Source of the DNA: Candidatus Zymogenaceae bacterium
GTDB taxonomy: Bacteria; Desulfobacterota; Zymogenia; Zymogenales; Zymogenaceae
Reading direction: 5' to 3'
Assembly (NCBI GenBank): GCA_016931225.1
Contig: JAFGFE010000002.1
Coordinates: 1 to 64,000, forward strand
DNA: 64,000 bases
Shown here: piece by piece, positions 1 to 64,000 of the stretch
Position numbering within the stretch: the stretch's first letter is position 1
How the letters are laid out: the number at the start of each line of letters is the position of its first letter
Position numbers and translations under genes: made by a program
The notes under the pieces: model-generated
Told to the model about the DNA's origin: nothing
The model's input: the letters and a program-made list of their open reading frames with translations, nothing else
Database searches by the model: none

Positions 1-82
1 GATGGAGAAGGAGCTTCGGTTCGCCATTCGCGAGGGCGGCCGTACCGTCGGCGCCGGTGTTATCAGCGAAATAACGGAATAG
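1..82 (+). CDS. tuf: Elongation factor Tu, C-terminal end (partial)
   Basis: Only the last 26 codons and the stop are in the window; the gene begins upstream. The residues [14 protein letters not shown] followed by a short tail are the hallmark C-terminus of the third beta-barrel domain of EF-Tu, the GTPase that delivers aminoacyl-tRNA to the ribosome. The gene lies 26 bases before rpsJ, matching the common bacterial order rpsL-rpsG-fusA-tuf-rpsJ, so it is probably co-transcribed with the S10 operon. The reading frame starts at base 2; base 1 belongs to the preceding codon. Confidence 0.93.
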
Positions 83-108
83 ACCGGAGAAAAAGGGGTT
101 CGTGTATT

Positions 109-417
109 ATGCCCACGCAAAAGATCAGGATCAAGCTGAAGGCGTATGATCACAAGTTGCTGGATCAATCCGCAAGCGAGATCATCGAAACCGCACGTCG
201 AACGGGCGCGCAGGTGGCGGGGCCGATTCCCCTGCCCACGGTCATCAATAAATACTGTGTACTCCGCTCGCCCCATGTAAACAAGAAGTCTCGGGAACAG
301 TTCGAGATCAGAACACACAAACGGCTTCTTGATATTCTGGAGCCGACCCAGCAGACCGTTGACGCCCTAATGCGTCTGGATTTATCGGCCGGCGTGGACG
401 TGGAGATAAAACTGTAG
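109..417 (+). CDS. rpsJ: 30S ribosomal protein S10
   Basis: Protein of the 30S head that also acts as NusE, pairing with NusB in transcription antitermination. The 102-residue length and the start [19 protein letters not shown] are typical of the whole family, as is the central segment GPIPLPT. It opens the S10 operon directly after tuf. In enterobacteria L4 controls this operon through a leader upstream of rpsJ. Here tuf is only 26 bases away, so no such leader can fit. Confidence 0.98.
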
Positions 418-460
418 ACGAACCCGGGAGGGCATCTCGAAGGATCGAGAGGATTCTGAA

Positions 461-1090
461 ATGACACGCGGAATGATAGGCAAAAAACTGGGAATGACCC
501 AGATCTTTGATGATATGGGCAACCAGATACCGGTTACCGTCGTAAAAGCCGGGCCCTGCCCCGTGCTGGACGTACGGACGCCGGAAAAAAACGGATACAG
601 TGCGGTTGCCCTCGGTTTCGATAAAAAGAAGCTGGACAAGGTGAACAAGCCCGCCCAGGGATATTTTTCACGGGCCGGTGACAGCGCCTACCGGGTCGTA
701 AAAGAGATCCGCGTGGATGATTCTCAGATCGGAGAATTTTCCCTGGGCCAGATCGTGAATGTCGAACAGTTCAAGGTCGGCGATAAGATCACCGTGACGG
801 GGCGGTCGAAGGGCAAGGGATTTGCCGGTGTTATGAAGCGATGGGGGTTCGGGGGCGGTCGGAAGACCCACGGATCCCGGTTCCATCGCGCTCCAGGCGC
901 CATCGGGATGTGCGCGTGGCCGGCCCGCACCTTCAAGGGAAGAAAGATGCCGGGACACAAGGGCACGGAGAGGGTAACCGTCAAGAATCTTTCGGTGGTG
1001 GATGTTTTCCCGGATCGTGATGTTCTCCTGATCAAGGGGGCCGTCCCGGGAGCGAAGAACGGTATTATCATCATCAGAGGGGCCAATTAG
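461..1090 (+). CDS. rplC: 50S ribosomal protein L3
   Basis: Early-assembly 50S protein with a long loop reaching toward the peptidyl transferase centre. The N-terminus MIGKKLGMTQIF and the central loop GGRKTHGSRFHRAPGAIG (about residues 127-145) are family signatures; the glutamine methylated by PrmB in Escherichia coli lies near this loop. At 209 residues it is of normal length. ATG at 461 is preceded by GAGAGGATT. The second gene of the S10 operon, 43 bases after rpsJ. Confidence 0.98.
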   Translation: MTRGMIGKKLGMTQIFDDMGNQIPVTVVKAGPCPVLDVRTPEKNGYSAVALGFDKKKLDKVNKPAQGYFSRAGDSAYRVVKEIRVDDSQIGEFSLGQIVNVEQFKVGDKITVTGRSKGKGFAGVMKRWGFGGGRKTHGSRFHRAPGAIGMCAWPARTFKGRKMPGHKGTERVTVKNLSVVDVFPDRDVLLIKGAVPGAKNGIIIIRGAN

Positions 1091-1110
1091 GCTGGAGTCG
1101 GAGCGATACA

Positions 1111-1731
1111 ATGCCGAAGGTTGATGTATATAACGGGAAAAACGAGTCGATCTCAAAGGTGGATCTGAGCCCCGGAGTGTTCGACACCGAGGTCAAGGAA
1201 CATCTTTACTACGACGTAATCAAGATGCAGCTTGCAAACCGGCGAAAGGGAAACGCCTCGACAAAGACCAGGAGCGAGGTGAGGGGGGGCGGCAAAAAGC
1301 CCTATCGCCAGAAGGGAACCGGCAGGGCCAGAGCGGGAACCATCAGGTCTCCATTGTGGCGGGGGGGCGGCATTATATTCGGCCCGAAGCCGAGGGATTA
1401 CAGCTACAAGGTCACCAAGAAGGTGAGAAAAACCGCCCTGCGATCGGCCCTGACCCAGAAGTTCAAGGAAGGAAAGCTCTTGATCGTGGACGATCTCGGG
1501 ATCGATGAGATCAAGACCAGGAAATTTGTGGAAGTGATGAACTCCCTCGGATTTTCCCAGGCGCTCGTCGTCGTCTCGGAGCCTGATCGGAACCTTTCCC
1601 TTTCGGCCCGAAATGTGCCCGGTGTGAAGGTGCTGCTTGCCGTGGGATTGAATGTCTTTGATGTGCTGCGGTATGACACCCTGGTGATTAAAAAAGATGC
1701 GGTCGACATCATCGAGAAGGCGCTGTCATGA
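1111..1731 (+). CDS. rplD: 50S ribosomal protein L4 (L4/L1e family)
   Basis: 50S protein whose extended loop lines the nascent-chain tunnel. The loop is recognisable as TKTRSEVRGGGKKPYRQKG followed by RAGTIRSPLWRGGG (about residues 51-90). The C-terminal globular half contains VDDLGIDEIKTR and ends with LVIKKDAVDIIEKAL. The length of 206 residues is standard. Its stop overlaps the rplW start in an ATGA arrangement, suggesting translational coupling. L4 is the autoregulator of this operon in gammaproteobacteria; nothing in this sequence shows that here. Confidence 0.98.
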   Translation: MPKVDVYNGKNESISKVDLSPGVFDTEVKEHLYYDVIKMQLANRRKGNASTKTRSEVRGGGKKPYRQKGTGRARAGTIRSPLWRGGGIIFGPKPRDYSYKVTKKVRKTALRSALTQKFKEGKLLIVDDLGIDEIKTRKFVEVMNSLGFSQALVVVSEPDRNLSLSARNVPGVKVLLAVGLNVFDVLRYDTLVIKKDAVDIIEKALS

Positions 1732-2018
1732 AAAAATATTACGATATCATCTTAGAGCCGATCATCACCGAGAAGAGTAACATCCAGAAGGAAGAGGCTC
1801 AACAGGTTACGTTCAAAGTGCCGGTACACGTCACCAAGATTCAGGTTCGACAGGCGGTGGAAAAGATCTTCGGAAAGAAGGTGGTGGACGTGCATACGAT
1901 TAAAATGAAGGGGAAAGTCAAGCGGCTCGGCAGGTTCATGGGCAAGCGTCCCGACTGGAAAAAAGCGATCGTCAAGCTGAAGCCGGGCGAGCGGATCGAC
2001 TTCTTCGAGGGAGTATAA
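1728..2018 (+). CDS. rplW: 50S ribosomal protein L23
   Basis: Small 50S protein at the tunnel exit, the docking site for trigger factor and SRP. The segment ILEPIITEKSN near the N-terminus and the positively charged end of the hairpin (VDVHTIKMKGKVKRLGRFMG) are typical, and 96 residues is the usual bacterial size. Its ATG overlaps the rplD stop by four bases. rplB follows after three bases. Confidence 0.98.
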   Translation: MKKYYDIILEPIITEKSNIQKEEAQQVTFKVPVHVTKIQVRQAVEKIFGKKVVDVHTIKMKGKVKRLGRFMGKRPDWKKAIVKLKPGERIDFFEGV

Positions 2019-2021
2019 CCG

Positions 2022-2843
2022 ATGGCCGTCAAAAGATACAAGCCCACTTCCCCGGGCAGAAGATTTCAGGAAGTATCGGATTTTGCCGATATCACGAAGA
2101 ATAAGCCGGAGAAGTCGCTGTTGGCTCCACAGAGAAAGTCAGGCGGCAGAAACAACAACGGGCGCATCACCATGCGTCATCGGGGCGGCGGACACAAGCG
2201 TCGGTATCGCATCGTCGATTTCAAGCGCAACAAGTGGGATATTCCGGCCAAGGTTGCCGCGGTTGAATATGACCCGAACAGATCGGCCCGTATCGCGCTG
2301 CTTCACTATGTGGACGGCGAAAAGCGATATATCCTCGCCCCCGAGGGGCTTTCCGTGGGCGATACGGTGCAAACGGGCCAGACCGCGGAGATCAAGCCGG
2401 GCAATACCCTGCCCCTCATGAACATACCCCTCGGTACGGTCATACATAATATCGAGATGAAGCCGGGAAAGGGGGGGCAGATTGTTCGGTCTGCGGGGAC
2501 CGGAGCGCAATTGATGGCAAAGGAGGGGGACTATGTCACCCTCAAGCTTCCCTCGGGCGAGATGCGCATGATACGCCGGGAATGTCTTGCCACCATCGGC
2601 GAGGTTGGGAACCAAGAACACAGCAATATCAGCGTCGGCAAGGCCGGTCGGTCTCGATGGCTGGGACGCCGCCCGAAGGTTCGGGGCGTTGCCATGAACC
2701 CGATAGATCATCCTCATGGCGGCGGAGAGGGAAAGAGCTCCGGCGGCAGACACCCGGTCACACCCTGGGGTGTCCCCACGAAGGGTCACAAAACCAGGAA
2801 GAACAAACAGACCGACAAATACATCGTCAAGAGGAGAAAATAA
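2022..2843 (+). CDS. rplB: 50S ribosomal protein L2
   Basis: Highly conserved 50S protein required for subunit association and peptidyl transferase activity. The 273 residues include the N-terminal [15 protein letters not shown], the basic segment [12 protein letters not shown], and the C-terminal [15 protein letters not shown]. That last motif contains the histidine equivalent to His229 of E. coli, which matters for peptide bond formation. The tail [17 protein letters not shown] is complete. Tightly packed between rplW and rpsS. Confidence 0.98.
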
Positions 2844-2846
2844 TCG

Positions 2847-3137
2847 ATGCCTCGGTCATTGAAAAAAGGTCCCTTTGTGGACGATCACCTGATGAAAAAG
2901 GTCACAAAAGCGGTTGACACAAACGACCGTCAGGTCATCAAGACATGGTCCCGCCGCTCGACCATTATTCCTGAAATGGTGGGTTTGACCATCGCAGTGC
3001 ATAACGGGAAGAAATTTATCCCGGTATTCATTTCGGAAAACATGGTCGGGTACAAGCTGGGTGAATTTTCACCAACGCGGACCTTTTACGGTCATGCTGC
3101 GGACAGGAAGTCCAAGGTTCGGGGCAAAAAGAAATAG
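2847..3137 (+). CDS. rpsS: 30S ribosomal protein S19
   Basis: 30S head protein that contacts S13 and the A-site finger. The start [19 protein letters not shown] and the segment [22 protein letters not shown] are nearly invariant in bacteria, and [17 protein letters not shown] follows. At 96 residues it is slightly longer than many homologues only through its lysine-rich tail. It begins three bases after the rplB stop. Confidence 0.98.
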
Positions 3138-3155
3138 TAACGGGGTTGTTGCATC

Positions 3156-3503
3156 ATGGAAATAAAGGCTCAAGCTCGATATGTGCGCATGTCACCTTTC
3201 AAGGTGCGTCCCGTGGCAGACATGGTTCGCGGCAAAGACGTCCAGGAAGCCACGGAAGTTCTGGTCCTCAGCGACAAGAAGGCCAGCAACATCGTGAAGA
3301 AGCTTCTGGACAGCGCCGTGGCGAACGCAAACAGGATGATAGAGGACAAAAAGATCGACGTCGATCTGGATAACCTGTACATCAGGCGTATCTTCGTTGA
3401 CGAGGGGCCGACATGGAAGCGATATCGCCCCCGCGCCATGGGGAGATACGCGCGTATCTTCAAGCGGACCAGTCATATAACCGTCATTTTGGATGAACGA
3501 TAA
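3156..3503 (+). CDS. rplV: 50S ribosomal protein L22
   Basis: 50S protein spanning from the outer surface to the exit tunnel; mutations in its hairpin give macrolide resistance in other bacteria. The N-terminus MEIKAQARYVRMSPFKVRPV and the hairpin containing GPTWKRYRPRAMGRYARI (about residues 84-102) identify it. The 115 residues are of usual length. It lies between rpsS and rpsC as in every S10 operon. Confidence 0.98.
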   Translation: MEIKAQARYVRMSPFKVRPVADMVRGKDVQEATEVLVLSDKKASNIVKKLLDSAVANANRMIEDKKIDVDLDNLYIRRIFVDEGPTWKRYRPRAMGRYARIFKRTSHITVILDER

Positions 3504-3519
3504 CGGGGAGTAAATAATC

Positions 3520-4167
3520 GTGGGACAAAAGGTTAATCCCATTTCGCTCAGGCTCGGCATCATCAAGGATTGGAATTCGCGGTGGTTTGCCCAGAAAGAA
3601 TACAAAAAATATCTGCATGATGACCTGAAAATCAGGGAACACATCAAGAAGAAGTTCTATCATGCAGGGATCTCCAAAATCGAGATAGAACGGGCCGCGG
3701 GCAAGGCCTCGGTGAACATCTACACGGCCCGACCCGGGATTATCATCGGTAGAAAGGGCGCCGAGATTGAAAACATCAGGCGGGACCTGATGAGGCTGAC
3801 CGGCTCTGATGTCAGTATAAACATCAAAGAGATCAGAAAACCGGAGGCGAACGCACAGCTTATCGCGGAAAACATTGCGACCCAGCTCGAGCGGCGGGTG
3901 TCCTTTCGAAGGGCGATGAAAAAGAGCGTGTTCACCGCCATCAAACTGGGCGTTGAGGGTGTTCGTATCGCGTGCGCCGGTCGTCTGGGCGGCGCTGAAA
4001 TGGCCCGGAGGGAATGGTATCGTGAGGGGAGAGTGCCGCTTCACACCCTGAGGGCGGATATCGACTACGGCCTGGCCGAGGCGAAGACCACATACGGCAT
4101 TATCGGTGTGAAGGTATGGGTGTTCAACGGCGAGGTGATAAGCGCCGATGCAAAGTCGCCGATATAA
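3520..4167 (+). CDS. rpsC: 30S ribosomal protein S3
   Basis: 30S protein at the mRNA entry channel with helicase activity. It has an N-terminal KH domain with the loop [10 protein letters not shown] (about residues 74-83) and a C-terminal domain containing [20 protein letters not shown]. The length of 215 residues is normal. The start codon is GTG: the protein must begin [14 protein letters not shown], which fixes this start. An 81-base gap follows before rplP, the first noticeable spacer in the S10 block. Confidence 0.98.
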
Positions 4168-4248
4168 ACGGGATTGTTTACACCGATACTGAATTCATCC
4201 AATAGAACGATACGTCGAAGGCTCGACGATTTCGAGGAGTTATAGATC

Positions 4249-4671
4249 ATGTTAATGCCCAAAAAGGTTAAATACCGAAAACGACAAAAAGGCAACATGA
4301 ACGGCATCCGCAGCGCCGGCACCCTGGTGAATTTCGGCGAATACGGCCTCCAGGCTCAGGAGTCCGGGTGGCTAACCGCCCGACAGATTGAGGCGGCCCG
4401 TATCGCCATGACCAGGAAGATCAAGCGTGGCGGCAAGGTGTGGATCCGGGCATTTCCGGACAAGCCTATTACGAAGAAGCCTGCGGAAACCCGGATGGGC
4501 AAAGGCAAGGGCAACGTGGAGGGATGGGTGTGTGTGGTAAGGCCGGGAAGGATCCTGTACGAGATGGAAGGTGTCACAGAAGAGCTCGCCCGCGAAGCGT
4601 TGCGGCTGGCATCCCACAAACTCCCGATAAAAACCCGATTCGTCTCGAGGAGCACGCAGTATGAAGCCTAG
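4249..4671 (+). CDS. rplP: 50S ribosomal protein L16
   Basis: 50S protein that helps position A-site tRNA. The beginning [19 protein letters not shown] and the later segments [15 protein letters not shown] and RILYEMEGV are diagnostic, and 140 residues is close to the family norm. In E. coli the arginine in the RMGKGKG region is hydroxylated by YcfD. The start is preceded by GAGGAG at a good distance. Its last 11 bases overlap rpmC. Confidence 0.98.
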
Positions 4672-4864
4672 TGAAATGAGAGAACTCTCCATAGAAGAGC
4701 TCAAGGAAAAAGAGACGGAGCTGGCCCAGGAGCTGTTCAACCTGCGATTTCAGCGGGCGGCCAACCAGCTTGAAAACAAGATGAAGATCGGTATCACGAG
4801 GCGGGAAATCGCACGGGTCAAGACGATCATCCACGAAATTGAGAGGAGTGCAGGCAATGAGTAG
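4661..4864 (+). CDS. rpmC: 50S ribosomal protein L29
   Basis: Small two-helix protein beside L23 at the tunnel exit. [21 protein letters not shown] and the conserved [15 protein letters not shown] identify it. The 67 residues are complete. The start lies inside the end of rplP and the end overlaps the rpsQ start, so translation of the three genes is probably coupled. Confidence 0.97.
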
Positions 4865-5114
4865 CCAGGGCAATAAGCGCATACTCAACGGCAGGGTGGT
4901 CAGCGACAAGATGGACAAGACGATCGTCGTCATGGTGGAGCGGACGCTCATGCACCCGATTTATAAGAAGTACATCAAGCGACGGAAAAAATACATGGCA
5001 CACGATCCGGAAAATCAATGCACTGTCGGCGATAAAGTGATGATCGCTGAGAATCGTCCGCTGAGCAAGCGGAAACGCTGGGTGCTCAAAGAAATCGTCG
5101 AGAAAGCGGTGTAG
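4857..5114 (+). CDS. rpsQ: 30S ribosomal protein S17
   Basis: Primary 16S rRNA-binding protein with an OB fold. The segment [20 protein letters not shown] is the family signature, followed by [19 protein letters not shown] chose ATG at 4857 (85 residues, the usual size), preceded by GAGAGGAG. An in-frame TTG at 4839 would add six residues lying within that ribosome binding site. The gene overlaps the end of rpmC by eight bases and closes the S10 portion of the cluster. Confidence 0.97.
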
Positions 5115-5126
5115 GGGGAACATGCG

Positions 5127-5495
5127 ATGATCCAAATGCAGTCCATTCTCAACGTCGCGGACAATTCCGGGGCCAGAAAACTCTTTACCATCAAGATTTT
5201 GGGCGGCTCGAGAAAGCGATATGCGTCTCTGGGCGATATTGTGACCGTTTCCGTGCGGGAAGCGATCCCCAACGCCCGGGTCAAAAAGGGCGATGTGGTC
5301 AAGGCCGTCATAGTCAGGACCAGCAAGGAGGTCCGCAGGCCCGACGGAACATATATCAAATTCGACGACAATTCCGCGGTACTCATCAACGCCCAGGGAG
5401 ATCCTATCGGGACCCGAATATTCGGCCCCGTCGCCCGGGAGCTGAGGGCAAAGCGGTTTATGAAAATTATTTCGCTGGCGCCAGAGGTGCTGTAG
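5127..5495 (+). CDS. rplN: 50S ribosomal protein L14
   Basis: 50S protein at the subunit interface, the target of the silencing factor RsfS in other bacteria. [19 protein letters not shown] and the later [20 protein letters not shown] are hallmark segments, and the C-terminus [12 protein letters not shown] is intact. The 122 residues are exactly the common bacterial length. It begins the spc-type block but follows rpsQ by only 12 bases, with no visible terminator or promoter between. Confidence 0.98.
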
Positions 5496-5515
5496 CCAGA
5501 AATGGGATGTGACCG

Positions 5516-5845
5516 ATGCCGGTAAAAAAAAGCAATATTAAGAAGAACGACACGGTGCAGGTGATCTCCGGGAAACAAAAGGGGAGAAGAGGGAAGGTGC
5601 TGAGAATCAACCTGGAAAAAGAACACGTTCTGATTGAAAACGTGAACTTTATCAAGCGAAGCCTCAGGCCGTCGTCGGCCCACCGACAGGGTGGCATCGT
5701 GGAAAAAGAGGGCCCCGTACCGCTGTCGAACGTGATGCTTGTGTGCCCGAAATGTTCGGAGCCCGTTCGCGTATCGAAGAAGGTGCTGGAGGACGGTACC
5801 AAGGTGCGCTATTGCAGGAAATGTGACGAGATTCTCGACAAGTAA
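5516..5845 (+). CDS. rplX: 50S ribosomal protein L24 with zinc-ribbon-like C-terminus
   Basis: Assembly initiator of the 50S subunit. The N-terminal KOW motif ([20 protein letters not shown], about residues 9-28) is clear, and the [16 protein letters not shown] segment is conserved. The C-terminal part carries two CxxC pairs, CPKC near residue 80 and CRKC near residue 101, predicting a bound zinc ion. This form occurs in several bacterial groups, whereas many L24 proteins lack the cysteines. It has 109 residues. Confidence 0.97.
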
Positions 5846-5856
5846 AAGGTGTCATC

Positions 5857-6402
5857 ATGGCTGTGGCCCGATTGAAAGAATATTATAAAAAAGACATCAT
5901 CCCCAAGATGATGAAGGATTTTTCCTATAGAAATATTATGCAAGTCCCGAAGGTGACCAAGGTCGTGGTCAACATGGGATTGGGAGAGGCCCTTCAGAAC
6001 ATCAAGGTGCTCGACAGCGCCACGGAGGAAATCGCCAACATGACCGGGCAGCATCCGGTCATCACCCGGGCGAGAAAATCCATTGCGTCGTTCAAGCTCA
6101 GAGAGGGAAACCCCATCGGATGTATGGTAACCCTCAGGCGTGAGAGAATGTACGAGTTCCTCGATCGGCTGATAAACGCCTCACTCCCCCGGGTTCGGGA
6201 CTTTCGCGGAGTCAGTCCCAAGGGATTCGACGGACGCGGGAACTTCACGTTGGGCATCAAGGAAGAGATCATCTTCCCGGAGATAAGTTACGACAAGATA
6301 GACAAGATCAAGGGTTTGAATATAACCGTCGTCACAACGGCGCGGACGGATGAAGAGGGAAGGGCGCTATTGACCCATCTGGGAATGCCGTTTGCCAAGT
6401 AG
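5857..6402 (+). CDS. rplE: 50S ribosomal protein L5
   Basis: 5S rRNA-binding protein of the central protuberance. [29 protein letters not shown] and [21 protein letters not shown] are family segments, and the length of 181 residues is standard. It follows rplX by 11 bases. A 116-base gap with three small hairpins separates it from rpsN, which is unusual in this otherwise tight operon. Confidence 0.98.
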
Positions 6403-6404
6403 TT

Positions 6405-6465
6405 GAGGAGAAAAAGCTCCTCGTACGATGGTGATTCAACCATGCCGTGCATGAAAAAAGTGCAC
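6405..6465 (+). other. Three consecutive small stem-loops in the rplE-rpsN spacer
   Basis: The spacer contains three perfect short inverted repeats in a row. GAGGAG/CTCCTC is at 6405-6410 and 6417-6422. ATGGT/ACCAT is at 6428-6432 and 6439-6443. GTGCA/TGCAC is at 6447-6451 and 6461-6465. None is followed by a T-run, so they are not obvious terminators. They could mark an RNA-binding or processing site within the operon, or be coincidental. Confidence 0.4.
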
Positions 6466-6518
6466 AATCGACGTGGACATCAGTGGGTGATGGACACGAT
6501 GTATGAAAGGAAAGCAGA

Positions 6519-6704
6519 GTGGCACGGAAATCTCTGAAAGCAAAAGCCAAAAGAAAGCAGAAGTTTCGTGTGCGTGAATACAATCGATGCCCCCTATGCG
6601 GGAGACCTCGGGCATATTATCGGAAATTCGATATGTGCAGAATTTGCTTTCGTAAGCTCGCATCCCGAGGAGACATCCCGGGGGTGATTAAATCCAGTTG
6701 GTAG
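6519..6704 (+). CDS. rpsN: 30S ribosomal protein S14, zinc-binding type (type Z)
   Basis: Protein of the 30S head. The short 61-residue form with CPLC and CRIC pairs (about residues 24-43) is the zinc-dependent type; the zinc-free form is about 100 residues. The start codon is GTG, giving [20 protein letters not shown]. It lies between rplE and rpsH as expected. No zinc-free paralogue is seen in this window. Confidence 0.97.
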
Positions 6705-6719
6705 CGAGGAGCATGAGCC

Positions 6720-7115
6720 ATGAGCATGACCGATCCCATCGCGGATATGCTGACACGCATTAGAAACGGTATCCAGGCAAAACACGAGAAGGTGGATATC
6801 CCATCATCCAACATAAAAGTGGATATCGCCAAAGTGCTGATGGATGAAGGGTATATCAACGGATATAAGGTTATCGAGGATAATAAGCAGAACATTATCC
6901 GAATTCACCTGAAATATGACGACAACACGGGCGTGATCACAAAGATACGACGGGTGTCGAAACCGGGGAAAAGGGTATACGTCAAGGCGGACAAGGTGCC
7001 CAAGGTGCTCCGGGGGTTCGGCGTCGGTGTTATCTCCACGTCGAAAGGCGTCGTGAGCGATCAGAAGGCCCGAGAAGAGCATATCGGCGGGGAGTTTTTG
7101 CTGGAGGTGTGGTAG
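6720..7115 (+). CDS. rpsH: 30S ribosomal protein S8
   Basis: Primary 16S rRNA binder of the 30S body. In E. coli it represses the spc operon by binding near the rplE start. [15 protein letters not shown] and the C-terminal [25 protein letters not shown] (the conserved STSKG-type loop) identify it. The 131 residues are standard. A 138-base spacer follows before rplF. Confidence 0.98.
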
Positions 7116-7128
7116 GTACCGCCTCGAT

Positions 7129-7157
7129 GTAAACCGTTTTTTAAAGAGACGGTTTAC
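7129..7157 (+). other. Perfect 8-bp stem-loop between rpsH and rplF
   Basis: GTAAACCG (7129-7136) is perfectly complementary to CGGTTTAC (7150-7157), with a 13-base loop that contains six T residues. There is no T-run after the second arm, so it does not look like a terminator. It could be a processing signal or a binding site for a ribosomal protein. It is the second structured spacer in the spc block. Confidence 0.45.
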
Positions 7158-7253
7158 TCGGATAACGTGCAATACACAATCTCGCGGGTACACCGGACGA
7201 GAGGACAGGCGAACATACTCGTCAACGACACGCGCTTATTGAGGATTATATAC

Positions 7254-7790
7254 ATGTCACGAATAGGGAAAAAGCCGATCGAGATTCCATCGGGGGTCAC
7301 CGTGGAGGTGACCGGAGACGTCGTCAAGGTTTCCGGCCCGAAGGGATCTCTGTCACAGAGTTTCTCAAACGGTGTTTCGATAGATGTGACGGATGCACAT
7401 ATCGAAGTAAAAAGCGCCGATGGATCAAGAAAGGCGAGATCCTTTCAGGGGCTGTATCGTGCCCTGATCGCAAACATGGTCCAGGGAGTCTCCGAGGGTA
7501 TTTCAAAGACGCTTGAAATCAACGGTCTGGGATACCGGGCGGAGGTTGAAGGGAACAATCTGACGCTGAACGTGGGCTATTCCCATCCGGTGAAATATGA
7601 GCTGCCCGAGGGGATATCCGCCTCGGTTGACAAGAATACTGTTATCACCGTGTCGGGTATCGACAAACAGCTCGTGGGACAGGTTGCCTCGGAGATCAGG
7701 TCGATCAGGAAGCCGGAGCCGTACAAGGGAAAAGGCATCAGGTATCTCAACGAGCACATCAAACGTAAGGCCGGGAAGACCGGCGTGTAA
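7254..7790 (+). CDS. rplF: 50S ribosomal protein L6
   Basis: 50S protein near the sarcin-ricin loop. I start it at ATG 7254 because MSRIGKKPIEIPSGV is the family N-terminus and GAGGA precedes it at a proper distance; the frame stays open upstream to 7167 but that extension is not L6-like. The C-terminal motif SIRKPEPYKGKGIRY is diagnostic. The length of 178 residues is normal. Confidence 0.97.
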   Translation: MSRIGKKPIEIPSGVTVEVTGDVVKVSGPKGSLSQSFSNGVSIDVTDAHIEVKSADGSRKARSFQGLYRALIANMVQGVSEGISKTLEINGLGYRAEVEGNNLTLNVGYSHPVKYELPEGISASVDKNTVITVSGIDKQLVGQVASEIRSIRKPEPYKGKGIRYLNEHIKRKAGKTGV

Positions 7791-7802
7791 GGAGCCACAG
7801 CC

Positions 7803-8180
7803 GTGAAGAGCTTACAGAGGAAAACCGAAAGGGCGATCAGAAGAAAGCGGCGGACTCGCCTGAAAATCCGTGGTACGTCGGAAAGGCCCCGGCTGACGGT
7901 CTTTCGCAGCAACAAGCATATATACGTTCAGATAATCGATGATTCGAAAGGGGTGACCCTTGCTGCGTCGTCCACCCGGGAAAAAGACCTGGCCAAAAAA
8001 TTCAAGAAGAAAGGCTCCGGCGGCAACATAGACGCGGCGAAACAGGTGGGAACGGACATCGCGAAGAAGGCGAAGGATGCGGGTGTCGAGCGGGTGGTGT
8101 TCGATAGGGGCAGCTATCTTTTTCATGGCCGCGTGAAGGCGTTGGCGGACGCCGCTCGCGAGGGCGGTCTCTTGTTTTAA
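7803..8180 (+). CDS. rplR: 50S ribosomal protein L18
   Basis: 5S rRNA-binding protein of the central protuberance. It starts at GTG with [21 protein letters not shown]. The core [20 protein letters not shown] and the C-terminal [24 protein letters not shown] are family signatures. The length of 125 residues is standard. It sits 12 bases after rplF. Confidence 0.97.
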
Positions 8181-8209
8181 ACCGACCATTCAGGAGCTGA
8201 GCGTACGAT

Positions 8210-8707
8210 ATGTCAGTGTTACCGGATGATTATGAACTGATAGATAAGGTTGTCCATATAAACAGGGTGGCCAAGGTTGTAAAGGGCGGACGACGTTTTT
8301 CCTTTTCCGCGATTGTTGTGGTCGGCGACGGCAACGGCAGGGTGGGCTACGGCATGGGCAAGGCCCAGGAAGTTCCCGAGGCCATCAGAAAGGGTGTGGA
8401 AAAGGCGAAGAAGAGCATGGTCTCGATACCGCTTCTGGAATCCACCATCCCGTATGACGTCATCGGTCGTTATGGGTCGGGGAAGGTACTGCTCAAGCCG
8501 GCGTCGGAAGGTACCGGAATCATTGCCGGCGGGGCGGTCCGTGCCGTTGTGGAAACGGCGGGTATAAAGAACATTCTCACGAAATGTCTCGGCTCTCATA
8601 ATCCCCATAATCTCGTGAAGGCGACCCTCGACGGACTGATGCAGTTGAAAAGCCCCAGGGAAATCGCTAAAATTCGCGGTAAAAGCGTCGAAGAGATATC
8701 GGCGTAA
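8210..8707 (+). CDS. rpsE: 30S ribosomal protein S5
   Basis: 30S body protein important for decoding accuracy. The N-terminal double-stranded-RNA-binding part contains [18 protein letters not shown] and [23 protein letters not shown] (about residues 19-60). [20 protein letters not shown] follows. The 165 residues are typical. It starts at ATG 8210. Confidence 0.98.
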
Positions 8708-8728
8708 ATGGATTGAGGTTACGCACAT

Positions 8729-8920
8729 ATGGCCAAGAAAAACGAAAAGACAATCCGGGTTACGCAGATTAGAAGCGGGATCGGGCGTCCGGAGAAGCAT
8801 CGGAGGGTGCTGAAGGGAATGGGTCTTGGGAAAATGCACCGGACCGTAGAGCTTCCCGACACCCCCGAAACCAGGGGAATGATCAACAAGGTTTGCCATC
8901 TGGTGAAGGTAGAGGAGTGA
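8729..8920 (+). CDS. rpmD: 50S ribosomal protein L30
   Basis: Small 50S protein. The 63 residues contain [25 protein letters not shown] and end in [14 protein letters not shown], both characteristic of bacterial L30. It lies between rpsE and rplO, three bases before the latter, as in most spc operons. Confidence 0.96.
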
Positions 8921-8923
8921 GAG

Positions 8924-9361
8924 ATGGATCTGTCCAGTCTGAAACCGACAAAAGGAGCGGTACGCAAAAGGAAACGGGTCGGCAGGGGTGAAGCCAGCTA
9001 CGGTAAAACCGCGGGCCGCGGACACAAGGGCCAGCGGTCCCGTGCGGGCGGTCGACCCAGGCCCGGTTTTGAGGGCGGCCAGATGCCCCTCATTCGGCGC
9101 GTCCCGAAGCGCGGCTTTACGAATATCTTCAAAAAAGAGTATGCCGTTATAAATATCAGGGATCTGGTACGTCTCGAGGACAACGGGACGGTGGATGCGG
9201 CGATTCTGGTTGAAAACAAAAAAATCAAAAAGACCAAGGACGGTGTGAAGGTGCTGGGTGTGGGCGATATGGAGAAGGCGCTGACCGTCCGGGCGCATAA
9301 ATTTTCAAAGACCGCCAAGGAGAAGATAGAGGCGAAGGGCGGCAAAGCGGAGGTAATCTGA
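8924..9361 (+). CDS. rplO: 50S ribosomal protein L15
   Basis: Late-assembly 50S protein. The glycine- and arginine-rich N-terminal part with [20 protein letters not shown] and [20 protein letters not shown] is the family signature. The C-terminal domain ends with [15 protein letters not shown]. It has 145 residues. secY begins one base after its stop. Confidence 0.98.
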
Positions 9362-9362
9362 A

Positions 9363-10691
9363 TTGGCTGAAGGATTCCAAAACATATTTAAAATCCCCGA
9401 GCTGAGGCGGCGGCTGCTGATGACCTTTGCCCTGTTGGCGGTGTATCGCGTAGGCGTTCACATTCCAACCCCGGGCATAGATGCGGTGGCATTAGGCGAG
9501 TTTTTTGATCAGACCGCACAGGGTACGCTTTTGGGATTTTTCGATATGTTTGCAGGCGGCGGACTGCGGAACCTTTCTGTGTTCGCGCTGGGAATCATGC
9601 CCTATATCAGCGCCTCGATTATCCTGCAGCTTTTAACCGTGGTCATCCCGTACCTTGAGCGTCTCTCAAGGGAGGGGGAAGAGGGAAGAAAGAAGATCAC
9701 CCAGTACACGCGATACGGCACGGTTGTACTGTCCGCCATACAGGGACTTTTCATCGGCTTCGGCCTGGAACAGATGACCAGCCCCAGTGGGGCGCCGGTG
9801 GTGCTGACGGCCGGATGGTCGTTTCGCATCATGACGGTTATTACGCTGACCGCCGGAACCGCGTTTATCATGTGGCTGGGCGAACAGATCACGGAACGGG
9901 GCATCGGAAACGGGATCTCGCTGATCATCTTCGCCGGTATCGTCGCCAGAATGCCGTCGGCGATCATACAATCAGTCGGCATGATGGGAGAGGGGGGCAT
10001 AGAGCCCCTGGTGTTCGTGGCGATTATCGTGATGATGGTGGTCGTTGTCGGGGCGATCATATTCATGGAGCGGGGCCAGCGAAGACTCCCCGTTCAGTAT
10101 GCAAAGCGGGTCGTGGGGCGTCGCATGTACGGCGGGAGCAGCACGCATCTTCCCCTCAAGATAAACACATCGGGGGTTATACCGCCGATTTTCGCATCAT
10201 CGATCTTGATGTTCCCCCTGACTATTGCGGACTTTCTCCTCAAGGATCAGATGGAACAGCATATCTGGCTGGAGAAGCTGGTGGCCCAGTTTTATCCGAC
10301 CCAGATAGTCTATAATGTATTGTATGTTCTCCTGATTATCTTCTTCTGTTATTTTTACACCGCCGTTACGTTCAATCCTGTGGATGTGGCAGATAATATG
10401 AAGCGCTATGGCGGATTTATCCCGGGAATCAGGCCGGGGAAGCGCACCGCGGATTATATCGACAAGGTACTGACGAGAATCACCCTCGTGGGTGCGTTCT
10501 ATGTCTCCGCGGTCTGCGTATTGCCGACCATCCTGATTGCGAATTTCAACGTTCCGTTCTATTTCGGCGGCACAGCGCTTTTGATCGTCGTCGGCGTTGC
10601 GCTGGATTTCGTGCAGCAGATCGAGTCCCACATGATCACCAGACACTACGAGGGATTTTTGAAAAAGGGGAGGGTGAAGGGACGCAGGTAA
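9363..10691 (+). CDS. secY: Protein translocase subunit SecY
   Basis: Pore-forming subunit of the SecYEG translocon in the inner membrane. The 442 residues hold the expected ten membrane segments, with plug-region residues [24 protein letters not shown] and the conserved [16 protein letters not shown]. The cytoplasmic loop [19 protein letters not shown] contacts SecA and ribosomes in other species. The start is TTG at 9363, one base after rpl[19 protein letters not shown] matches the family N-terminus. A 114-base gap to adk has no clear signal. Confidence 0.97.
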
Positions 10692-10805
10692 GGTCCGATA
10701 CAGGACACACGAATGCTGCGAGGGGATGTCGGCGGGTATCATACTATACTCAAAACGAGAAACAACGAACAATTACCATATCACTGAGACGGAAGAGAGA
10801 GAGCA

Positions 10806-11462
10806 ATGACTGCTAAGCTGAATCTGGTATTACTCGGACCCCCGGGGGCGGGTAAGGGAACACAGGCGAAGATGCTGGTGGATCGTTACAACATTCCTCA
10901 GATTTCCACGGGAGACATACTCCGAGGCGCGGTTGCCGCCGGCACAAAGCTGGGAAAAGAGGCGAAAGAGTATATGGATGCCGGTGACCTGGTGCCCGAC
11001 GATGTTGTCATCGGGCTGGTGCGCGAGCGACTCCAGGAACCTGACTGCAAAAACGGGTATATTCTCGATGGATTTCCCCGCACGGTGAAGCAGGCCGAGT
11101 CCCTCGACGGAATCCTCGACGCCCTGGGTGACGGTATTTCCCATGTCGTCAGCATCGAGGTCGACGAACGGGAGCTTATTACCCGACTGACCGGAAGGAG
11201 GACCTGCAAGGGGTGCGGAGCCATGTACCACGTGACGTTTGGACCGCCGAAGAAGGACGGCGTGTGCGACAAGTGCGGCGGCGAGTTGTACCAGCGGGAC
11301 GACGACAAGGAGGAAACCATCGTATCACGTCTGAAGGTCTATAAAAACCAGACGGAGCCTCTCATCGCGTATTATTCCAAGAAAGATTTGGTTCGATCGA
11401 TTCCTGGATCGGGAGAGATCAAAGAGATATTCCAGCGCGTGACGGACGTGCTGGATGGTTAA
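10806..11462 (+). CDS. adk: Adenylate kinase, zinc-binding LID type
   Basis: Catalyses ATP + AMP to 2 ADP. The P-loop GPPGAGKGT is at residues 11-19 and the AMP-binding GDILRGAV and DGFPRTVKQA segments follow. The LID domain (about residues 125-165) carries two CxxC pairs, CKGC and CDKC, so it should bind a structural zinc ion as in Gram-positive and many other bacteria. The 218 residues make it the long form. In most spc operons map follows adk; here infA follows instead. Confidence 0.97.
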   Translation: MTAKLNLVLLGPPGAGKGTQAKMLVDRYNIPQISTGDILRGAVAAGTKLGKEAKEYMDAGDLVPDDVVIGLVRERLQEPDCKNGYILDGFPRTVKQAESLDGILDALGDGISHVVSIEVDERELITRLTGRRTCKGCGAMYHVTFGPPKKDGVCDKCGGELYQRDDDKEETIVSRLKVYKNQTEPLIAYYSKKDLVRSIPGSGEIKEIFQRVTDVLDG

Positions 11463-11489
11463 CGGGAATTCATTAGGAGTTCTGAGCAC

Positions 11490-11708
11490 ATGGCGAAAGA
11501 AGAAGCCATAGAAGTGCAGGGTACCGTTTCGGAAATTCTTCCCAATGCCATGTTTCGAGTAGAGTTGGAAAACGGACATACGGTGCTTGCCCATATATCG
11601 GGCAAGATGAGGATGCACTTTATCAAAATTTTGAAAGGTGATACCGTCACCGTGGAGTTGTCCCCCTACGATTTGACCAGAGGCCGGATCATTTATCGTT
11701 CCAAGTAG
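11490..11708 (+). CDS. infA: Translation initiation factor IF-1
   Basis: Single OB-fold protein that occupies the A site during initiation. The 72 residues [20 protein letters not shown] to RGRIIYRSK are of standard length and carry the conserved [20 protein letters not shown]. It lies 27 bases after adk and 36 before rpmJ. Confidence 0.98.
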
Positions 11709-11744
11709 GGAAGACGACACAGCATACAGGGGAGTGATTGTACA

Positions 11745-11858
11745 ATGAAAGTGCGCGCATCGGTTAAGAAGATCTGCGACAAATGCAAGATCATCAGGCG
11801 AAAAGGGGTTGTGAGGATTATCTGCGAAAACCCCAAGCATAAACAACGGCAAGGATAA
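11745..11858 (+). CDS. rpmJ: 50S ribosomal protein L36, zinc-binding type
   Basis: A 37-codon gene that is easy to miss. [20 protein letters not shown], then [12 protein letters not shown], is the zinc-binding form of L36, with ligands expected at CDKC, the later Cys and the His of PKHKQ. The start is ATG 11745 behind GGGGAG. Its place between infA and rpsM is the usual bacterial arrangement. Confidence 0.97.
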
Positions 11859-11882
11859 GAGCATACAAAAGAGGAGGCGGCC

Positions 11883-12248
11883 GTGGCACGGATTGCGGGT
11901 GTAGACCTGCCAAAGAAGAAGCGGATAGAAATCGGTTTGACCTATATTTACGGGATCGGCCGAACGATATCGCAAAAAATCCTCGATGAGGCCGGCATCG
12001 ATTACAATACCAGCACCGATGATCTGACCGACAAGGAAATCACTGCGATTCGAGACATCATCGATGCGAAGTATATGGTTGAGGGTGATCTGCGTAAGGA
12101 ACGTTCCATGAACATTAAAATGCTCATGGATCTGGGTAACTATCGCGGATTGAGACACAGGAAGGGACTGCCGGTACGGGGCCAACGCACATCAACGAAC
12201 GCCCGGACAAGGAAAGGTCCGAGACGCGTGAAAATCAAGAAAAAATAA
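11883..12248 (+). CDS. rpsM: 30S ribosomal protein S13
   Basis: 30S head protein contacting P-site tRNA and forming intersubunit bridges. The start codon is GTG ([20 protein letters not shown]), preceded by GAGGAGG. The C-terminal [24 protein letters not shown] segment is nearly universal in bacteria. It has 121 residues. First gene of the alpha-type block after rpmJ. Confidence 0.98.
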
Positions 12249-12272
12249 AGCAAGTAGATATCGAGGATCACC

Positions 12273-12665
12273 ATGGCACGTGGTAAACGGATCGTCCGCA
12301 AGAAAAAAGAGAAGAAAAACGTCCAGACCGGCGTCGCGCATATCCAGTCGACATTCAACAATACCATAGTTACCATTACCGACTTGTCGGGCAATGTCCT
12401 GGCATGGTCGAGCTCCGGGTCCCAGGGATTTAAGGGATCGCGAAAAAGCACCCCCTTCGCGGCACAGACCGCGGCCCAGGATGCGGCACGAAAGGCGATG
12501 GAGCATGGGATGAGAACGGTGGACGTACATGTCAAGGGGCCCGGGTCGGGTCGTGAAGCCGCCCTTCGTGCGCTGCAGGCGGCGGGGCTGGAGGTCAACG
12601 TGATTCGAGATGTCACGCCCATCCCACATAACGGGTGTCGTCCGCCGAAAAAGCGGCGCGTGTAA
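12273..12665 (+). CDS. rpsK: 30S ribosomal protein S11
   Basis: Platform protein of the 30S subunit. [38 protein letters not shown] and the C-terminal [18 protein letters not shown] are invariant features. The 130 residues are standard. It follows rpsM by 24 bases. Confidence 0.98.
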
Positions 12666-12722
12666 TGTCACCGTATCATCAATAAATGAAAGCCTGAGGC
12701 AGCTTCTGATTGGAGGAAACTT

Positions 12723-13349
12723 GTGGCAAGGTACAGGGGTTCAGTATGTCGGTTGTGCAGACGGGAGGGCATGAAGCTTTTCCTGAAGGGCGACCGGTGT
12801 TTTTCGGAAAAATGCGCCGTTGAGCGAAGGAATTATCCCCCGGGTGAACATGGCCAAGGGAGGGCGAAGTTTTCCGAATACGGCAACCAGCTTCGTGAAA
12901 AGCAAAAAGTCAAGAGAATGTACGGCCTGCTGGAAAACCAGTTTCACCGGTATTTCAAAACCGCGGATAAAATGCGCGGTCCGACGGGTGAAAATCTTCT
13001 GATCCTTCTGGAAAGAAGGCTCGATAACATGGTTTTTCGGCTTGGATTTGCCAGCTCCCGTAACGAGGCGCGGCAACTCGTAAGACACGGACACTTCATA
13101 GTCAATGATCGAAAAGTAGATATTCCCTCGTATCTTGTGAAACCGGGAGATGTCATCACTCTGCGGGAAAAGAGCCGTAAAATTGACAGGATAAAGGATT
13201 CCCTCGAGACGGTTGCGCGGAGGGGGATACCCTCGTGGCTCGACTATGACAATGCCTCTTTTTCGGGAACCATTAAGGTGTTGCCCACCCGGGAAGAGCT
13301 CACGATGCCGATATCGGAAAACCTGATCGTGGAGCTTTACTCTAAGTAA
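12723..13349 (+). CDS. rpsD: 30S ribosomal protein S4, zinc-binding form
   Basis: 16S rRNA assembly initiator. It autoregulates the alpha operon in E. coli; that cannot be judged from sequence here. The start is GTG 12723 giving [16 protein letters not shown] behind TTGGAGGAA. The cysteine pairs CRLC and CFSEKC (about residues 9-31) indicate the zinc-containing form. The S4 RNA-binding domain (about residues 97-160) includes [26 protein letters not shown]. It has 208 residues. Confidence 0.98.
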
Positions 13350-13399
13350 CGTCGTACCGACCGGGTACGGGTAACGGGGTTTCATGGTAAGGAGGGCCC

Positions 13400-14446
13400 A
13401 TGACCGTAACATTACAGACACATCTGCAGGCGAACTGGCGCGAGCTGATAAAGCCGAAGCGAATGGTCGTCGACAGTGATGACAATACGGAATTTTACGG
13501 AAAATTCGTGGCCGAGCCCTTCGAGCGGGGATTCGGCATTACCATAGGAAACTCTCTGAGGAGGATACTCCTCTCGTCATTGATGGGAGCCGCCATTACA
13601 TCCGTAAAGATAGAGGATGTCATGCACGAGTTTACCACCATTGACGGCGTTTCAGAGGATGTTACGGATATCATCCTGAACCTGAAAGGCATACGGCTCA
13701 AGCTCCACGGCGAGGGGCCGAAAACCATCAGAATTGAAGCGAAGGGAGAACAGGTCGTCAAGGCGGGACACATCCTCTGTGACGACTCGGTGAAGATACT
13801 CAATCCGGATCATCACATCGCCACCCTCTCGAAGGATGGCGCTTTGAATATGGAGATGATTGTGGACTGGGGAAGGGGATACATCCCGGCGGAACGGGAT
13901 CTTGAGGAAGACGAGCCCATCGGAACGATTCCCATAGATGCGGTGTTTTCGCCGATAAAGAAGGTAAATTACCTGGTAACCCAGGCACGGGTCGGACAAA
14001 TGACCGACTATGACAAGCTGACACTGGAGGTATGGACGGACGGTAGTGTCCGACCGGAAGACGCCATTGCCTTTTCGGCGAAGATTTTGAAGGAGCATAT
14101 GAATATCTTCATTAACTTCGTCGAAGACTCCGAGGAAGAGGCCGACGATCGCGGCGATGACTCCGAGGAGTTCAATGAGAACCTCCTTAGACCGGTCAGC
14201 GAGCTTGAGCTTTCAGTGCGCTCCTCAAACTGTCTGAAGAATGCGGACATCAAGTACATTGGTGATCTCGTTCAAATGACGGAAATGGAGATGCTCAAAA
14301 CAAAGAACTTCGGAAGAAAATCCTTGAACGAGATAAAGGAGATCCTCACGGACATGGGGCTTCGATTCGGCATGAAGCTTGAAAACTGGCCCCCAAAGGA
14401 TCTTCCCTCTATCGAAGAACAAGATCACCTCGATATCGACGTCTGA
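13400..14446 (+). CDS. rpoA: DNA-directed RNA polymerase subunit alpha
   Basis: The assembly platform of RNA polymerase and, through its C-terminal domain, a contact for UP elements and activators. The N-terminal domain contains [21 protein letters not shown] (about residues 38-58). The linker, about residues 240-265, is strongly acidic ([15 protein letters not shown]). The C-terminal domain with [20 protein letters not shown] (about residues 268-287) and ends at residue 348. ATG 13400 sits behind AAGGAGG. Confidence 0.98.
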
Positions 14447-14478
14447 TGACTGACGGCGTTTTGTAAGGAAACAGGATC

Positions 14479-15168
14479 ATGCGGCACCAAAAAGCAGGAC
14501 GAAGGCTCGGACGCAACACAAGCCATAGAAAGGCGATGTTGAGAAACATCACCACGTCTCTTTTGGAAGTGGAGCGTATAGAGACGACAGAAGCGAAGGC
14601 GAAAGAACTCAGACGTTACGCTGAAAAGATGATAACCCTCGGGAAAAGGGGCGATCTCCATGCCCGAAGGCAGGCGCTTTCGTTTCTGAGGAAAAGAGAC
14701 GTTGTGGAGAAGGTCTTTTCGGATTACGCAGAGCGATTCAGCGATCGTAAGGGTGGGTACACGAGAATCATGAAGCTGGGAAGGCGCGTGGGCGACAATG
14801 CTAGGATGGCCGTCATCGAGCTTCTCCCTGCGGATGAAAAGAAGAAGCCGAAAGAGAAAAAGAAGGCTCCCGCCGCAAAACCGTCGAAGGAGAAAAAAAA
14901 GGCCGCAGCGCCGACCGGCGAGAAAAAGGATGTAAAAAAGACGAAGGCGGCGGATGAAAAAGAAACAAAGGCGACGAAGGCCGCATCCGGCGATAAAAAG
15001 GAAAAGACGGTAAAGAAACCCGCGGCAAAAAAAACGACCAGCAAGGAAGACGCGAAGAAGACGGTTGCCAAAGACGCTCCGAAGAAGACTCAGACGAAGA
15101 AATCTGCTGAAAAACCGGCCGGCGGTGCAAAAGAGAAGAGCGATAAGGCAAAAGATGCCGGTAAATAA
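14479..15168 (+). CDS. rplQ: 50S ribosomal protein L17 with long lysine/alanine-rich C-terminal extension
   Basis: L17 lies near the tunnel exit of the 50S subunit. Residues 1 to about 115 are a normal L17: [61 protein letters not shown] and VIELL. Most bacterial L17 proteins stop near there. This one continues for about 110 residues of Lys, Ala, Glu and Thr with repeated KK and PAAKK-like elements, resembling a histone-H1-type tail. The extension is in frame with ordinary codons and ends in a single TAA. It is probably disordered and RNA- or DNA-binding. Confidence 0.95.
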
Positions 15169-15186
15169 AACAACAAGGGCATGGAT

Positions 15187-15280
15187 AGAAGACGGGAAAG
15201 AGAAGGAATGGGAAAGGAGAAAGAAAAGGGACGAGGGAATAAAGAGGGGAGGAAACGGGGACGGGACGGGAGAGAATGGA
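15187..15280 (+). other. Polypurine tract downstream of rplQ
   Basis: Over these 94 bases of the plus strand only eight are pyrimidines. The stretch lies in the noncoding spacer between rplQ (ends 15168) and the RND operon. It extends the purine-rich composition of the rplQ tail past its stop codon. It has no credible gene: two overlapping frames stay open but encode only Arg/Lys/Glu/Gly runs. It could form triplex or R-loop structures, or be a relic of a longer lysine-rich tail. Confidence 0.6.
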
Positions 15281-15392
15281 ATACGAATTGGGAGAAATAT
15301 GAAACCAGAGGTGTTCACAATTCGGTTTCATCACTAACCGTGAAATATGTATGTACAGGTAACATCGCGTTACAATTCTGAATGAATAAAAG

Positions 15393-15420
15393 AGGCAAGG
15401 TGTAGTACTTGCCTTTTTTA
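15393..15420 (+). terminator. Rho-independent terminator after the ribosomal cluster
   Basis: AGGCAAG (15393-15399) pairs with CTTGCCT (15408-15414) around an eight-base loop and is followed by a run of T residues ending in A. It should end transcription of the ribosomal cluster. It lies only 16 bases before the start codon of the RND adaptor gene, so read-through may be how that operon is expressed. Confidence 0.8.
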
Positions 15421-15436
15421 TTAAAAGGGGAAGTTC

Positions 15437-16462
15437 GTGGACGAAAGAATGAAAAGAAGAATATATCGGATAGTCGCCGTGATCGGCGCTGTTTTGTTTA
15501 TTTTGATCATATACCGTCTGCTGACCTCAAAGCTGTTTCAGAAGGACGACGGTGAAAAAGAATACCTGATTCCGGTGACCACCGTGGAGGTGGTAACCGG
15601 CGACATCAGGGATACGCTGTTTTACAGCGGGGATATCCAGGGTGAGGAACAGGCCATCGTCTATCCAGTCATATCCGGCACGCTCCTTCGATACTATGTC
15701 GAAGAAGGGGAGCGGGTGAGAAAAGGTGAAACCCTGGCGCTGTTGAAGAGACTGGAAACCTGGGAGGAATACAAACCGGTGGTGGTGGAGTCGCCCATTT
15801 CTGGCATTGTCGGTTATAATTATCTTGACGTTGGAGAAATCGCCACTCTCCAGACTCCGGTATCCCTCGTGGTGGGAGGAGAAGGGCTCAGGGTGACACT
15901 TAAGGTGTCCGATACGGAGCTCGGTTTGATCGATGTCGGTATGCCGGCGGAGGTCCGCGTGCCCACCGCTCCCGATATCTGGTTTGAGGGTGTCGTCTCG
16001 AAAGTCAGCCCGATTCTGAACTCGGATACCAGAACCGCATACGTGGAAGTTTTTATTGATGAAAGGCCGAAACAGGTGTGGCCCGGTATGTTCGGAGATG
16101 TTCGCATCATTATTGAAGAGAAAACTGATGTGACAATCGTCCCCACGGATGTCATCATGTATGCCGGAGATGAGATGGTCGATCCCTACTGTTTTGTTTT
16201 GAACGACGGAGTCACCCATAAACGGGATCTTGAGCTGGGTATTACCGAGGGAGTGATGGTTGAGGTAGTGGCGGGAATTTCGCCGGGCGAGCTGATAGTT
16301 GATCTGGGCAAGGAAAATGTGGATGAAGGGGTTGAGGTTGAAGTGATTGAGGGTGAAGTGACTGAGGGTGAAGTGACTGAGGGTGAAGTGACTGAGGGTG
16401 AAGTGACTGAGGGTGAAGTGACTGAGGGTGAAGTGATTGAGGAAGAATCCGCCTCGGAGTAG
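15437..16462 (+). CDS. RND efflux periplasmic adaptor subunit (HlyD/MFP family)
   Basis: Membrane fusion protein expected to link the inner-membrane RND pump at 16491 to an outer-membrane channel. It starts at GTG 15437 behind AAAAGGGGAA. Residues 8-30 form an N-terminal membrane anchor (IVAVIGAVLFILIIY). The barrel-sandwich (lipoyl-like) part follows, with GTLLRYYVEEGERVRKGETLA near residues 76-96, but the coiled-coil hairpin is very short. The beta-barrel contains GMPAEVRVPT and VWPGMFGDVRI. The last 45 or so residues are an acidic tail of six EGEV(T/I) pentapeptides. No TolC-type gene is in the window. Confidence 0.9.
   Translation: MDERMKRRIYRIVAVIGAVLFILIIYRLLTSKLFQKDDGEKEYLIPVTTVEVVTGDIRDTLFYSGDIQGEEQAIVYPVISGTLLRYYVEEGERVRKGETLALLKRLETWEEYKPVVVESPISGIVGYNYLDVGEIATLQTPVSLVVGGEGLRVTLKVSDTELGLIDVGMPAEVRVPTAPDIWFEGVVSKVSPILNSDTRTAYVEVFIDERPKQVWPGMFGDVRIIIEEKTDVTIVPTDVIMYAGDEMVDPYCFVLNDGVTHKRDLELGITEGVMVEVVAGISPGELIVDLGKENVDEGVEVEVIEGEVTEGEVTEGEVTEGEVTEGEVTEGEVIEEESASE
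16349..16438 (+). repeat. Six 15-base tandem repeats encoding EGEVT
   Basis: Five identical 15-base units (gagggtgaagtgact) and a sixth differing by one base (att for act) lie end to end. They encode the acidic tail of the RND adaptor. Their identity at the DNA level points to recent expansion by slippage, and the in-frame unit means copy number can change without a frameshift. Confidence 0.95.
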
Positions 16463-16490
16463 GCGTGCATGATAAAAGAGGCTGATCAAC

Positions 16491-19400
16491 ATGTCATTAC
16501 CGAAATTTTCCGTTAATAATCCGGTTCTGGTAAATATGATCACCATTGCGGTGTTCGTGCTGGGGGTGATTTTTACCGCAAACCTGAATCGGGAGATCTT
16601 TCCGCCGATAGCCTATGGATATATTATCATTATCACTCCATATCCGGGGGCGTCTCCCGAAGAGATAGAGAAGACCGTTACCAAGCCGATAGAAGACGAG
16701 ATAGCCGACGTGGACGGCATAGACACCCTGAATTCCCGGACGCGGGAGGGGGTTTCCACCATTATTATCCAGGCGGAGAGCGAGATAGACGGCCTGAAGC
16801 TGGATCAGCTGTTCAATGACATCAAAAATGAGGTGGACAAGGTCGAGGATCTTCCCGATGATATAGAACAGACCGAGTTCATAAAGCTCAGTGCTGAGTT
16901 CCCGGCCATTACCGTGGCGATGGGGGGCGATATCCCCGAGGAATTCCTGCAGGAATCGACGGACCGACTCAAGAAAAAGATAGAGCTCATCGACGGCATC
17001 GGGAGCGTTGATACCTGGGGATATCGCGATACGGAGATGTGGGTTCAGGTGGATCCCCGCAGGGTGGAGGCCGCGAATCTTTCCCTGACCGAAATAATAA
17101 ACGCCATCAAGTCCAGGAACCTCAACATCCCCGGCGGCTCATTCGACGTGGGTCGAAAGGAGCTTTTAATCCGCACCATGGGTGAGGTGGAGGAATCCGA
17201 CGATATCGAAGAGGTCGTCATTCGTACGCTCCCCACCGGAAACATCACGGTGGATGATGTCGCCGACGTTGTGGAGACCTTCGAAGAAGAAGATGTCTAC
17301 GGAAGAATAAACGGCAGGAAAACCATAGCCATATTCATCAACAAGAAGGCCGACGGTGACATCATTGACATCGTCGACGAGGTGAAGCGGCTTGTTGAGG
17401 AAGAGAAAAAGTATCTTCCTGCCGGTGCGAAAATCGATCTGGTCCAGGATTACTCAAAGTACGTCGAGCGGAGGCAGCAGACACTCATCATCAACGGCAT
17501 CATCGGTCTGTTTCTGGTGCTGTTGATTCTGTATACCTTTCTTGAATCCCGGGTGGCCTTCTGGGCGGCGATGGGTATTCCGTTTTCCTTTTTGCTCGCC
17601 CTTGTTATCATGTATTACATGGGAATGAGCCTGAACATGCTCTCCATGTTCGCCCTCATCCTTGTGCTCGGAATTGTCGTGGACGACGCCATTGTGGTGG
17701 CGGAAAACGTCTTCCGCTACCGTGAAATGGGCCTGTCTCCATCCGAGGCAGCCATCGTCGGCGCGGAGGAGGTGGGTCTTCCCGTTGTCGCCGCTATTGC
17801 CACGAACATCGCCGCCTTCCTGCCGCTGTTGATGATCGCAGGCATCACCGGCAAGTTTATGCGGGTCATTCCCGAGGTGGTCATTTTGACCCTCCTGGCC
17901 TCTCTCTTGGAGGCGTTTCTGGTGCTGCCGTCTCATCTGGCCGAGTTCGTCAAGGTCCGGGTGGATGACACACAAAAGGAGGCACGGGCCTGGTTTCGAC
18001 ACATACGGGACGCCTACGGCAACCTTCTGGAGTCGTTCCTCAGGCGGAGGTATGTTATATTCTTCGGCCTGTTCGGTGTGGCGCTCGTGACCATCGTCAC
18101 CGCCGCCCTAACCATGGATTTCGTCTTCATGGGCAAGGTCCGTTCGGAGCAGTTCATGATCGACATCATCAATCCGGTGGACAGCAACAAGGACGAGACC
18201 GATCGGGTCGTCAGTGAGGTGGAAAAGCTGGTGCTGGAGCTGCCCAAAGAGGACGTAGCGGCGGTTATCAGTCTTGTCGGGTATCTGGAGACCGGTGCCG
18301 CACCCCTGGAGGGGTCGTATGTGGGACAGGTGTGGGTGGAATTGACCGAGCATGGCTATGAGGATGTGGGGGCGGATGAGATAATAAAGGAACTCAGAAA
18401 GGACATAGCCAAGATACCGGGTCCCGAGTCGATACGGTTTACGGAGATAACCGGGGGTCCCCCCACCGGTAAACCGGTTTCGGTGGAAATCCGGGGCGAT
18501 GACTATGCAGTCATGGAACGGTTGGCCGAGGATTTCAAGGCGGAGCTTGAGACAATTGAAGGGGTGAAGGACATTGATGATGATTTCGAGAGGGGGAAGG
18601 AAGAGGTTCGCATCATCATAGACGAGCACAAGGTCCGCTCCCTGGGATTGAATGTGGCCTCGGTGGCCACGGAAATACGACATGCCTTCACCGGCGGGGA
18701 TGCGGGAACCATCCGCCGGGGCGACAAGAGCATCGATATCATCGTCAAATACGACGAGGAATTCCAGAACCCGGATTACCTTATGAACTTCTCCGTGCCG
18801 AGCACAAACGGCGAGCGTATTCCCATAAAGAGCTTCGCGGAGATCGAATACGGCCGGGGGATACTGATCATCCGTCACAGCGAGAAGGAGCGGACAATTA
18901 CTGTTACCGCCGATATCGAAAAGGGTGTGACCACATCGAGCAAGGTAAACGAACAGCTCATTGAAAAGTTCGGTACAGTCAGCAGCGAGGATCCCGAATA
19001 TACCTTCCATTACGGCGGAGAGTATGAGGACACCCAGGAGTCGATAAAATCGATGTTCCAGGCGTTTTGGCTTGCCATAGCAATTATCTACATCATCCTG
19101 GCGGCCCTGTTCAAGTCGTTTTCCCAGCCGATCATCATTATGATCACCGTACCCTTCTCCTTTATCGGAGTGGTCCTCGGGCTGTTTATTATGGATGTGG
19201 AGCTCTCGCTGCTTGCGGTCATCGGCGTCGTGGCACTTGTCGGAATTGTGGTCAACGATTCACTGGTGCTGGTGGATTTTATCAATCGCGCCCGCACCGA
19301 GGGGAAGAAAGTGTACGACGCGGTGCTGGAATCCGGAAAAATCAGGCTTCGCCCGGTACTCCTCACAACCCTGACCACAATCGGCGGCCTTGGACCCATG

Positions 19401-19568
19401 GCTTTTGGACTTGGCGGCAAGGAGCCGTATCTGGCACCCATGGCGATATCCATTGTGTGGGGCTTGGCGTTCGCCACAATATTGACACTTCTCATCATCC
19501 CCTGTTTCTACATGATTCTGGATGATTTTAACGATAAGTTCTTCAAAAGGGTCAAGGGCGATCGGTGA
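16491..19568 (+). CDS. RND-family efflux transporter permease (AcrB-like)
   Basis: Proton-driven inner-membrane pump of 1025 residues, the standard RND size. The N-terminal membrane helix is followed by the porter-domain hallmark PYPGASPEEIEKTVTKPIE (about residues 50-68). The central membrane block has GIVVDDAIVVAENVFRY with the two adjacent Asp residues used for proton relay. The second half repeats the pattern with GIVVNDSLVLVDFINRAR and LRPVLLTTLTTIGGLGPMA. The substrate cannot be read from the sequence. It lies 28 bases after the adaptor gene and overlaps the next gene by four bases. Confidence 0.94.
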   Translation: MSLPKFSVNNPVLVNMITIAVFVLGVIFTANLNREIFPPIAYGYIIIITPYPGASPEEIEKTVTKPIEDEIADVDGIDTLNSRTREGVSTIIIQAESEIDGLKLDQLFNDIKNEVDKVEDLPDDIEQTEFIKLSAEFPAITVAMGGDIPEEFLQESTDRLKKKIELIDGIGSVDTWGYRDTEMWVQVDPRRVEAANLSLTEIINAIKSRNLNIPGGSFDVGRKELLIRTMGEVEESDDIEEVVIRTLPTGNITVDDVADVVETFEEEDVYGRINGRKTIAIFINKKADGDIIDIVDEVKRLVEEEKKYLPAGAKIDLVQDYSKYVERRQQTLIINGIIGLFLVLLILYTFLESRVAFWAAMGIPFSFLLALVIMYYMGMSLNMLSMFALILVLGIVVDDAIVVAENVFRYREMGLSPSEAAIVGAEEVGLPVVAAIATNIAAFLPLLMIAGITGKFMRVIPEVVILTLLASLLEAFLVLPSHLAEFVKVRVDDTQKEARAWFRHIRDAYGNLLESFLRRRYVIFFGLFGVALVTIVTAALTMDFVFMGKVRSEQFMIDIINPVDSNKDETDRVVSEVEKLVLELPKEDVAAVISLVGYLETGAAPLEGSYVGQVWVELTEHGYEDVGADEIIKELRKDIAKIPGPESIRFTEITGGPPTGKPVSVEIRGDDYAVMERLAEDFKAELETIEGVKDIDDDFERGKEEVRIIIDEHKVRSLGLNVASVATEIRHAFTGGDAGTIRRGDKSIDIIVKYDEEFQNPDYLMNFSVPSTNGERIPIKSFAEIEYGRGILIIRHSEKERTITVTADIEKGVTTSSKVNEQLIEKFGTVSSEDPEYTFHYGGEYEDTQESIKSMFQAFWLAIAIIYIILAALFKSFSQPIIIMITVPFSFIGVVLGLFIMDVELSLLAVIGVVALVGIVVNDSLVLVDFINRARTEGKKVYDAVLESGKIRLRPVLLTTLTTIGGLGPMAFGLGGKEPYLAPMAISIVWGLAFATILTLLIIPCFYMILDDFNDKFFKRVKGDR

Positions 19569-20392
19569 TACGGCTCGAAGGTGTCACCGTAACGTTCCGA
19601 TCTCGAGACGGCATTGAAACAAAGGCGCTGGACGGAGTGAACCTCTCGGTTCCCCGGGGGAGGTATGCCGCACTGATCGGCCCCAACGGCTCGGGGAAGA
19701 CGACCATCGCGAAGGTTGTCAAGGGGATTATCTCACCGGACTCGGGAACGGTAACCATACATGACGAGATGCTCTCCCCGGGAGCCCTCGCGGGTGATGT
19801 GGGACTGGTTTTTTCCAACCCGGAGAATCAGATCGTATCGGCGGTTGTGGAAGAGGACATCGCTTTCGGTCTCGAGAATCAGGGGGTGGAGATGTTCCGC
19901 ATGCACGAGATGGTGGCGGAGATCATGGAGCGGCTGGATATCGCCCATCTGGCAAAAATGCTTCCGCATAACCTCTCGGGCGGCGAGCAGCAAAGGCTCG
20001 TCATCGCCGGTGTGTTGGTGATGGGCCTTGATATTATCGTGTTCGACGAGGCCACATCGATGCTGGATGTGAGCGGCAGGCGGGATATATTGAACCTGAT
20101 ACGGCGCCTCAACAACGTGGAGGGAATGACCGTTCTTTCCATCACCCATTCCCTAGCAGAGGCGATACTCGCGGACGAGGTGCATGTGATACATGGGGGG
20201 AAGATGGTATTTCATGGAACCCCCGGCGACCTGCTACACTCTCAGGACGTGCTTGATGATATCGGTTTCACCCTTTCTGAATTTCCTGGTCTTGTCAGGG
20301 GATTGATCGATGCCGGTGTTCCTCTTTCTTCGGGGAATATTACCATCGATATCGTGGCGGAGACGCTCTCTAGATTACATACGGGGGGATGA
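19565..20392 (+). CDS. ABC transporter ATP-binding protein of the ECF/CbiO type
   Basis: A 275-residue nucleotide-binding subunit. Walker A GPNGSGKTT is at residues 39-47, the Q-loop segment FSNPENQIVS at 84-93, signature LSGGEQQ at 137-143, and Walker B IIVFDEA at 157-163 followed by a D-loop and a switch His (SITHSLAEA). The NPxNQ form of the Q-loop is typical of EcfA/CbiO ATPases of energy-coupling-factor vitamin and metal importers. No EcfT or substrate-binding membrane protein is nearby. The GTG start overlaps the RND stop as GTGA, implying translational coupling to an unrelated transporter class. Confidence 0.88.
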   Translation: MIRLEGVTVTFRSRDGIETKALDGVNLSVPRGRYAALIGPNGSGKTTIAKVVKGIISPDSGTVTIHDEMLSPGALAGDVGLVFSNPENQIVSAVVEEDIAFGLENQGVEMFRMHEMVAEIMERLDIAHLAKMLPHNLSGGEQQRLVIAGVLVMGLDIIVFDEATSMLDVSGRRDILNLIRRLNNVEGMTVLSITHSLAEAILADEVHVIHGGKMVFHGTPGDLLHSQDVLDDIGFTLSEFPGLVRGLIDAGVPLSSGNITIDIVAETLSRLHTGG

Positions 20393-20393
20393 T

Positions 20394-20699
20394 ATGTCTG
20401 GATATCGATGCGGTCGATGTGATAAAAATATCCCGGAAGGCGGCCTGTATTATGTCTTCACAATACAGTCGGTGTCAGGTTTTGACGGTGTCGTCGAGAT
20501 ACATGCGGACGAAAACATGTCAAAGGCTTCCTCTCAGATCGAGCGGGCCAAAGCGGTCGATCTCGAGCGGGATGTTTTCTGGGAGCATAAGGTGGTGGTC
20601 TGCGCCTCCTGCAAGGAAACGCTGGTTTCCCTATTCATGTCGGAGCTTCTGTCCCAGCACGATGTAGAATCGAAATCCGCGGATCGAAGCATTCACTGA
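20394..20699 (+). CDS. Small protein with two CxxC pairs (zinc-ribbon-like), unknown function
   Basis: 101 residues beginning MSGYRCGRCDKNIPEGGLYY. A CGRC-type pair stands near the N-terminus and a CASC pair near residue 75, a spacing that could build a zinc ribbon or treble-clef fold. The middle is an ordinary soluble domain with FDGVVEIHADENM. The start at ATG 20394 is one base after the ATPase stop; the open frame extends upstream into that gene but those codons belong to the ATPase in another frame. I do not recognise a named family. Confidence 0.75.
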   Translation: MSGYRCGRCDKNIPEGGLYYVFTIQSVSGFDGVVEIHADENMSKASSQIERAKAVDLERDVFWEHKVVVCASCKETLVSLFMSELLSQHDVESKSADRSIH

Positions 20700-20729
20700 C
20701 CCTCCTTTTCCTCTCTCCCATCTTATTCG

Positions 20730-20758
20730 TTGACATTCAAGGGTATTCCTGTAATAAT
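20730..20758 (+). promoter_or_regulatory. Sigma-70-type promoter for the HtrA-like gene
   Basis: A perfect -35 box TTGACA (20730-20735) is followed after 17 bases by AATAAT (20753-20758), five of six matches to the -10 consensus. It lies 31 bases upstream of the ATG at 20790 in the only spacer of this region, so it probably drives the protease gene and the genes behind it. Confidence 0.7.
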
Positions 20759-20789
20759 GTGCTGAGCGGGATATGGGATATCATATATC

Positions 20790-22289
20790 ATGAATTATCA
20801 TGAAAAACAAAAGAGTGTTCTGCGTTTGATGATGGTTTTCTGTGCCGCCGCCCTGATGTTCTTCGGGTGTGCAGATGCGGATATGGGAAACTTCAACTGG
20901 GAAATGCTCTCGTTTTCAGACGAACCTGAAACGAGCACAATCGGGGGCCCTTCCGGTGATGTGCCGGGAGGCGAAATCACGGAGGACACACCGGCCCACA
21001 GACCGGAGGTGGAGACCGCCTCTTTCGATAAGGTTGTGGGGCTTTTGCCGTCCGTTGTGATGATAGAGGCGTTGGTTGCGCCCCCCGCAGTACCCGAAGA
21101 CGACATCCACAAAGGTTATTACGATACCCCCCATTCGGATCCGACTCAACCCATGCCCGTTTTCGGTGCCGGCATCATCATCGATGAGGCGGGAAACATC
21201 CTGACGACGGCCCACCTGGTGGAGGGTTCGGATACAATCACGGTATTCATGTCCGACGGGGCTGAATATGACGCGCGGATCGCCGGAACCTATGATCTGA
21301 TGGATATCGCGGTGCTTTCGATTATCGATATGGAACCTGTCGACGCCGCATTCATCCCCGCCGCCATCGGAGACCCGGACGAAATCTCCCTGGGGGACTG
21401 GATCGGAATCATAGGCAATCCTTTCGGGCTGGGAACAAGTTTGACGGTGGGCGTGGTCGGCGCGATGAATCGACGGGATATTAACCCCCGGGTCATCGGC
21501 GAATATATCCAGGTCAACGCCGCCGTAAATCCGGGACTCTCCGGAGGACCGCTGGTGAACCTCGACGGCGAAGTGGTGGGGATGGTATCCGGACTGCTCT
21601 CTCCGGCCGAGGGGATCGGCTTTGCCGTACCCATAGACGATGCGATGGGAAAGGCTTCCGAGATCGTGGCTACGGGACGCGTTGCAACCGGGTGGGTCGG
21701 CGTGACGGTGCAGGCGCTGACCCCGGAGCTCTCGAAAATCTTCCAGATAGAGGGTGATTCCGGCGTACTGGTGGTCTCGGTGGAGGAACGAAGCCCCGGT
21801 GATTGGGCGGGGATTCTCTCGGGCGATGTGATCATGAAGTTTGGTCAAACTGATATCACAAACGGTGGGGATTATGATACCGCCGTTCTCACCTCACAAC
21901 CCGGCTTTTCATATAACGTGGAGATGATACGGGGGGGGCAGCCTCTGACCGTTGTCGTGACGGTATCGGAAAGATACGGTATGCGTGCGCCGGAATCCGT
22001 CGATGTCATGGACGCCGGTACCGATCTTTTGGGCCTTTTTGTGGTGGATGTGCCCGAGGATGTATCTTTATCTGTCGGCATATCGGAGGGGGTCCTGGTT
22101 CTGAACGTCACCGGGGATGACTCAATGATTTCCCCCGGCGATCTTATTCTGTCGGTTAATAGAAGGGCCGTGACCGATCGTACCACGTATCTTGCCGCCC
22201 TTGCCGGAGCGGCGGCGAATGACTCGGCGCTGCTGTTGGTACACAGCCGGTCGGATACGTTTTTTGTCACTCGAGAGATAAGGAAATAG
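20790..22289 (+). CDS. HtrA/DegP-like serine protease, lipoprotein, with PDZ domain
   Basis: Probable periplasmic quality-control protease. The N-terminus ends a hydrophobic stretch with LMFFGC, so Cys27 is a likely lipidation site. A linker of about 50 residues follows. The trypsin-like domain has the complete triad: His142 in LTTAHLV, Asp172 in MDIAVL, and Ser251 in NPGLSGGPL (Leu replaces the usual Asn of GNSGGP). A PDZ domain follows at about residues 300-390 (GWVGVTVQALTPEL), and a weaker second PDZ-like segment occupies roughly 410-495. The 499 residues are within the DegP/DegQ range. Confidence 0.9.
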   Translation: MNYHEKQKSVLRLMMVFCAAALMFFGCADADMGNFNWEMLSFSDEPETSTIGGPSGDVPGGEITEDTPAHRPEVETASFDKVVGLLPSVVMIEALVAPPAVPEDDIHKGYYDTPHSDPTQPMPVFGAGIIIDEAGNILTTAHLVEGSDTITVFMSDGAEYDARIAGTYDLMDIAVLSIIDMEPVDAAFIPAAIGDPDEISLGDWIGIIGNPFGLGTSLTVGVVGAMNRRDINPRVIGEYIQVNAAVNPGLSGGPLVNLDGEVVGMVSGLLSPAEGIGFAVPIDDAMGKASEIVATGRVATGWVGVTVQALTPELSKIFQIEGDSGVLVVSVEERSPGDWAGILSGDVIMKFGQTDITNGGDYDTAVLTSQPGFSYNVEMIRGGQPLTVVVTVSERYGMRAPESVDVMDAGTDLLGLFVVDVPEDVSLSVGISEGVLVLNVTGDDSMISPGDLILSVNRRAVTDRTTYLAALAGAAANDSALLLVHSRSDTFFVTREIRK

Positions 22290-22290
22290 G

Positions 22291-22554
22291 ATGTCCCTGA
22301 TCACCGATCCCGAGGCGGCCAAGAGGCTTGCTCGAACCATCATTTCAGATATTACTCTGTACAACAAGGAAAAGGTGCTGGAGGGTCTTGAAAACGACAA
22401 TCTCTTTGATGTATTGAAAAAAGAATTGGATCAGGGGCGGCGCGTTTATGAAAGCAGGGTGTCTCCCGAAGTGCTCAAGTCCAGTAATTTTTACGACCTG
22501 GCCATTGTCGATATTATGGTACAACAGGCCAAAGGTATGGAATCGAACCTGTAA
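22291..22554 (+). CDS. Small conserved-looking protein of unknown function
   Basis: 87 residues beginning MSLITDPEAAKRLARTIISD, with no membrane segment or cysteine. It is predicted to be mainly helical and slightly acidic: NLFDVLKKELDQGRRVYESRV is followed by NFYDLAIVDIMVQQ. It starts one base after the protease gene, and rluD begins five bases after its stop, so it is co-transcribed with both. I do not recognise a family name. Confidence 0.75.
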   Translation: MSLITDPEAAKRLARTIISDITLYNKEKVLEGLENDNLFDVLKKELDQGRRVYESRVSPEVLKSSNFYDLAIVDIMVQQAKGMESNL

Positions 22555-22559
22555 TTCCC

Positions 22560-23591
22560 TTGAAGGAAAGGAATCATCATCCCACACGTATTGTGACACG
22601 TCATTTTCGTGTGTCCCCCGAAGATGAAGGAACGCGTCTTGACCGTTTTCTTTCATCATGCCTTCCCGATCTTTCCAGATCTTTTCTTAAAAAAGCGATT
22701 GAGACAGGCGATGTACTGGTGGATGGCGAAACCGTCCGGCCGTCATATCGGTTAAAAGATACGCAATCGGTCGATATCGTCCTCCCCGATACCGGGCTTG
22801 AACATATCGTCCCCGAAGACGTCCCCTTTGATGTGATATATGAGGATGAACACCTGGCGGTCATCGAGAAGCCCGCAGGTGTCGTGGTGCATCCGGGTGC
22901 GGGGTCGAAACGGGCGACGCTCGTCTCGGGGCTGCTTTTCCGGGGGATTACCCTCGCTGTGGCCGATGACCCGGACCGTCCCGGTATCGTTCACCGGCTC
23001 GATCGGGACACCTCCGGTATCCTTGTAGTCGCTAAAAGCGATCGCGCCTTATCCCGCCTCATGGAGCAGTTCAAGGCCCACACGACGGAAAGGCTGTATG
23101 AGGGGGTGTGTTGGGGGAGGATCCCTCACGATGTGATGGTCATAGACTCCCCGGTGGGGCGACACAGGAGCGATCGAACCCGCATGAGCACCCGCACGGA
23201 TGCCGGGAGAGATGCGGTAACGGAGGTGGAGGTCGTTCGTCGGTTCGCCCATATGACCCACGCCCGCTTTCGCCTCAGAACCGGCAGAACCCACCAAATA
23301 CGCGTTCACCTGGCGTCGCGGGGGCATCCGGTCGTGGGTGATGCCGTCTACGGTTCGATGAAACGGCTGGGGGACCTCCCGGCCGGCCCCGTTCGCCGGG
23401 CGGCGAAAAAAATGACCCGCCAGGCCCTCCATGCGATGGTGCTTGGATTCACTCATCCGGTCAGCGGGGAATTTCTTCGTTTCGAGTCCGTCCTCCCCGA
23501 AGATATCAGGGGACTCATCGACGCCCTGTGCATGGAAGAGGAGGAGTCCCGGACATACCCGACCGACGGGAGCGGGGGGGATACGACATGA
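22560..23591 (+). CDS. rluD: Pseudouridine synthase, RluA/RluD family
   Basis: Converts uridines of 23S rRNA (classically 1911/1915/1917) to pseudouridine. An N-terminal S4 RNA-binding domain (about residues 20-85, EGTRLDRFLSSCLPDLSRSFLKKAI) precedes the catalytic domain. The latter has the motif GIVHRLDRDTSGILVVAK with the catalytic Asp, then GRTHQIRVHLASRGHPVVGDAVYG. The start shown is TTG 22560, giving 343 residues; a start a few codons later cannot be excluded. Its end overlaps the ATG of the next gene. Confidence 0.92.
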   Translation: MKERNHHPTRIVTRHFRVSPEDEGTRLDRFLSSCLPDLSRSFLKKAIETGDVLVDGETVRPSYRLKDTQSVDIVLPDTGLEHIVPEDVPFDVIYEDEHLAVIEKPAGVVVHPGAGSKRATLVSGLLFRGITLAVADDPDRPGIVHRLDRDTSGILVVAKSDRALSRLMEQFKAHTTERLYEGVCWGRIPHDVMVIDSPVGRHRSDRTRMSTRTDAGRDAVTEVEVVRRFAHMTHARFRLRTGRTHQIRVHLASRGHPVVGDAVYGSMKRLGDLPAGPVRRAAKKMTRQALHAMVLGFTHPVSGEFLRFESVLPEDIRGLIDALCMEEEESRTYPTDGSGGDTT

Positions 23592-24352
23592 CGCCGATTG
23601 TCTCTCAAGTGCTTGCGGATATCGACACTGTGACCCACGGCTTTTTTTCGAGGATGCAGAACGATGATGAGACGCCCCTGAATTTCGATTATCGAAAGGG
23701 CGATCCTTATCTTCGAGAGAAAAGCTATAAATACGCAGGTCTTTTTTTGGGCGTTTCCCCGAAGCGTATCTATGTTACCAACCAGGTTCACGGGGACGGG
23801 ATAGAGGTGCTCAGGACTATGCCGGATGAAACATCGGTCAGGGGTGGGGTGGAGAACGACGCCGTGATGACGGATGTTCACGGTGTCGCCCTGACGGTTC
23901 TGACGGCGGACTGTGTGCCGATATTGATCGCGGACGTGTCCGGGCGGGCGGTGGCGGCGGTGCACGCAGGGTGGCGCGGCACGGCCCTGGAAATAGGGAA
24001 AAAGGCCGTCCGGGTCATGACGGACGCCTTCGATCTTGTCCCCGGAGATCTCGCCGCGGCCGTAGGTCCCGCCATCGGCCCGTGCTGTTACCGGGTGGGT
24101 CCGGAGGTGCTTGGGGCGATGAGGTCCGTCTTTTCGTGGGCGGACTCGTATATTGAGCGCGGGACGGACGGGCACGGGCATCTCGATCTTCAGGGGATCA
24201 ACCGGGAGGTGCTGGTGGATGCCGGGCTCGATCGGGATCGAGTGGAGGTCGTCTCCCGCTGTACCGCGTGCGATGAGGAACTCTTTTATTCCTATCGGCG
24301 GGACGGTGATGGGACGGGGAGGATGTTGAGCGCTATTGTTTTGAATATATAG
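23588..24352 (+). CDS. pgeF: Peptidoglycan-editing factor / purine nucleoside phosphorylase (YfiH/PgeF, LACC1 family)
   Basis: Members cleave adenosine and inosine nucleosides and, in E. coli, remove wrongly incorporated UDP-MurNAc-Ser. The metal-binding motifs are present: TADCVPILIAD, HAGWRGT and AVGPAIGPCCYRVG. I start at ATG 23588, which overlaps the rluD stop (ATGA), giving 254 residues and the N-terminus MTPIVSQVLADIDTVTHGFFS. A longer open frame begins at 23528 but that part lies wholly within rluD. The rluD-pgeF pairing is common in bacteria. Confidence 0.92.
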   Translation: MTPIVSQVLADIDTVTHGFFSRMQNDDETPLNFDYRKGDPYLREKSYKYAGLFLGVSPKRIYVTNQVHGDGIEVLRTMPDETSVRGGVENDAVMTDVHGVALTVLTADCVPILIADVSGRAVAAVHAGWRGTALEIGKKAVRVMTDAFDLVPGDLAAAVGPAIGPCCYRVGPEVLGAMRSVFSWADSYIERGTDGHGHLDLQGINREVLVDAGLDRDRVEVVSRCTACDEELFYSYRRDGDGTGRMLSAIVLNI

Positions 24353-24360
24353 GTGTAACC

Positions 24361-24990
24361 ATGCTGATTACGGGACTCACCGGCGGAATCGCCAGCGGAA
24401 AAAGCAGCGCCGGGAAGATCATCGAAAGACTCGGGGGCGTTATTGTGGATTCTGACGCCGTTGCCCGGCACGTCGTGATGCCGGGGGAGCCGGCGCTGGA
24501 TGAAATCGTTCGTCGGTTCGGCGCCGATGTACTGGATGAAGGCGGCGTCCTTGACAGGGAGAAGCTGAGATATATCGTGTTTTATGACGATACAGCCCTC
24601 AAAGATCTCAACGCCATTGTTCATCCGGCGGTCTACAGAGAGATTGCCCGGAGGATGGAGGAATATCGGAATAACCCGAACGATAAAATCCTGTTTCTCG
24701 ACATTCCCCTTTTGTATGAATCGGGCGGCGAAGCTCTGGTCGATACGGTGGTGGTGGTGTATGTGGACCGGAAGACGCAAATAGACAGGCTTATGGCCCG
24801 GGACGAATTTTCCCGGGAAGAGGCGGAAAATCGGATTGACAAGCAGATGAGCCTGGATGAGAAGCGGGACCGTGCGGATTTCGTGATAGACAACCGGGGG
24901 ACTTTGAACGATCTGGAAGCGGAGACGGTGAGGGTGTTTGGAGAGCTTGAAGCAATGCGGGATCGCCGTCGGGCGGCTGGGGGGCAGTAG
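24361..24990 (+). CDS. coaE: Dephospho-CoA kinase
   Basis: Last step of coenzyme A synthesis: ATP-dependent phosphorylation of dephospho-CoA. The P-loop GGIASGKS is at residues 8-15, DSDAVARHVV near residue 31, and LFLDIPLLYESG near residue 117 forms the CoA-binding part. The 209 residues match the family. It follows pgeF by eight bases, and the next gene starts immediately after its stop. Confidence 0.95.
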   Translation: MLITGLTGGIASGKSSAGKIIERLGGVIVDSDAVARHVVMPGEPALDEIVRRFGADVLDEGGVLDREKLRYIVFYDDTALKDLNAIVHPAVYREIARRMEEYRNNPNDKILFLDIPLLYESGGEALVDTVVVVYVDRKTQIDRLMARDEFSREEAENRIDKQMSLDEKRDRADFVIDNRGTLNDLEAETVRVFGELEAMRDRRRAAGGQ

Positions 24991-25497
24991 GTGCTGGTGA
25001 TCATTGATGGATACAATTTGATGCTGTCCACCGGGGAGTACGGCGCCGTCAAGGGCAAAAACCTTACCCTTGCCAGGCGGCGGCTGATAGAGGATTTCAG
25101 ACGATATCAAGCGGTCAGAAAACACACCGTCATCATCGTCTTCGACGCCCAGGACGCGGGAAAAAAGTCCCGGAGCGAAAAGACCGTCGGCGGGGTGCGG
25201 GTGGTGTTTACGAGACACGGAGAGCGGGCGGACGACGCCATTGTGGACATTGCGGAAAAAAACAAGGGATTGGAGCGGGTGGTTGTGTCGTCGGACAACG
25301 AGGTTGCTCGAGGCTCACGGAGGCGGGGCGCGGTTGTGGTGTCTTCCGAGGAATTCCTTGAACGGCTCGGAGACGCGCTTTTGGAATATGATGAGACAGA
25401 GGACGACGAAGGAGAATCCGGAGGGGATGATCCGGGGAGTCGCCGTGCACCGTCCCGGCATCGGAGCAGGGAGCGGGTGATTTTGGATAAACTGTGA
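24991..25497 (+). CDS. NYN-domain (YacP/Rae1-like) ribonuclease
   Basis: 168 residues of a PIN-like fold. The acidic active-site residues are visible in VIIDGYNLML, VFDAQDAG, ERADDAIVDIAE and VVSSDNEVARGSRRRGA. In Bacillus subtilis the related Rae1 cuts mRNA on the ribosome; a similar role is possible but unproven. The start is GTG directly after the coaE stop. The last 30 residues are charged and basic. Confidence 0.85.
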   Translation: MLVIIDGYNLMLSTGEYGAVKGKNLTLARRRLIEDFRRYQAVRKHTVIIVFDAQDAGKKSRSEKTVGGVRVVFTRHGERADDAIVDIAEKNKGLERVVVSSDNEVARGSRRRGAVVVSSEEFLERLGDALLEYDETEDDEGESGGDDPGSRRAPSRHRSRERVILDKL

Positions 25498-25562
25498 CGA
25501 GTCGACGGCGCGGCGTCGATGAATGACGATTCGTGATGTGTGAGGGAATTTTTTATAAAAAT

Positions 25563-25591
25563 AGTCATTTGAGATGTGTTTTCGATATACT
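25563..25591 (+). promoter_or_regulatory. Candidate promoter for the SDR gene
   Basis: TAGTCA (25563-25568, four of six matches to the -35 consensus) and TATACT (25586-25591, five of six) are separated by 17 bases. They lie 30 bases before the ATG at 25621 in an AT-rich patch of an otherwise GC-rich region. Confidence 0.5.
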
Positions 25592-25620
25592 GTGACGATT
25601 GATTGAAAGGATGGAGAGGT

Positions 25621-26388
25621 ATGAATCTTTCCGGCAGAACGATGCTGGTGACCGGCGGCTCCTCGGGACTGGGGGAGTCGGCGGCGCGTATGGGGATCGA
25701 GCACGGGGCGAAGGTGGTGATCATGGACATCAACAAGGAGGTCGGGTCGGCGCTGGCGGACGAGCTGGGTGACAACGCCCTGTTCCACCCGACGGACGTC
25801 ACCAGCGAGGAAGACGTCTCCGGGGCCGTCTCCCTGGCTGTTGAGCGCTTTGGGGGGGTGCATGTTGCCGTCAACTGTGCGGGAACGGGACTCCCGAAGC
25901 GGACGATCTCAAAAGACGGCCCCCATGATCTGGCCTCCTTCGAATGGCTGATACGCCTCAACCTGATCGGCACCTTCAACGTGGCCAGCAAGGCCGCATT
26001 CCAGATGTCGAAAAACGACCCCACAGACGCCGGCGAGCGCGGGGTGATCGTCAATGTGGCGAGTGTGGCGGCGTTCGACGGGCAGATCGGCCAGGCGGCG
26101 TACAGCGCATCGAAGGCGGGTGTCGCTGGGATGACCCTTCCCATGGCCCGGGATCTGGCCGGAGTCGGCATCCGGGTGATGACTATCGCGCCGGGGCTGT
26201 TCGATACGCCCCTGATGCGTCTGCTCCCCGAGGACCATTTGACAAGATTGAACGAATCGGTCCCCTTCCCGCGGAGGCTGGGGGATGTGGGGGAATTCGC
26301 CCGGATGGTGAAGGATATTATTGAAAATCCGTATCTGAACGGAGAGACCATCCGGCTGGACGGCGCGATACGTATGGCCCCGAAATAA
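25621..26388 (+). CDS. Short-chain dehydrogenase, 3-hydroxyacyl-CoA dehydrogenase type-2-like
   Basis: NAD-dependent oxidoreductase of 255 residues. The Rossmann nucleotide-binding loop [13 protein letters not shown] is at about residues 10-22. The catalytic Ser and the YSASK motif lie in [32 protein letters not shown] after the active site and the final [13 protein letters not shown] closely resemble HSD17B10-type 3-hydroxyacyl-CoA dehydrogenases of fatty acid or isoleucine breakdown. I start at ATG 25621 behind GGATGGAGAGGT. It appears to be a single-gene unit. Confidence 0.88.
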
Positions 26389-27082
26389 GGCGCCGCACGC
26401 CGAACCGAACGGGACGTCCGCATCCTTCGTCGCGGGCGCGTTTTACGTACGGGAGCGGTATACTTTTCCGATGTAAACCGGACGGGGTGTACAAGACGCC
26501 CTGTCTACTGTGTTCCCGGTGTAAATGAGAGATGATGATGCATCGGCCTTCGGGGTTGGTGCGTTCCGGTGTCGATCCGAGCGATCCCTTCGATTGATTA
26601 GTGGCGCCGGAGCGTCCGCTCCCGGTCGGTATCGTGAAGGGGAGCGTGTCGAAAAGGGCCGGGGTCCCGCGATATTTCGTGAAAGGCGGGTCGGCCGGGA
26701 GCGTTCCCGCCCGGGCGTCACACTCCCCCGTGTTTTGTGGCCGCAACCGCCGCAGACCGTGCCGAAGGCCCAGATTTTCTCTCCGTGGGCTTCGGGTAAT
26801 ATCGCCGACGCCTTCGCGGTGGCAGCCGGGGGATACCGGCTGTCTTTCAGGGCGGATAGGGGGGGGTGGATGTCATGCGCCGGTGGATTATATGTTGGTC
26901 ACCGGGCTGCGGCCGTCCGAAACCGGTTCGATGTGATCCTTCACGATATCCCGAACGATGTCCCGCATCGTCCAGGGCCTGTCCGCCTCGGGTCATGTTG
27001 AACATATTTTCGCCCGGGCGGACGGTCTTCCGGGTTTCCCCCGGTCACGACGGCGATCATGTTTTTTATTCCGGGTCGGTTC
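26389..27082. other. 694-base region with no supportable gene
   Basis: Frames stay open here on both strands (for example 26525-27001 plus and 26318-26746 minus). Their translations are rich in Arg, Gly, Pro and Ser, have no recognisable motif, and lack convincing ribosome binding sites. No tRNA, clear terminator or promoter was found. It separates the SDR gene from the convergent methyltransferase-like gene. It may be decayed coding sequence or a region of unknown RNA. Confidence 0.55.
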
Positions 27083-27631
27083 TCACGAGGGTTTGTCCCC
27101 TTGTTTTTCGGATTTCGGCGGCAGGGGGATAATCTGGGAGACACGACGTCGGTATCGGGCGTATTCGTCTCCGAATTCATCCAAGAGACGCGGCTCCTCG
27201 ATATGCCTGAAATAGAGCAGCGCCAGGAAGAAAAAGAAGAAGAAGAGAAGAATCCCCGAGATGGACCCGATAAAAATCGGTATCGACAGGTACGCCGTGA
27301 AGGCGCCGAAGGCCATGGGATTTCGGGTAAAAAGGTAGGGCCCCCCGGTGACGAGCCGTTCGGTCTTGGGGCTGATCTTGACGACGCGATGATAGTTGAA
27401 CGGACCGCCCTTTCCGATGATCACAAGGTAGGTGTTCGCCCAGAAGACAAACAGGAGACCGACGGATAGAAATACGATGGCCACCGGCTTTCTCCAGGAG
27501 AAATCTCCAAAGGGATCAAAACCCATCAATCGATCGCAGAAAAGATTGACATGGTAGATGGCAAAGGGCATGATCACGCCGTGAAACCCGAAACCGGCGA
27601 CAAGACCCAGGACGTGCCTGACGGTCTTCAT
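27083..27631 (-). CDS. Membrane methyltransferase of the ICMT/PEMT-like family
   Basis: A polytopic membrane protein of about 182 residues with four hydrophobic segments. The C-terminal half carries the family pattern: GPYLFTRNPMAFGAF near residue 97, then EEPRLLDEFGDEYARYRRRV. These correspond to the S-adenosylmethionine-binding part of isoprenylcysteine and phospholipid methyltransferase-like proteins. A run of seven Phe lies in the last membrane helix, encoded by GAA-type repeats on the opposite strand. I start at 27631 (MKTVRHVLGLVAG). In-frame ATGs at 27685 and 27679 are possible, but the first lies beside the predicted -10 box. It is divergent from the radical SAM gene. Confidence 0.8.
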   Translation of the reverse strand: MKTVRHVLGLVAGFGFHGVIMPFAIYHVNLFCDRLMGFDPFGDFSWRKPVAIVFLSVGLLFVFWANTYLVIIGKGGPFNYHRVVKISPKTERLVTGGPYLFTRNPMAFGAFTAYLSIPIFIGSISGILLFFFFFFLALLYFRHIEEPRLLDEFGDEYARYRRRVSQIIPLPPKSEKQGDKPS

Positions 27632-27685
27632 GGTCGGAGATTCGCTGTGTGGTTCTCTCTTTTCTTGTGTGTGATTCATGCACAC

Positions 27686-27713
27686 ATACTATACATCGAG
27701 CGTGAAAAGTCAA
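27686..27713 (-). promoter_or_regulatory. Promoter for the methyltransferase-like gene
   Basis: On the minus strand TTGACT (27713-27708) and TAGTAT (27691-27686) are separated by 16 bases. The position implies a transcript beginning near 27680, which rules out translation from the ATG at 27685. Confidence 0.5.
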
Positions 27714-27733
27714 ATGAAAAAGGCGTCTGGGGC

Positions 27734-27762
27734 TTGCAAAACAGAGCGTCGTTATATATGAT
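27734..27762 (+). promoter_or_regulatory. Promoter for the radical SAM gene
   Basis: TTGCAA (27734-27739) and TATGAT (27757-27762) are separated by 17 bases. They lie about 85 bases before the ATG at 27847 and back-to-back with the minus-strand promoter, forming a divergent pair. Confidence 0.55.
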
Positions 27763-27846
27763 AGGAAAAATAATAAAGTAGTGACCGACAAAAAGACCCC
27801 CGGCCCGTGCCGGTGTTTTTGTAATGCGAACAGGGACATACCGCGT

Positions 27847-29412
27847 ATGAAAATTTTCATCATCGATCCTCCCCAACAGGTATTCAAATATTTTATGGGC
27901 CATATACCCTCCCCGGCGGTGGTGCAGCTTGCGGCGTACATGGAAAGACGGGGCCACCACGTCGAGGTGCTGGACGTCACTACCTTCGATAGGGTATGGG
28001 ACGATCTGGAGGAAAAGCTGAGACGGGGCAAGCCCGACATCGTGGGCATATCGAACAATTCGACCAATACCGTCAATAACGCCTTTCACACCGCCACGCT
28101 GGCAAAGATGGTCGATCCACAGGTAATAGTGGTGGCCGGCGGCGCCCACATGACGGCGCTTTCCGAGGAGAGCCTTAGGGTTAACGGCGATATCGATTTT
28201 ATTGTCCGGGGCGAGGGAGAGATGACATTCGCGGAGCTGGCGGCCGCCCTGGAGAGACGGGAGACCGATTTTTCAAACATCCCCGGTCTCGCATATCTGG
28301 ACGGGGATCGCTTCGTCCAGACACCCCGGCGGGAGTTGATCGAGGATATCAATACGCTCCCGATCCCTGCGTATCACCTGCTGCCCATGCTGAACGTGCC
28401 GAATCCGGAGACGAGAATCATGCCCTATCGTTTCCCGACCCTGGGGATGAAGCCCTATGAGTCAATCTTTGTGTCCACCGCCAGGGGATGCTACGGCACC
28501 TGCCGCTTCTGTTCGGAGACGGCGTTCTGGAATCACACCTGGCGCGCCCGGAACGCGAAGAACATGGTCGACGAGATGGAAGTGTTGTGCCGGGATTTCG
28601 GTCGAACGAATTTCTATTTCGTCGACAATGCTTTTAACTGGCGGCGGAACCGAATCGAGGAGTTCATCGATGAATTGTCGGCCAGAAATCTTCCCGGGAT
28701 CACCTTCTGGTATCAGACCCGGGTGGAACTGCTCCTTCGGGACCTGGATTTGCTGCCGAAGCTGAAAAAACTGGGGCTGTATCAGATCTCCTTCGGTGTG
28801 GAAAGCGGCAGTCAGGATATCCTCGACAGCTACAATAAGAGCCAAAAGGTGGAGATGGTTACCCGGGCCATGAAGGCGGCCAAGGAGCAGGATCTGGTGC
28901 TTCTGACGAACGTCATGTGGGGTCACGAGGACGACACGCCCGAGACGCTCCTTGACACCTATCATCACGTGAAAAAGTACGCGGATATTTTCGCCATGCA
29001 GATATTCACCCCGGTCCCCGGCACGCCCTATTACGAGCGCTACCGGGATAGGGGGATGATCAAGGAGGAGAACTGGGACGTATGGGACATGTTCACTCCG
29101 GTGGTGGAGACGAAGACGGTCCCCCATGACAAGATGCTCAGGACCGTCGAGAGGATACAGTCGAGGTTTCACCTGAGGCCCAGGATCATCTATCGCTCGT
29201 TTTTCGATCCCAATCCCTTTATCAGGAGCAACTACAAGGTCACCCGGGAAATTGTCAAGCGAACCGTCACTAATACCCTGCACGAGGTTCAGACCAATTA
29301 CCGTCCCTTCGAGGAATACATGGCCGAACAGGGCTACCGTGTGGAGAAGACGAGACAGGGGACCTGCATCGTCGTCGACCGGGACGATAAACGGATGAGG
29401 GATGCGGGGTGA
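27847..29412 (+). CDS. B12-binding domain radical SAM protein
   Basis: An enzyme with an N-terminal cobalamin-binding Rossmann domain (about residues 1-140, MKIFIIDPPQQ, IPSPAVVQLAAYMERRGHHVE) and a radical SAM barrel. The cluster motif is CYGTCRFC (CxxxCxxC) in STARGCYGTCRFCSETAFW. The family includes BchE-like cyclases and methylases; the substrate cannot be read here. I prefer ATG 27847; the frame is open from GTG 27781, but those 22 residues precede the natural domain start. 521 residues. It faces away from the methyltransferase-like gene and is followed by a second enzyme of the same class. Confidence 0.9.
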   Translation: MKIFIIDPPQQVFKYFMGHIPSPAVVQLAAYMERRGHHVEVLDVTTFDRVWDDLEEKLRRGKPDIVGISNNSTNTVNNAFHTATLAKMVDPQVIVVAGGAHMTALSEESLRVNGDIDFIVRGEGEMTFAELAAALERRETDFSNIPGLAYLDGDRFVQTPRRELIEDINTLPIPAYHLLPMLNVPNPETRIMPYRFPTLGMKPYESIFVSTARGCYGTCRFCSETAFWNHTWRARNAKNMVDEMEVLCRDFGRTNFYFVDNAFNWRRNRIEEFIDELSARNLPGITFWYQTRVELLLRDLDLLPKLKKLGLYQISFGVESGSQDILDSYNKSQKVEMVTRAMKAAKEQDLVLLTNVMWGHEDDTPETLLDTYHHVKKYADIFAMQIFTPVPGTPYYERYRDRGMIKEENWDVWDMFTPVVETKTVPHDKMLRTVERIQSRFHLRPRIIYRSFFDPNPFIRSNYKVTREIVKRTVTNTLHEVQTNYRPFEEYMAEQGYRVEKTRQGTCIVVDRDDKRMRDAG

Positions 29413-29498
29413 CGGCGGGTGTTTTTTGAAGGTGCTCGGGTTGGAAAGAATCGTGACACCGGGAGAATGATGTTTATGGCACGCTATCGAGGTTTTTC

Positions 29499-30938
29499 AT
29501 GAAGGTTCTCATCATATCGGCAAACCGGGAGCTGGTCCCCGATCCGGTGTTTCCCCTGGGAGCGGCGTACGTGGCCGCGGCGGTGAGGGACGCCGGGCAT
29601 CAGGTGAAAATACTGGACGCCCTGGTCCATGACAATCCCGAGGCCGCCGTGAAGCAGGCCGTCTCCGATTTTTCCCCTGACGTGGTCGGCGTGTCGATTC
29701 GCAATGTCGATAACGTCGCCTATCCCATCGTTATCACCTACGCGGATGATCATAAGGGATTGGTCGACGCCGCCAGGTCGGTCTTTTCCGGGCCGGTGGT
29801 GCTGGGCGGCTCCGGTTTTACGATCCTGGCCGAAGAGCTTTTGGATCACACCGGCGCGGAGCTCGGCATCATGGGCGAGGGGGAGGAGGCGATGCTCACT
29901 TTTCTGGACGCGTATGCGGATGGTGAGGACATCGCCGGCGTGCCCGGTCTGATCCATCGAAAGGACGGGACGACCCTCGTCAAGAATCCCCCCCGGACGA
30001 TCGGCGATATCGAGAGCGTTTCGAATCCCGCCCGGGAGATGCTGGACAGCCGCATGTACCAGAAGTGGGGCGGTATGGTGGGGGTGCAGACGAAGCGGGG
30101 CTGCCCGTTGGGGTGTGTCTACTGCACCTATCCGGTGGTGGAGGGAAAGGTCGTCCGCACCCGGGACCCCGAGGCCGTGGCGCGGGAAATGGCCGAGTCC
30201 TACCACCTGTGGGGGACCGATACCTTTTTCATCGTGGATAACGTCTTCAACAATCCCCCGGATCACGCCGTTGCGGTGGCCGGGGCCATCGAGGCCCTGG
30301 ACCTTCCCCTCAGCTTTTCGGCATACCTGAATCCGGGCTTCGTGACGGGGGAGTTGATGTCCGCCATGAAGGCCGCCGGCTGCACCGGCATCGATTATGG
30401 GGTGGACAGCCTCTCGGACGACGTGCTTAAGCGGCTTGGGAAAAACTTCACCGCCGCCGATGTACGCAGGGCCGTCCGGTTAACAAAAGAGGCGGGCATC
30501 CGCACATGCCTGAGCATGATCTTCGGCGCCCCGGGCGAGACGATGGACTCACTTAGAGACGGGGTGCATATCTTGGAGGAGATGGAGCCGACTGCGGTGC
30601 TGGCGCTGGTGGGGGTGCGGGTTTATCCGAACACGAAGATGTACGACATCGCTCGAAAAGCCCGTGTCCTTCCCGACGACTGGAACGGCCTGACCCCGTT
30701 TTTTTATATCGATCCCGCCGTGGCCGACGATGTGATCGGATTCATCGCCGAGACCGCCCTCAGGCACCCGGACTGGTTGTTTCCGGGTCACATGATCATG
30801 GGGGGCCGCCAGCTCATGCCGGAAGAAAAACCCGAGCGGTACGACAGCGGCCCCCTGGCGGAGTTTAGAAAACGGGGAGTCAAGGGGAACCTCTGGGAAA
30901 TGTTCGACATCATGAAGGCGATGAAATCGAGGCAATGA
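29499..30938 (+). CDS. B12-binding domain radical SAM protein, lipid-biosynthesis-like
   Basis: Second enzyme of this class, 479 residues. It starts MKVLIISANRELVPDPVFPLG with a cobalamin-binding domain up to about residue 170. The radical SAM motif is CPLGCVYC in TKRGCPLGCVYCTYPVVEG, followed by FFIVDNVFNNP and GIDYGVDSLSDDVLKRLGKNF. The sequence resembles radical SAM proteins annotated as involved in lipid synthesis, but that is a resemblance, not a demonstrated role. It is only moderately similar to the preceding gene, so the pair is not a recent duplication. Confidence 0.88.
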   Translation: MKVLIISANRELVPDPVFPLGAAYVAAAVRDAGHQVKILDALVHDNPEAAVKQAVSDFSPDVVGVSIRNVDNVAYPIVITYADDHKGLVDAARSVFSGPVVLGGSGFTILAEELLDHTGAELGIMGEGEEAMLTFLDAYADGEDIAGVPGLIHRKDGTTLVKNPPRTIGDIESVSNPAREMLDSRMYQKWGGMVGVQTKRGCPLGCVYCTYPVVEGKVVRTRDPEAVAREMAESYHLWGTDTFFIVDNVFNNPPDHAVAVAGAIEALDLPLSFSAYLNPGFVTGELMSAMKAAGCTGIDYGVDSLSDDVLKRLGKNFTAADVRRAVRLTKEAGIRTCLSMIFGAPGETMDSLRDGVHILEEMEPTAVLALVGVRVYPNTKMYDIARKARVLPDDWNGLTPFFYIDPAVADDVIGFIAETALRHPDWLFPGHMIMGGRQLMPEEKPERYDSGPLAEFRKRGVKGNLWEMFDIMKAMKSRQ

Positions 30939-30993
30939 AAAAAGGCGGGCTGTCTCCCCGAACCGGGGGGGGTGAAGGAGGGACGTATCTCGG

Positions 30994-32106
30994 ATGAAGG
31001 TACACTGTAGCATCTGCGGTTTTGACGGAAATATCTGGAAGGGGCTTGTGCCCCCTGAAGGGAAAGAGACCGAATGCCCCTTCTGTGGAGCGCAGATTTT
31101 TATCCCCGGCCCGAACGGCGGCGATGCGGCCATCGACGACGGTGTTCTGAAACGTCTCTCGTTCGCAGAGGATGAGTTACCCTGGCACTCGGACGAAGGC
31201 CGCCGGGACGAGCCTCGACTTCCCCTGTTCGACGGGCTGCCGGTTTCGGCGGAGATCAGGGTGTCGACGAAGGCGGAGAGGGGGGTTGTTGCCGAACAGG
31301 CCGAGCCGGGTGCTTCGGTCATCGAGGATGACGAGACCTATGGATTCGTCAATCCCTCCGTGGCGACGTCGGTTTCGGAGATAGCACAGGGGAAAGAAAA
31401 AAAATCGAGGGTTGACGAAACACAGAAGGCCGTATCGGGAGAAGGTGAAGGACCGCACATGATACGGGATCTCATCGGGACGCTCACGGGGCGGCTGGCT
31501 ACGGTAAAACACGCTTTCCAGCATATAATCGGAAAGGCGGTACAATTTAGGTCTCTCCTCCTCGCAGCGGCGGCGGCCGGGCTTCTTTTTTTCTTCATCG
31601 GGTACGTGGTGAATCTGGCGGGCGGTAAGATGGACACGCAGATGCTTTCTGAGGAGTATCGGGAGAAGGCGGATGTGAAGGACGAAGAGTTGGACTACAT
31701 CAAGGCGGCGGAATATTACGCCGTTTCCATACATATCGATCCGACCAACTACAAATCCCTCAACAACATGGCCAGCATGTATCTGCAGATACACCGATAC
31801 GAAGACGCCATCGAGCTCCTTGATGAAGCGATTTCCATCATCGAAACGGACGATGCGGCCGTCAGCTATGCCAACCGGGGGTTGGCATATCTGGGCCTGG
31901 GGAGGTATGACCGGGCCCTTGAGGACCTGAACACGGCTCTCACGATTTCCCCGGATCTGTCATACGCTTATACGGCCCGAGGCTTTTGTTATCTCGCCAT
32001 GGAGGAACGGGAGAGGGCGCTCCTTGAGTTTGAGACCGCCTGTGATCTGGGAGACCGAAACGGGTGTCTGCTCTACGATGAGTATCTGGTTGACGATGAC
32101 GAATGA
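30994..32106 (+). CDS. Zinc-ribbon, membrane-anchored TPR protein
   Basis: 370 residues of unknown function. Cys5, Cys8, Cys28 and Cys31 form an N-terminal zinc ribbon. A disordered, charged stretch follows to about residue 180. One membrane helix then appears (LLLAAAAAGLLFFFIGYVV), placing the C-terminus in the periplasm. Residues about 225-355 form three or four TPR units (AAEYYAVSIHIDPTNYKSL, AYLGLGRYDRALEDLNTAL). Similar zinc-ribbon/TPR proteins are common in Deltaproteobacteria. It is the last gene before the tRNA. Confidence 0.82.
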   Translation: MKVHCSICGFDGNIWKGLVPPEGKETECPFCGAQIFIPGPNGGDAAIDDGVLKRLSFAEDELPWHSDEGRRDEPRLPLFDGLPVSAEIRVSTKAERGVVAEQAEPGASVIEDDETYGFVNPSVATSVSEIAQGKEKKSRVDETQKAVSGEGEGPHMIRDLIGTLTGRLATVKHAFQHIIGKAVQFRSLLLAAAAAGLLFFFIGYVVNLAGGKMDTQMLSEEYREKADVKDEELDYIKAAEYYAVSIHIDPTNYKSLNNMASMYLQIHRYEDAIELLDEAISIIETDDAAVSYANRGLAYLGLGRYDRALEDLNTALTISPDLSYAYTARGFCYLAMEERERALLEFETACDLGDRNGCLLYDEYLVDDDE

Positions 32107-32193
32107 TGCTGTGTTGGTATTCCGGGGTCCAGGCGTCTATTCTGGATGAGGGATGATGAAGAGATTCGATATATGGGGGGTGGCGAAAAAAAT

Positions 32194-32216
32194 AAAAAAA
32201 GGCCCTTTCGGGCCTT
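32194..32216 (-). terminator. Terminator of the tRNA-Pro gene
   Basis: Read on the minus strand, AAGGCCC, loop GAAA, GGGCCTT and then a run of T residues form a strong hairpin terminator just beyond the 3' end of the tRNA. The plus strand has no T-run after the hairpin, so it serves the minus strand only. Confidence 0.85.
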
Positions 32217-32229
32217 GAATGAGTTCAAA

Positions 32230-32307
32230 TGGTCGGGATGAGAGGATTTGAACCTCCGACCTCATGCTCCCGAAGCATGCGCGCTAACCAGACTGCGCTA
32301 CATCCCG
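32230..32307 (-). tRNA. tRNA-Pro (anticodon CGG)
   Basis: The minus strand folds into a full cloverleaf. Acceptor arms CGGGATG and CATCCCG pair perfectly. A D-stem GCGC/GCGC, anticodon stem CATGC/GCATG with loop TTCGGGA, and a T-arm containing GGTTCAAATCC are present. The anticodon CGG reads proline codon CCG. Discriminator A is followed by an encoded CCA (32232-32230). It is transcribed toward the terminator at 32194-32216. Confidence 0.95.
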
Positions 32308-32394
32308 ACAAAATATGCATACTACCAGAAATATTTTCTCTCTGCAAGCATGAAATTACTCATGCTTCTCCCTTTCTTCCAAAAAACAGGGGAA

Positions 32395-33054
32395 TCACGA
32401 TATCGCCCGTTTCATCTCGCCGATGACTTTTGCGTAGTCATCGGCGCCGAAGACACTGGAGCCGGCCACAAACACGTCCACCCCGGCCCGGGATACATCA
32501 CCGATATTCTTCGTGGTGACACCCCCGTCGATCTCGATGAGGACGTCATCCCTGTTGTGGGATTTCAAGAGCTCCCGGACCCGTGTCGCTTTTGTGAGGG
32601 CGTATGGGATGAGCTTTTGTCCCCCGAATCCCGGGTTGACGCTCATGATTAGGATGAGATCGGCGATTTCGACCGCCTCCTCCAATAGTGTTATCGGTGA
32701 CGCGGGATTGAGAGACACACCCGCCCGCTTCCCCAGGGACTTGATGAGGTTCAATTCCCGATCCAGGTGAATAGACGCCTCGACATGGAGTGTAATGATA
32801 TCCGCCCCGGCGTCGGCAAAGTCCTCGATAAATCGTCCCGGTCGGTCGACCATGAGGTGGACGTCCAGGGGGAGGTCCGTAATGTTTCTCACCGATTTGA
32901 GCACCGGAACGCCAACGGTGATATTCGGGACAAAAATCCCGTCCATTACGTCAAAGTGGATCCAGTCCGCCCCGGCCTCTTCGATGGCGCGGATTTCCTC
33001 GCCCAGCCGGGTGAAATCGGCGGATAAAATCGAAGGTGCAATGAGTTTTTTCAT
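32395..33054 (-). CDS. rpe: Ribulose-phosphate 3-epimerase
   Basis: Interconverts ribulose-5-phosphate and xylulose-5-phosphate in the pentose phosphate pathway. The TIM-barrel features are clear: MKKLIAPSILSADFTRLGEE, WIHFDVMDGIFVPN with the catalytic Asp, LDVHLMVDRPGRFIEDFADAG, IMSVNPGFGGQKLIPYAL and EIDGGVTTKNI. The 219 residues are standard. It is a single gene divergent from the Crp-type regulator. Confidence 0.96.
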   Translation of the reverse strand: MKKLIAPSILSADFTRLGEEIRAIEEAGADWIHFDVMDGIFVPNITVGVPVLKSVRNITDLPLDVHLMVDRPGRFIEDFADAGADIITLHVEASIHLDRELNLIKSLGKRAGVSLNPASPITLLEEAVEIADLILIMSVNPGFGGQKLIPYALTKATRVRELLKSHNRDDVLIEIDGGVTTKNIGDVSRAGVDVFVAGSSVFGADDYAKVIGEMKRAIS

Positions 33055-33083
33055 AACGGTGTCCGCACTGTGGTTGTGTTACG

Positions 33084-33112
33084 TGTATACTGTATTTGGG
33101 AGTACATGTCAA
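33084..33112 (-). promoter_or_regulatory. Promoter for rpe
   Basis: On the minus strand TTGACA (33112-33107) is followed after 17 bases by TATACA (33089-33084). It lies 30 bases upstream of the rpe ATG. Confidence 0.65.
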
Positions 33113-33118
33113 TATGCC

Positions 33119-33148
33119 TTGACTGAAAATGTGGTTTTAGTATATAAC
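33119..33148 (+). promoter_or_regulatory. Promoter for the first Crp/Fnr-family gene
   Basis: TTGACT (33119-33124) and TATAAC (33143-33148) are separated by 18 bases, 28 bases before the start codon. It is back-to-back with the rpe promoter, seven bases away, so the two may compete or share control. Confidence 0.65.
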
Positions 33149-33176
33149 ATTTCTACTGTTTTACGGGGAGCCAGTG

Positions 33177-33833
33177 ATGATTTCAGACAGCGCAAAGCTC
33201 TATGAAAAATACGGCCGCTCGATACCAGCGGGGACGGTTATTTTCGAAGAGGACGATCCCGGCAGGGAAATGTATATCATCCACGAGGGGAAGGTGCGTA
33301 TTGTCATTCGGGTCAGGTCCATCGAGACGACCCTGGCGGAGCTGGGTCGGGGGGACTTTTTCGGAGAAATGGCCATCCTGGAAAAGAGCAACCGATCGGC
33401 CACGGCCATCGCCGCGACCGACCTGAAGGTGCTGGTGCTCGATGAAAATACGTTTCTCTCCGTCATTCGCTCCGACCCGGACGTTGCTCTGGCCATCATG
33501 AGGGAAATGGCCGAACGGCTGCGTTATACCGACGAGCGCATCGAGACGCTCTTGTTTCGGGACGCCACCAGCAAGGTGGTGGATATCGTCTGCAAGGTGG
33601 CGGAAAAGCTGGGGGAAAAGACGCCCCAGGGCATCGTCGTTGTGACATCTGTGGAGGACATCGCCGGTCGGGCGGGGCTTGAGGTCCATAAGGCGGAGAC
33701 GGTCATAGAGATCCTGATAGCCAAGAAGTTTTTGAAAATCGAGGGGGATACGTTCGTCATCCGGGATTTGGAGAGCATGGGGAAAATCCTCCAGTACATT
33801 GCACTTAAGGAGCAGCTCGGGGATATTGTCTGA
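33177..33833 (+). CDS. Crp/Fnr-family transcriptional regulator (first copy)
   Basis: An N-terminal cyclic-nucleotide-binding domain (about residues 10-125) includes GRGDFFGEMAILEKSNRSATAIA, the region that holds the nucleotide phosphate in CRP. A dimer helix and a C-terminal winged helix (about 150-205, VTSVEDIAGRAGLEVHKAETVIEILIAKKFLKIEGD) follow. The recognition helix is less typical than in the second copy at 34839. A GTG one codon upstream is also possible; ATG 33177 is preceded by GGGGAG. 218 residues. The effector is unknown. Confidence 0.85.
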   Translation: MISDSAKLYEKYGRSIPAGTVIFEEDDPGREMYIIHEGKVRIVIRVRSIETTLAELGRGDFFGEMAILEKSNRSATAIAATDLKVLVLDENTFLSVIRSDPDVALAIMREMAERLRYTDERIETLLFRDATSKVVDIVCKVAEKLGEKTPQGIVVVTSVEDIAGRAGLEVHKAETVIEILIAKKFLKIEGDTFVIRDLESMGKILQYIALKEQLGDIV

Positions 33834-33880
33834 CGAGTGGGGCGCCCGTGGAATTCGGTGCGCCGGGTGAGGGTGTATGA

Positions 33881-33903
33881 AAAATCGCCTTTCGGCGGTT
33901 TTT
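33881..33903. terminator. Bidirectional terminator between the Crp-type gene and map
   Basis: AAAATCGCC and GGCGGTTTT form a nine-pair hairpin (one T-G pair) with a TTTC loop, flanked by A-runs and T-runs. It can terminate transcription from both sides, which suits the convergent regulator (ends 33833) and map (ends 33975). Confidence 0.85.
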
Positions 33904-33974
33904 GTGTGTTATGATTCAAATTGCCGCGGGGGATGAAAAATATATATCTCCCGGCGCCGTAGAGGTCGATCGGT

Positions 33975-34724
33975 TTAATCGCGGGAGCTTAAAATATCCG
34001 GCCCGTCGGACGTGACAGCGATGGTGTGCTCGAAATGGGCCGAGAGCGAGCCGTCCAGGGTCACCACGGTCCAGTCGTCGTCCAACACCTTCACCTCCCA
34101 TCCGCCTATGTTTACCATCGGCTCTATGGCGAATACCATCCCCTCCTTCAGACGCACGCCGGTGCCCGGCTTCCCGTAGTTCGGGATCTGGGGGTCTTCG
34201 TGCATCTGCTGACCGATGCCGTGGCCCACGAACTGGCGAACTACCGAAAACCCGTTGTCTTCCACATGCCGCTGGATTGCCGCTGAAATGTCATAGAGTC
34301 GGTTGCCGACCCGGGCGGCGTTGATACCGCGCTCCAGGGCCTCTTGTGTGACGGATATGAGCTGTTGGGTCTTTTCTGGGATTTCGCCTACCGCCACCGT
34401 CAGGGCCGAGTCGCCGCAAAATCCCTCATAAAACGTTCCCAGGTCCATGCTGACCACGTCCCCTTCCTTGATGACCCGCTGTCCCGGTATGCCGTGGACC
34501 ACCTCCTCGTTGATGGAGATGCACACGCTCGCAGGATATCCTCGGTATCCGAGAAACGTAGGGGTCGCTCCGCTGGAGCGGATTTCCTTCTCCGCGATTT
34601 TATCCAGCTCACCCGTCGTTATCCCCGGCGTAATGCTCTCTTTGAGGATTCTAAGCGTTTGTGCGACGATGCGGTTCGCCCTTCTCATCGTCTCAATCTG
34701 TTTTTTCGTCTTGATGTGTATCAT
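33975..34724 (-). CDS. map: Methionine aminopeptidase, type I
   Basis: Removes the initiator methionine from new proteins. The two-metal site is complete: VSMDLGTFYEGFCGDSALTV supplies two Asp, FVGHGIGQQMHEDPQIPNY the His, FAIEPMV and SAHFEHTIAV the two Glu. I start at ATG 34724 (MIHIKTKKQIETMRRAN), giving 249 residues; the open frame runs upstream to 34826 but that would cross its promoter. map usually lies next to adk in the spc operon; here it has its own promoter some 23 kb away. Confidence 0.95.
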   Translation of the reverse strand: MIHIKTKKQIETMRRANRIVAQTLRILKESITPGITTGELDKIAEKEIRSSGATPTFLGYRGYPASVCISINEEVVHGIPGQRVIKEGDVVSMDLGTFYEGFCGDSALTVAVGEIPEKTQQLISVTQEALERGINAARVGNRLYDISAAIQRHVEDNGFSVVRQFVGHGIGQQMHEDPQIPNYGKPGTGVRLKEGMVFAIEPMVNIGGWEVKVLDDDWTVVTLDGSLSAHFEHTIAVTSDGPDILSSRD

Positions 34725-34733
34725 AATCAGTCT

Positions 34734-34762
34734 ATTATAGATTGTTCCGATATGACAGGCAA
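34734..34762 (-). promoter_or_regulatory. Promoter for map
   Basis: On the minus strand TTGCCT (34762-34757) is followed after 17 bases by a perfect TATAAT (34739-34734), ten bases before the map ATG. That predicts a transcript with almost no leader. Confidence 0.65.
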
Positions 34763-34791
34763 CCCTCTTTGGCGTTGATATTGAAAAAAAA

Positions 34792-34819
34792 TTGATGTTT
34801 TCGATAAAATGGTTATAAT
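34792..34819 (+). promoter_or_regulatory. Promoter for the second Crp/Fnr-family gene
   Basis: TTGATG (34792-34797) and a perfect TATAAT (34814-34819) are separated by 16 bases. The start codon at 34839 follows a GGAGGA ribosome binding site (34827-34832), so the leader is only about a dozen bases. Confidence 0.65.
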
Positions 34820-34838
34820 GTTTCATGGAGGACCATGC

Positions 34839-35552
34839 ATGGAAAAGATAAACGTCCTGAAACAGATCCCCATTTTTGCAAATATGGGTCAGGATGAGCT
34901 TTCCGGGCTGGCTGAAAAGGCCATCCGTAAGAAGTTCAAAAGGGACACCATTATCGTCAGTGAAGGCGACGACGGCGATTCCCTGATGATCATCCTCTCA
35001 GGTCAGGTGAAGGTGACGCTGCTTTCCGAGGACGGGAAGGAGATTATCCTCTCCATCCTCAGAGAGGGCGATTTTTTCGGGGAGATGTCGCTGTTGGACG
35101 GCGAACCCCGCTCGGCGACGGTCATCGCCATGAAGGAATCGACCCTTCTCATTATTCAGCGACAGAACTTTCTGAAGCAGATCGACGAGAATCCGGGCCT
35201 CGCCAAGGCGATTCTGGTGGAGATGAGCATGCGGATCCGCCGGGCGGACCGCCGCATCGGCGGCCTGGTGCTGCTGGACGTGTACGGGCGGGTGGCGACG
35301 TATCTTCTGGAGCTTGCCAGCGTGGAGGGGAAAAAGGTCGAGGGAGGCATTCTCATCGAAAAGCGGCCCACCCAGCAGGAGATCGCATCAATGCTCGGCG
35401 CCAGCCGGGAGACGGTCTCTCGGGTGCTGAACGACTTCAGCCGCCGGGGCATCATTATCATGGACGGCAAGAGCATCATGATAAAGGGCCCCAAGGATGT
35501 TCTGGACGAGGAGATCAAATATATGCTCCTGGGCAGGTACATCGACCTGTAA
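34839..35552 (+). CDS. Crp/Fnr-family transcriptional regulator (second copy)
   Basis: 237 residues with a cyclic-nucleotide-binding domain (about residues 12-125; ILREGDFFGEMSLLDGEPRSATVIA) and a standard Crp-type helix-turn-helix near residues 180-212 (RPTQQEIASMLGASRETVSRVLNDFSRRGII). The ATG at 34839 lies behind GGAGGA; the frame is open ten codons further upstream but into the -10 box. The effector, cAMP or another nucleotide, cannot be told. It is divergent from map and lies just before priA. Confidence 0.92.
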   Translation: MEKINVLKQIPIFANMGQDELSGLAEKAIRKKFKRDTIIVSEGDDGDSLMIILSGQVKVTLLSEDGKEIILSILREGDFFGEMSLLDGEPRSATVIAMKESTLLIIQRQNFLKQIDENPGLAKAILVEMSMRIRRADRRIGGLVLLDVYGRVATYLLELASVEGKKVEGGILIEKRPTQQEIASMLGASRETVSRVLNDFSRRGIIIMDGKSIMIKGPKDVLDEEIKYMLLGRYIDL

Positions 35553-35622
35553 TACCCCGCCCCGGTTTGTGTATGACCACAACAACCGGATATCGTTTCA
35601 ACCGAACATATGAGATGTATCA

Positions 35623-38067
35623 ATGAGCGTCACCCCCGGCGGCGATGCTGATCGACACCGGACCGTTTCCGTGGCGCCCGCCGGTGGTGCGCCCGGTGTC
35701 CTGAGCTATTGCGTCCCGCCCCATTTCTACCGATCGCCCTCTGTCGGCATGCGGGTGCTCGTCCCCTTGGGATCGCGCATCGTGACCGGCTATGTGGTGG
35801 GCGACGGCGGTGATTTTTCCGGCCCCCTGAAGGATGTTCTGGATATCCTCGACGACGAGCCGCTCTTCAATGAAGCGTCCCTTTCGTTTTACCGATTCAT
35901 TTCGGATTATTATTGTGCGCCCCTGGGGGATGTGATACGGATCGCCCTGCCGGCGGGGATAAACGTGGAATCGAAGCGCCGGGTGAGGGCGATCGCGGAT
36001 AAAAAGGATGTAACGGATTTCGAGCGAATCATCGTCGACCGGTGCAAAAAGAAGGGCGGCGTCCTGCTTTCGAGCCTCATTCGGGAGTATCCGGATCGTT
36101 CCGTCAGGCACCTCGTGGATACCCTCGTCCGAAAAAACGTGCTTGAGATCAAAGATGAGCTGGATGATGCGGCCGTCTCCCCGGGATCGGTTCGGACGGC
36201 CGTGTGCATACCGAAGGTGGCCGATTCCGTGTGGGAGGAGAAACTCTCCCGTGCGCCGAAGGCCAGGGAGGTGTATCTGGCGATCCGGGATGCGGGGGAA
36301 GTAAGGATTCCGGAGCTCAATGAGCGGTTTGGAGACGTCTCGGGACAGGTACGGCTCCTGTGCGAACGGGGTTTGATCGAGGTAGAACATCGGTTTCACC
36401 CCCGAAGTGTTCCCCGGGCGTCGCTGGAGCCGGGCAGGGTGGTCGAGCTGAGCCCGGACCAGGAGCGGGCGCTGGAGGCGATCGGTGAAGACATCGACGC
36501 CGGTCTCTTCTCCGTCAATCTGCTTTTCGGCGTGACCGGCAGCGGAAAAACCGAGGTGTATATCCGGGCGATGGAGCGGGCCCTGGCAAAGGGGCTGGGC
36601 GCCTTGATTCTGGTGCCGGAGATTTCATTGACCCCCCAGCTTGCCGTTCGCATCGAGGATCGATTCCCCGGCCGAACGGCGATGCTCCACAGCGGTCTCT
36701 CCCGGGGCGAGCGACTCGACCAATGGGAGAGAATCAGGAGGGGTGAGGCCCGGGTGGTCGTCGGGGCGCGCTCGGCCCTCTTCGCCCCGCTTTCCGATAT
36801 CGGGCTCATCGTTGTAGACGAGGAGCACGACTCATCATACAAGCAGAATGAGACGCCCCGCTACCACGCCCGGGACTCTGCCGTGATGCTGGGAAAACTG
36901 CGGAGTGTCCCGGTGATTCTCGGCTCCGCAACGCCCTCGCTGGAAAGCTGGCACAACGCGGATACGAAACGCTACCGGCGGATTGTGCTTCCCGACCGGG
37001 TGACCGGAGAGGGGGTGCTGCCGGCGGTGGAGATTGTCGATATGCGCACATCCCCCCTGGTGACACCGGGCCTCTCCGTGCGGCTGATGGAGCTTCTCAC
37101 GGATGCGATGGAATCGTCCGCCCAGGCGATATTGCTTCTCAACCGCAGGGGGTTTTCCACCTTCATCCTCTGCCCGACCTGCGGTCATCGCTTCCGGTGT
37201 CCGTCCTGCAGCATTACCCTGACCTATCATAAAAAAAGGCGGAGGTTGCTGTGCCATTACTGCGATTTTTCCATACGGGCGCCGGACGAGTGTCCCGAAT
37301 GTCGGGAAAACAAGCTCCTCCTGATGGGTGCGGGCACAGAAAGGGTGGCCGAAGAAGTGTCGGAACTCCTTCCGGATGCACGGATACTTCGCCTTGATCG
37401 GGACTCTGTGTCGCGCAAGGGCGAGATGGAAAAGACGCTTTCCGCCTTCTCAAAGGGCGACGGCGATATCCTGCTGGGGACTCAGATGGTGGCCAAGGGG
37501 CATGATTTCCCCCGGGTGACCCTCGTGGGAGTCATAAATGCCGACACCGGTCTCAACCTTCCCGACTTTCGGTCGGCGGAGCGGTCGTTTTCACTTCTCA
37601 CCCAGGCGGCCGGTCGGGCCGGACGGGGGGATGCGCCCGCCCGGGTGGTCATCCAGACGTACAATCCGGAACATCCGGCCCTGGCCGCCGCGATGGGACA
37701 TGACTATGAAGGATTCGCACACGGCGAGCTTCAGTCCCGCAGGGAGCTGGGGTATCCGCCGTTTTCCCGTCTGGTGATGCTTCGCATCACAGGCGTACAG
37801 GAGGGTGAGGTGAAAAAAACAGCCCGTTCTCTTGCCGATAGGCTCAATACGCGGGCGAGTGAGCTGAGACTTCCCGTAGCCGTCCTCGGCCCGGTGCCCG
37901 CCCCCATCGAGCGTATCAGGGGAAGAATCCGCTATCAACTGCTTCTCAAGGGGGAGAGCTCCCGGGCCGTCTTTGGGATGGTGGCGGATATCCTCGGAGA
38001 ACGCCCAACAAGACGGCGGGGTGGCGTCCAGATTACGGTTGATATCGATCCTCTCGACATGCTATAA
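35623..38067 (+). CDS. priA: Primosomal protein N' (PriA helicase)
   Basis: Restarts collapsed replication forks by loading the replicative helicase. The 814 residues include an N-terminal 3'-end-binding domain and a helicase core. The core has Walker A GVTGSGKTEVY near residue 306, DEEHD (the DEAH-type box) near residue 403, and GSATPSLES. The zinc-binding insertion has four CxxC pairs: CPTC, CPSC, CHYC and CPEC. LLGTQMVAKGHDFPRVTLVG is helicase motif V-like. It starts at ATG 35623, 70 bases after the regulator gene. Confidence 0.95.
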   Translation: MSVTPGGDADRHRTVSVAPAGGAPGVLSYCVPPHFYRSPSVGMRVLVPLGSRIVTGYVVGDGGDFSGPLKDVLDILDDEPLFNEASLSFYRFISDYYCAPLGDVIRIALPAGINVESKRRVRAIADKKDVTDFERIIVDRCKKKGGVLLSSLIREYPDRSVRHLVDTLVRKNVLEIKDELDDAAVSPGSVRTAVCIPKVADSVWEEKLSRAPKAREVYLAIRDAGEVRIPELNERFGDVSGQVRLLCERGLIEVEHRFHPRSVPRASLEPGRVVELSPDQERALEAIGEDIDAGLFSVNLLFGVTGSGKTEVYIRAMERALAKGLGALILVPEISLTPQLAVRIEDRFPGRTAMLHSGLSRGERLDQWERIRRGEARVVVGARSALFAPLSDIGLIVVDEEHDSSYKQNETPRYHARDSAVMLGKLRSVPVILGSATPSLESWHNADTKRYRRIVLPDRVTGEGVLPAVEIVDMRTSPLVTPGLSVRLMELLTDAMESSAQAILLLNRRGFSTFILCPTCGHRFRCPSCSITLTYHKKRRRLLCHYCDFSIRAPDECPECRENKLLLMGAGTERVAEEVSELLPDARILRLDRDSVSRKGEMEKTLSAFSKGDGDILLGTQMVAKGHDFPRVTLVGVINADTGLNLPDFRSAERSFSLLTQAAGRAGRGDAPARVVIQTYNPEHPALAAAMGHDYEGFAHGELQSRRELGYPPFSRLVMLRITGVQEGEVKKTARSLADRLNTRASELRLPVAVLGPVPAPIERIRGRIRYQLLLKGESSRAVFGMVADILGERPTRRRGGVQITVDIDPLDML

Positions 38068-38092
38068 TAAAAGGTTGTGAGGAAAAGGAAAA

Positions 38093-38614
38093 ATGCTGAA
38101 AGTAGTCACATACCCTGATCCGGTGCTGTCCAAAGAGGCGGAGCCGGTGGATGAGGTCACCGATGAAATCCGGGACCTGATGGATCGGATGCTGACGGTG
38201 ATGTACGAGGCGCCCGGTGTGGGCCTTGCGGCACCCCAGGTGGATGTCGGCAAGCGAATTATCGTTGTGGACATAAACCGGGATGAAAAAGAACGAAACC
38301 CGATCAAGCTCGTCAATCCGGAGATCGTCAAGAGAGAGGGTGAGATTTCCTCCGAGGAGGGATGTCTGTCGCTTCCTGATTTTACCGGTGAGATTAAGCG
38401 CAACAAAGCGATAGCGGTGAAAGGGCTCGATGAAAACGGCGAGGAGGTGTTTTTTGAAGCCAACGGTATTCTCGCCGTCGTCTTCCAGCACGAGATCGAC
38501 CATCTCGACGGGATTCTCCTGATTGATCGGGTCAGTCGGCTCAAGCGGGATATCTATCGCCGAAAGAGGAAGAAAGAATTGAAGGAGTCTCGGCGGGAAT
38601 CGACGGAGGAATGA
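38093..38614 (+). CDS. def: Peptide deformylase
   Basis: Removes the formyl group from N-formylmethionine of new proteins. The three motifs are complete: GVGLAAPQ (residues 42-49), EGCLS (89-93, metal ligand Cys91) and HEIDH (133-137). The 173 residues end in a basic tail. It follows priA by 25 bases, and fmt begins one base after its stop; the def-fmt pairing is widespread. Confidence 0.97.
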   Translation: MLKVVTYPDPVLSKEAEPVDEVTDEIRDLMDRMLTVMYEAPGVGLAAPQVDVGKRIIVVDINRDEKERNPIKLVNPEIVKREGEISSEEGCLSLPDFTGEIKRNKAIAVKGLDENGEEVFFEANGILAVVFQHEIDHLDGILLIDRVSRLKRDIYRRKRKKELKESRRESTEE

Positions 38615-38615
38615 C

Positions 38616-39560
38616 GTGGATAGCGTCTCCTCCATCGTGTTTATGGGCACCCCCGATTTCGCAGTGCCGAGTCTTGTGGCCCTTGCCGAAAGCAATGATG
38701 TGGTGAGGCTGGTCGTCACCCAGCCGGACAGGCCTCGGGGCAGGGGCCGAAAAGCGCTTCCCCCGCCGGTCAAGACCGCCTCCCTTGATCTCGGCATCCC
38801 GATCGCCCAGCCGGAAAATATACGGGACCCCGAATTTATGGAGACCTTGAAAGGTGAATCTCCTGATTTCATCTGTGTGGTCGCCTTCGGTCGTATCCTC
38901 CCCGGAGATATCCTCTCCATCCCGAAAGGCGGCTCTATCAACGTGCATGCCTCCCTCCTGCCCGAATACCGGGGCGCGGGTCCCATCAACCGGGCCATCA
39001 TTGACGGAAAAACCCGCACCGGCGTGACCACCATGCTGATGGATGAGGGGATGGACACCGGCGATATCCTTCTGTTCAGGGAGGTGCCCATCGATACGGA
39101 ACAGACCGCCGGCGAGCTTTCGGATGTTTTGAGCCGGGTGGGGGCAACGCTTCTTGTGGAGACGATTCTGGGATTAAAACGGGGCGATATTACTCCCGTT
39201 CCCCAGAACGACGCCGACGCGAGCTATGCCCCGATGTTGAAGAAGACGGACGGCGGGATCGACTGGTCGAGCCCTGCACCCCGGATTGAGAGCCTGGTTC
39301 GAGGCGTCACCCCCTGGCCGGGGGCATACACGACCTACAACGGCGAGGTGCTGAAGGTTTTTTGTCTCAGAGATGCGGAAGGAAATACCGACGCCGCCCC
39401 GGGAACGGTGGTTTCTTCGGGTCCCGACGGCATCGTCGTCGCCACGGGGCGCGGCACGGTCCTCATCTGTGAGCTGCAGTGTCCCGGTAAACGCCGGATG
39501 AACGTGAGGGAGTATCTCTGCGGTCGGGATATCCCGGAGGGGGCGGTGTTCGGCACATAA
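38616..39560 (+). CDS. fmt: Methionyl-tRNA formyltransferase
   Basis: Transfers a formyl group from 10-formyltetrahydrofolate to Met-tRNAi. The N-terminal catalytic domain has FMGTPDFAVPSL (about residues 9-20), INVHASLLPEYRGAGPINRAI (near 108-128) and a downstream GVTTMLMDEGMDTGDIL. The C-terminal OB-like domain includes RGVTPWPGAYTTYNGE. The start is GTG. 314 residues is the normal size. Confidence 0.96.
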   Translation: MDSVSSIVFMGTPDFAVPSLVALAESNDVVRLVVTQPDRPRGRGRKALPPPVKTASLDLGIPIAQPENIRDPEFMETLKGESPDFICVVAFGRILPGDILSIPKGGSINVHASLLPEYRGAGPINRAIIDGKTRTGVTTMLMDEGMDTGDILLFREVPIDTEQTAGELSDVLSRVGATLLVETILGLKRGDITPVPQNDADASYAPMLKKTDGGIDWSSPAPRIESLVRGVTPWPGAYTTYNGEVLKVFCLRDAEGNTDAAPGTVVSSGPDGIVVATGRGTVLICELQCPGKRRMNVREYLCGRDIPEGAVFGT

Positions 39561-39690
39561 CGGACCGTCAGTCGGACGGTTGAGTCCTGTCGGAATACGG
39601 GCGGATTCAACGGCTTTTTTTTACACGGGTTCTCGCGCCCGTTGTATGAAAATTTTCTGTCGCTCTTCTTTATCCAATTACCCGAAAGTC

Positions 39691-41058
39691 ATGTCACACC
39701 CACGAAGCATCGCCGTGACGGTTGCGGGCGCGGTTCTGTACCGAGGCGCCCACTCCGATATCACACTGGATCTCATGCTGGAGAGATACCCCGATATGTC
39801 CCGGGACGATCGCTCTCTCGCCACGGAGCTTTCATACGGCGTGCTCAGGAACCTGGGGAGACTGGATTACATTATCGGGAAATTCTCGAACAGGCCGCTT
39901 CCCAACCTTGACACGGACGTTCTCAACATCCTCCGGGTGGGGATGTATCAGCTTGAGTTTCTCGATAGAATTCCCCCCTACGCCGCGGTGAACGAGTCGG
40001 TGCGGCTGGCGGGGGAGTTCGGCAAGCGAAGCGCCGGCGGCTTCGTCAACGGAGTGCTGAGGGCGTATCTCAGGAAAAAGGGTGGTGTCTCCTATCCGGA
40101 CCGGAAACAGGACCCTGCGGGATTCATCTCCACATACCACTCCCTTCCTCCGTGGCTGGCCGGGCGATTGATCGAGTGGTTCGGTACGGAGGGGGCGATG
40201 ATTACGGCCGAATGTCTTCGTCGACGCCCCCCCCTGACCCTGCGGGTGAATCGCCTGAGGCTCGATCGAAATCAATTCATGGAGCGATATAAGGAAACGG
40301 CGGGGGAGATGCTCTCCGGTCGCCTCTCCCCGGACGCCGTCATCGCCCTCGGGGCGGGGTCGATCCTCAAGAGTTCATCGTTCATGGACGGGCTCTTTTC
40401 CATCCAGGATGAGGCATCCCAGATGGTGACGCATCTTCTGGGATTGTCATGTGGGATGACGCTTTTGGACCTGTGCGCCGCACCCGGGGGAAAGGCAACC
40501 CATGCCGCGGAACTGATGGACGACCGGGGGCGGGTGATCTGTGTGGAGCAATCCCGGGGGCGATCCGCTCTTTTGAGGGGGAATGTCCACAGATTGTCCC
40601 TGGAGTCGATTCGGGTGACGTGCGCCGACGCCCGGAGGATCCCCCTCGCTTTGGGAACGCTCTTTGATCGGGTGCTGGTGGATCCGCCCTGCAGCGCCCT
40701 GGGTGTATTGCGCCGGAATCCGGAGATCAAGTGGCGTCTCTCCGAGAGGGATATCGGTGATATGCAAAACATCCAGGCCGCAATCCTGGAGGAGGCCTCC
40801 GGGTTTGTCGCACCCGACGGCGCATTGGTATACAGCGTCTGTACCTTCAACCCCGACGAGGGAAGAAAGATCGTTGATGCGTTTCTTTCCCGCCACCCGG
40901 AATTTTTCCTTGACTCTCCGGGGAAGTATCTTCCCCGTGAGACAGACCGATTTTTTGATGGGCCGTATCTTCTCACCACCCCCGATCGAATCGATACGAA
41001 CGACACCTGCGGGCCGGACGGCTTCTTCGCCGCCCGCATGACCAGAAAACCCGGTTGA
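39691..41058 (+). CDS. rsmB: 16S rRNA (cytosine-5) methyltransferase RsmB
   Basis: Methylates C967 of 16S rRNA in E. coli. An N-terminal NusB-like domain (about residues 1-130; RDDRSLATELSYGVLRNLGRLD) precedes the methyltransferase. The SAM loop LDLCAAPGGKATHAAEL, the catalytic VLVDPPCSALGVLRRNPEIKW and YSVCTFNPDEG with the second Cys are present. I start at ATG 39691 (MSHPRSIAVTVAGAVL), which matches the domain boundary. The frame is open to 39580, with another ATG at 39646, and none has a strong ribosome binding site. 455 residues. Confidence 0.92.
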   Translation: MSHPRSIAVTVAGAVLYRGAHSDITLDLMLERYPDMSRDDRSLATELSYGVLRNLGRLDYIIGKFSNRPLPNLDTDVLNILRVGMYQLEFLDRIPPYAAVNESVRLAGEFGKRSAGGFVNGVLRAYLRKKGGVSYPDRKQDPAGFISTYHSLPPWLAGRLIEWFGTEGAMITAECLRRRPPLTLRVNRLRLDRNQFMERYKETAGEMLSGRLSPDAVIALGAGSILKSSSFMDGLFSIQDEASQMVTHLLGLSCGMTLLDLCAAPGGKATHAAELMDDRGRVICVEQSRGRSALLRGNVHRLSLESIRVTCADARRIPLALGTLFDRVLVDPPCSALGVLRRNPEIKWRLSERDIGDMQNIQAAILEEASGFVAPDGALVYSVCTFNPDEGRKIVDAFLSRHPEFFLDSPGKYLPRETDRFFDGPYLLTTPDRIDTNDTCGPDGFFAARMTRKPG

Positions 41059-41159
41059 TCGTGTGTGCGCATCGATCCGCCCGGTGTCGAAAGCATCGCA
41101 TCCGACGGCGGACGTCCTTGCTCTGTTTGGGGTGGGATTTCCACAAGATGTAAAATCGT

Positions 41160-41188
41160 TTGACAGCATATCGTGATTTTGCTTAAAT
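41160..41188 (+). promoter_or_regulatory. Promoter for radC
   Basis: A perfect TTGACA (41160-41165) and TTAAAT (41183-41188, four of six) are separated by 17 bases, 17 bases before the radC ATG. Confidence 0.6.
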
Positions 41189-41205
41189 AACGTACATATC
41201 ATATC

Positions 41206-41922
41206 ATGACGAATGAAGATTACATCGGCCATCGCCAGAGACTCAGAGAAAAGTTCCTGAGCGGAGGAGTCGATAGTCTTAATGATTATGAAATAATAGA
41301 ATTGCTGCTGACATTCGCTGTTCCCCGCAAGGATACCAAGCCCATCGCCAAGGAACTGTTGAGACGGTTCAAGACATTTCAGGGGGTCTTGGAGGCGCCC
41401 TATGAGGAGCTGATGGAGGTGAAGGGTGTCGGACGGAATTCGGCGTTCTTGATCAAGTTCTTTCTCGAGGCTCCCACCTTTTATCTTCGTTCCAGGATCA
41501 CAAAGAAGGAATTCCTCAATTCCGCCCAGGACGTGCTGCGCTATCTTGAAGTGTCCATGCGGGGCCTCAAGCATGAGATATTCAAGGTCATCTTTCTCAA
41601 CGCGAAGAACGAGATCATCGATACGGAGACGCTTCATGAGGGCACGCTGAATCAGTCCATCGTCTATCCGAGGAAGATCATGGAAAAGGCCCTGAAGCAC
41701 AATGCATCGTCTCTGATTTTTGTACACAACCATCCCAGCGGCAACGCCCGGCCTTCGACACAGGATCGGGAGATCACCCGGAATCTCGTCTTCGCCGCCC
41801 GCATGATGGATATGGACGTGTATGATCATATCATCATCGGCCACAACGATTACTACAGTTTCGCGGAGAAGGGAGACATCAAGCAGTTCAAGGAGAAATA
41901 TCTGGTGCTCAAGCGGGGATGA
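41206..41922 (+). CDS. radC: RadC-family JAB-domain protein
   Basis: 238 residues with an N-terminal helix-hairpin-helix region (YEELMEVKGVGRNSAFLIKF, about residues 66-85) and a C-terminal JAB/MPN metalloprotease-like domain. The latter has the metal motif VHNHPSGNARPSTQD (about 174-188). Despite the name the family is not established as a repair protein in E. coli, and its substrate is unknown. It starts at ATG 41206 behind its own promoter. Confidence 0.92.
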   Translation: MTNEDYIGHRQRLREKFLSGGVDSLNDYEIIELLLTFAVPRKDTKPIAKELLRRFKTFQGVLEAPYEELMEVKGVGRNSAFLIKFFLEAPTFYLRSRITKKEFLNSAQDVLRYLEVSMRGLKHEIFKVIFLNAKNEIIDTETLHEGTLNQSIVYPRKIMEKALKHNASSLIFVHNHPSGNARPSTQDREITRNLVFAARMMDMDVYDHIIIGHNDYYSFAEKGDIKQFKEKYLVLKRG

Positions 41923-41979
41923 CTGCAGGTCGAGCGGATTCATATTTTTTTTAAATACGCACAATACCGGGGAGAAAGG

Positions 41980-42792
41980 ATGGGATACATCGTGATGGGG
42001 AAAAAATGGAAACGGGCTGTGGGAGTGCTTCTTGCTCTGGGTATGGTTGTCTCGATCGCCTTGGTCTGCCGCGGCATCGAGACCGAAAACAGCGACGTGG
42101 TGGACCTGACCCGGCCGCTGGGTCCGGGGCGTGCGTCGTTTACCGTCGAAGAGACAACCGTCGATGGTGAAACACCCGGGAGCATTCCCGATCGGCGTAT
42201 CGTATTCGCCTATGAACCGGGCCTGACCGAGACGACCGCCCTTGTCTCTCCCCGCCGCTGGGTGGAAGGGGGGGCGACACTGGATGATTTCCCGACCTCT
42301 TCGCTGGTCGTGCCGGTATCGGTCATCGACGCCACGGATCTGGCCGGGGGGGGCGGGGGGTTCGCCCTGGATGCCGGGACCCTCATGCGATACGAGACGT
42401 TCGCGGGGGAAATCCCGGAAGGGGCGGCCGTGCTGGTGGCCCTGGGGGGAGACCCCGCCGGGGCGGGGCCGGAATCGGCCGAAGTATCGCCGCCGCTTGA
42501 ATATCCGGGACTTTCCCCGGATGCCGTGACGTTCCTCGTGGAGAAGCGGCATGTCTCGATTATCGGCGTCGATACGCCGGGGATAGATCCTTCGGAAAGA
42601 GTGGAAAACGAGGCGGCGATGATGCTCGCGAAATCGGGGGGGTGTGCGCTGGTGAACCTGGGGGGTCTCGATACGCTGCCGCCGAGAGGCGGGGTCCTGG
42701 TGGTGGCTCCTTTGGCGATGGACGGTGCGGACGCCGCCCCCGCCCGGGCCTTCGTCCTGGTGCCGAAGGCCGCACCAGCGCCGGTCGAATGA
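41980..42792 (+). CDS. Secreted or anchored cyclase-family (kynurenine formamidase-like) protein lacking metal ligands
   Basis: 270 residues with an N-terminal hydrophobic segment (about residues 13-30, VGVLLALGMVVSIALVC), so it is probably exported or membrane-anchored. The rest fits the cyclase family: VVDLTRPLGPG, then EGGATLDDFPTSSLVVPVSVID, and ISIIGVDTPGI-like VSIIGVDTPGIDPSE. In active members a HxGTHxDxP motif just before EGG binds the metal; here the matching positions read TETTALVSP, so both His and the Asp are missing. It is probably a non-catalytic relative. The neighbours give no functional clue. Confidence 0.72.
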   Translation: MGYIVMGKKWKRAVGVLLALGMVVSIALVCRGIETENSDVVDLTRPLGPGRASFTVEETTVDGETPGSIPDRRIVFAYEPGLTETTALVSPRRWVEGGATLDDFPTSSLVVPVSVIDATDLAGGGGGFALDAGTLMRYETFAGEIPEGAAVLVALGGDPAGAGPESAEVSPPLEYPGLSPDAVTFLVEKRHVSIIGVDTPGIDPSERVENEAAMMLAKSGGCALVNLGGLDTLPPRGGVLVVAPLAMDGADAAPARAFVLVPKAAPAPVE

Positions 42793-42838
42793 TTCCGATT
42801 CGAGGAGCTGTCTCTATAATTGAAAAACAGATGACAAA

Positions 42839-42872
42839 ACACGCGGTCGATCGGCGGCCGCGTGTCTTATTT
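42839..42872. terminator. Terminator between convergent genes
   Basis: ACACGCGG (42839-42846) pairs perfectly with CCGCGTGT (42858-42865). A T-containing stretch follows on the plus strand and a short T-run on the minus strand. It lies between the converging cyclase-family gene (ends 42792) and the LarA-like gene (ends 42935). Confidence 0.7.
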
Positions 42873-42934
42873 GTTGCCGTGCCTTCAGATACCCCTCGGC
42901 GTGATGGGAGGGATTTTTGGCCCCCCCTCTGGTA

Positions 42935-44566
42935 TCAGACGAAATTCACATCGGCCACAGACAGGGGCGTCAGGAAGTGATAGGTGATCGATGCGTCTTT
43001 CCCCATGATCTCCCTCGCCTTTTCGATGGCCGTATCCAGGTTCGCCGCCGTCTCAAGGCCCATCCTTTTCGCCGTCTCGGCATCGTCCACGTCCGCGGCG
43101 ATGACCGTTCCGGTGTGCTCCATCCCCTTGGCCGCCCAGTACCAGGCCAGCAGAGCGTGAACGCCGTGATAGGCGTGTTGGAACCGGTACCTGTCCTTGT
43201 AGCCCTGGTTCGAGGCGAAGGACTCCTCCAGGTTATTGATGATATCATTCGGATCGCTAAGATCAGGGAGGTGCTTGTAGTAAAAATCCTCGTATGAGGG
43301 GTGATGTACCGGGTGAAACTGTTCGGCAAAGGGATTGGCCATGATGACCACCCCACCCTGCTTGACGAGGGGGCGTATCCGGTGAAAATTGAAATAGTAT
43401 CCCATCCCCATGGTCAGCACCAGAATCGGGTTGATGGTGGAGAGGGCGGAATAAGGACAGAAATTCGGAACGCCATAGATGACGATGTCCGATTGGCCCT
43501 GTACCGGGATGGTGTTCTGTCGTGAGATAAGCTCCAGGGTTTTTACGTGGACCCGGTCCACATCTCCTGCATGAACGCCGATAAGCCGGTAATTCGCTCG
43601 AATCGACTCTCTGACCCTTCGCCGGGCGAATGCCGGAAGGTGCGAGGCGACGGGAAGGGCCATGCGCGCGGTGACCTTTGGTTTCCTGTTCTTATCCAGG
43701 CCCGCAGGGGCCATGTGGCGGGCCAGCAGCGGGGGCCAGAGGTCGTTGTTCAAGACCGATTCCACGGTAAAAAGGTTCACGTGTTTTTGGATCACCTCCC
43801 CCATGCGGGCGATGGATTCGTGCATGCCGGACTGTGTCGGTTCCAGACGTGAGCCGATGTTCAGCACGTCGGGGCGGTGATGGTGCCTGATGCTCTGATA
43901 GGTCCCCAGCCCCACCGCCAGGGTTTTCCATCCGCCGTTCATGGAGAGAAAGTTCACGTTGACGTAGATGCAGAGATCCGTATCCACGGCCGCGCGGTTT
44001 ATCTCCACCACCTCGTTTTTCGAGGTTCTCCCCAGGGAGACGATCTGGGCCGGATCCTCGGCGTCGTGACAGACAATCCGGTCCGAAAACTCCTTGACGA
44101 TCTTCTTTCCCAGGATATATTTCAGCTCTTTCAGCGTCCACTTCCTGTGCAGTCCTCCCGCACATACCAGGCGGATATGCTCACGCTTCACGCCTGCTGC
44201 ATAGAGCTTTTCCACCACCGATTCGATTATCAGCCGTCTCGGGTCATCCCGCACCAGGGGGACCGGCGTACAGGGATCATCGAAGGCGATCGTCACATGT
44301 GTTGTGGAATCAACCTGGCTGATCAGCGGAGGAGCTCCCAGTGGATTGTCCAGTGCGGAGATGACCGCCGCCCGGCTGTCCGATACGGGACGAAGGGGCG
44401 GATTCGGATATAGTATGCGCGTTTGTTCGGGAAAATCATAGAGATAGACGGTATCTCCACTGAATACGAATTCCCTCTTGAATATCGGCATGTATCTGAC
44501 TTTCGACAATGATTCGACCAGGGTCAGTATAGGGAATCGATTGAGCGAAATCAAGTGAATTTTCAT
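42935..44566 (-). CDS. Lactate racemase-like (LarA/DUF2088 family) protein
   Basis: 543 residues, longer than the roughly 425 of LarA. The N-terminal DUF2088-type domain shows VTIAFDDPCTPVP, LVCAGGLHRKWTLKELKYILG and VSLGRTSKNEVVEINRAAVDTDLCIYV. The expected lysine lies in SMNGGWKTLAVGLGTYQSIRHHH. The nickel-pincer enzymes need LarB, LarC and LarE; none is in this window, so the cofactor state is unknown and the substrate may be another 2-hydroxyacid. The start MKIHLISLNRFPILTL is uncertain; MPIFKREF at residue 26 is an alternative. Confidence 0.8.
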   Translation of the reverse strand: MKIHLISLNRFPILTLVESLSKVRYMPIFKREFVFSGDTVYLYDFPEQTRILYPNPPLRPVSDSRAAVISALDNPLGAPPLISQVDSTTHVTIAFDDPCTPVPLVRDDPRRLIIESVVEKLYAAGVKREHIRLVCAGGLHRKWTLKELKYILGKKIVKEFSDRIVCHDAEDPAQIVSLGRTSKNEVVEINRAAVDTDLCIYVNVNFLSMNGGWKTLAVGLGTYQSIRHHHRPDVLNIGSRLEPTQSGMHESIARMGEVIQKHVNLFTVESVLNNDLWPPLLARHMAPAGLDKNRKPKVTARMALPVASHLPAFARRRVRESIRANYRLIGVHAGDVDRVHVKTLELISRQNTIPVQGQSDIVIYGVPNFCPYSALSTINPILVLTMGMGYYFNFHRIRPLVKQGGVVIMANPFAEQFHPVHHPSYEDFYYKHLPDLSDPNDIINNLEESFASNQGYKDRYRFQHAYHGVHALLAWYWAAKGMEHTGTVIAADVDDAETAKRMGLETAANLDTAIEKAREIMGKDASITYHFLTPLSVADVNFV

Positions 44567-44642
44567 GCGTCATATAGCCACATGACGTGAGGAACGGATG
44601 AACAAATTTGTCCGGCGCCGTCGGCGATACCGAGCAACCTGA

Positions 44643-44671
44643 TTGACACGGAGGCGGTGGTTTGATACACT
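44643..44671 (+). promoter_or_regulatory. Promoter for the acidic protein operon
   Basis: A perfect TTGACA (44643-44648) and TACACT (44666-44671, four of six) are separated by 17 bases. A frame open from 44662 overlaps this -10 box, supporting the downstream start at 44746. Confidence 0.65.
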
Positions 44672-44745
44672 TCTTTATTAAGAGTGATTTTTGTGTGTAT
44701 GTAACGATTCATCGCACGGTTGCCGGGCGCCGCCGGGCGAGCGGA

Positions 44746-45690
44746 ATGGGATTTTCTGATATGTTTGTTCTTACCGACACAATTGAACGTATTGACGCCG
44801 CCGTTGATGAAATCCTTACCATAAAGATTTCCGTTAATCAGCCCTTCGTGGCAGTTGCGGGTCCCACCGGAAAGACACAGGCGTCCATTGTCACCCTGTC
44901 TCGGAAAAACCGGGTATTCGTCTATATGTGCTTTTATAATATGTCGGAAAATGTGCGTCTCTTTTTCCATAACGAAAAGGGACCGGTTAAGCCCTCCCGG
45001 AAGGAAAGCCTTGAAAAGGAGGCCGTTCAGTTCCTTGAAAATATGGGATTTATCATTATCGACAGCAATTTCAGGAACCTCTCCGACACGGAAAAGCAGG
45101 ATGTTCTGGATAACAGCTTCCCGTTTGTCGAAGACCTGTCCGTCTCCGTTCCCGAATCGACCGATTCGCCCGATGAAGAAGATGAATATGAAGAGGTGAT
45201 CGAAGAGGTCTATGAGGAGGTGTATATGGGAGAAGGAGAGGAGGACGAAGTGGGGGAAGACGGGGATGGCGGCCTGGACGAACGGGATGATCGTGCGGAA
45301 CATGATGACGTGAATGAGCGCTATGAGTCCCTGGATGATATCGTGGAGGAACAGCGGCAGGAACAGGAGCAATATGAATCGCTGGATGATGTGGTCCGGG
45401 AAGCCCAGGGGGAATCCGAGCCCCAAAAGACAGAGGATGAGGCCGTGGAGGAGGCGGAAAAGACATCCCTTGATCTGACCGATGAAATCGGAGAGGTCGT
45501 TGCATCCATCAATAACGAAAAGGATACAGAGACGGAGGAAATCTCATTCGGATCCGCTCAACCGGATGAGACCGCATCCCGGGAAGAGGAAAAGACGACG
45601 GCGGATGTCGGAACGGACGGCGTCGGTGAGCCGCGCTTCTCCGTGGATGATCGATTGAAACCGTTTGTCAATCTGCTCACGTCACTCTAA
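44746..45690 (+). CDS. Acidic protein of unknown function
   Basis: 314 residues in two parts. The first 130 or so look folded: FVLTDTIERIDAAVDEILTIK, VAVAGPTGKTQASIVTL, then SLEKEAVQFLENMGFIIID. The remainder is an extremely acidic, low-complexity tail rich in Glu and Asp (EEDEYEEVIEEVYEEVYMGE) containing two similar YESLDD(I/V)V segments. There is no signal peptide, so it is probably cytoplasmic. I start at ATG 44746 (MGFSDMFVLTD) because the upstream open frame runs into the promoter. It is followed 18 bases later by a TPR lipoprotein. I do not recognise a family. Confidence 0.72.
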   Translation: MGFSDMFVLTDTIERIDAAVDEILTIKISVNQPFVAVAGPTGKTQASIVTLSRKNRVFVYMCFYNMSENVRLFFHNEKGPVKPSRKESLEKEAVQFLENMGFIIIDSNFRNLSDTEKQDVLDNSFPFVEDLSVSVPESTDSPDEEDEYEEVIEEVYEEVYMGEGEEDEVGEDGDGGLDERDDRAEHDDVNERYESLDDIVEEQRQEQEQYESLDDVVREAQGESEPQKTEDEAVEEAEKTSLDLTDEIGEVVASINNEKDTETEEISFGSAQPDETASREEEKTTADVGTDGVGEPRFSVDDRLKPFVNLLTSL

Positions 45691-45708
45691 TCAATGGATT
45701 GAGGATAC

Positions 45709-46479
45709 ATGAAAAAGACACGTATTTTTTTATTGATAGTCGTTTTGGTATGTTTCGGCGCGTGCATGGTGGATGTCCCCGATCCCGATGAGGCGCAGAA
45801 GCTTGATGACGCCAAATATCTACTGCACTACAGTATGGGCCAGTCTCGTATGTCCTCCCAGGAATATACCTATGCGATGGAGGATTTTTTGGAGGCGGAA
45901 AAGTATAAAAAAACGCCCGAATTATATTACGCGATGGGCGAGACCTGTTACATGCTGGAACGGTTTGAGATGGCCCTGGACTATTTTAACAAGTCGCTGT
46001 ATTTGGACAAGGATTTTTCCAGTTCGTACATCGGGCGTGGCATCGTATTCATGACCCTGGAAAAGTATGACGAGGCCATTATCGAAATGGAAAAGGCCCT
46101 GGATAACATCATCTTTCACGAGCCGGAGATCGCGTATTATTATATCGGGAACGCATATCTTTCCAAGGGGGATTATGATCAGGCGATAAAGAACTTCAAG
46201 TCCGCAATCAAAGTATCGCCGAAGTTCGCCATGGCCTACTTTCGTCTGTCCAACATATATATCGATCTCGATCTCTATGAAGAGGCCTCCAGTATTATGC
46301 AGCTGTTTTTGAGCTATTATCCGAAATCGCCCGAGGGCCACCTGATGATGGGGCGCATTTATAGCAAAATGGGCCAGACGAAGATGGCCGAGATGGAGTT
46401 TCTCGAAGTGATAAAGCTTGCCCCGGGCACGGATATGGCGGATGAGGCACAAAGAAATCTGACAGGAGTTCTGGACTGA
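45709..46479 (+). CDS. TPR-repeat lipoprotein (PilF/PilW-like)
   Basis: 256 residues. A signal peptide ends with FGAC, so Cys19 is a likely lipid attachment site. About six TPR units follow from residue 35 onward (ELYYAMGETCYMLERFEMALDYF, AYYYIGNAYLSKGDYDQAIKNF, AYFRLSNIYIDLDLYEEA). This is the architecture of PilF/PilW pilotins, which promote PilQ secretin assembly. The pilus operon is about 2.5 kb away, so that role is plausible but not shown. Confidence 0.82.
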   Translation: MKKTRIFLLIVVLVCFGACMVDVPDPDEAQKLDDAKYLLHYSMGQSRMSSQEYTYAMEDFLEAEKYKKTPELYYAMGETCYMLERFEMALDYFNKSLYLDKDFSSSYIGRGIVFMTLEKYDEAIIEMEKALDNIIFHEPEIAYYYIGNAYLSKGDYDQAIKNFKSAIKVSPKFAMAYFRLSNIYIDLDLYEEASSIMQLFLSYYPKSPEGHLMMGRIYSKMGQTKMAEMEFLEVIKLAPGTDMADEAQRNLTGVLD

Positions 46480-48530
46480 AGGCCACACGCTCTTTTATAA
46501 AAGAAACGGTTTTCCTGTTTATAGCCGCGGGGTATTGTGTCCTTATCGCCCTCGGCTTTTTTCTTTCAGATACGACGATATCGACACTGCAGGTCTTCTT
46601 GAGCCTGTGTGTCATTCCCGTTTTTGTCGTCGTCGCCGTCCGTCTTGCGTTCGATGAAAGAACGATACGAACGGAGGTTGAATTCGCGGTACTGCTTGCG
46701 GTATTGACGGTGGTACTGATCCAGATAACCGGCAATATCCGGTCGCCGCTGTTTCCCCTGATTTATTTCACCGTATCGGTTCTGGCCGTCACCACACGGG
46801 CGACGGTTTCCACGGTCGGTGTCGTCATCCTGCTTTGTGGGTTGGTGATCCCGGAATACGGGATTATCGTCAGGCCGCCGTGGATGACCATCATGCTGGG
46901 ACGATACGGTGCCGCCATCTTCTGTTTCGTGTTCTTTCTGTTTTACCATCATGTTGAGGAAAGAAGGAAACGGGAGACGTTCGGTCGTATCAAGAGATTC
47001 GAGGACGATCTCACATCGATTAAGGATAAGGCGGTGAAAGAGCCCGTGGGATTGTCGGAGGAAGAGATCGACCGTCAGGCGGTCAAAACATTAGCGTCGA
47101 TTGATGACCTATTGTATGAGCTTTTGCAGATGTCCCGAAGCACCCTGGGGCTCAATACCATTGCGTACCTCGTGTACGCATCGGACGGGAAAAGTTTGCG
47201 GATACGGGAGGCGTCGACGGATGATGATAATTTCGATTTTGAGAGCCGTGTCGACCTGGAAATATTCAGGGAGGCGATGCGTCGCGGGACGCCCATGACA
47301 TTTCGACGGGGTCTGAGCGGATACGGCATCGAGCCCGGATATTACCGTAAGGGCCCTTCGGGTATCAACTCGCTGGCGGTTGTGCCGATTCGCGGCGAAG
47401 GCGATACATCCGGGGCGCTGGTTGCGGACAGGCGCGGTGATATATTTTTGACGGAGCGGGATATTCCCTTTCTGGAGTTGACCGCCCTTGCCCTGAAGAA
47501 CCTGGAAGAGCAGAGAATCGATATGTCCCGGCTGTCCGTTTCCATCAAGGAGCTGGAGCATCTCTTCAGCGTCAGCCAGGAACTTTCCCGGGTGAAACGA
47601 ATAGAGCAGGTGTTTGATGTGGTGGGCGCGGCCGTGGAGGATTTGGTGGCGACCAGGCTCATGGCGTTTACGCTCCTGTACGGCGAGGAGAGCTTTATCG
47701 CCGATGCACGGGGGGACGGCGCCCAGAAGCTTAGAAAAAAACGCTTTGAAAACATGCACTCCCTTGTGGGCTGGGTCATTGAAAACAAGCAATACCTCGT
47801 GTTTCCTGATCGGCAGCGGCAACGGGATGTGTTCGGGAAAGGCATATCCCTCACGAACGAGGGGGCGCTGACGATTTTTCCGCTGGTCACCGAAGGTGAA
47901 ATTCTTGGAACATATATACATATTTCAAAGTCTTATATACCACCGTCTCGTTTTCATCTTCGGCTCATCGAGGTAATGGTGAATATGGCCGCCGTTACCC
48001 TGATGAATGTGAGGCTTATCAATCGCCTGAACAGAATGGCCGTGACCGACCCGATGACCGGATTGTTCAACCGAAGGCGGTTTAATCGGGCGCTGCAGGA
48101 TGAAATCGACAGGGCGCAGCGGTTTGCGGAGCCAATGACCCTGTTGATGCTTGATATCGATAAATTTAAAAGCATAAACGATACGTATGGGCATGCCGCG
48201 GGAGACGAGGTGATAAAGGGCCTGGCGAAGGTGTTGCGGGGGGTGACCAGGAGTGTTGACGTGGTGAGCAGGATTGGAGGGGAGGAATTCTCCGTGATTC
48301 TGCCGAAAACCGCGATGCGGGAAGGGGTCCAGGTTGCGGAAAAGATACGAAAGGAGACGGAAAAATATCGATTTGATCTCGGAAAGACCAAAAGGACCGT
48401 CACGATCAGCCTGGGAATTTCGGTTTTTCCCCAGGACGGAACCGAGGCGGAGGCTCTCATACGATGCGCCGATGACAACCTCTACCGGGCGAAGGAGGGG
48501 GGCAGAAATCAGTGCGTAGCATCAAGATAG
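46476..48530 (+). CDS. Membrane diguanylate cyclase with GAF-like sensor region, CTG start
   Basis: Makes cyclic di-GMP. About five N-terminal membrane helices (VFLFIAAGYCVLIALGFF, LLAVLTVVLIQITGN and others, up to about residue 160) precede two GAF-like sensory segments (about 215-500). A GGDEF domain with SRIGGEEFSVILP follows; the signature GGEEF is intact, and RSVD five residues before it is a product-inhibition I-site. The first visible ATG/GTG/TTG is TTG 46599, which would cut the first membrane helix. I place the start at CTG 46476, overlapping the TPR stop (CTGA) and seven bases after AGGAG. 684 residues. Confidence 0.85.
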   Translation: MKATRSFIKETVFLFIAAGYCVLIALGFFLSDTTISTLQVFLSLCVIPVFVVVAVRLAFDERTIRTEVEFAVLLAVLTVVLIQITGNIRSPLFPLIYFTVSVLAVTTRATVSTVGVVILLCGLVIPEYGIIVRPPWMTIMLGRYGAAIFCFVFFLFYHHVEERRKRETFGRIKRFEDDLTSIKDKAVKEPVGLSEEEIDRQAVKTLASIDDLLYELLQMSRSTLGLNTIAYLVYASDGKSLRIREASTDDDNFDFESRVDLEIFREAMRRGTPMTFRRGLSGYGIEPGYYRKGPSGINSLAVVPIRGEGDTSGALVADRRGDIFLTERDIPFLELTALALKNLEEQRIDMSRLSVSIKELEHLFSVSQELSRVKRIEQVFDVVGAAVEDLVATRLMAFTLLYGEESFIADARGDGAQKLRKKRFENMHSLVGWVIENKQYLVFPDRQRQRDVFGKGISLTNEGALTIFPLVTEGEILGTYIHISKSYIPPSRFHLRLIEVMVNMAAVTLMNVRLINRLNRMAVTDPMTGLFNRRRFNRALQDEIDRAQRFAEPMTLLMLDIDKFKSINDTYGHAAGDEVIKGLAKVLRGVTRSVDVVSRIGGEEFSVILPKTAMREGVQVAEKIRKETEKYRFDLGKTKRTVTISLGISVFPQDGTEAEALIRCADDNLYRAKEGGRNQCVASR

Positions 48531-48645
48531 GACGTACAAAACATTTTAGTAACACAATATATAGGATAGTTATGACTCATTAGTACAATATGGGATATAA
48601 AATAAGTACAATTAAATATTAATTATATATAAATTAAAAAAAAGC

Positions 48646-48675
48646 TTGACACAATGTATTTTTTTTTAATACAAT
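48646..48675 (+). promoter_or_regulatory. Strong promoter upstream of the XRE regulator and pilus operon
   Basis: A perfect TTGACA (48646-48651) is followed after 18 bases by TACAAT (48670-48675). It sits in about 190 bases of very AT-rich DNA, including a T-run in the spacer, unlike the GC-rich surroundings. It lies about 50 bases before the regulator gene at 48725 and probably drives pilM to pilQ too. Confidence 0.8.
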
Positions 48676-48724
48676 ATGAATCACAAAGTGGATACATTTT
48701 TATGTAATTATTGGTTTCCGTGGC

Positions 48725-48946
48725 ATGATAGGTGAAAATTTGAAACGCAATAATGTCAAGAAGTATCGTGAAAAGATGCTGATGAGCAAGGCGGAGCTGG
48801 CACGGAAAGCCGGTGTTTCACCGCTTACCATCGATCGCATCGAAAAGGGTAAGGACTGCCGGATGGACACCAAACGCAAGATACTTTTTGCCCTGGGCCT
48901 TGATCTTGCGGAAAAGGACAAAGTGTTTGCCAGCTACCCCGAATAA
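48725..48946 (+). CDS. XRE-family helix-turn-helix regulator
   Basis: 73 residues, essentially a single HTH domain. MSKAELARKAGVSPLTIDRIEKG (about residues 19-41) is the classic XRE helix-turn-helix. It begins MIGENLKRNNVKKYREKM. Small regulators of this type are a regular companion of pilM in Deltaproteobacteria as I know them. It lies 28 bases before pilM and may control its own promoter and the pilus operon. Confidence 0.85.
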   Translation: MIGENLKRNNVKKYREKMLMSKAELARKAGVSPLTIDRIEKGKDCRMDTKRKILFALGLDLAEKDKVFASYPE

Positions 48947-48973
48947 TGTTTCATCCCGAAACTGGGGAACAAT

Positions 48974-50035
48974 ATGTTAGGAAAGAAAAAAGACGTTATC
49001 GCCATTGATATTGGTTCCAGCTCCATAAAACTGGTGGAGATCAGCGAATCGAAGCGGGGATACACGCTGACGAATTTCGGCATGGCGGAACTGCATCCGG
49101 AAACCATTGTCGATGGAGCGATAATGGATACCGCCGCCGTGGTGGACGCTATCCAGAGCCTCATCGGCGGTTTGAAAATCAAGGTGAAGGATGTGGTGAC
49201 GTCTGTTTCAGGCAACGCGGTTCGAATTCAAAAGATAACGCTCCCCACCATGAGCCAGAGTGAGCTGGAAGAATCCATTCAGTGGGAGGCGGAACAGTAT
49301 ATCCCCTTCGATATCAGTGATGTCAATATCGACTTCCAGATACTCGATACCCTCGATGATGGAAGCGGTCAGATGGAGGTGATCCTGGCTGCGGCGAAGA
49401 AGGACGTCATCAACGAGTACGTCGCGGTGATTACCGAGGCGGGTCTCAATGTCGTGGTCATGGATGTGGATTGCTTCGCCCTGGAAAATATGTATGACGT
49501 GAACTACCAGTTCGAAACAGGCGATATCATCGCCCTGGTGAATGTCGGAGCCAGCCTGACCAATATAAATATTATGAAGAACGGGATATCCTCTTTCACC
49601 CGGGATATTTCCTCCGGCGGAAATCAGTACACCGAGGAGTTGCAGAAGCGCTTCTCCATCAGTTATGACGAAGCGGAGGCCCTGAAGGTAGGGAAGGGGG
49701 GAGGACGGGATATCTCCACCGAAGAAATCATGAAGGTCATCGACCAGGTGTCGGGGGATATCGTTGCATCCGAGATTCAAAAGACGTTTGACTATTTCCT
49801 CTCCCAGGGTACCGCGGATATGATAAACAAGATCTACCTGGGCGGCGGCACATCCAAAACCAACAACCTGACCCGGATGATTCAGGATAAGTCGGGTATC
49901 GCCGTAGAGAAGATCAATCCCTTTGCGAATATTGAGTACAACGAGCGCCACTTCGACGCCGCATATATTCAGGATATCGCTCCGTATGGTGCCGTGGGAG
50001 TCGGTCTGGCCCTTCGGAAGGTGGGTGACAGATGA
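48974..50035 (+). CDS. pilM: Type IV pilus assembly protein PilM
   Basis: Cytoplasmic actin-like ATPase that binds the N-terminus of PilN and aligns the pilus motor. The first phosphate loop AIDIGSSSIKLVEIS (about residues 9-23) and IALVNVGASLTNINIMKNG are FtsA/PilM features. VYLGGGTSKTNN-like residues appear as IYLGGGTSKTNNL. The 353 residues match the family. The pilN start overlaps its stop. Confidence 0.95.
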   Translation: MLGKKKDVIAIDIGSSSIKLVEISESKRGYTLTNFGMAELHPETIVDGAIMDTAAVVDAIQSLIGGLKIKVKDVVTSVSGNAVRIQKITLPTMSQSELEESIQWEAEQYIPFDISDVNIDFQILDTLDDGSGQMEVILAAAKKDVINEYVAVITEAGLNVVVMDVDCFALENMYDVNYQFETGDIIALVNVGASLTNINIMKNGISSFTRDISSGGNQYTEELQKRFSISYDEAEALKVGKGGGRDISTEEIMKVIDQVSGDIVASEIQKTFDYFLSQGTADMINKIYLGGGTSKTNNLTRMIQDKSGIAVEKINPFANIEYNERHFDAAYIQDIAPYGAVGVGLALRKVGDR

Positions 50036-50601
50036 TAAAACTAAACCTTCTCGCCACTCGTGAGTTAAAGAAAAAGGAAACCATGCAGCAGCAGTTTCTG
50101 CTTGGCGCGTTTTTTCTGATACTCACCATTGCCGCCATTGGCTATTTTCACATGAATATCAACAAGCAGATAGACGAAGCCATAGAGGAAAAGATGCGGG
50201 TGGATAAAGAAGTGGCCGATCTGAAGAAGGAAATCGGAGACCTTGAAAAATTCAAATCAATGGTAGACGATCTTCAGAAGAAGAAGGATACGATAAACAA
50301 CCTGGAAATAGAGAGAAACGGCCCGGTACGGGTATTCGCCGCCATGACGGAGGCCATCCCTCCGGAAGTATGGATCATTGATTTCACCCAGAACGGAATG
50401 AGCCTGACGATTAACGGGTATGCCGTTGATAATGAAACCCTGGCGACTTTTATGAGAAGTCTCACTAAAAGCAACTATTTTAACAATATTAAGCTTGCGA
50501 AAAGCGAGAAGAGCGAATACGAGGGACATACCGTCAATCGATTTTCGTTGACGATGGCGATTGTATACTATTCACCTGAGACGCCGGAAGCGACGGAATA
50601 G
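50032..50601 (+). CDS. pilN: Type IV pilus assembly protein PilN
   Basis: Inner-membrane protein of the alignment complex. MIKLNLLATRELKKK is the typical N-terminus that docks to PilM. A single membrane helix (FLLGAFFLILTIAAIGYF, about residues 24-41) is followed by a coiled-coil stretch (about 45-90) and a ferredoxin-like periplasmic domain (GPVRVFAAMTEAIPPEVWIIDF). 189 residues. It overlaps pilM by four bases. Confidence 0.93.
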   Translation: MIKLNLLATRELKKKETMQQQFLLGAFFLILTIAAIGYFHMNINKQIDEAIEEKMRVDKEVADLKKEIGDLEKFKSMVDDLQKKKDTINNLEIERNGPVRVFAAMTEAIPPEVWIIDFTQNGMSLTINGYAVDNETLATFMRSLTKSNYFNNIKLAKSEKSEYEGHTVNRFSLTMAIVYYSPETPEATE

Positions 50602-50675
50602 ATGAAAAAGGCGGACTTTTTACACATCTATTTGAATACTATACCGGACGGCGGGATATTATTTGAGGCGTAAAG

Positions 50676-51236
50676 ATGGCTTTAACACTTGATTCGGTAA
50701 AAAACATCCCAAATCAATACAAGTTTCTCATTCTCTTGGGCGTTATGGTGGGTATCGGTGCCGGATATTATTTCGGCATATACACTGGGAAGAAGGAGGA
50801 ATTGAGAAAAAACCTTGAGGCGTTGAACAAATCCAAGACGGAACTCCAGAAACTTCAGGACACGAAGAAGAACATGGATGCGTACAAGGCCAAGGTCGCG
50901 GAGCTGGAAGCGGAGTTGAATCTTCTTTTGGTTGCCATTCCCACCAGCTCAGAGATTCCCGAAATTCTCTCACAGATAGACAGCAAAGGTAATGAGGCCG
51001 GTCTTGAGTTTCTCCTCTTTCAACCCGTCGGCGAAACCCAGGTGGGTGATTATTACGAGGTTCCCGTATCCATTCGCGTCAAGGGGACATATCATGGCTT
51101 TGCGACGTTTCTGGACAAGCTGCGCCAGCTTGATCGAATTATTAATGTGAGAAATGTCAAGATGACCCGTGGTACTGTTGTCGATAATGAAATAATTCTT
51201 GATATAACGTGTCGTGTGGTTACGTTTAGATTTTAA
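50676..51236 (+). CDS. pilO: Type IV pilus assembly protein PilO
   Basis: Partner of PilN in the periplasmic alignment ring. One membrane helix (FLILLGVMVGIGAGYYFGI, about residues 17-35) is followed by a coiled coil (ELRKNLEALNKSKTELQKLQ) and a ferredoxin-like domain with VPVSIRVKGTYHGFATFLDKL. 186 residues. A 74-base gap to pilN shows no terminator. Confidence 0.93.
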   Translation: MALTLDSVKNIPNQYKFLILLGVMVGIGAGYYFGIYTGKKEELRKNLEALNKSKTELQKLQDTKKNMDAYKAKVAELEAELNLLLVAIPTSSEIPEILSQIDSKGNEAGLEFLLFQPVGETQVGDYYEVPVSIRVKGTYHGFATFLDKLRQLDRIINVRNVKMTRGTVVDNEIILDITCRVVTFRF

Positions 51237-51277
51237 GAGGATAAGCGGGTGAAGATAGGGAGATTGGAGTCATACAT

Positions 51278-52255
51278 ATGAAAGTTCGTTCCCTCTCCGT
51301 CATTATACTATTCATTGTATCTCTTCCGTTCATCACGGGATGTTCGGACCTGTTGGATCGGTATGGAGATAAGATACCGTTTCTTGATACCGAGGAAGAG
51401 GCGCCCAAGCCGACGATCCACGAGCTGAGCGAAGACGATCCGACGAAAACCTCGATCCCCCCCGAGGGAACACTCCCCCCGGGTGAAGCACCGGAAACCG
51501 CAACCGGACCGGAAGTGGCACCCGAGGGCGGCCCTCCGGCCCCGGAAGGCCAGCCCCCCGTCGTTGAAGGTACTGAAACGACGACACCGCCCGAAGGGGG
51601 TGAAGCCGGACCACCGGCGGAGGGAGGCGAAACACAGCCACCCACGGAGGTGGCTGAGACGGGGCCTCCGGTGGAAGGGGGAGAAACAGCGCCTCCTGTA
51701 CCTGGAGAAACGACCACTGAAGGGACATCGCCCGCTCCTGAAACGGCAGCCCCGGAAGGCGGGGTAGAGACGATCCCGGGCGAAACAGCGCCTACGGAGA
51801 CTCCGCCCGTCGAGACCGTCCCGACGATATCGGATACGTTCGGCATGGATATCGCCATGCTAACAATGGAAGGATCGGCGGAGGGGGATGAGGTTGTCAG
51901 CTCCGAGGACTTTTATTACGACACCAGGGAGCGGAGAGATCCGTTCAGACCGTTTACCCTAAAGGTTGAAACGACCGTGGTTGTTCCTCCAGAGGAATTG
52001 ACTCCTCTGATGAAATATAAACTATCTCAGCTTGAACTCAAGGCGATTATTTATGATCCGGAACTGGGAACGGGCGTGGCCATGGTGCAAGATCCCTATA
52101 AGAAGGGATTCAGCCTGTATGTTGGTACGAATGTGGCGGAGGGACGTGTTGTGAAAATTACCGAGGACGAAGTACAGGTGGAAATCAATTACCTGGACTT
52201 CTACGGTGAAGAACAAACAAGAATTGAGACTTTAACATTAGCCGGGAGGCAATAA
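51278..52255 (+). CDS. pilP: Type IV pilus lipoprotein PilP with long low-complexity linker
   Basis: Links the PilNO ring to the secretin. The signal sequence ends in ITGC, so Cys22 is the predicted lipidation site. Residues about 50-185 are a disordered linker rich in Pro, Glu, Thr and Gly (repeated PPxEGG and PPVEGGE elements), longer than in model PilP proteins (about 170-180 residues in total). The conserved beta-domain is at the C-terminus: RRDPFRPFTL, then YDPELGTGVAMVQDPYKKGFSLYVG. 325 residues. Confidence 0.92.
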   Translation: MKVRSLSVIILFIVSLPFITGCSDLLDRYGDKIPFLDTEEEAPKPTIHELSEDDPTKTSIPPEGTLPPGEAPETATGPEVAPEGGPPAPEGQPPVVEGTETTTPPEGGEAGPPAEGGETQPPTEVAETGPPVEGGETAPPVPGETTTEGTSPAPETAAPEGGVETIPGETAPTETPPVETVPTISDTFGMDIAMLTMEGSAEGDEVVSSEDFYYDTRERRDPFRPFTLKVETTVVVPPEELTPLMKYKLSQLELKAIIYDPELGTGVAMVQDPYKKGFSLYVGTNVAEGRVVKITEDEVQVEINYLDFYGEEQTRIETLTLAGRQ

Positions 52256-54997
52256 ATGTCTATCCATAATAGATACGCACTCTTTCGCTTCCTCAGCCTG
52301 CTCGCGATAAGTATCATGGCGCTCTCTTCGTGCGTTACAACAGGAACGGGTACATCAACATCCGGTGCGAATCTGTCTGTCGACGTTACCTCAGTGAGTG
52401 AGTATGATGATCGGTTCGTTGTTCTGCTTGAGGCGGATGCTTCCGTCACTTACACGCCGTATCGTCTGGAATCTCCGCTGCGGCTTGTCGTGGATATTCC
52501 TGATGCGGAATTTGTGGAATCCGGCACGGAATCGATCGTTGATAACGTCACCATTACCGAGATAAAGAAACTGGATTATGACAGTGACGGGATCAGTGTC
52601 GCCAGGCTGGAGATTTACCTGAGCGATGATACAAACTACTATATGTCAAAACCTCAGGATAATCAGGTGCAGGTGGAGATTCAAAAGATAGATCCATCCT
52701 CCATCTCCTCGGAAACCGCCGACGACATACCGTACACTGCGGATGACTCCGGTACTCCTTCGTATTATGAGATTTCGGAACCCGAAAAGACGGTATGGGA
52801 CAATCCCGCCACGAAGATTATCAATATTGTGACGGACAGCGATGCCGACGGGACCAGCGTCACCATACTGGGCGACGGCGCGATGTTAGACTACGAGACG
52901 TTTGTGCTCGACGATCCAAATCGCCTTGTCATCGATTTCTCGGGAATTTCCAGCAACTATCCAAACGAGACGATACCTGTGGAAAGCGCCGATATCAGCG
53001 CTATTAAGGTGGGTATTCATCCCGATAAGGTGAGGATCGTCCTGGAGTCTGATAATCCCACGATGAGCGATTACAACGTGTACCCGGTGGACAACAAACT
53101 TATGGTTGTTTTCCGTGAGGGAACGGTCGGTACACCCGCGAACACGGGAAGCGTTCCGACTGAAACGCGTACGCCCACAAGCGATGTGGTCGTTACCGGC
53201 GTGGATGTAAGAACCGACGGCGATATCTCCAGCGTTGTGATATCCACCACCGGAAGTTCCGATTTCACGGCGAAAATGGTATCCGAGCGAAGTATTATCG
53301 TTGACATTCCAAATGCTCTGATCGGGAACGGTGTCGACACGGAGCTGGACTTTTCTTCGAATTTAAATACGCCTATTTCATATGTGAACACAACCCAGGG
53401 CGAGGATTCGGTTCGAATCGGCATCGTGCTTTCAGAGAAGGCCGCATACAACTACTATGCCCAGGGCAATGCGATCGTTGTCGACTTTTCGATGAGCGAT
53501 ACGGTGACCATGGATCCGACAATTGCGGACCTCTCCCCCAAACCGGTGATAACGGAGGGCCTGTCGCAGCCGGCCACGCTCCCCGGGGAAACTCCGTCGG
53601 TGGCGCCCTCAGAGGTGATGACCCCCGATGAGCTGGAAGAAGTCGCCGAGATGGCCATCACTGAGGAGGAAAAGAAATACACGGGAAAGAATATCACCCT
53701 GATCTTCTCCGATGCGGATATACAACAGATATTCATGCTCATCGCCGAGGTGAGCAGTCTGAACATACTTGTCGATCCTGATGTCCGGGGAAACATCACT
53801 CTTCGACTGGTCAATGTTCCCTGGGATCAGGCCCTTGATATCATCTTGGAAAACCAGAATCTGGGGATGGAGCGAGAGGGAAACGTGATACGCGTCGCCA
53901 GGAATCAGACCCTGAACGCCGAAAGGGAGGCGGAACTTACCAGTCGTCGCGCCCTGGAGGAACTGGAGGAACTCGTTACTCGAAAGATCGATCTGAGCTA
54001 CGCCGATCTCCCCAGCGTAACGGCGGTGATTGCTCCGATGCTCAGCGATAGGGGCGCCATAACCGAGTTTTCTCAAACCCAGTCGCTCCTGATTACCGAT
54101 ATACCCTCCCGGCTCGACCCGATTGTCGAAATCATCAACCAGCTTGATGTTGCCACACCGGAAATCAGGCTGGAAGCACGGATTGTGGAGATGAACGACA
54201 GCTTCACCCAGGAGCTGGGTGTCAACTGGATCGCCGGATGGAACGAGGAGGCGACGGCGGGTGATTCCACGATAAAGGGGGCTGTGGGAACGCTGGATAA
54301 TGCCCTGATAAATCTCGATAATTACTTCGACCCCGCAACATTGATATTCCCGAATCCCGCAACGACGTCAACCCTGGGAATCGGAGGGGCCTCGGTTCTT
54401 TTGGGATTTTTGGACGACGCACTGAGGCTGGAGCTGCAGCTGAAGGCGCTTGAACAGATGGGAGAGGCCGAGGTCATCGAAACGCCGAAGGTTCGGGTTC
54501 TCAACAACGTGACGGCGGAATTTATCATCACAAGAAGTATCCCGATACGAAACGTCACCGAAAGCAGCGATGATACCGGAAACGTTACCACATCGGGCGA
54601 AGTCGACTATCAGGATATCACCACGGAGCTTAAGATCACGCCGACCATCTCCGCAGATGAGCGGATAAAGATAGAAATAGATCTTCTGCATGAGACACAG
54701 GGCGAGGCGGTTATCTTGAACATCGGCGGTGCGGATAACACCTATTATATCGAGGATACAAAGGAACTCACCACCGAGGTGCTTGTTGACAATCGAGATA
54801 CAATAGTCATCGGCGGTCTCTACCGGAAGGACGTCAATGAAACCGAGACAGGATTCCCGCTGCTCAAAGACGTCCCGCTGTTCGGATGGGCGTTTAAGAC
54901 GAAAAATACAACGGAAAGCAGACGGGAGCTTCTGATATTCTTGACACCGACGATCATTCGGGAAGAAGAGCTGATGATGTCCGAAACCGGATTGTAA
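52256..54997 (+). CDS. pilQ: Type IV pilus secretin PilQ (lipoprotein)
   Basis: Forms the outer-membrane channel for the pilus. The N-terminus ends IMALSSC, so Cys26 is a likely lipid anchor. AMIN domains (peptidoglycan-binding; visible in RLVVDIPDAEF, RLVIDFSGIS and SIIVDIPNALI) lie at about residues 40-115, 175-255 and 290-395. The N0/STN domain begins near KNITLIFSDADIQQIFMLIAE, and N1 and the secretin domain follow (VIETPKVRVLNNVTAEF, DTIVIGGLYRKDV, FLTPTII). 913 residues is long, mainly because of three AMIN domains. Confidence 0.95.
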   Translation: MSIHNRYALFRFLSLLAISIMALSSCVTTGTGTSTSGANLSVDVTSVSEYDDRFVVLLEADASVTYTPYRLESPLRLVVDIPDAEFVESGTESIVDNVTITEIKKLDYDSDGISVARLEIYLSDDTNYYMSKPQDNQVQVEIQKIDPSSISSETADDIPYTADDSGTPSYYEISEPEKTVWDNPATKIINIVTDSDADGTSVTILGDGAMLDYETFVLDDPNRLVIDFSGISSNYPNETIPVESADISAIKVGIHPDKVRIVLESDNPTMSDYNVYPVDNKLMVVFREGTVGTPANTGSVPTETRTPTSDVVVTGVDVRTDGDISSVVISTTGSSDFTAKMVSERSIIVDIPNALIGNGVDTELDFSSNLNTPISYVNTTQGEDSVRIGIVLSEKAAYNYYAQGNAIVVDFSMSDTVTMDPTIADLSPKPVITEGLSQPATLPGETPSVAPSEVMTPDELEEVAEMAITEEEKKYTGKNITLIFSDADIQQIFMLIAEVSSLNILVDPDVRGNITLRLVNVPWDQALDIILENQNLGMEREGNVIRVARNQTLNAEREAELTSRRALEELEELVTRKIDLSYADLPSVTAVIAPMLSDRGAITEFSQTQSLLITDIPSRLDPIVEIINQLDVATPEIRLEARIVEMNDSFTQELGVNWIAGWNEEATAGDSTIKGAVGTLDNALINLDNYFDPATLIFPNPATTSTLGIGGASVLLGFLDDALRLELQLKALEQMGEAEVIETPKVRVLNNVTAEFIITRSIPIRNVTESSDDTGNVTTSGEVDYQDITTELKITPTISADERIKIEIDLLHETQGEAVILNIGGADNTYYIEDTKELTTEVLVDNRDTIVIGGLYRKDVNETETGFPLLKDVPLFGWAFKTKNTTESRRELLIFLTPTIIREEELMMSETGL

Positions 54998-55023
54998 TAT
55001 TTTTTTGATTGCTTGCGTATGAC

Positions 55024-55061
55024 GGGTGCGCTCGGGATGTTGTTCCGACGCACCCTTTTTT
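55024..55061 (+). terminator. Terminator of the pilus operon
   Basis: GGGTGCG (55024-55030) pairs with CGCACCC (55049-55055), with an inner CGG/CCG pair, and is followed by TTTTTT. It ends the operon 27 bases after pilQ and separates it from aroC. Confidence 0.85.
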
Positions 55062-55080
55062 CTCGCGTAGGATGGTATGT

Positions 55081-56244
55081 GTGACCAAGTTTTCCTTTCA
55101 TACCGCCGGTGAGTCCCACGGGAGGGCCCTTGTGGTTATTGTGGACGGGGTCCCCGCCGGTTTTTCGATAGATCTGGACGCCGTTAATACGGATATGGCC
55201 CGACGCCAGAAGGGATACGGCCGGGGCGGCAGAATGGCCATTGAGAGTGATCGGGTCCAGACGATTTCCGGCATAAGGAACGGGAAGACCATCGGGAGCC
55301 CGGTGGCGTTTTTAATAGAGAATCGGGATTGGGAAAACTGGGAACGATATATGTCGGCCGATCCGGGGATCGATCCGGGTCGTGAAGTGACAAGACCGAG
55401 GCCGGGGCACGCCGATTTGGTCGGCGGTATGAAATTCGGGCACAGGGACCTCAGAAACGTGCTCGAGCGGTCAAGCGCCCGGGAAACGGCGGCGCGGACG
55501 GCCGCAGGCGGCCTGGCCAAGGAGCTGCTTCGTCATTTTCATGTGGTGTTTCATTCATATGTGGTTGATCTCGGGGGTGTGAGCATCGAGTGTGAGGACG
55601 TTTCGTATGAGGAAAGAAGCGTACACGCCGAATCCTCGCCCTTTTCAACCCCCGTACCCGATTATGATGACGATCTGAAAATCATGGTCGACACGGTGAA
55701 GGAAAGCGGAGACACGCTGGGGGGTGTTGTCGAGGTGGCGGTTGTTGGTCTTCCCCCCGGTCTCGGTGAGGCCGTACGATGGGATACGAGGCTCGATGCC
55801 CGGCTTGCCGCGTCGATCATGAGTGTTCCGGCCGTAAAGGGGGTGGAAATCGGGGACGGTTTTAATCTGTCCGGACGGTACGGCTCTGAGGTACACGACG
55901 AAATTATTCGCATAGGAAACGGGCGATATCGCCGTAAAACAAACCACATGGGGGGAATGGAAGGCGGCATGACCAATGGAATGCCGCTTGTGGTGCGGGC
56001 CGCGATGAAACCGATACCGACGTTGATGAAACCGCTGGATACCGTGGATATTGAGACAAAACAAAAGGTGTCGGCTGCGGCGGAGCGGTCCGATGTCTGC
56101 GCCGTGCCCGCGTGCGCCGTGGTTGTCGAGGCGATGGCGGCCGTGGTGTTGACGGAAGCGTTTTTGTGCCAATTCGGCGGGGCGAATAAGTCGGATATAG
56201 AAGAAAATTATCGACGATATGTGGAGAGAATCGATTCGTTTTGA
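55081..56244 (+). CDS. aroC: Chorismate synthase
   Basis: Last common step of aromatic amino acid synthesis, using reduced FMN. SFHTAGESHGRALVVIVDGVPAG at the N-terminus, RPGHADLVGGMKFGHRDLRNVLERSSARETAARTAAG and GGMEGGMTNGMPL are signature segments. I prefer GTG 55081, with AGGA at a suitable distance, giving MTKFSFHTAGESHG; an ATG at 55072 would add three residues. About 387 residues. Confidence 0.96.
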   Translation: MTKFSFHTAGESHGRALVVIVDGVPAGFSIDLDAVNTDMARRQKGYGRGGRMAIESDRVQTISGIRNGKTIGSPVAFLIENRDWENWERYMSADPGIDPGREVTRPRPGHADLVGGMKFGHRDLRNVLERSSARETAARTAAGGLAKELLRHFHVVFHSYVVDLGGVSIECEDVSYEERSVHAESSPFSTPVPDYDDDLKIMVDTVKESGDTLGGVVEVAVVGLPPGLGEAVRWDTRLDARLAASIMSVPAVKGVEIGDGFNLSGRYGSEVHDEIIRIGNGRYRRKTNHMGGMEGGMTNGMPLVVRAAMKPIPTLMKPLDTVDIETKQKVSAAAERSDVCAVPACAVVVEAMAAVVLTEAFLCQFGGANKSDIEENYRRYVERIDSF

Positions 56245-56774
56245 ATCGGGGAACAAACATAGTTTTGACCGGATTTATGGCCACGGGGAAAAGCGCTGTG
56301 GGCAGGATCGTTGCCGACTCCATCGGATATGCCTTTATGGATCTGGACAGTCTCATCGAAGAGGAGACGGGGGTGTCGGTCTCGAAGATATTCGAGGTTG
56401 AAGGTGAGACGTCGTTTCGAGACAGGGAAACGAAAAAGATTGAAGAGGTCTCCTGCATGCGAAAGACGGTGATATCCACCGGGGGGGGCGCGATGATACG
56501 CCCGGAAAACAGAGAGATGCTCCGGAAGTCCGGTATAATCGTGTGTCTGGAAGCTACGGTCGAGGAAATCCTCAGTCGTGCGGGAAGAAGGGAATCCCGG
56601 CCGCTGATCAATGTGGAAAATCCGCGAGAAATCGTCGCCAAGTTGTTGGAAGAGAGAAAATCATTTTATGATGAAGCGGATGTGCACATAGATACCAGTG
56701 GAAAGCACAAGAAAGAAATCGCCGGAGAGATAATATCACTGTGGGAAGAGAGAAAACGGTCATGGAACGGATAA
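56241..56774 (+). CDS. aroK: Shikimate kinase
   Basis: Phosphorylates shikimate. The P-loop GFMATGKSAVGRIVA is at about residues 11-25, FMDLDSLIEEETG (shikimate-binding Asp), TSFRDRE, VISTGGGAMIRPENRE and ESRPLI follow. The TTG start at 56241 overlaps the aroC stop by four bases. 177 residues. It overlaps the following aroB by 13 bases, so the aro genes are tightly coupled. Confidence 0.93.
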   Translation: MNRGTNIVLTGFMATGKSAVGRIVADSIGYAFMDLDSLIEEETGVSVSKIFEVEGETSFRDRETKKIEEVSCMRKTVISTGGGAMIRPENREMLRKSGIIVCLEATVEEILSRAGRRESRPLINVENPREIVAKLLEERKSFYDEADVHIDTSGKHKKEIAGEIISLWEERKRSWNG

Positions 56775-57841
56775 CTGTCGCCCTGGGCGACAGAAGCTAC
56801 CCGGTGTACGTTGGGAGCGGAATTATCGGTAAAATCGGATCTCTGGTGGAGGAACGTCGGGCATCGATACTGACCGATGAACATGTTGCAACGCTCTTTG
56901 GGGAGCGGGTGCAAAAAGCAATTGACACATCCGGGACCCAGACACACATGATCGTGGTTCCACCGGGAGAACAATCGAAGCAATTTTCTACCCTCGAACA
57001 CGTCTATGACGAACTGCTGTCATTTCGGTCGGACCGAAAGACGCCGCTCGTCGCCCTGGGCGGCGGTGTGATCGGAGATCTGGGGGGATTCGCCGCCGGG
57101 ACGTTTCTGAGGGGGATCCCGTATATCCAGGTTCCCACAACGCTTTTGGCCCAGGTTGATTCGTCGGTGGGAGGGAAGACGGCGGTAAACCATCCGCTTG
57201 GAAAAAATCTCATCGGTGTATTTTACCAGCCGCGTTTTGTTCTTGCCGATGTGGAAACGCTCTCGTCACTTCCCGAGGAGGAATATCTTTCGGGACTGGC
57301 GGAGGTGATAAAGCATGCCGTTATTGCCGATGAAGAGCTTTTTTCATATCTTGAAACGCATCATAACCGGGTAATGTCTCGGGATAGAGACGCTTTGATG
57401 AAAATGGTTACTACCTCGGTCCGGATTAAATCGCACGTGGTCTCACAGGATGAGCGTGAAGCGGATCTTCGGAGAATTCTCAATTTTGGACATACCTTCG
57501 GTCATGCGATTGAGAGACTTTCCGGCTTTGGTACGATACGTCATGGACATGCGGTGGCGACGGGAATGGCCGCCGCCGTGCGAATATCCGAGAAGCTGGG
57601 GGAGATCGATTCAAATGATGTCGCACGTATTATCACCCTGCTTGAGGCATATCGGTTTCAGACCGAACTTCCCGGATATTCGAACAACGATTTTGTAAAT
57701 GCAATTAATTATGATAAAAAGGCCCAGGAGGCTCACATCAATTTTGTATTGACAGCGGGTATCGGTTATGTTACTGTTAAAAAGATGAGGGCCACGGATA
57801 TAGTTGATATTATTGGACAATTAGGGGCTTCTCGTGGCTGA
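56762..57841 (+). CDS. aroB: 3-dehydroquinate synthase
   Basis: Converts DAHP to 3-dehydroquinate with NAD and a divalent metal. LVALGGGVIGDLGGFAAGTFLRGIPYIQVPTTLLAQVDSSVGGKTAVNHP (given here as the landmark regions GGGVIGDLGGF and VDSSVGGKTAVNHP) is followed by EVIKHAVI and the metal-binding NFGHTFGHAIE. I start at ATG 56762 (MERITVALGDRSYPV). 359 residues. The next gene starts eight bases before its stop. Confidence 0.95.
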   Translation: MERITVALGDRSYPVYVGSGIIGKIGSLVEERRASILTDEHVATLFGERVQKAIDTSGTQTHMIVVPPGEQSKQFSTLEHVYDELLSFRSDRKTPLVALGGGVIGDLGGFAAGTFLRGIPYIQVPTTLLAQVDSSVGGKTAVNHPLGKNLIGVFYQPRFVLADVETLSSLPEEEYLSGLAEVIKHAVIADEELFSYLETHHNRVMSRDRDALMKMVTTSVRIKSHVVSQDEREADLRRILNFGHTFGHAIERLSGFGTIRHGHAVATGMAAAVRISEKLGEIDSNDVARIITLLEAYRFQTELPGYSNNDFVNAINYDKKAQEAHINFVLTAGIGYVTVKKMRATDIVDIIGQLGASRG

Positions 57842-60683
57842 TGAAAAAAAGACTGATACTCAGACGCCACCGGGTATTTCCCACGAAAACGATACTCCTT
57901 CACCCGCCAAGGTAACATCTTCCCCTTCTCCCAGTTCGGTTTTCGTTACAAAAACCCCGGAAATGATCAAGTACGAACAGATGCTTGAGAAAAATCCGGC
58001 GTCCCGTGTATTTGCCCCCCTTGCAGATCTCTACCGCAAAGCAGGAATGATTGACGAAGCGATCGAATTGGCCCGAAAGGGTGTGGAAAAGTATCCAAAA
58101 TACCTCAGCGGCAGGGTCTCGTTGGGGAGGGCGTATTTCGACAAGGAAATGTACGATGAGGCCCGTGATGAAATGGAACGGGTCGTTGCGATAACGCCGG
58201 ACAATCTTCTGGCAAATAAAGTGCTGGGAAATGTATACATAGCCCAGGGCAATCCTGATCAGGCCGTTGAGTATTTTAAAAGAGTTCTCGAGCTGTCTCC
58301 CGATGATGAAGAAGTGTCACATATTCTTGAAGGCATCGGTCACGGTGACAAGAAAAAACAAAAAGAGCCCCGTGACACCGAGAAAAAAGCGGGAGAAGAT
58401 GACATCATAAACTCTGTTCTTCGGGATTTGTCCGCCGAAGAAGAGGCCGGAGATGAGTTTGAAGACGAGATCGAAGATGAAATCGAAGATGAAATTGAAG
58501 ACGGGGCTTATGAGGAAGGGCTGGATGACGATTTCTTCGACCTTGACTCAGGCGAAGACTCAACTGACCTTCTTGATGAGGAGATGTCCGAGATACTTGG
58601 CCAATCTGAAGCCGATATAGGGGCCGAGGGAGAAATTCTCGAACAAGTGAGTGACGATGTTTTTGAAGAACCCGATGACGTCCCGGAAAAGTTGGGAGAT
58701 GATGACCTGGCGGCCCTGGTGGCGGAGGCGGGAAGTTTCGAAGATGAGTTGTCTCCGGGTGATGACGATGATGTTTTATCCGATATTGATCTGGATGAAA
58801 GCACATCGGCTCCCGAATTTGAGGGAGATATAGAACAAGCGGGAGGTGATATATCACACGAGGAAGATTCCTTCGAGTTCACGCTGGATTCGACCGAAGA
58901 CGTTGAAACCGATTCTCTGTCCGACGATATTGATCTGTCTTCGATGATGGATGAAATTCCGGAGGAGTTTCTGGCATTTGATCAGGTCGAAAATGAGAGC
59001 AAAAGTATCTCTCTGGGTGAATCAGGGGATATCGACGGCCTGGATGGCGACCTGCTTGACCAGGACATATCGGGTGAGGATTTTTCCTCGGAATTCGACT
59101 TAGACGATACAGGTGCCGCAAAAGAGACTCCCGATGAATTCAGCGATACCGTAGACTCCTCTGGTGTTGAGACGCCCGGGGAGGATCTCTTGGAGCAGGA
59201 TATCTCAATGGAGTTCGACTTCGACGACACGGGTGTGGTGAAGGAGGCTTCCGATGAATTCGGCGAGAGAGAGACCGCTCCGGGGATAGAAATACCTGAG
59301 GAAGGCATCGGTGATGCGGATCTCCCGATGGAATTCGGCCTCGACGACACTGGTGCGGTGGGGGAGATTTCCGATGAGTTCGGCGAGAGAGAGATAGACT
59401 CGGGGATGGAAATACCCGAGGAAGGGATCGGTGATGCGGATCTCCCGATGGAATTCGGCCTCGACGACATAGATTCGGTGGGAGAGATTTCCGATGAATT
59501 CGGCGAGGGAGAGACCGCTCCGGGGATAGAAATACCCGAGGAAGGCATCGGTGATGCGGATCTCCCGATGGAGTTCGGCCTCGACGACATAGATTCGGCG
59601 GGGGAGGTTTCCGATGAGTTCGGTGAGAGAGAGACCGCTCCGGGGATGGAAATACCCGAGGAAGGCATCGGTGATGATGACATCCCGATAAAATTCGACT
59701 TCGACGACGACGATGCACTGAAGGAGGCCCCTGACGAATTCGGTGATACAATGGTTTCTTCCGGTATCGATATCCAAAAGGAAGGTATGGCCGAAAGCGA
59801 TCTTGGACCGGGCGTCGGTTTTAATCTCTCGGATGAACCCGGTGTTGACATGCCTGTTTCACACGAGGGGATAGAAGGGGGGGACTTTTCGGGCGATGAT
59901 TCCGTGAGTTTCGACACTGGTGAGGGCATGGTTGAGACGGACGATCCGTTTTTCACCATGGAGACCCCCACCGACGAATCCATGGAGCAGGAAATGGCTT
60001 TCGATTCATTTGAAACACCGACAGAAAGCGAGGCGTTTGAGGAGCAGCCCGAAGAGTCGGGATTTGAAACCCCTACGGAAAGCACCGAATTCGATGTGTC
60101 TCAGGAGGTGGAAGCTCCTTTAGAGATGGAAACGCCTTCCGGAACGGAGGAGACATCCGTTTTTACCGAGGAGGATAGAGAAGAAGAGCATTTTCTGGAA
60201 GGCAGAGATGATATCGATTTTCACGAACTGGAAGATTTGGCGGAACCACAGGTCGAGGAAGATAGATCACTCAGCATCCACGAAGAGTTCGGCGATGATG
60301 ATTTTCCCGAGGAAAGATCTGATGACGACGAGGATATGTTGCCCCTGATTGATGAAGGTGACGGGGTGCCCGACGATGAGGGAGTGAGTATCACCACCGA
60401 GACGATAGCGGATATATATGTCAAGCAGGGTCATTTGGACAAGGCTCTGGGGATATATGAGGATCTCTACCGGGTGTATCCCGAAAATGAGTCCCTTAGA
60501 GAAAAATTGGAACATGTCCGGATGCAGATGACCTCGGGCCTGCCCGGGGAGAGCGGAGAAGAGGGACTTCGTGCGGATATCGATATATCACCGGAAGATA
60601 CGCAGCAATCAGAACGTGCAATCGAGCGTCTGAACAGCTGGCTTGAAGATATACGGAAGAAGAGAAGGGATATTTCCCAATAA
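57834..60683 (+). CDS. Large acidic TPR protein with 40-residue repeats (FimV-like in part)
   Basis: 949 residues with no signal peptide or membrane helix, so probably cytoplasmic. N-terminal TPRs span about residues 45-165 (AGMIDEAIELARKGVEKYPK, YIAQGNPDQAVEYFKRVLELSP). A long, very acidic middle region follows. It includes at least five 40-residue repeats (EFGERETAPGIEIPEEGIG type) at about 423-662. The C-terminal TPR-like segment ETIADIYVKQGHLDKALGIYEDLYRVYPENESL (landmarks IADIYVKQGHLDKAL and YRVYPENE) resembles the FimV C-terminus. FimV, however, has a LysM domain and a membrane helix that are absent here. The GTG start overlaps aroB. Confidence 0.78.
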   Translation: MADEKKTDTQTPPGISHENDTPSPAKVTSSPSPSSVFVTKTPEMIKYEQMLEKNPASRVFAPLADLYRKAGMIDEAIELARKGVEKYPKYLSGRVSLGRAYFDKEMYDEARDEMERVVAITPDNLLANKVLGNVYIAQGNPDQAVEYFKRVLELSPDDEEVSHILEGIGHGDKKKQKEPRDTEKKAGEDDIINSVLRDLSAEEEAGDEFEDEIEDEIEDEIEDGAYEEGLDDDFFDLDSGEDSTDLLDEEMSEILGQSEADIGAEGEILEQVSDDVFEEPDDVPEKLGDDDLAALVAEAGSFEDELSPGDDDDVLSDIDLDESTSAPEFEGDIEQAGGDISHEEDSFEFTLDSTEDVETDSLSDDIDLSSMMDEIPEEFLAFDQVENESKSISLGESGDIDGLDGDLLDQDISGEDFSSEFDLDDTGAAKETPDEFSDTVDSSGVETPGEDLLEQDISMEFDFDDTGVVKEASDEFGERETAPGIEIPEEGIGDADLPMEFGLDDTGAVGEISDEFGEREIDSGMEIPEEGIGDADLPMEFGLDDIDSVGEISDEFGEGETAPGIEIPEEGIGDADLPMEFGLDDIDSAGEVSDEFGERETAPGMEIPEEGIGDDDIPIKFDFDDDDALKEAPDEFGDTMVSSGIDIQKEGMAESDLGPGVGFNLSDEPGVDMPVSHEGIEGGDFSGDDSVSFDTGEGMVETDDPFFTMETPTDESMEQEMAFDSFETPTESEAFEEQPEESGFETPTESTEFDVSQEVEAPLEMETPSGTEETSVFTEEDREEEHFLEGRDDIDFHELEDLAEPQVEEDRSLSIHEEFGDDDFPEERSDDDEDMLPLIDEGDGVPDDEGVSITTETIADIYVKQGHLDKALGIYEDLYRVYPENESLREKLEHVRMQMTSGLPGESGEEGLRADIDISPEDTQQSERAIERLNSWLEDIRKKRRDISQ
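59101..59820 (+). repeat. Six tandem 120-base repeats in the acidic TPR gene
   Basis: Units of exactly 120 bases follow one another with steps at 59101, 59221, 59341, 59461, 59581 and 59701. The middle three to four are nearly identical (for example GGAAGGCATCGGTGATGCGG recurs at the same place in several units), and the outer ones are diverged. They encode 40-residue acidic units. The gradient from identical centre to diverged ends is typical of repeat arrays growing by unequal exchange. Confidence 0.93.
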
Positions 60684-60820
60684 AAAAAGGACTTCTTTGT
60701 GTTTTTGTTATATGATTAAATATGTTAAAATCTTAATTCATTGTTTATGTCAAAAAAATACCAATGTGTGCGGCTGCTGCAAAATGATTCTTTCGTATAT
60801 GTGATGTGTGTTTGTTTTCT

Positions 60821-61183
60821 ATGATTGATTTTAAAGAAGTTCTCCAGAACGTTGTGGAATCGGTCCCCGGTTCTCTGGCGGGAATAATAATCGGCAAGGA
60901 CGGAATCATACTGGAACATGTGACCATGTCTCAAAACGGCATCGACGTGGAATTGATCGGCGCGGAATATGCGGCTACAATGATGGAGGTGCACAAGCTT
61001 GCTTCCATCTTTCATTTCAATGATCTTAAAGACATCACGATTGTTCTTGATACGATAACCTTGATTGTTCATGTCATATCCGAGGAATACTACTTTATTC
61101 TTATCACGTCGCGGGGGGCCGATCTCGGAAAGGGCAGGTACCGGGTGAGGGTCGGCTCACTGAAGCTCAGGGAGATGTTTTAG
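60821..61183 (+). CDS. Roadblock/LC7-domain protein (MglB-like)
   Basis: 120 residues of a single Roadblock fold: FKEVLQNVVESVPGSLAGIIIGKDGIILE, then the later IVLDTITLIVHVISEEYYFILITSRGADLGKGRYRV (given as landmarks FKEVLQNVVE and YFILITSRGADLGKGR). Roadblock proteins such as MglB in Myxococcus regulate Ras-like GTPases that set cell polarity and pilus activity. No MglA-type GTPase is in the window. I start at ATG 60821; the frame is open five codons earlier. It lies 137 bases after the acidic TPR gene. Confidence 0.82.
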   Translation: MIDFKEVLQNVVESVPGSLAGIIIGKDGIILEHVTMSQNGIDVELIGAEYAATMMEVHKLASIFHFNDLKDITIVLDTITLIVHVISEEYYFILITSRGADLGKGRYRVRVGSLKLREMF

Positions 61184-61210
61184 TTTCCGATCGATACATT
61201 GATTTATCAT

Positions 61211-61239
61211 GACTGCGCACAAGCAGTCTTTCTTTTTTT
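61211..61239 (+). terminator. Terminator after the Roadblock gene
   Basis: GACTGC (61211-61216) and GCAGTC (61223-61228) form a six-pair stem with a six-base loop, followed by TTTCTTTTTTT. It lies between the Roadblock gene and aroQ, so aroQ probably has a separate promoter or depends on read-through. Confidence 0.82.
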
Positions 61240-61250
61240 AGGCGAAGACG

Positions 61251-61697
61251 ATGAATGTACTGATTATAAACGGTCCGAATCTCAATATGCTCGGTAAACG
61301 AGAGCCGGAGATCTACGGGTCTTTCACATATGACGATCTTGTCTCCCGTATCAAAGATGCCGCGACGAATCTCGGCATTCAGGTGGACGTTTTTCAGTCG
61401 AATGTCGAGGGTGAAATCGTCGACAGAATCCAGTCGTCGGAGCGGTTTGACGGCATCGTTATCAATGCAGGGGCGTATACGCACACGTCAATCGCCATAC
61501 GCGACGCCTTGCTGGTATGGTCATCCCGCATTCCGGTTATCGAGGTTCACCTTACAAATATTTTCGGCAGGGAGGAATTTCGAAAACATTCCTACATCTC
61601 GGATATCGCCCGGGGGGTTATAGCAGGGCTCGGTGTCGAGGGGTATGTGCTGGCCCTTTCGTGGATTGCCGGGGAGACACCGGGAGATACACGGTGA
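61251..61697 (+). CDS. aroQ: 3-dehydroquinate dehydratase, type II
   Basis: Converts 3-dehydroquinate to 3-dehydroshikimate. INGPNLNMLGKREPEIYG, FDGIVINAGAYTHTSIAIRDAL, and IEVHLTNIFGREEFRKHSYIS hold the active-site Tyr, His and Arg. 148 residues is the standard dodecameric type II size. The following peptidase gene starts in its stop codon as GTGA. Confidence 0.96.
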   Translation: MNVLIINGPNLNMLGKREPEIYGSFTYDDLVSRIKDAATNLGIQVDVFQSNVEGEIVDRIQSSERFDGIVINAGAYTHTSIAIRDALLVWSSRIPVIEVHLTNIFGREEFRKHSYISDIARGVIAGLGVEGYVLALSWIAGETPGDTR

Positions 61698-62764
61698 ATA
61701 CGGATCGTATCGAGCGTCTTCAGGAGTATATCAAGAGTCTCGATCTTGACGGCGTCCTCATCACCGATATGAAGAATGTCCGGTATTATACCGGCTTCAC
61801 CGGCAGTGATGGGATGCTTGTTCTGGGATTGGAGGGGGGGGTCTTCCTGACCGATGGGAGGTATGTGACACAGGCGTCCGGCGAGGTGTCCGGGTTTGCC
61901 GTAGAACGATACATGAGAAAAGCGGACGGGGTCAGAAAATCCGTCGCCGACCTGGGATTGACGAGAGTCGGGGTTGAATCGTTTCATATATCTCTGGCGA
62001 TGTATAAAAACGTATCGAAAGTGACGGGATTTGCACGATTTGTTCCCATTGAAAGAGACCTCGCGGAACTGCGGATGATCAAGTCCGCTGATGAGATTTC
62101 TCTGATGCGCCGCGCCGTGTCCATTTCCGAAGCCGCTCTGGAAGACGTCGCAAAGATGATCTCCCCCGGGGTTTCCGAGCGGGACATTGCGTCCGAGCTT
62201 GAGTATGTGATCAGAAAACGGGGAAGCGGGCCGCTTCCGTTCCCGGTCATCGTCGCCACAGGGGAACACGGTGCTCACGTGCACGCATCACCGGGGGATC
62301 GAACGATTGAAGCGGGGGATTTCGTGATTATCGATTTCGGCGCGGAGTATCGCGGATACGCCTCCGACCAGACGATTACGTACATGGTTGGGAGATCGAA
62401 CGATCGAGCAAGGGAGGTGTATGACGCCGTTCGTGGCGCCCAGAGAGAAGCGATAACACGGGTACGGGCGGGAGTGTCCGCCGTCGATATCGACGCCGCC
62501 GCTCGGGACTTTCTGGCCGAAAAGGGGTACGGTGAATTTTTTACCCACGGCACCGGCCATGGTGTGGGCCTGAACGTGCACGAGCCGCCGACAATCAGTT
62601 CACTGGGAGAGACGGTCCTTGAGGCGGGCATGGTCATTACCATCGAGCCCGGGGTCTACATCCCCGGTTGGGGGGGGGTTCGGGTGGAGGACATGGTTTT
62701 GGTGGAGGATGACGGCGGTTCGGTATTGACAACGCTCAGCAAATCATTTAAAGTAGTTAGCTGA
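61694..62764 (+). CDS. pepQ: Xaa-Pro aminopeptidase (M24 family)
   Basis: Cleaves N-terminal residues before proline. The N-terminal creatinase-like domain begins MNTDRIERLQEYIKSLDLDG. The metallopeptidase half has the five ligands: IIDFGAEYRGYASDQTIT (two Asp), FTHGTGHGVGLNVHEPP (His), and ITIEPGVYIPG and GVRVEDMVLV (Glu). I start at GTG 61694, overlapping the aroQ stop; the open frame to 61517 lies within aroQ. 356 residues. An aroQ-peptidase-efp order is common. Confidence 0.92.
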   Translation: MNTDRIERLQEYIKSLDLDGVLITDMKNVRYYTGFTGSDGMLVLGLEGGVFLTDGRYVTQASGEVSGFAVERYMRKADGVRKSVADLGLTRVGVESFHISLAMYKNVSKVTGFARFVPIERDLAELRMIKSADEISLMRRAVSISEAALEDVAKMISPGVSERDIASELEYVIRKRGSGPLPFPVIVATGEHGAHVHASPGDRTIEAGDFVIIDFGAEYRGYASDQTITYMVGRSNDRAREVYDAVRGAQREAITRVRAGVSAVDIDAAARDFLAEKGYGEFFTHGTGHGVGLNVHEPPTISSLGETVLEAGMVITIEPGVYIPGWGGVRVEDMVLVEDDGGSVLTTLSKSFKVVS

Positions 62765-62801
62765 TTTTTGTAAAAAATACTCATCTTTAGTGAGTGATGC
62801 C

Positions 62802-63365
62802 GTGTATTCAACAGCAGAGTTTCGAAGAGGTTTGAAGGTCGAGATCGACGGTAAACCGTTCATCATTGTCGAGTTCCAGCACGTAAAGCCGGGCAAGGGC
62901 GGTGCATTTGTTCGTACAAAGCTTAAAAATCTTGAAACGGGCGCGGTTTTGGAAAAAACATTCCGCTCGGGTGAAAAAGTGGGGAAGCCTTCCCTCGAAG
63001 AGAAGGAGATGCAGTATCTCTATGGAGACGACGACGGTTTTCACTTCATGGATACAGAGACATACGAGCAGGTATTCCTCACCCATGACCAGGTGGGCGA
63101 TTCCGCAAATTTTCTCATTGATGAGCTGGTCCTGACGGTTCTGTATCATAACAACAACCCCATATCGATCGAACTTCCCACGTTTGTAGAGATGCCGGTG
63201 GTTAAGACCGATCCGGGCGTGAAGGGGGATACCGCAACCGGCGGCACCAAGCCGATCACGCTCTCATCAGGTCTCGTGGTACAGGCGCCTCTGTTCATTG
63301 ATGAGGGTGATGTTGTGAAAATCGACACCCGCAGTGGAGAGTATATCGAACGCGTTTCTCGATAA
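62802..63365 (+). CDS. efp: Elongation factor P
   Basis: Relieves ribosome stalling at polyproline stretches. The three OB-like domains and the loop [17 protein letters not shown], with the lysine that is modified in many species, are present. I prefer GTG 62802, giving [20 protein letters not shown], the usual N-terminus; GTG 62790 would add four residues. Neither start has a strong ribosome binding site. About 187 residues. A lysine modifier (EpmA/EpmB) is not in the window. Confidence 0.93.
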
Positions 63366-63394
63366 AGAAACCGAGACAGATAACAGGGAGTGCT

Positions 63395-63817
63395 ATGAAT
63401 ATCAAGGAAATAAAGGACATTATTAAGGCGATTGAGGGTACGGATATCTCGGAGATTGATGTTCATAGCGCAGGTGATCGCATCAGGATACGAAGATACC
63501 TCGGTGAAGTATCGGCGCCTGAAAAAAAATCATCAAAGGCAAAAAGAAAAAGCGACGGTGTGCCCGACAATGTTGATCTTCTCTCTGTTACATCGCCGCT
63601 GGTGGGCACCTTCTATCGCTCATCCGCTCTCGATTCACCTCCGTTCGTGGAGGTCGGCCAGGAAGTCAGAAAGGGCGATGTGCTGTGTATCGTCGAGTCA
63701 ATGAAACTGATGAACGAGGTCGAAACTGAAGTAGACGGTGTGATAGTCTCTATACTGGTTGAGAACGGCCAGCCGGTGGAATACGGACAGTCGCTTTTTC
63801 TGCTGGAACCCCTCTAA
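63395..63817 (+). CDS. accB: Biotin carboxyl carrier protein of acetyl-CoA carboxylase
   Basis: Carries biotin for malonyl-CoA synthesis. The N-terminal helix-forming part [20 protein letters not shown] is followed by a charged linker and the C-terminal biotinyl domain. The biotin-attachment motif is [10 protein letters not shown] near residue 107, and the domain ends [13 protein letters not shown]. 140 residues. accC begins 24 bases later. Confidence 0.96.
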
Positions 63818-63841
63818 TATCCCCCTATACTACAGGCATAT

Positions 63842-64000
63842 ATGTTTGATAAGGTCCTCATTGCCGACAGGGGTGAGATCGCCGTACGGATAATATATTC
63901 CCTCAGGGAGATGGGAATAAAAACCGTCGTCGTGTATTCACAAGCCGATCGTGATTCCCTGCCGGTCATTCTGGCGGATGAGGCGGTCTGCATCGGGCCC
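63842..64000 (+). CDS. accC: Biotin carboxylase, N-terminal part (partial)
   Basis: The first 53 codons are present and the gene runs off the window. [39 protein letters not shown] and ADEAVCIGP match the N-terminal domain of AccC. Most biotin carboxylases read ANRGEIA where this one has ADRGEIA. It follows accB in the usual order. Confidence 0.92.

Follow-up and report, generated by a model that had tools for sequence, protein, structure and literature searches.

A TPR protein with a long acidic linker is encoded before mglC beside the type IV pilus operon in Desulfobacterota

The window, the whole 64,000-nucleotide stretch of a Candidatus Zymogenaceae genome analysed here, carries pilMNOPQ, aroC, aroK, aroB, a TPR-encoding ORF, a Roadblock-encoding ORF, aroQ, pepP, efp and accB in that order, all on the plus strand. 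The pil genes (48974..54997) lie upstream of the TPR gene and are co-directional with it, and aroC, aroK and aroB (55009..57841) separate it from pilQ. The TPR ORF (57834..60683), whose product we named TPR-A, encodes a cytoplasmic TPR/acidic protein of 949 residues; its GTG start falls within the last codons of aroB, so that the two ORFs overlap, and an AGGGG motif lies just 5' of it. The initial annotation, which had described this TPR ORF followed by a Roadblock ORF between aroB and aroQ, placed two real ORFs correctly. In its longest reading the Roadblock ORF spans 60806-61183 (125 codons, first listed start GTG 60806), and ATG 60821 is the more likely start, since homologues begin there; the predicted product (60821..61183) then has 120 residues. 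The gap before aroQ contains a terminator-like hairpin and T run (61211..61228, plus strand), recognised by consensus match only. The genes aroQ, pepP, efp and accB follow at 61251..63817, with aroQ starting at 61251, and the contig continues beyond the window with accC (C2:63842-65176), sgmX (C2:65332-67854; 1.3 kb past the window) and an AAA ATPase gene (C2:67937-68962). Within the pil operon, PilP (51278-52255) has a long low-complexity stretch rich in Pro, Glu and Thr.

The Roadblock protein had been taken for an MglB-type regulator, and its nearest relative proved to be MglC. Robl_LC7 matched it at 16.4 bits against a Pfam cut-off of 23, which explains why it escapes a genome-wide Pfam survey. 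Its best PDB match by phmmer was Myxococcus xanthus MglC (7ct3, E 1.3e-10), and a family profile built from 21 members, one M. xanthus MglC among them, found MglC in the PDB at 9e-47, with the next Roadblock protein at 0.005 and MglB absent from the listed matches. An AlphaFold model (pLDDT 88) adopted a Roadblock/LC7 fold whose top Foldseek match by E-value was again 7ct3 (3.5e-10); MglB structures also superposed well (TM about 0.87), as expected for two proteins that share one fold. The window protein stood apart from the genome's own MglB in a tree with long branches (support 100/99), and its alignment with MglC ran from end to end, with no sign of the extensions that MglB, 162 residues long in this genome, has at both termini. 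In M. xanthus MglC, K104, R106 and R110 bind RomR, and F25, D26 and I28 bind MglB (PMC10329633, PMC12719032). Equivalents of all three residues of the KRR surface are present in the window protein (GKGRYRVR), K104 and R106 being invariant across 21 aligned MglC sequences. On the FDI surface, D26 and I28 equivalents are kept and F25 is replaced by K, at a position where F varies in other synteny-supported MglCs. M. xanthus MglC is reported to have no GAP activity on MglA (PMC10329633). Judged by its sequence, the Roadblock gene is the mglC of this organism, and the predicted role of its product is that of an adaptor linking RomR to MglB, not that of the GAP MglB. An MglB identity was rejected on the phmmer and profile results and on the presence of a separate mglB beside mglA; the window gene is itself not in an operon with mglA.

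TPR-A carries TPRs at both ends, as first described: Pfam TPR_2 matched at E 4.5e-21, with its best stretch at residues 131-158, and a weaker TPR/PPR-type match lay near residues 857-878. Alignment delimits an N-terminal TPR module at residues 36-170 (57939..58343, plus strand), 28-50% identical to 12 relatives. The long acidic repeat region noted earlier is also real, forming a low-complexity linker at residues 169-846 (58338..60371, plus strand) with 37% D/E (250 D/E versus 22 K/R), a net charge of about -229 and an in-frame 120-bp (40-aa) tandem repeat of about 4.2 copies with 86% match (59208..59716, plus strand). At 679 residues this linker is the family's longest; that of other members with both ends spans 22-404 aa. 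The C-terminal module (60336..60680, plus strand), defined by alignment and a structure model, comprises one TPR (TETIADIYVKQGHLDKALGIYEDLY) and a C-terminal helix at about 60591-60677, which bears a Trp in 40 of the 41 members scored and is followed in most members by a basic tail (RKKRR, RRRR). The C-terminal helix of RomR binds MglC and requires its Trp to do so (PMC12719032); the TPR-A tail likewise contains a conserved Trp, yet with its basic charge, docking on MglC would call for another face or another binding mode. Homology between the two tails was rejected, RomR-C being acidic and reading EK..WEVVP.LAE, the TPR-A tail basic and reading WL..I.RRR; a loose analogy was kept.

Searches with other models set TPR-A apart from named proteins. 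In agreement with the initial annotation, Pfam and NCBIfam searches found no LysM match, and no membrane helix was predicted (best 19-residue Kyte-Doolittle mean 0.77); Pfam detected no receiver domain. The C-terminal segment had been called FimV-like, but no NCBIfam FimV model matched at E 0.01, and together with the missing LysM and membrane helix this led us to reject FimV. Profile and fold searches, a PDB profile search included, returned generic TPRs or nothing significant. Identity with SgmX was discarded once the genome's true SgmX had come to light a short way beyond the window: TPR-A scored 2e-6 against an SgmX N-terminal profile, compared with 3e-174 for M. xanthus SgmX, which is itself in the profile. 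We found no description of the TPR-A family in the open-access papers searched.

A search for an MglA-like gene elsewhere in the genome, proposed at the outset, was successful, with a canonical mglA-mglB pair on contig C33. The SgmX homologue past the window has 840 aa and is 38% identical to M. xanthus SgmX over residues 2-240 (E 4e-51). RomR, encoded on contig C15, has a receiver domain, an acidic linker and a C-terminal EKVAWEVVPELAE; the search pattern was based on residues that PMC12719032 names, and in M. xanthus, the positive control, it recovered a 419-aa RomR. A scan of named genomes gave the M. xanthus gene order as pilMNOPQ, a lipoprotein-like gene, mglC, efp, accB, accC and sgmX, the mglC of this cluster being identical in sequence to the 7ct3 stretch. 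As MglC and SgmX are both known, and so is this type of cluster beside the pil operon, the arrangement, initially described as unrecognised, is new in one part, the uncharacterised TPR-A before mglC.

Further small GTPase and Roadblock genes were observed. A second MglA-like GTPase (60% identity) occupies part of a 381-aa frame roughly 10 kb away from romR (G000:C15:58710-59288). A small GTPase and Roadblock pair, a candidate polarity or signalling input, heads a chemosensory operon comprising cheR, MCP, cheW, cheY, cheB and cheA genes (G000:C18:127315-133000, L116). On the same contig, a different 119-aa Roadblock gene follows a smc-like ORF and precedes a ftsY-like ORF (G000:C18:106128-106394, L004), such a gene likewise following a smc-like ORF in G027 (L019), and another Roadblock gene is directly 3' of a gene for a receiver-domain protein whose C-terminus is TPR-like (G000:C18:212135, L001).

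We surveyed 148 genomes of the phylum, which are related to one another and in some cases incomplete. Strong MglC matches (E < 1e-25) were present in 27 genomes spanning 14 families, and canonical MglA (at least 72% identity, a threshold set at a visible gap after the data had been seen) in 28. The two occurred together in 26/27 MglC genomes and 26/28 MglA genomes (Fisher p 1.6e-25 across the 148 related genomes), and this association is not explained by linkage, as MglA is on another contig. PilQ exceeded its curated cut-off in 26 of the 27 MglC genomes compared with 78 of 121 others (p 8e-4, same 148 related genomes); mglC and pilQ are usually neighbours, so their co-absence from incomplete genomes is not independent evidence. 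SgmX (E < 1e-25) was found in 23/27 MglC genomes. Named loci from Nitrospirota, Myxococcota and Desulfuromonadia added 15 further MglC genomes, 14 with PilQ over the cut-off and 13 with canonical MglA. The anticipated co-occurrence with pili was borne out for MglC and PilQ in nearly all cases; we found neither a lack of an MglA-like partner nor the pair in pilus-less genomes, the two outcomes that the initial annotation had named as counting against it.

Of the 25 informative phylum genomes, 21 had a TPR-A homologue immediately 5' of mglC, and the same placement was seen in Nitrospirota loci. It held even where aroB is not a neighbour, and the stop and start codons of the two genes often abut. 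Recurrence of the same TPR-Roadblock pair in many genomes indicates that the pairing is not due to chance. TPR-A was lacking from four MglC-bearing genomes of the phylum and from Myxococcota mglC loci, of which several of Polyangia type, along with Myxococcus, have a lipoprotein-like gene there; Polyangia loci have the order aroB-X-mglC-aroQ. Nitrospirota members carry Phe or Leu in place of the helix Trp. Family f19 has TPR-A before pepP-efp, with PilQ but without MglC, and retains the terminal Trp, suggesting that the Trp helix is not strictly a mark of MglC. In family f2, TPR-A, aroQ and an SgmX-like gene lie beside minor-pilin/PilY1-like genes; MglC is absent and the Trp tail is lost. TPR-A is tied to this neighbourhood and to pili, and usually, although not always, to MglC.

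Several variants depart from the usual form. In Geobacter sp. AOG1 and H2geo (L055, L072, L076), TPR-A is a 191-193-aa protein made of an acidic stretch and the C-terminal module, suggesting that the N-terminal TPRs are not always needed. Family f27 has a single ORF of 578-606 aa in which aroB is fused to TPR-A (L123, L130, L141; G029, G065, G126). Two loci without mglC (L144, L145; G004, G043) have TPR-A and an SgmX-like gene near minor-pilin/PilY1-like genes, with aroQ between them in L145. A single mglC ORF (L134:5836-6360, G090) has a 54-aa N-terminal extension like the TPR-A C-terminal TPR, possibly a fusion or remnant, and an internal start is possible. A 564-aa TPR-A-like protein in G001, found in an unrelated neighbourhood and with a different C-terminus, was treated as a paralogue.

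We propose, with a probability of about 0.6, that the Roadblock gene is mglC and that TPR-A is a conserved cytoplasmic scaffold acting with MglC in an MglA/MglB/RomR/SgmX module that controls the adjacent type IVa pili. The genomes show directly which genes these are, their synteny, how they co-occur and how their domains are laid out; the binding of TPR-A, its polar location and the direction of its effect on pili are what we infer. In M. xanthus, MglC is recruited by RomR at the pole and itself brings in MglB; MglA-GTP acts on pili via SgmX (PMC7519303, PMC11580455). With orthologues of MglA, MglB, MglC, RomR and SgmX in one genome, the same circuit is the simplest reading, and polar RomR would recruit MglC, and MglC in turn MglB, as in M. 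xanthus. The C-terminal TPR and Trp-basic helix of TPR-A would dock on MglC, its N-terminal TPRs would bind a pilus-machine component or one on the SgmX/PilB side, and the long acidic linker may supply reach and charge. TPR-A would thereby couple MglC, and through it MglB, RomR and MglA, to the type IVa pilus machine, handing the polar state of MglC on to pilus assembly. Of the polar-landmark or pilus-switch pair originally suggested, polarity-GTPase control of the neighbouring pili is retained, given that MglA, MglB, RomR and SgmX are all encoded, and the MglB and FimV labels are dropped. Weighing against a scaffold, the Myxococcota polarity switch works without TPR-A, the four phylum genomes mentioned above have MglC and no TPR-A, and families f2 and f19 have TPR-A and no MglC. 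A bolder version, which we regard as conceivable though not probable, holds that TPR-A is an undescribed, dedicated MglC partner, which throughout Desulfobacterota and Nitrospirota connects type IVa pili with the MglA switch, that it is ancestral and was lost or never present in Myxococcota, and that the Trp-basic helix is the dock.

The same observations permit other roles for TPR-A. It might be mainly a pilus-machine factor that recruits PilB or PilM, like SgmX or SopA, and share an operon with mglC without binding MglC. SgmX has a similar layout, with TPRs on either side of an acidic middle (PMC7519303), and families f2 and f19 keep TPR-A without MglC, in the one with an SgmX-like gene near minor-pilin/PilY1-like genes and in the other upstream of pepP in genomes that have PilQ. 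However, adjacency to mglC in 21/25 informative genomes, often translationally abutting, favours direct partnership, and we consider this alternative unlikely, if worth keeping in view. It is improbable that TPR-A binds MglC in competition with MglB, its basic helix on an acidic MglC face being a putative mimic of the MglB KRK surface, so that it would be a brake on the RomR-MglC-MglB loop and not a scaffold. The basic residues after the Trp in most members fit this idea, as does the positive surface that MglB uses on MglC (PMC10329633), but the window MglC has K for F in its FDI motif, which would weaken the binding of a basic ligand there.

The position between aroB and aroQ, along with the single aroB-TPR-A ORF of family f27, could be read as marking TPR-A as a housekeeping partner of shikimate enzymes with mglC as a passenger. 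We find this very improbable, given that TPR-A is not beside aroB in Nitrospirota and f19, that Polyangia keep aroB-X-mglC-aroQ without TPR-A, and that the tracking of MglA by MglC is unexplained by aro genes. We give least credence to the original view of the pair as a GAP of MglB type and a polar landmark resembling FimV: structural overlap of the Roadblock fold with MglB and the TPR at the TPR-A C-terminus agree with it, yet the profile singles out MglC and lists no MglB, a separate mglB accompanies mglA, and TPR-A has neither a FimV-model match nor LysM nor a membrane helix.

Nearly everything established about the MglA/MglB/MglC/RomR/SgmX switch comes from Myxococcus, an organism in which the presence of two motility systems complicates matters. 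Our data suggest a pilus-linked version of the switch in many Desulfobacterota, Geobacter relatives included, with an extra conserved component beside mglC; for Nitrospirota, the suggestion is limited to MglA, MglC and pili. These findings raise the questions of what recruits MglC to the pilus machine and whether these bacteria have switchable pilus polarity.

Each part of the locus can be set beside a known counterpart. FimV of Pseudomonas is a polar, type IV pilus-linked protein with a C-terminal TPR, which TPR-A shares, although TPR-A lacks LysM, a membrane helix and a FimV model match. RomR (MXAN_4461) and TPR-A both consist of a folded N-terminal part, a long lineage-specific linker and a C-terminal helix with a Trp, but TPR-A has no receiver domain or EK..WEVVP motif, its tail is basic, and the RomR gene lies at another place in the genome. 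Like SgmX (MXAN_5766), the MglA-GTP effector for type IV pili, TPR-A is cytoplasmic, has two TPR ends and an acidic middle, and is encoded in the same cluster. The window MglC and M. xanthus MglC (MXAN_5770, PDB 7CT3/7CY1) are both 120-aa Roadblock proteins with DGI and GKGRY..R surfaces in common, whereas the window protein is 25% identical and has K at F25 of the FDI motif. A pilMNOPQ…mglC…efp-accBC-sgmX cluster is common to the two genomes, and the same AAA ATPase gene follows sgmX in both; the gene preceding mglC differs, encoding a lipoprotein-like protein in M. xanthus and TPR-A in the window.
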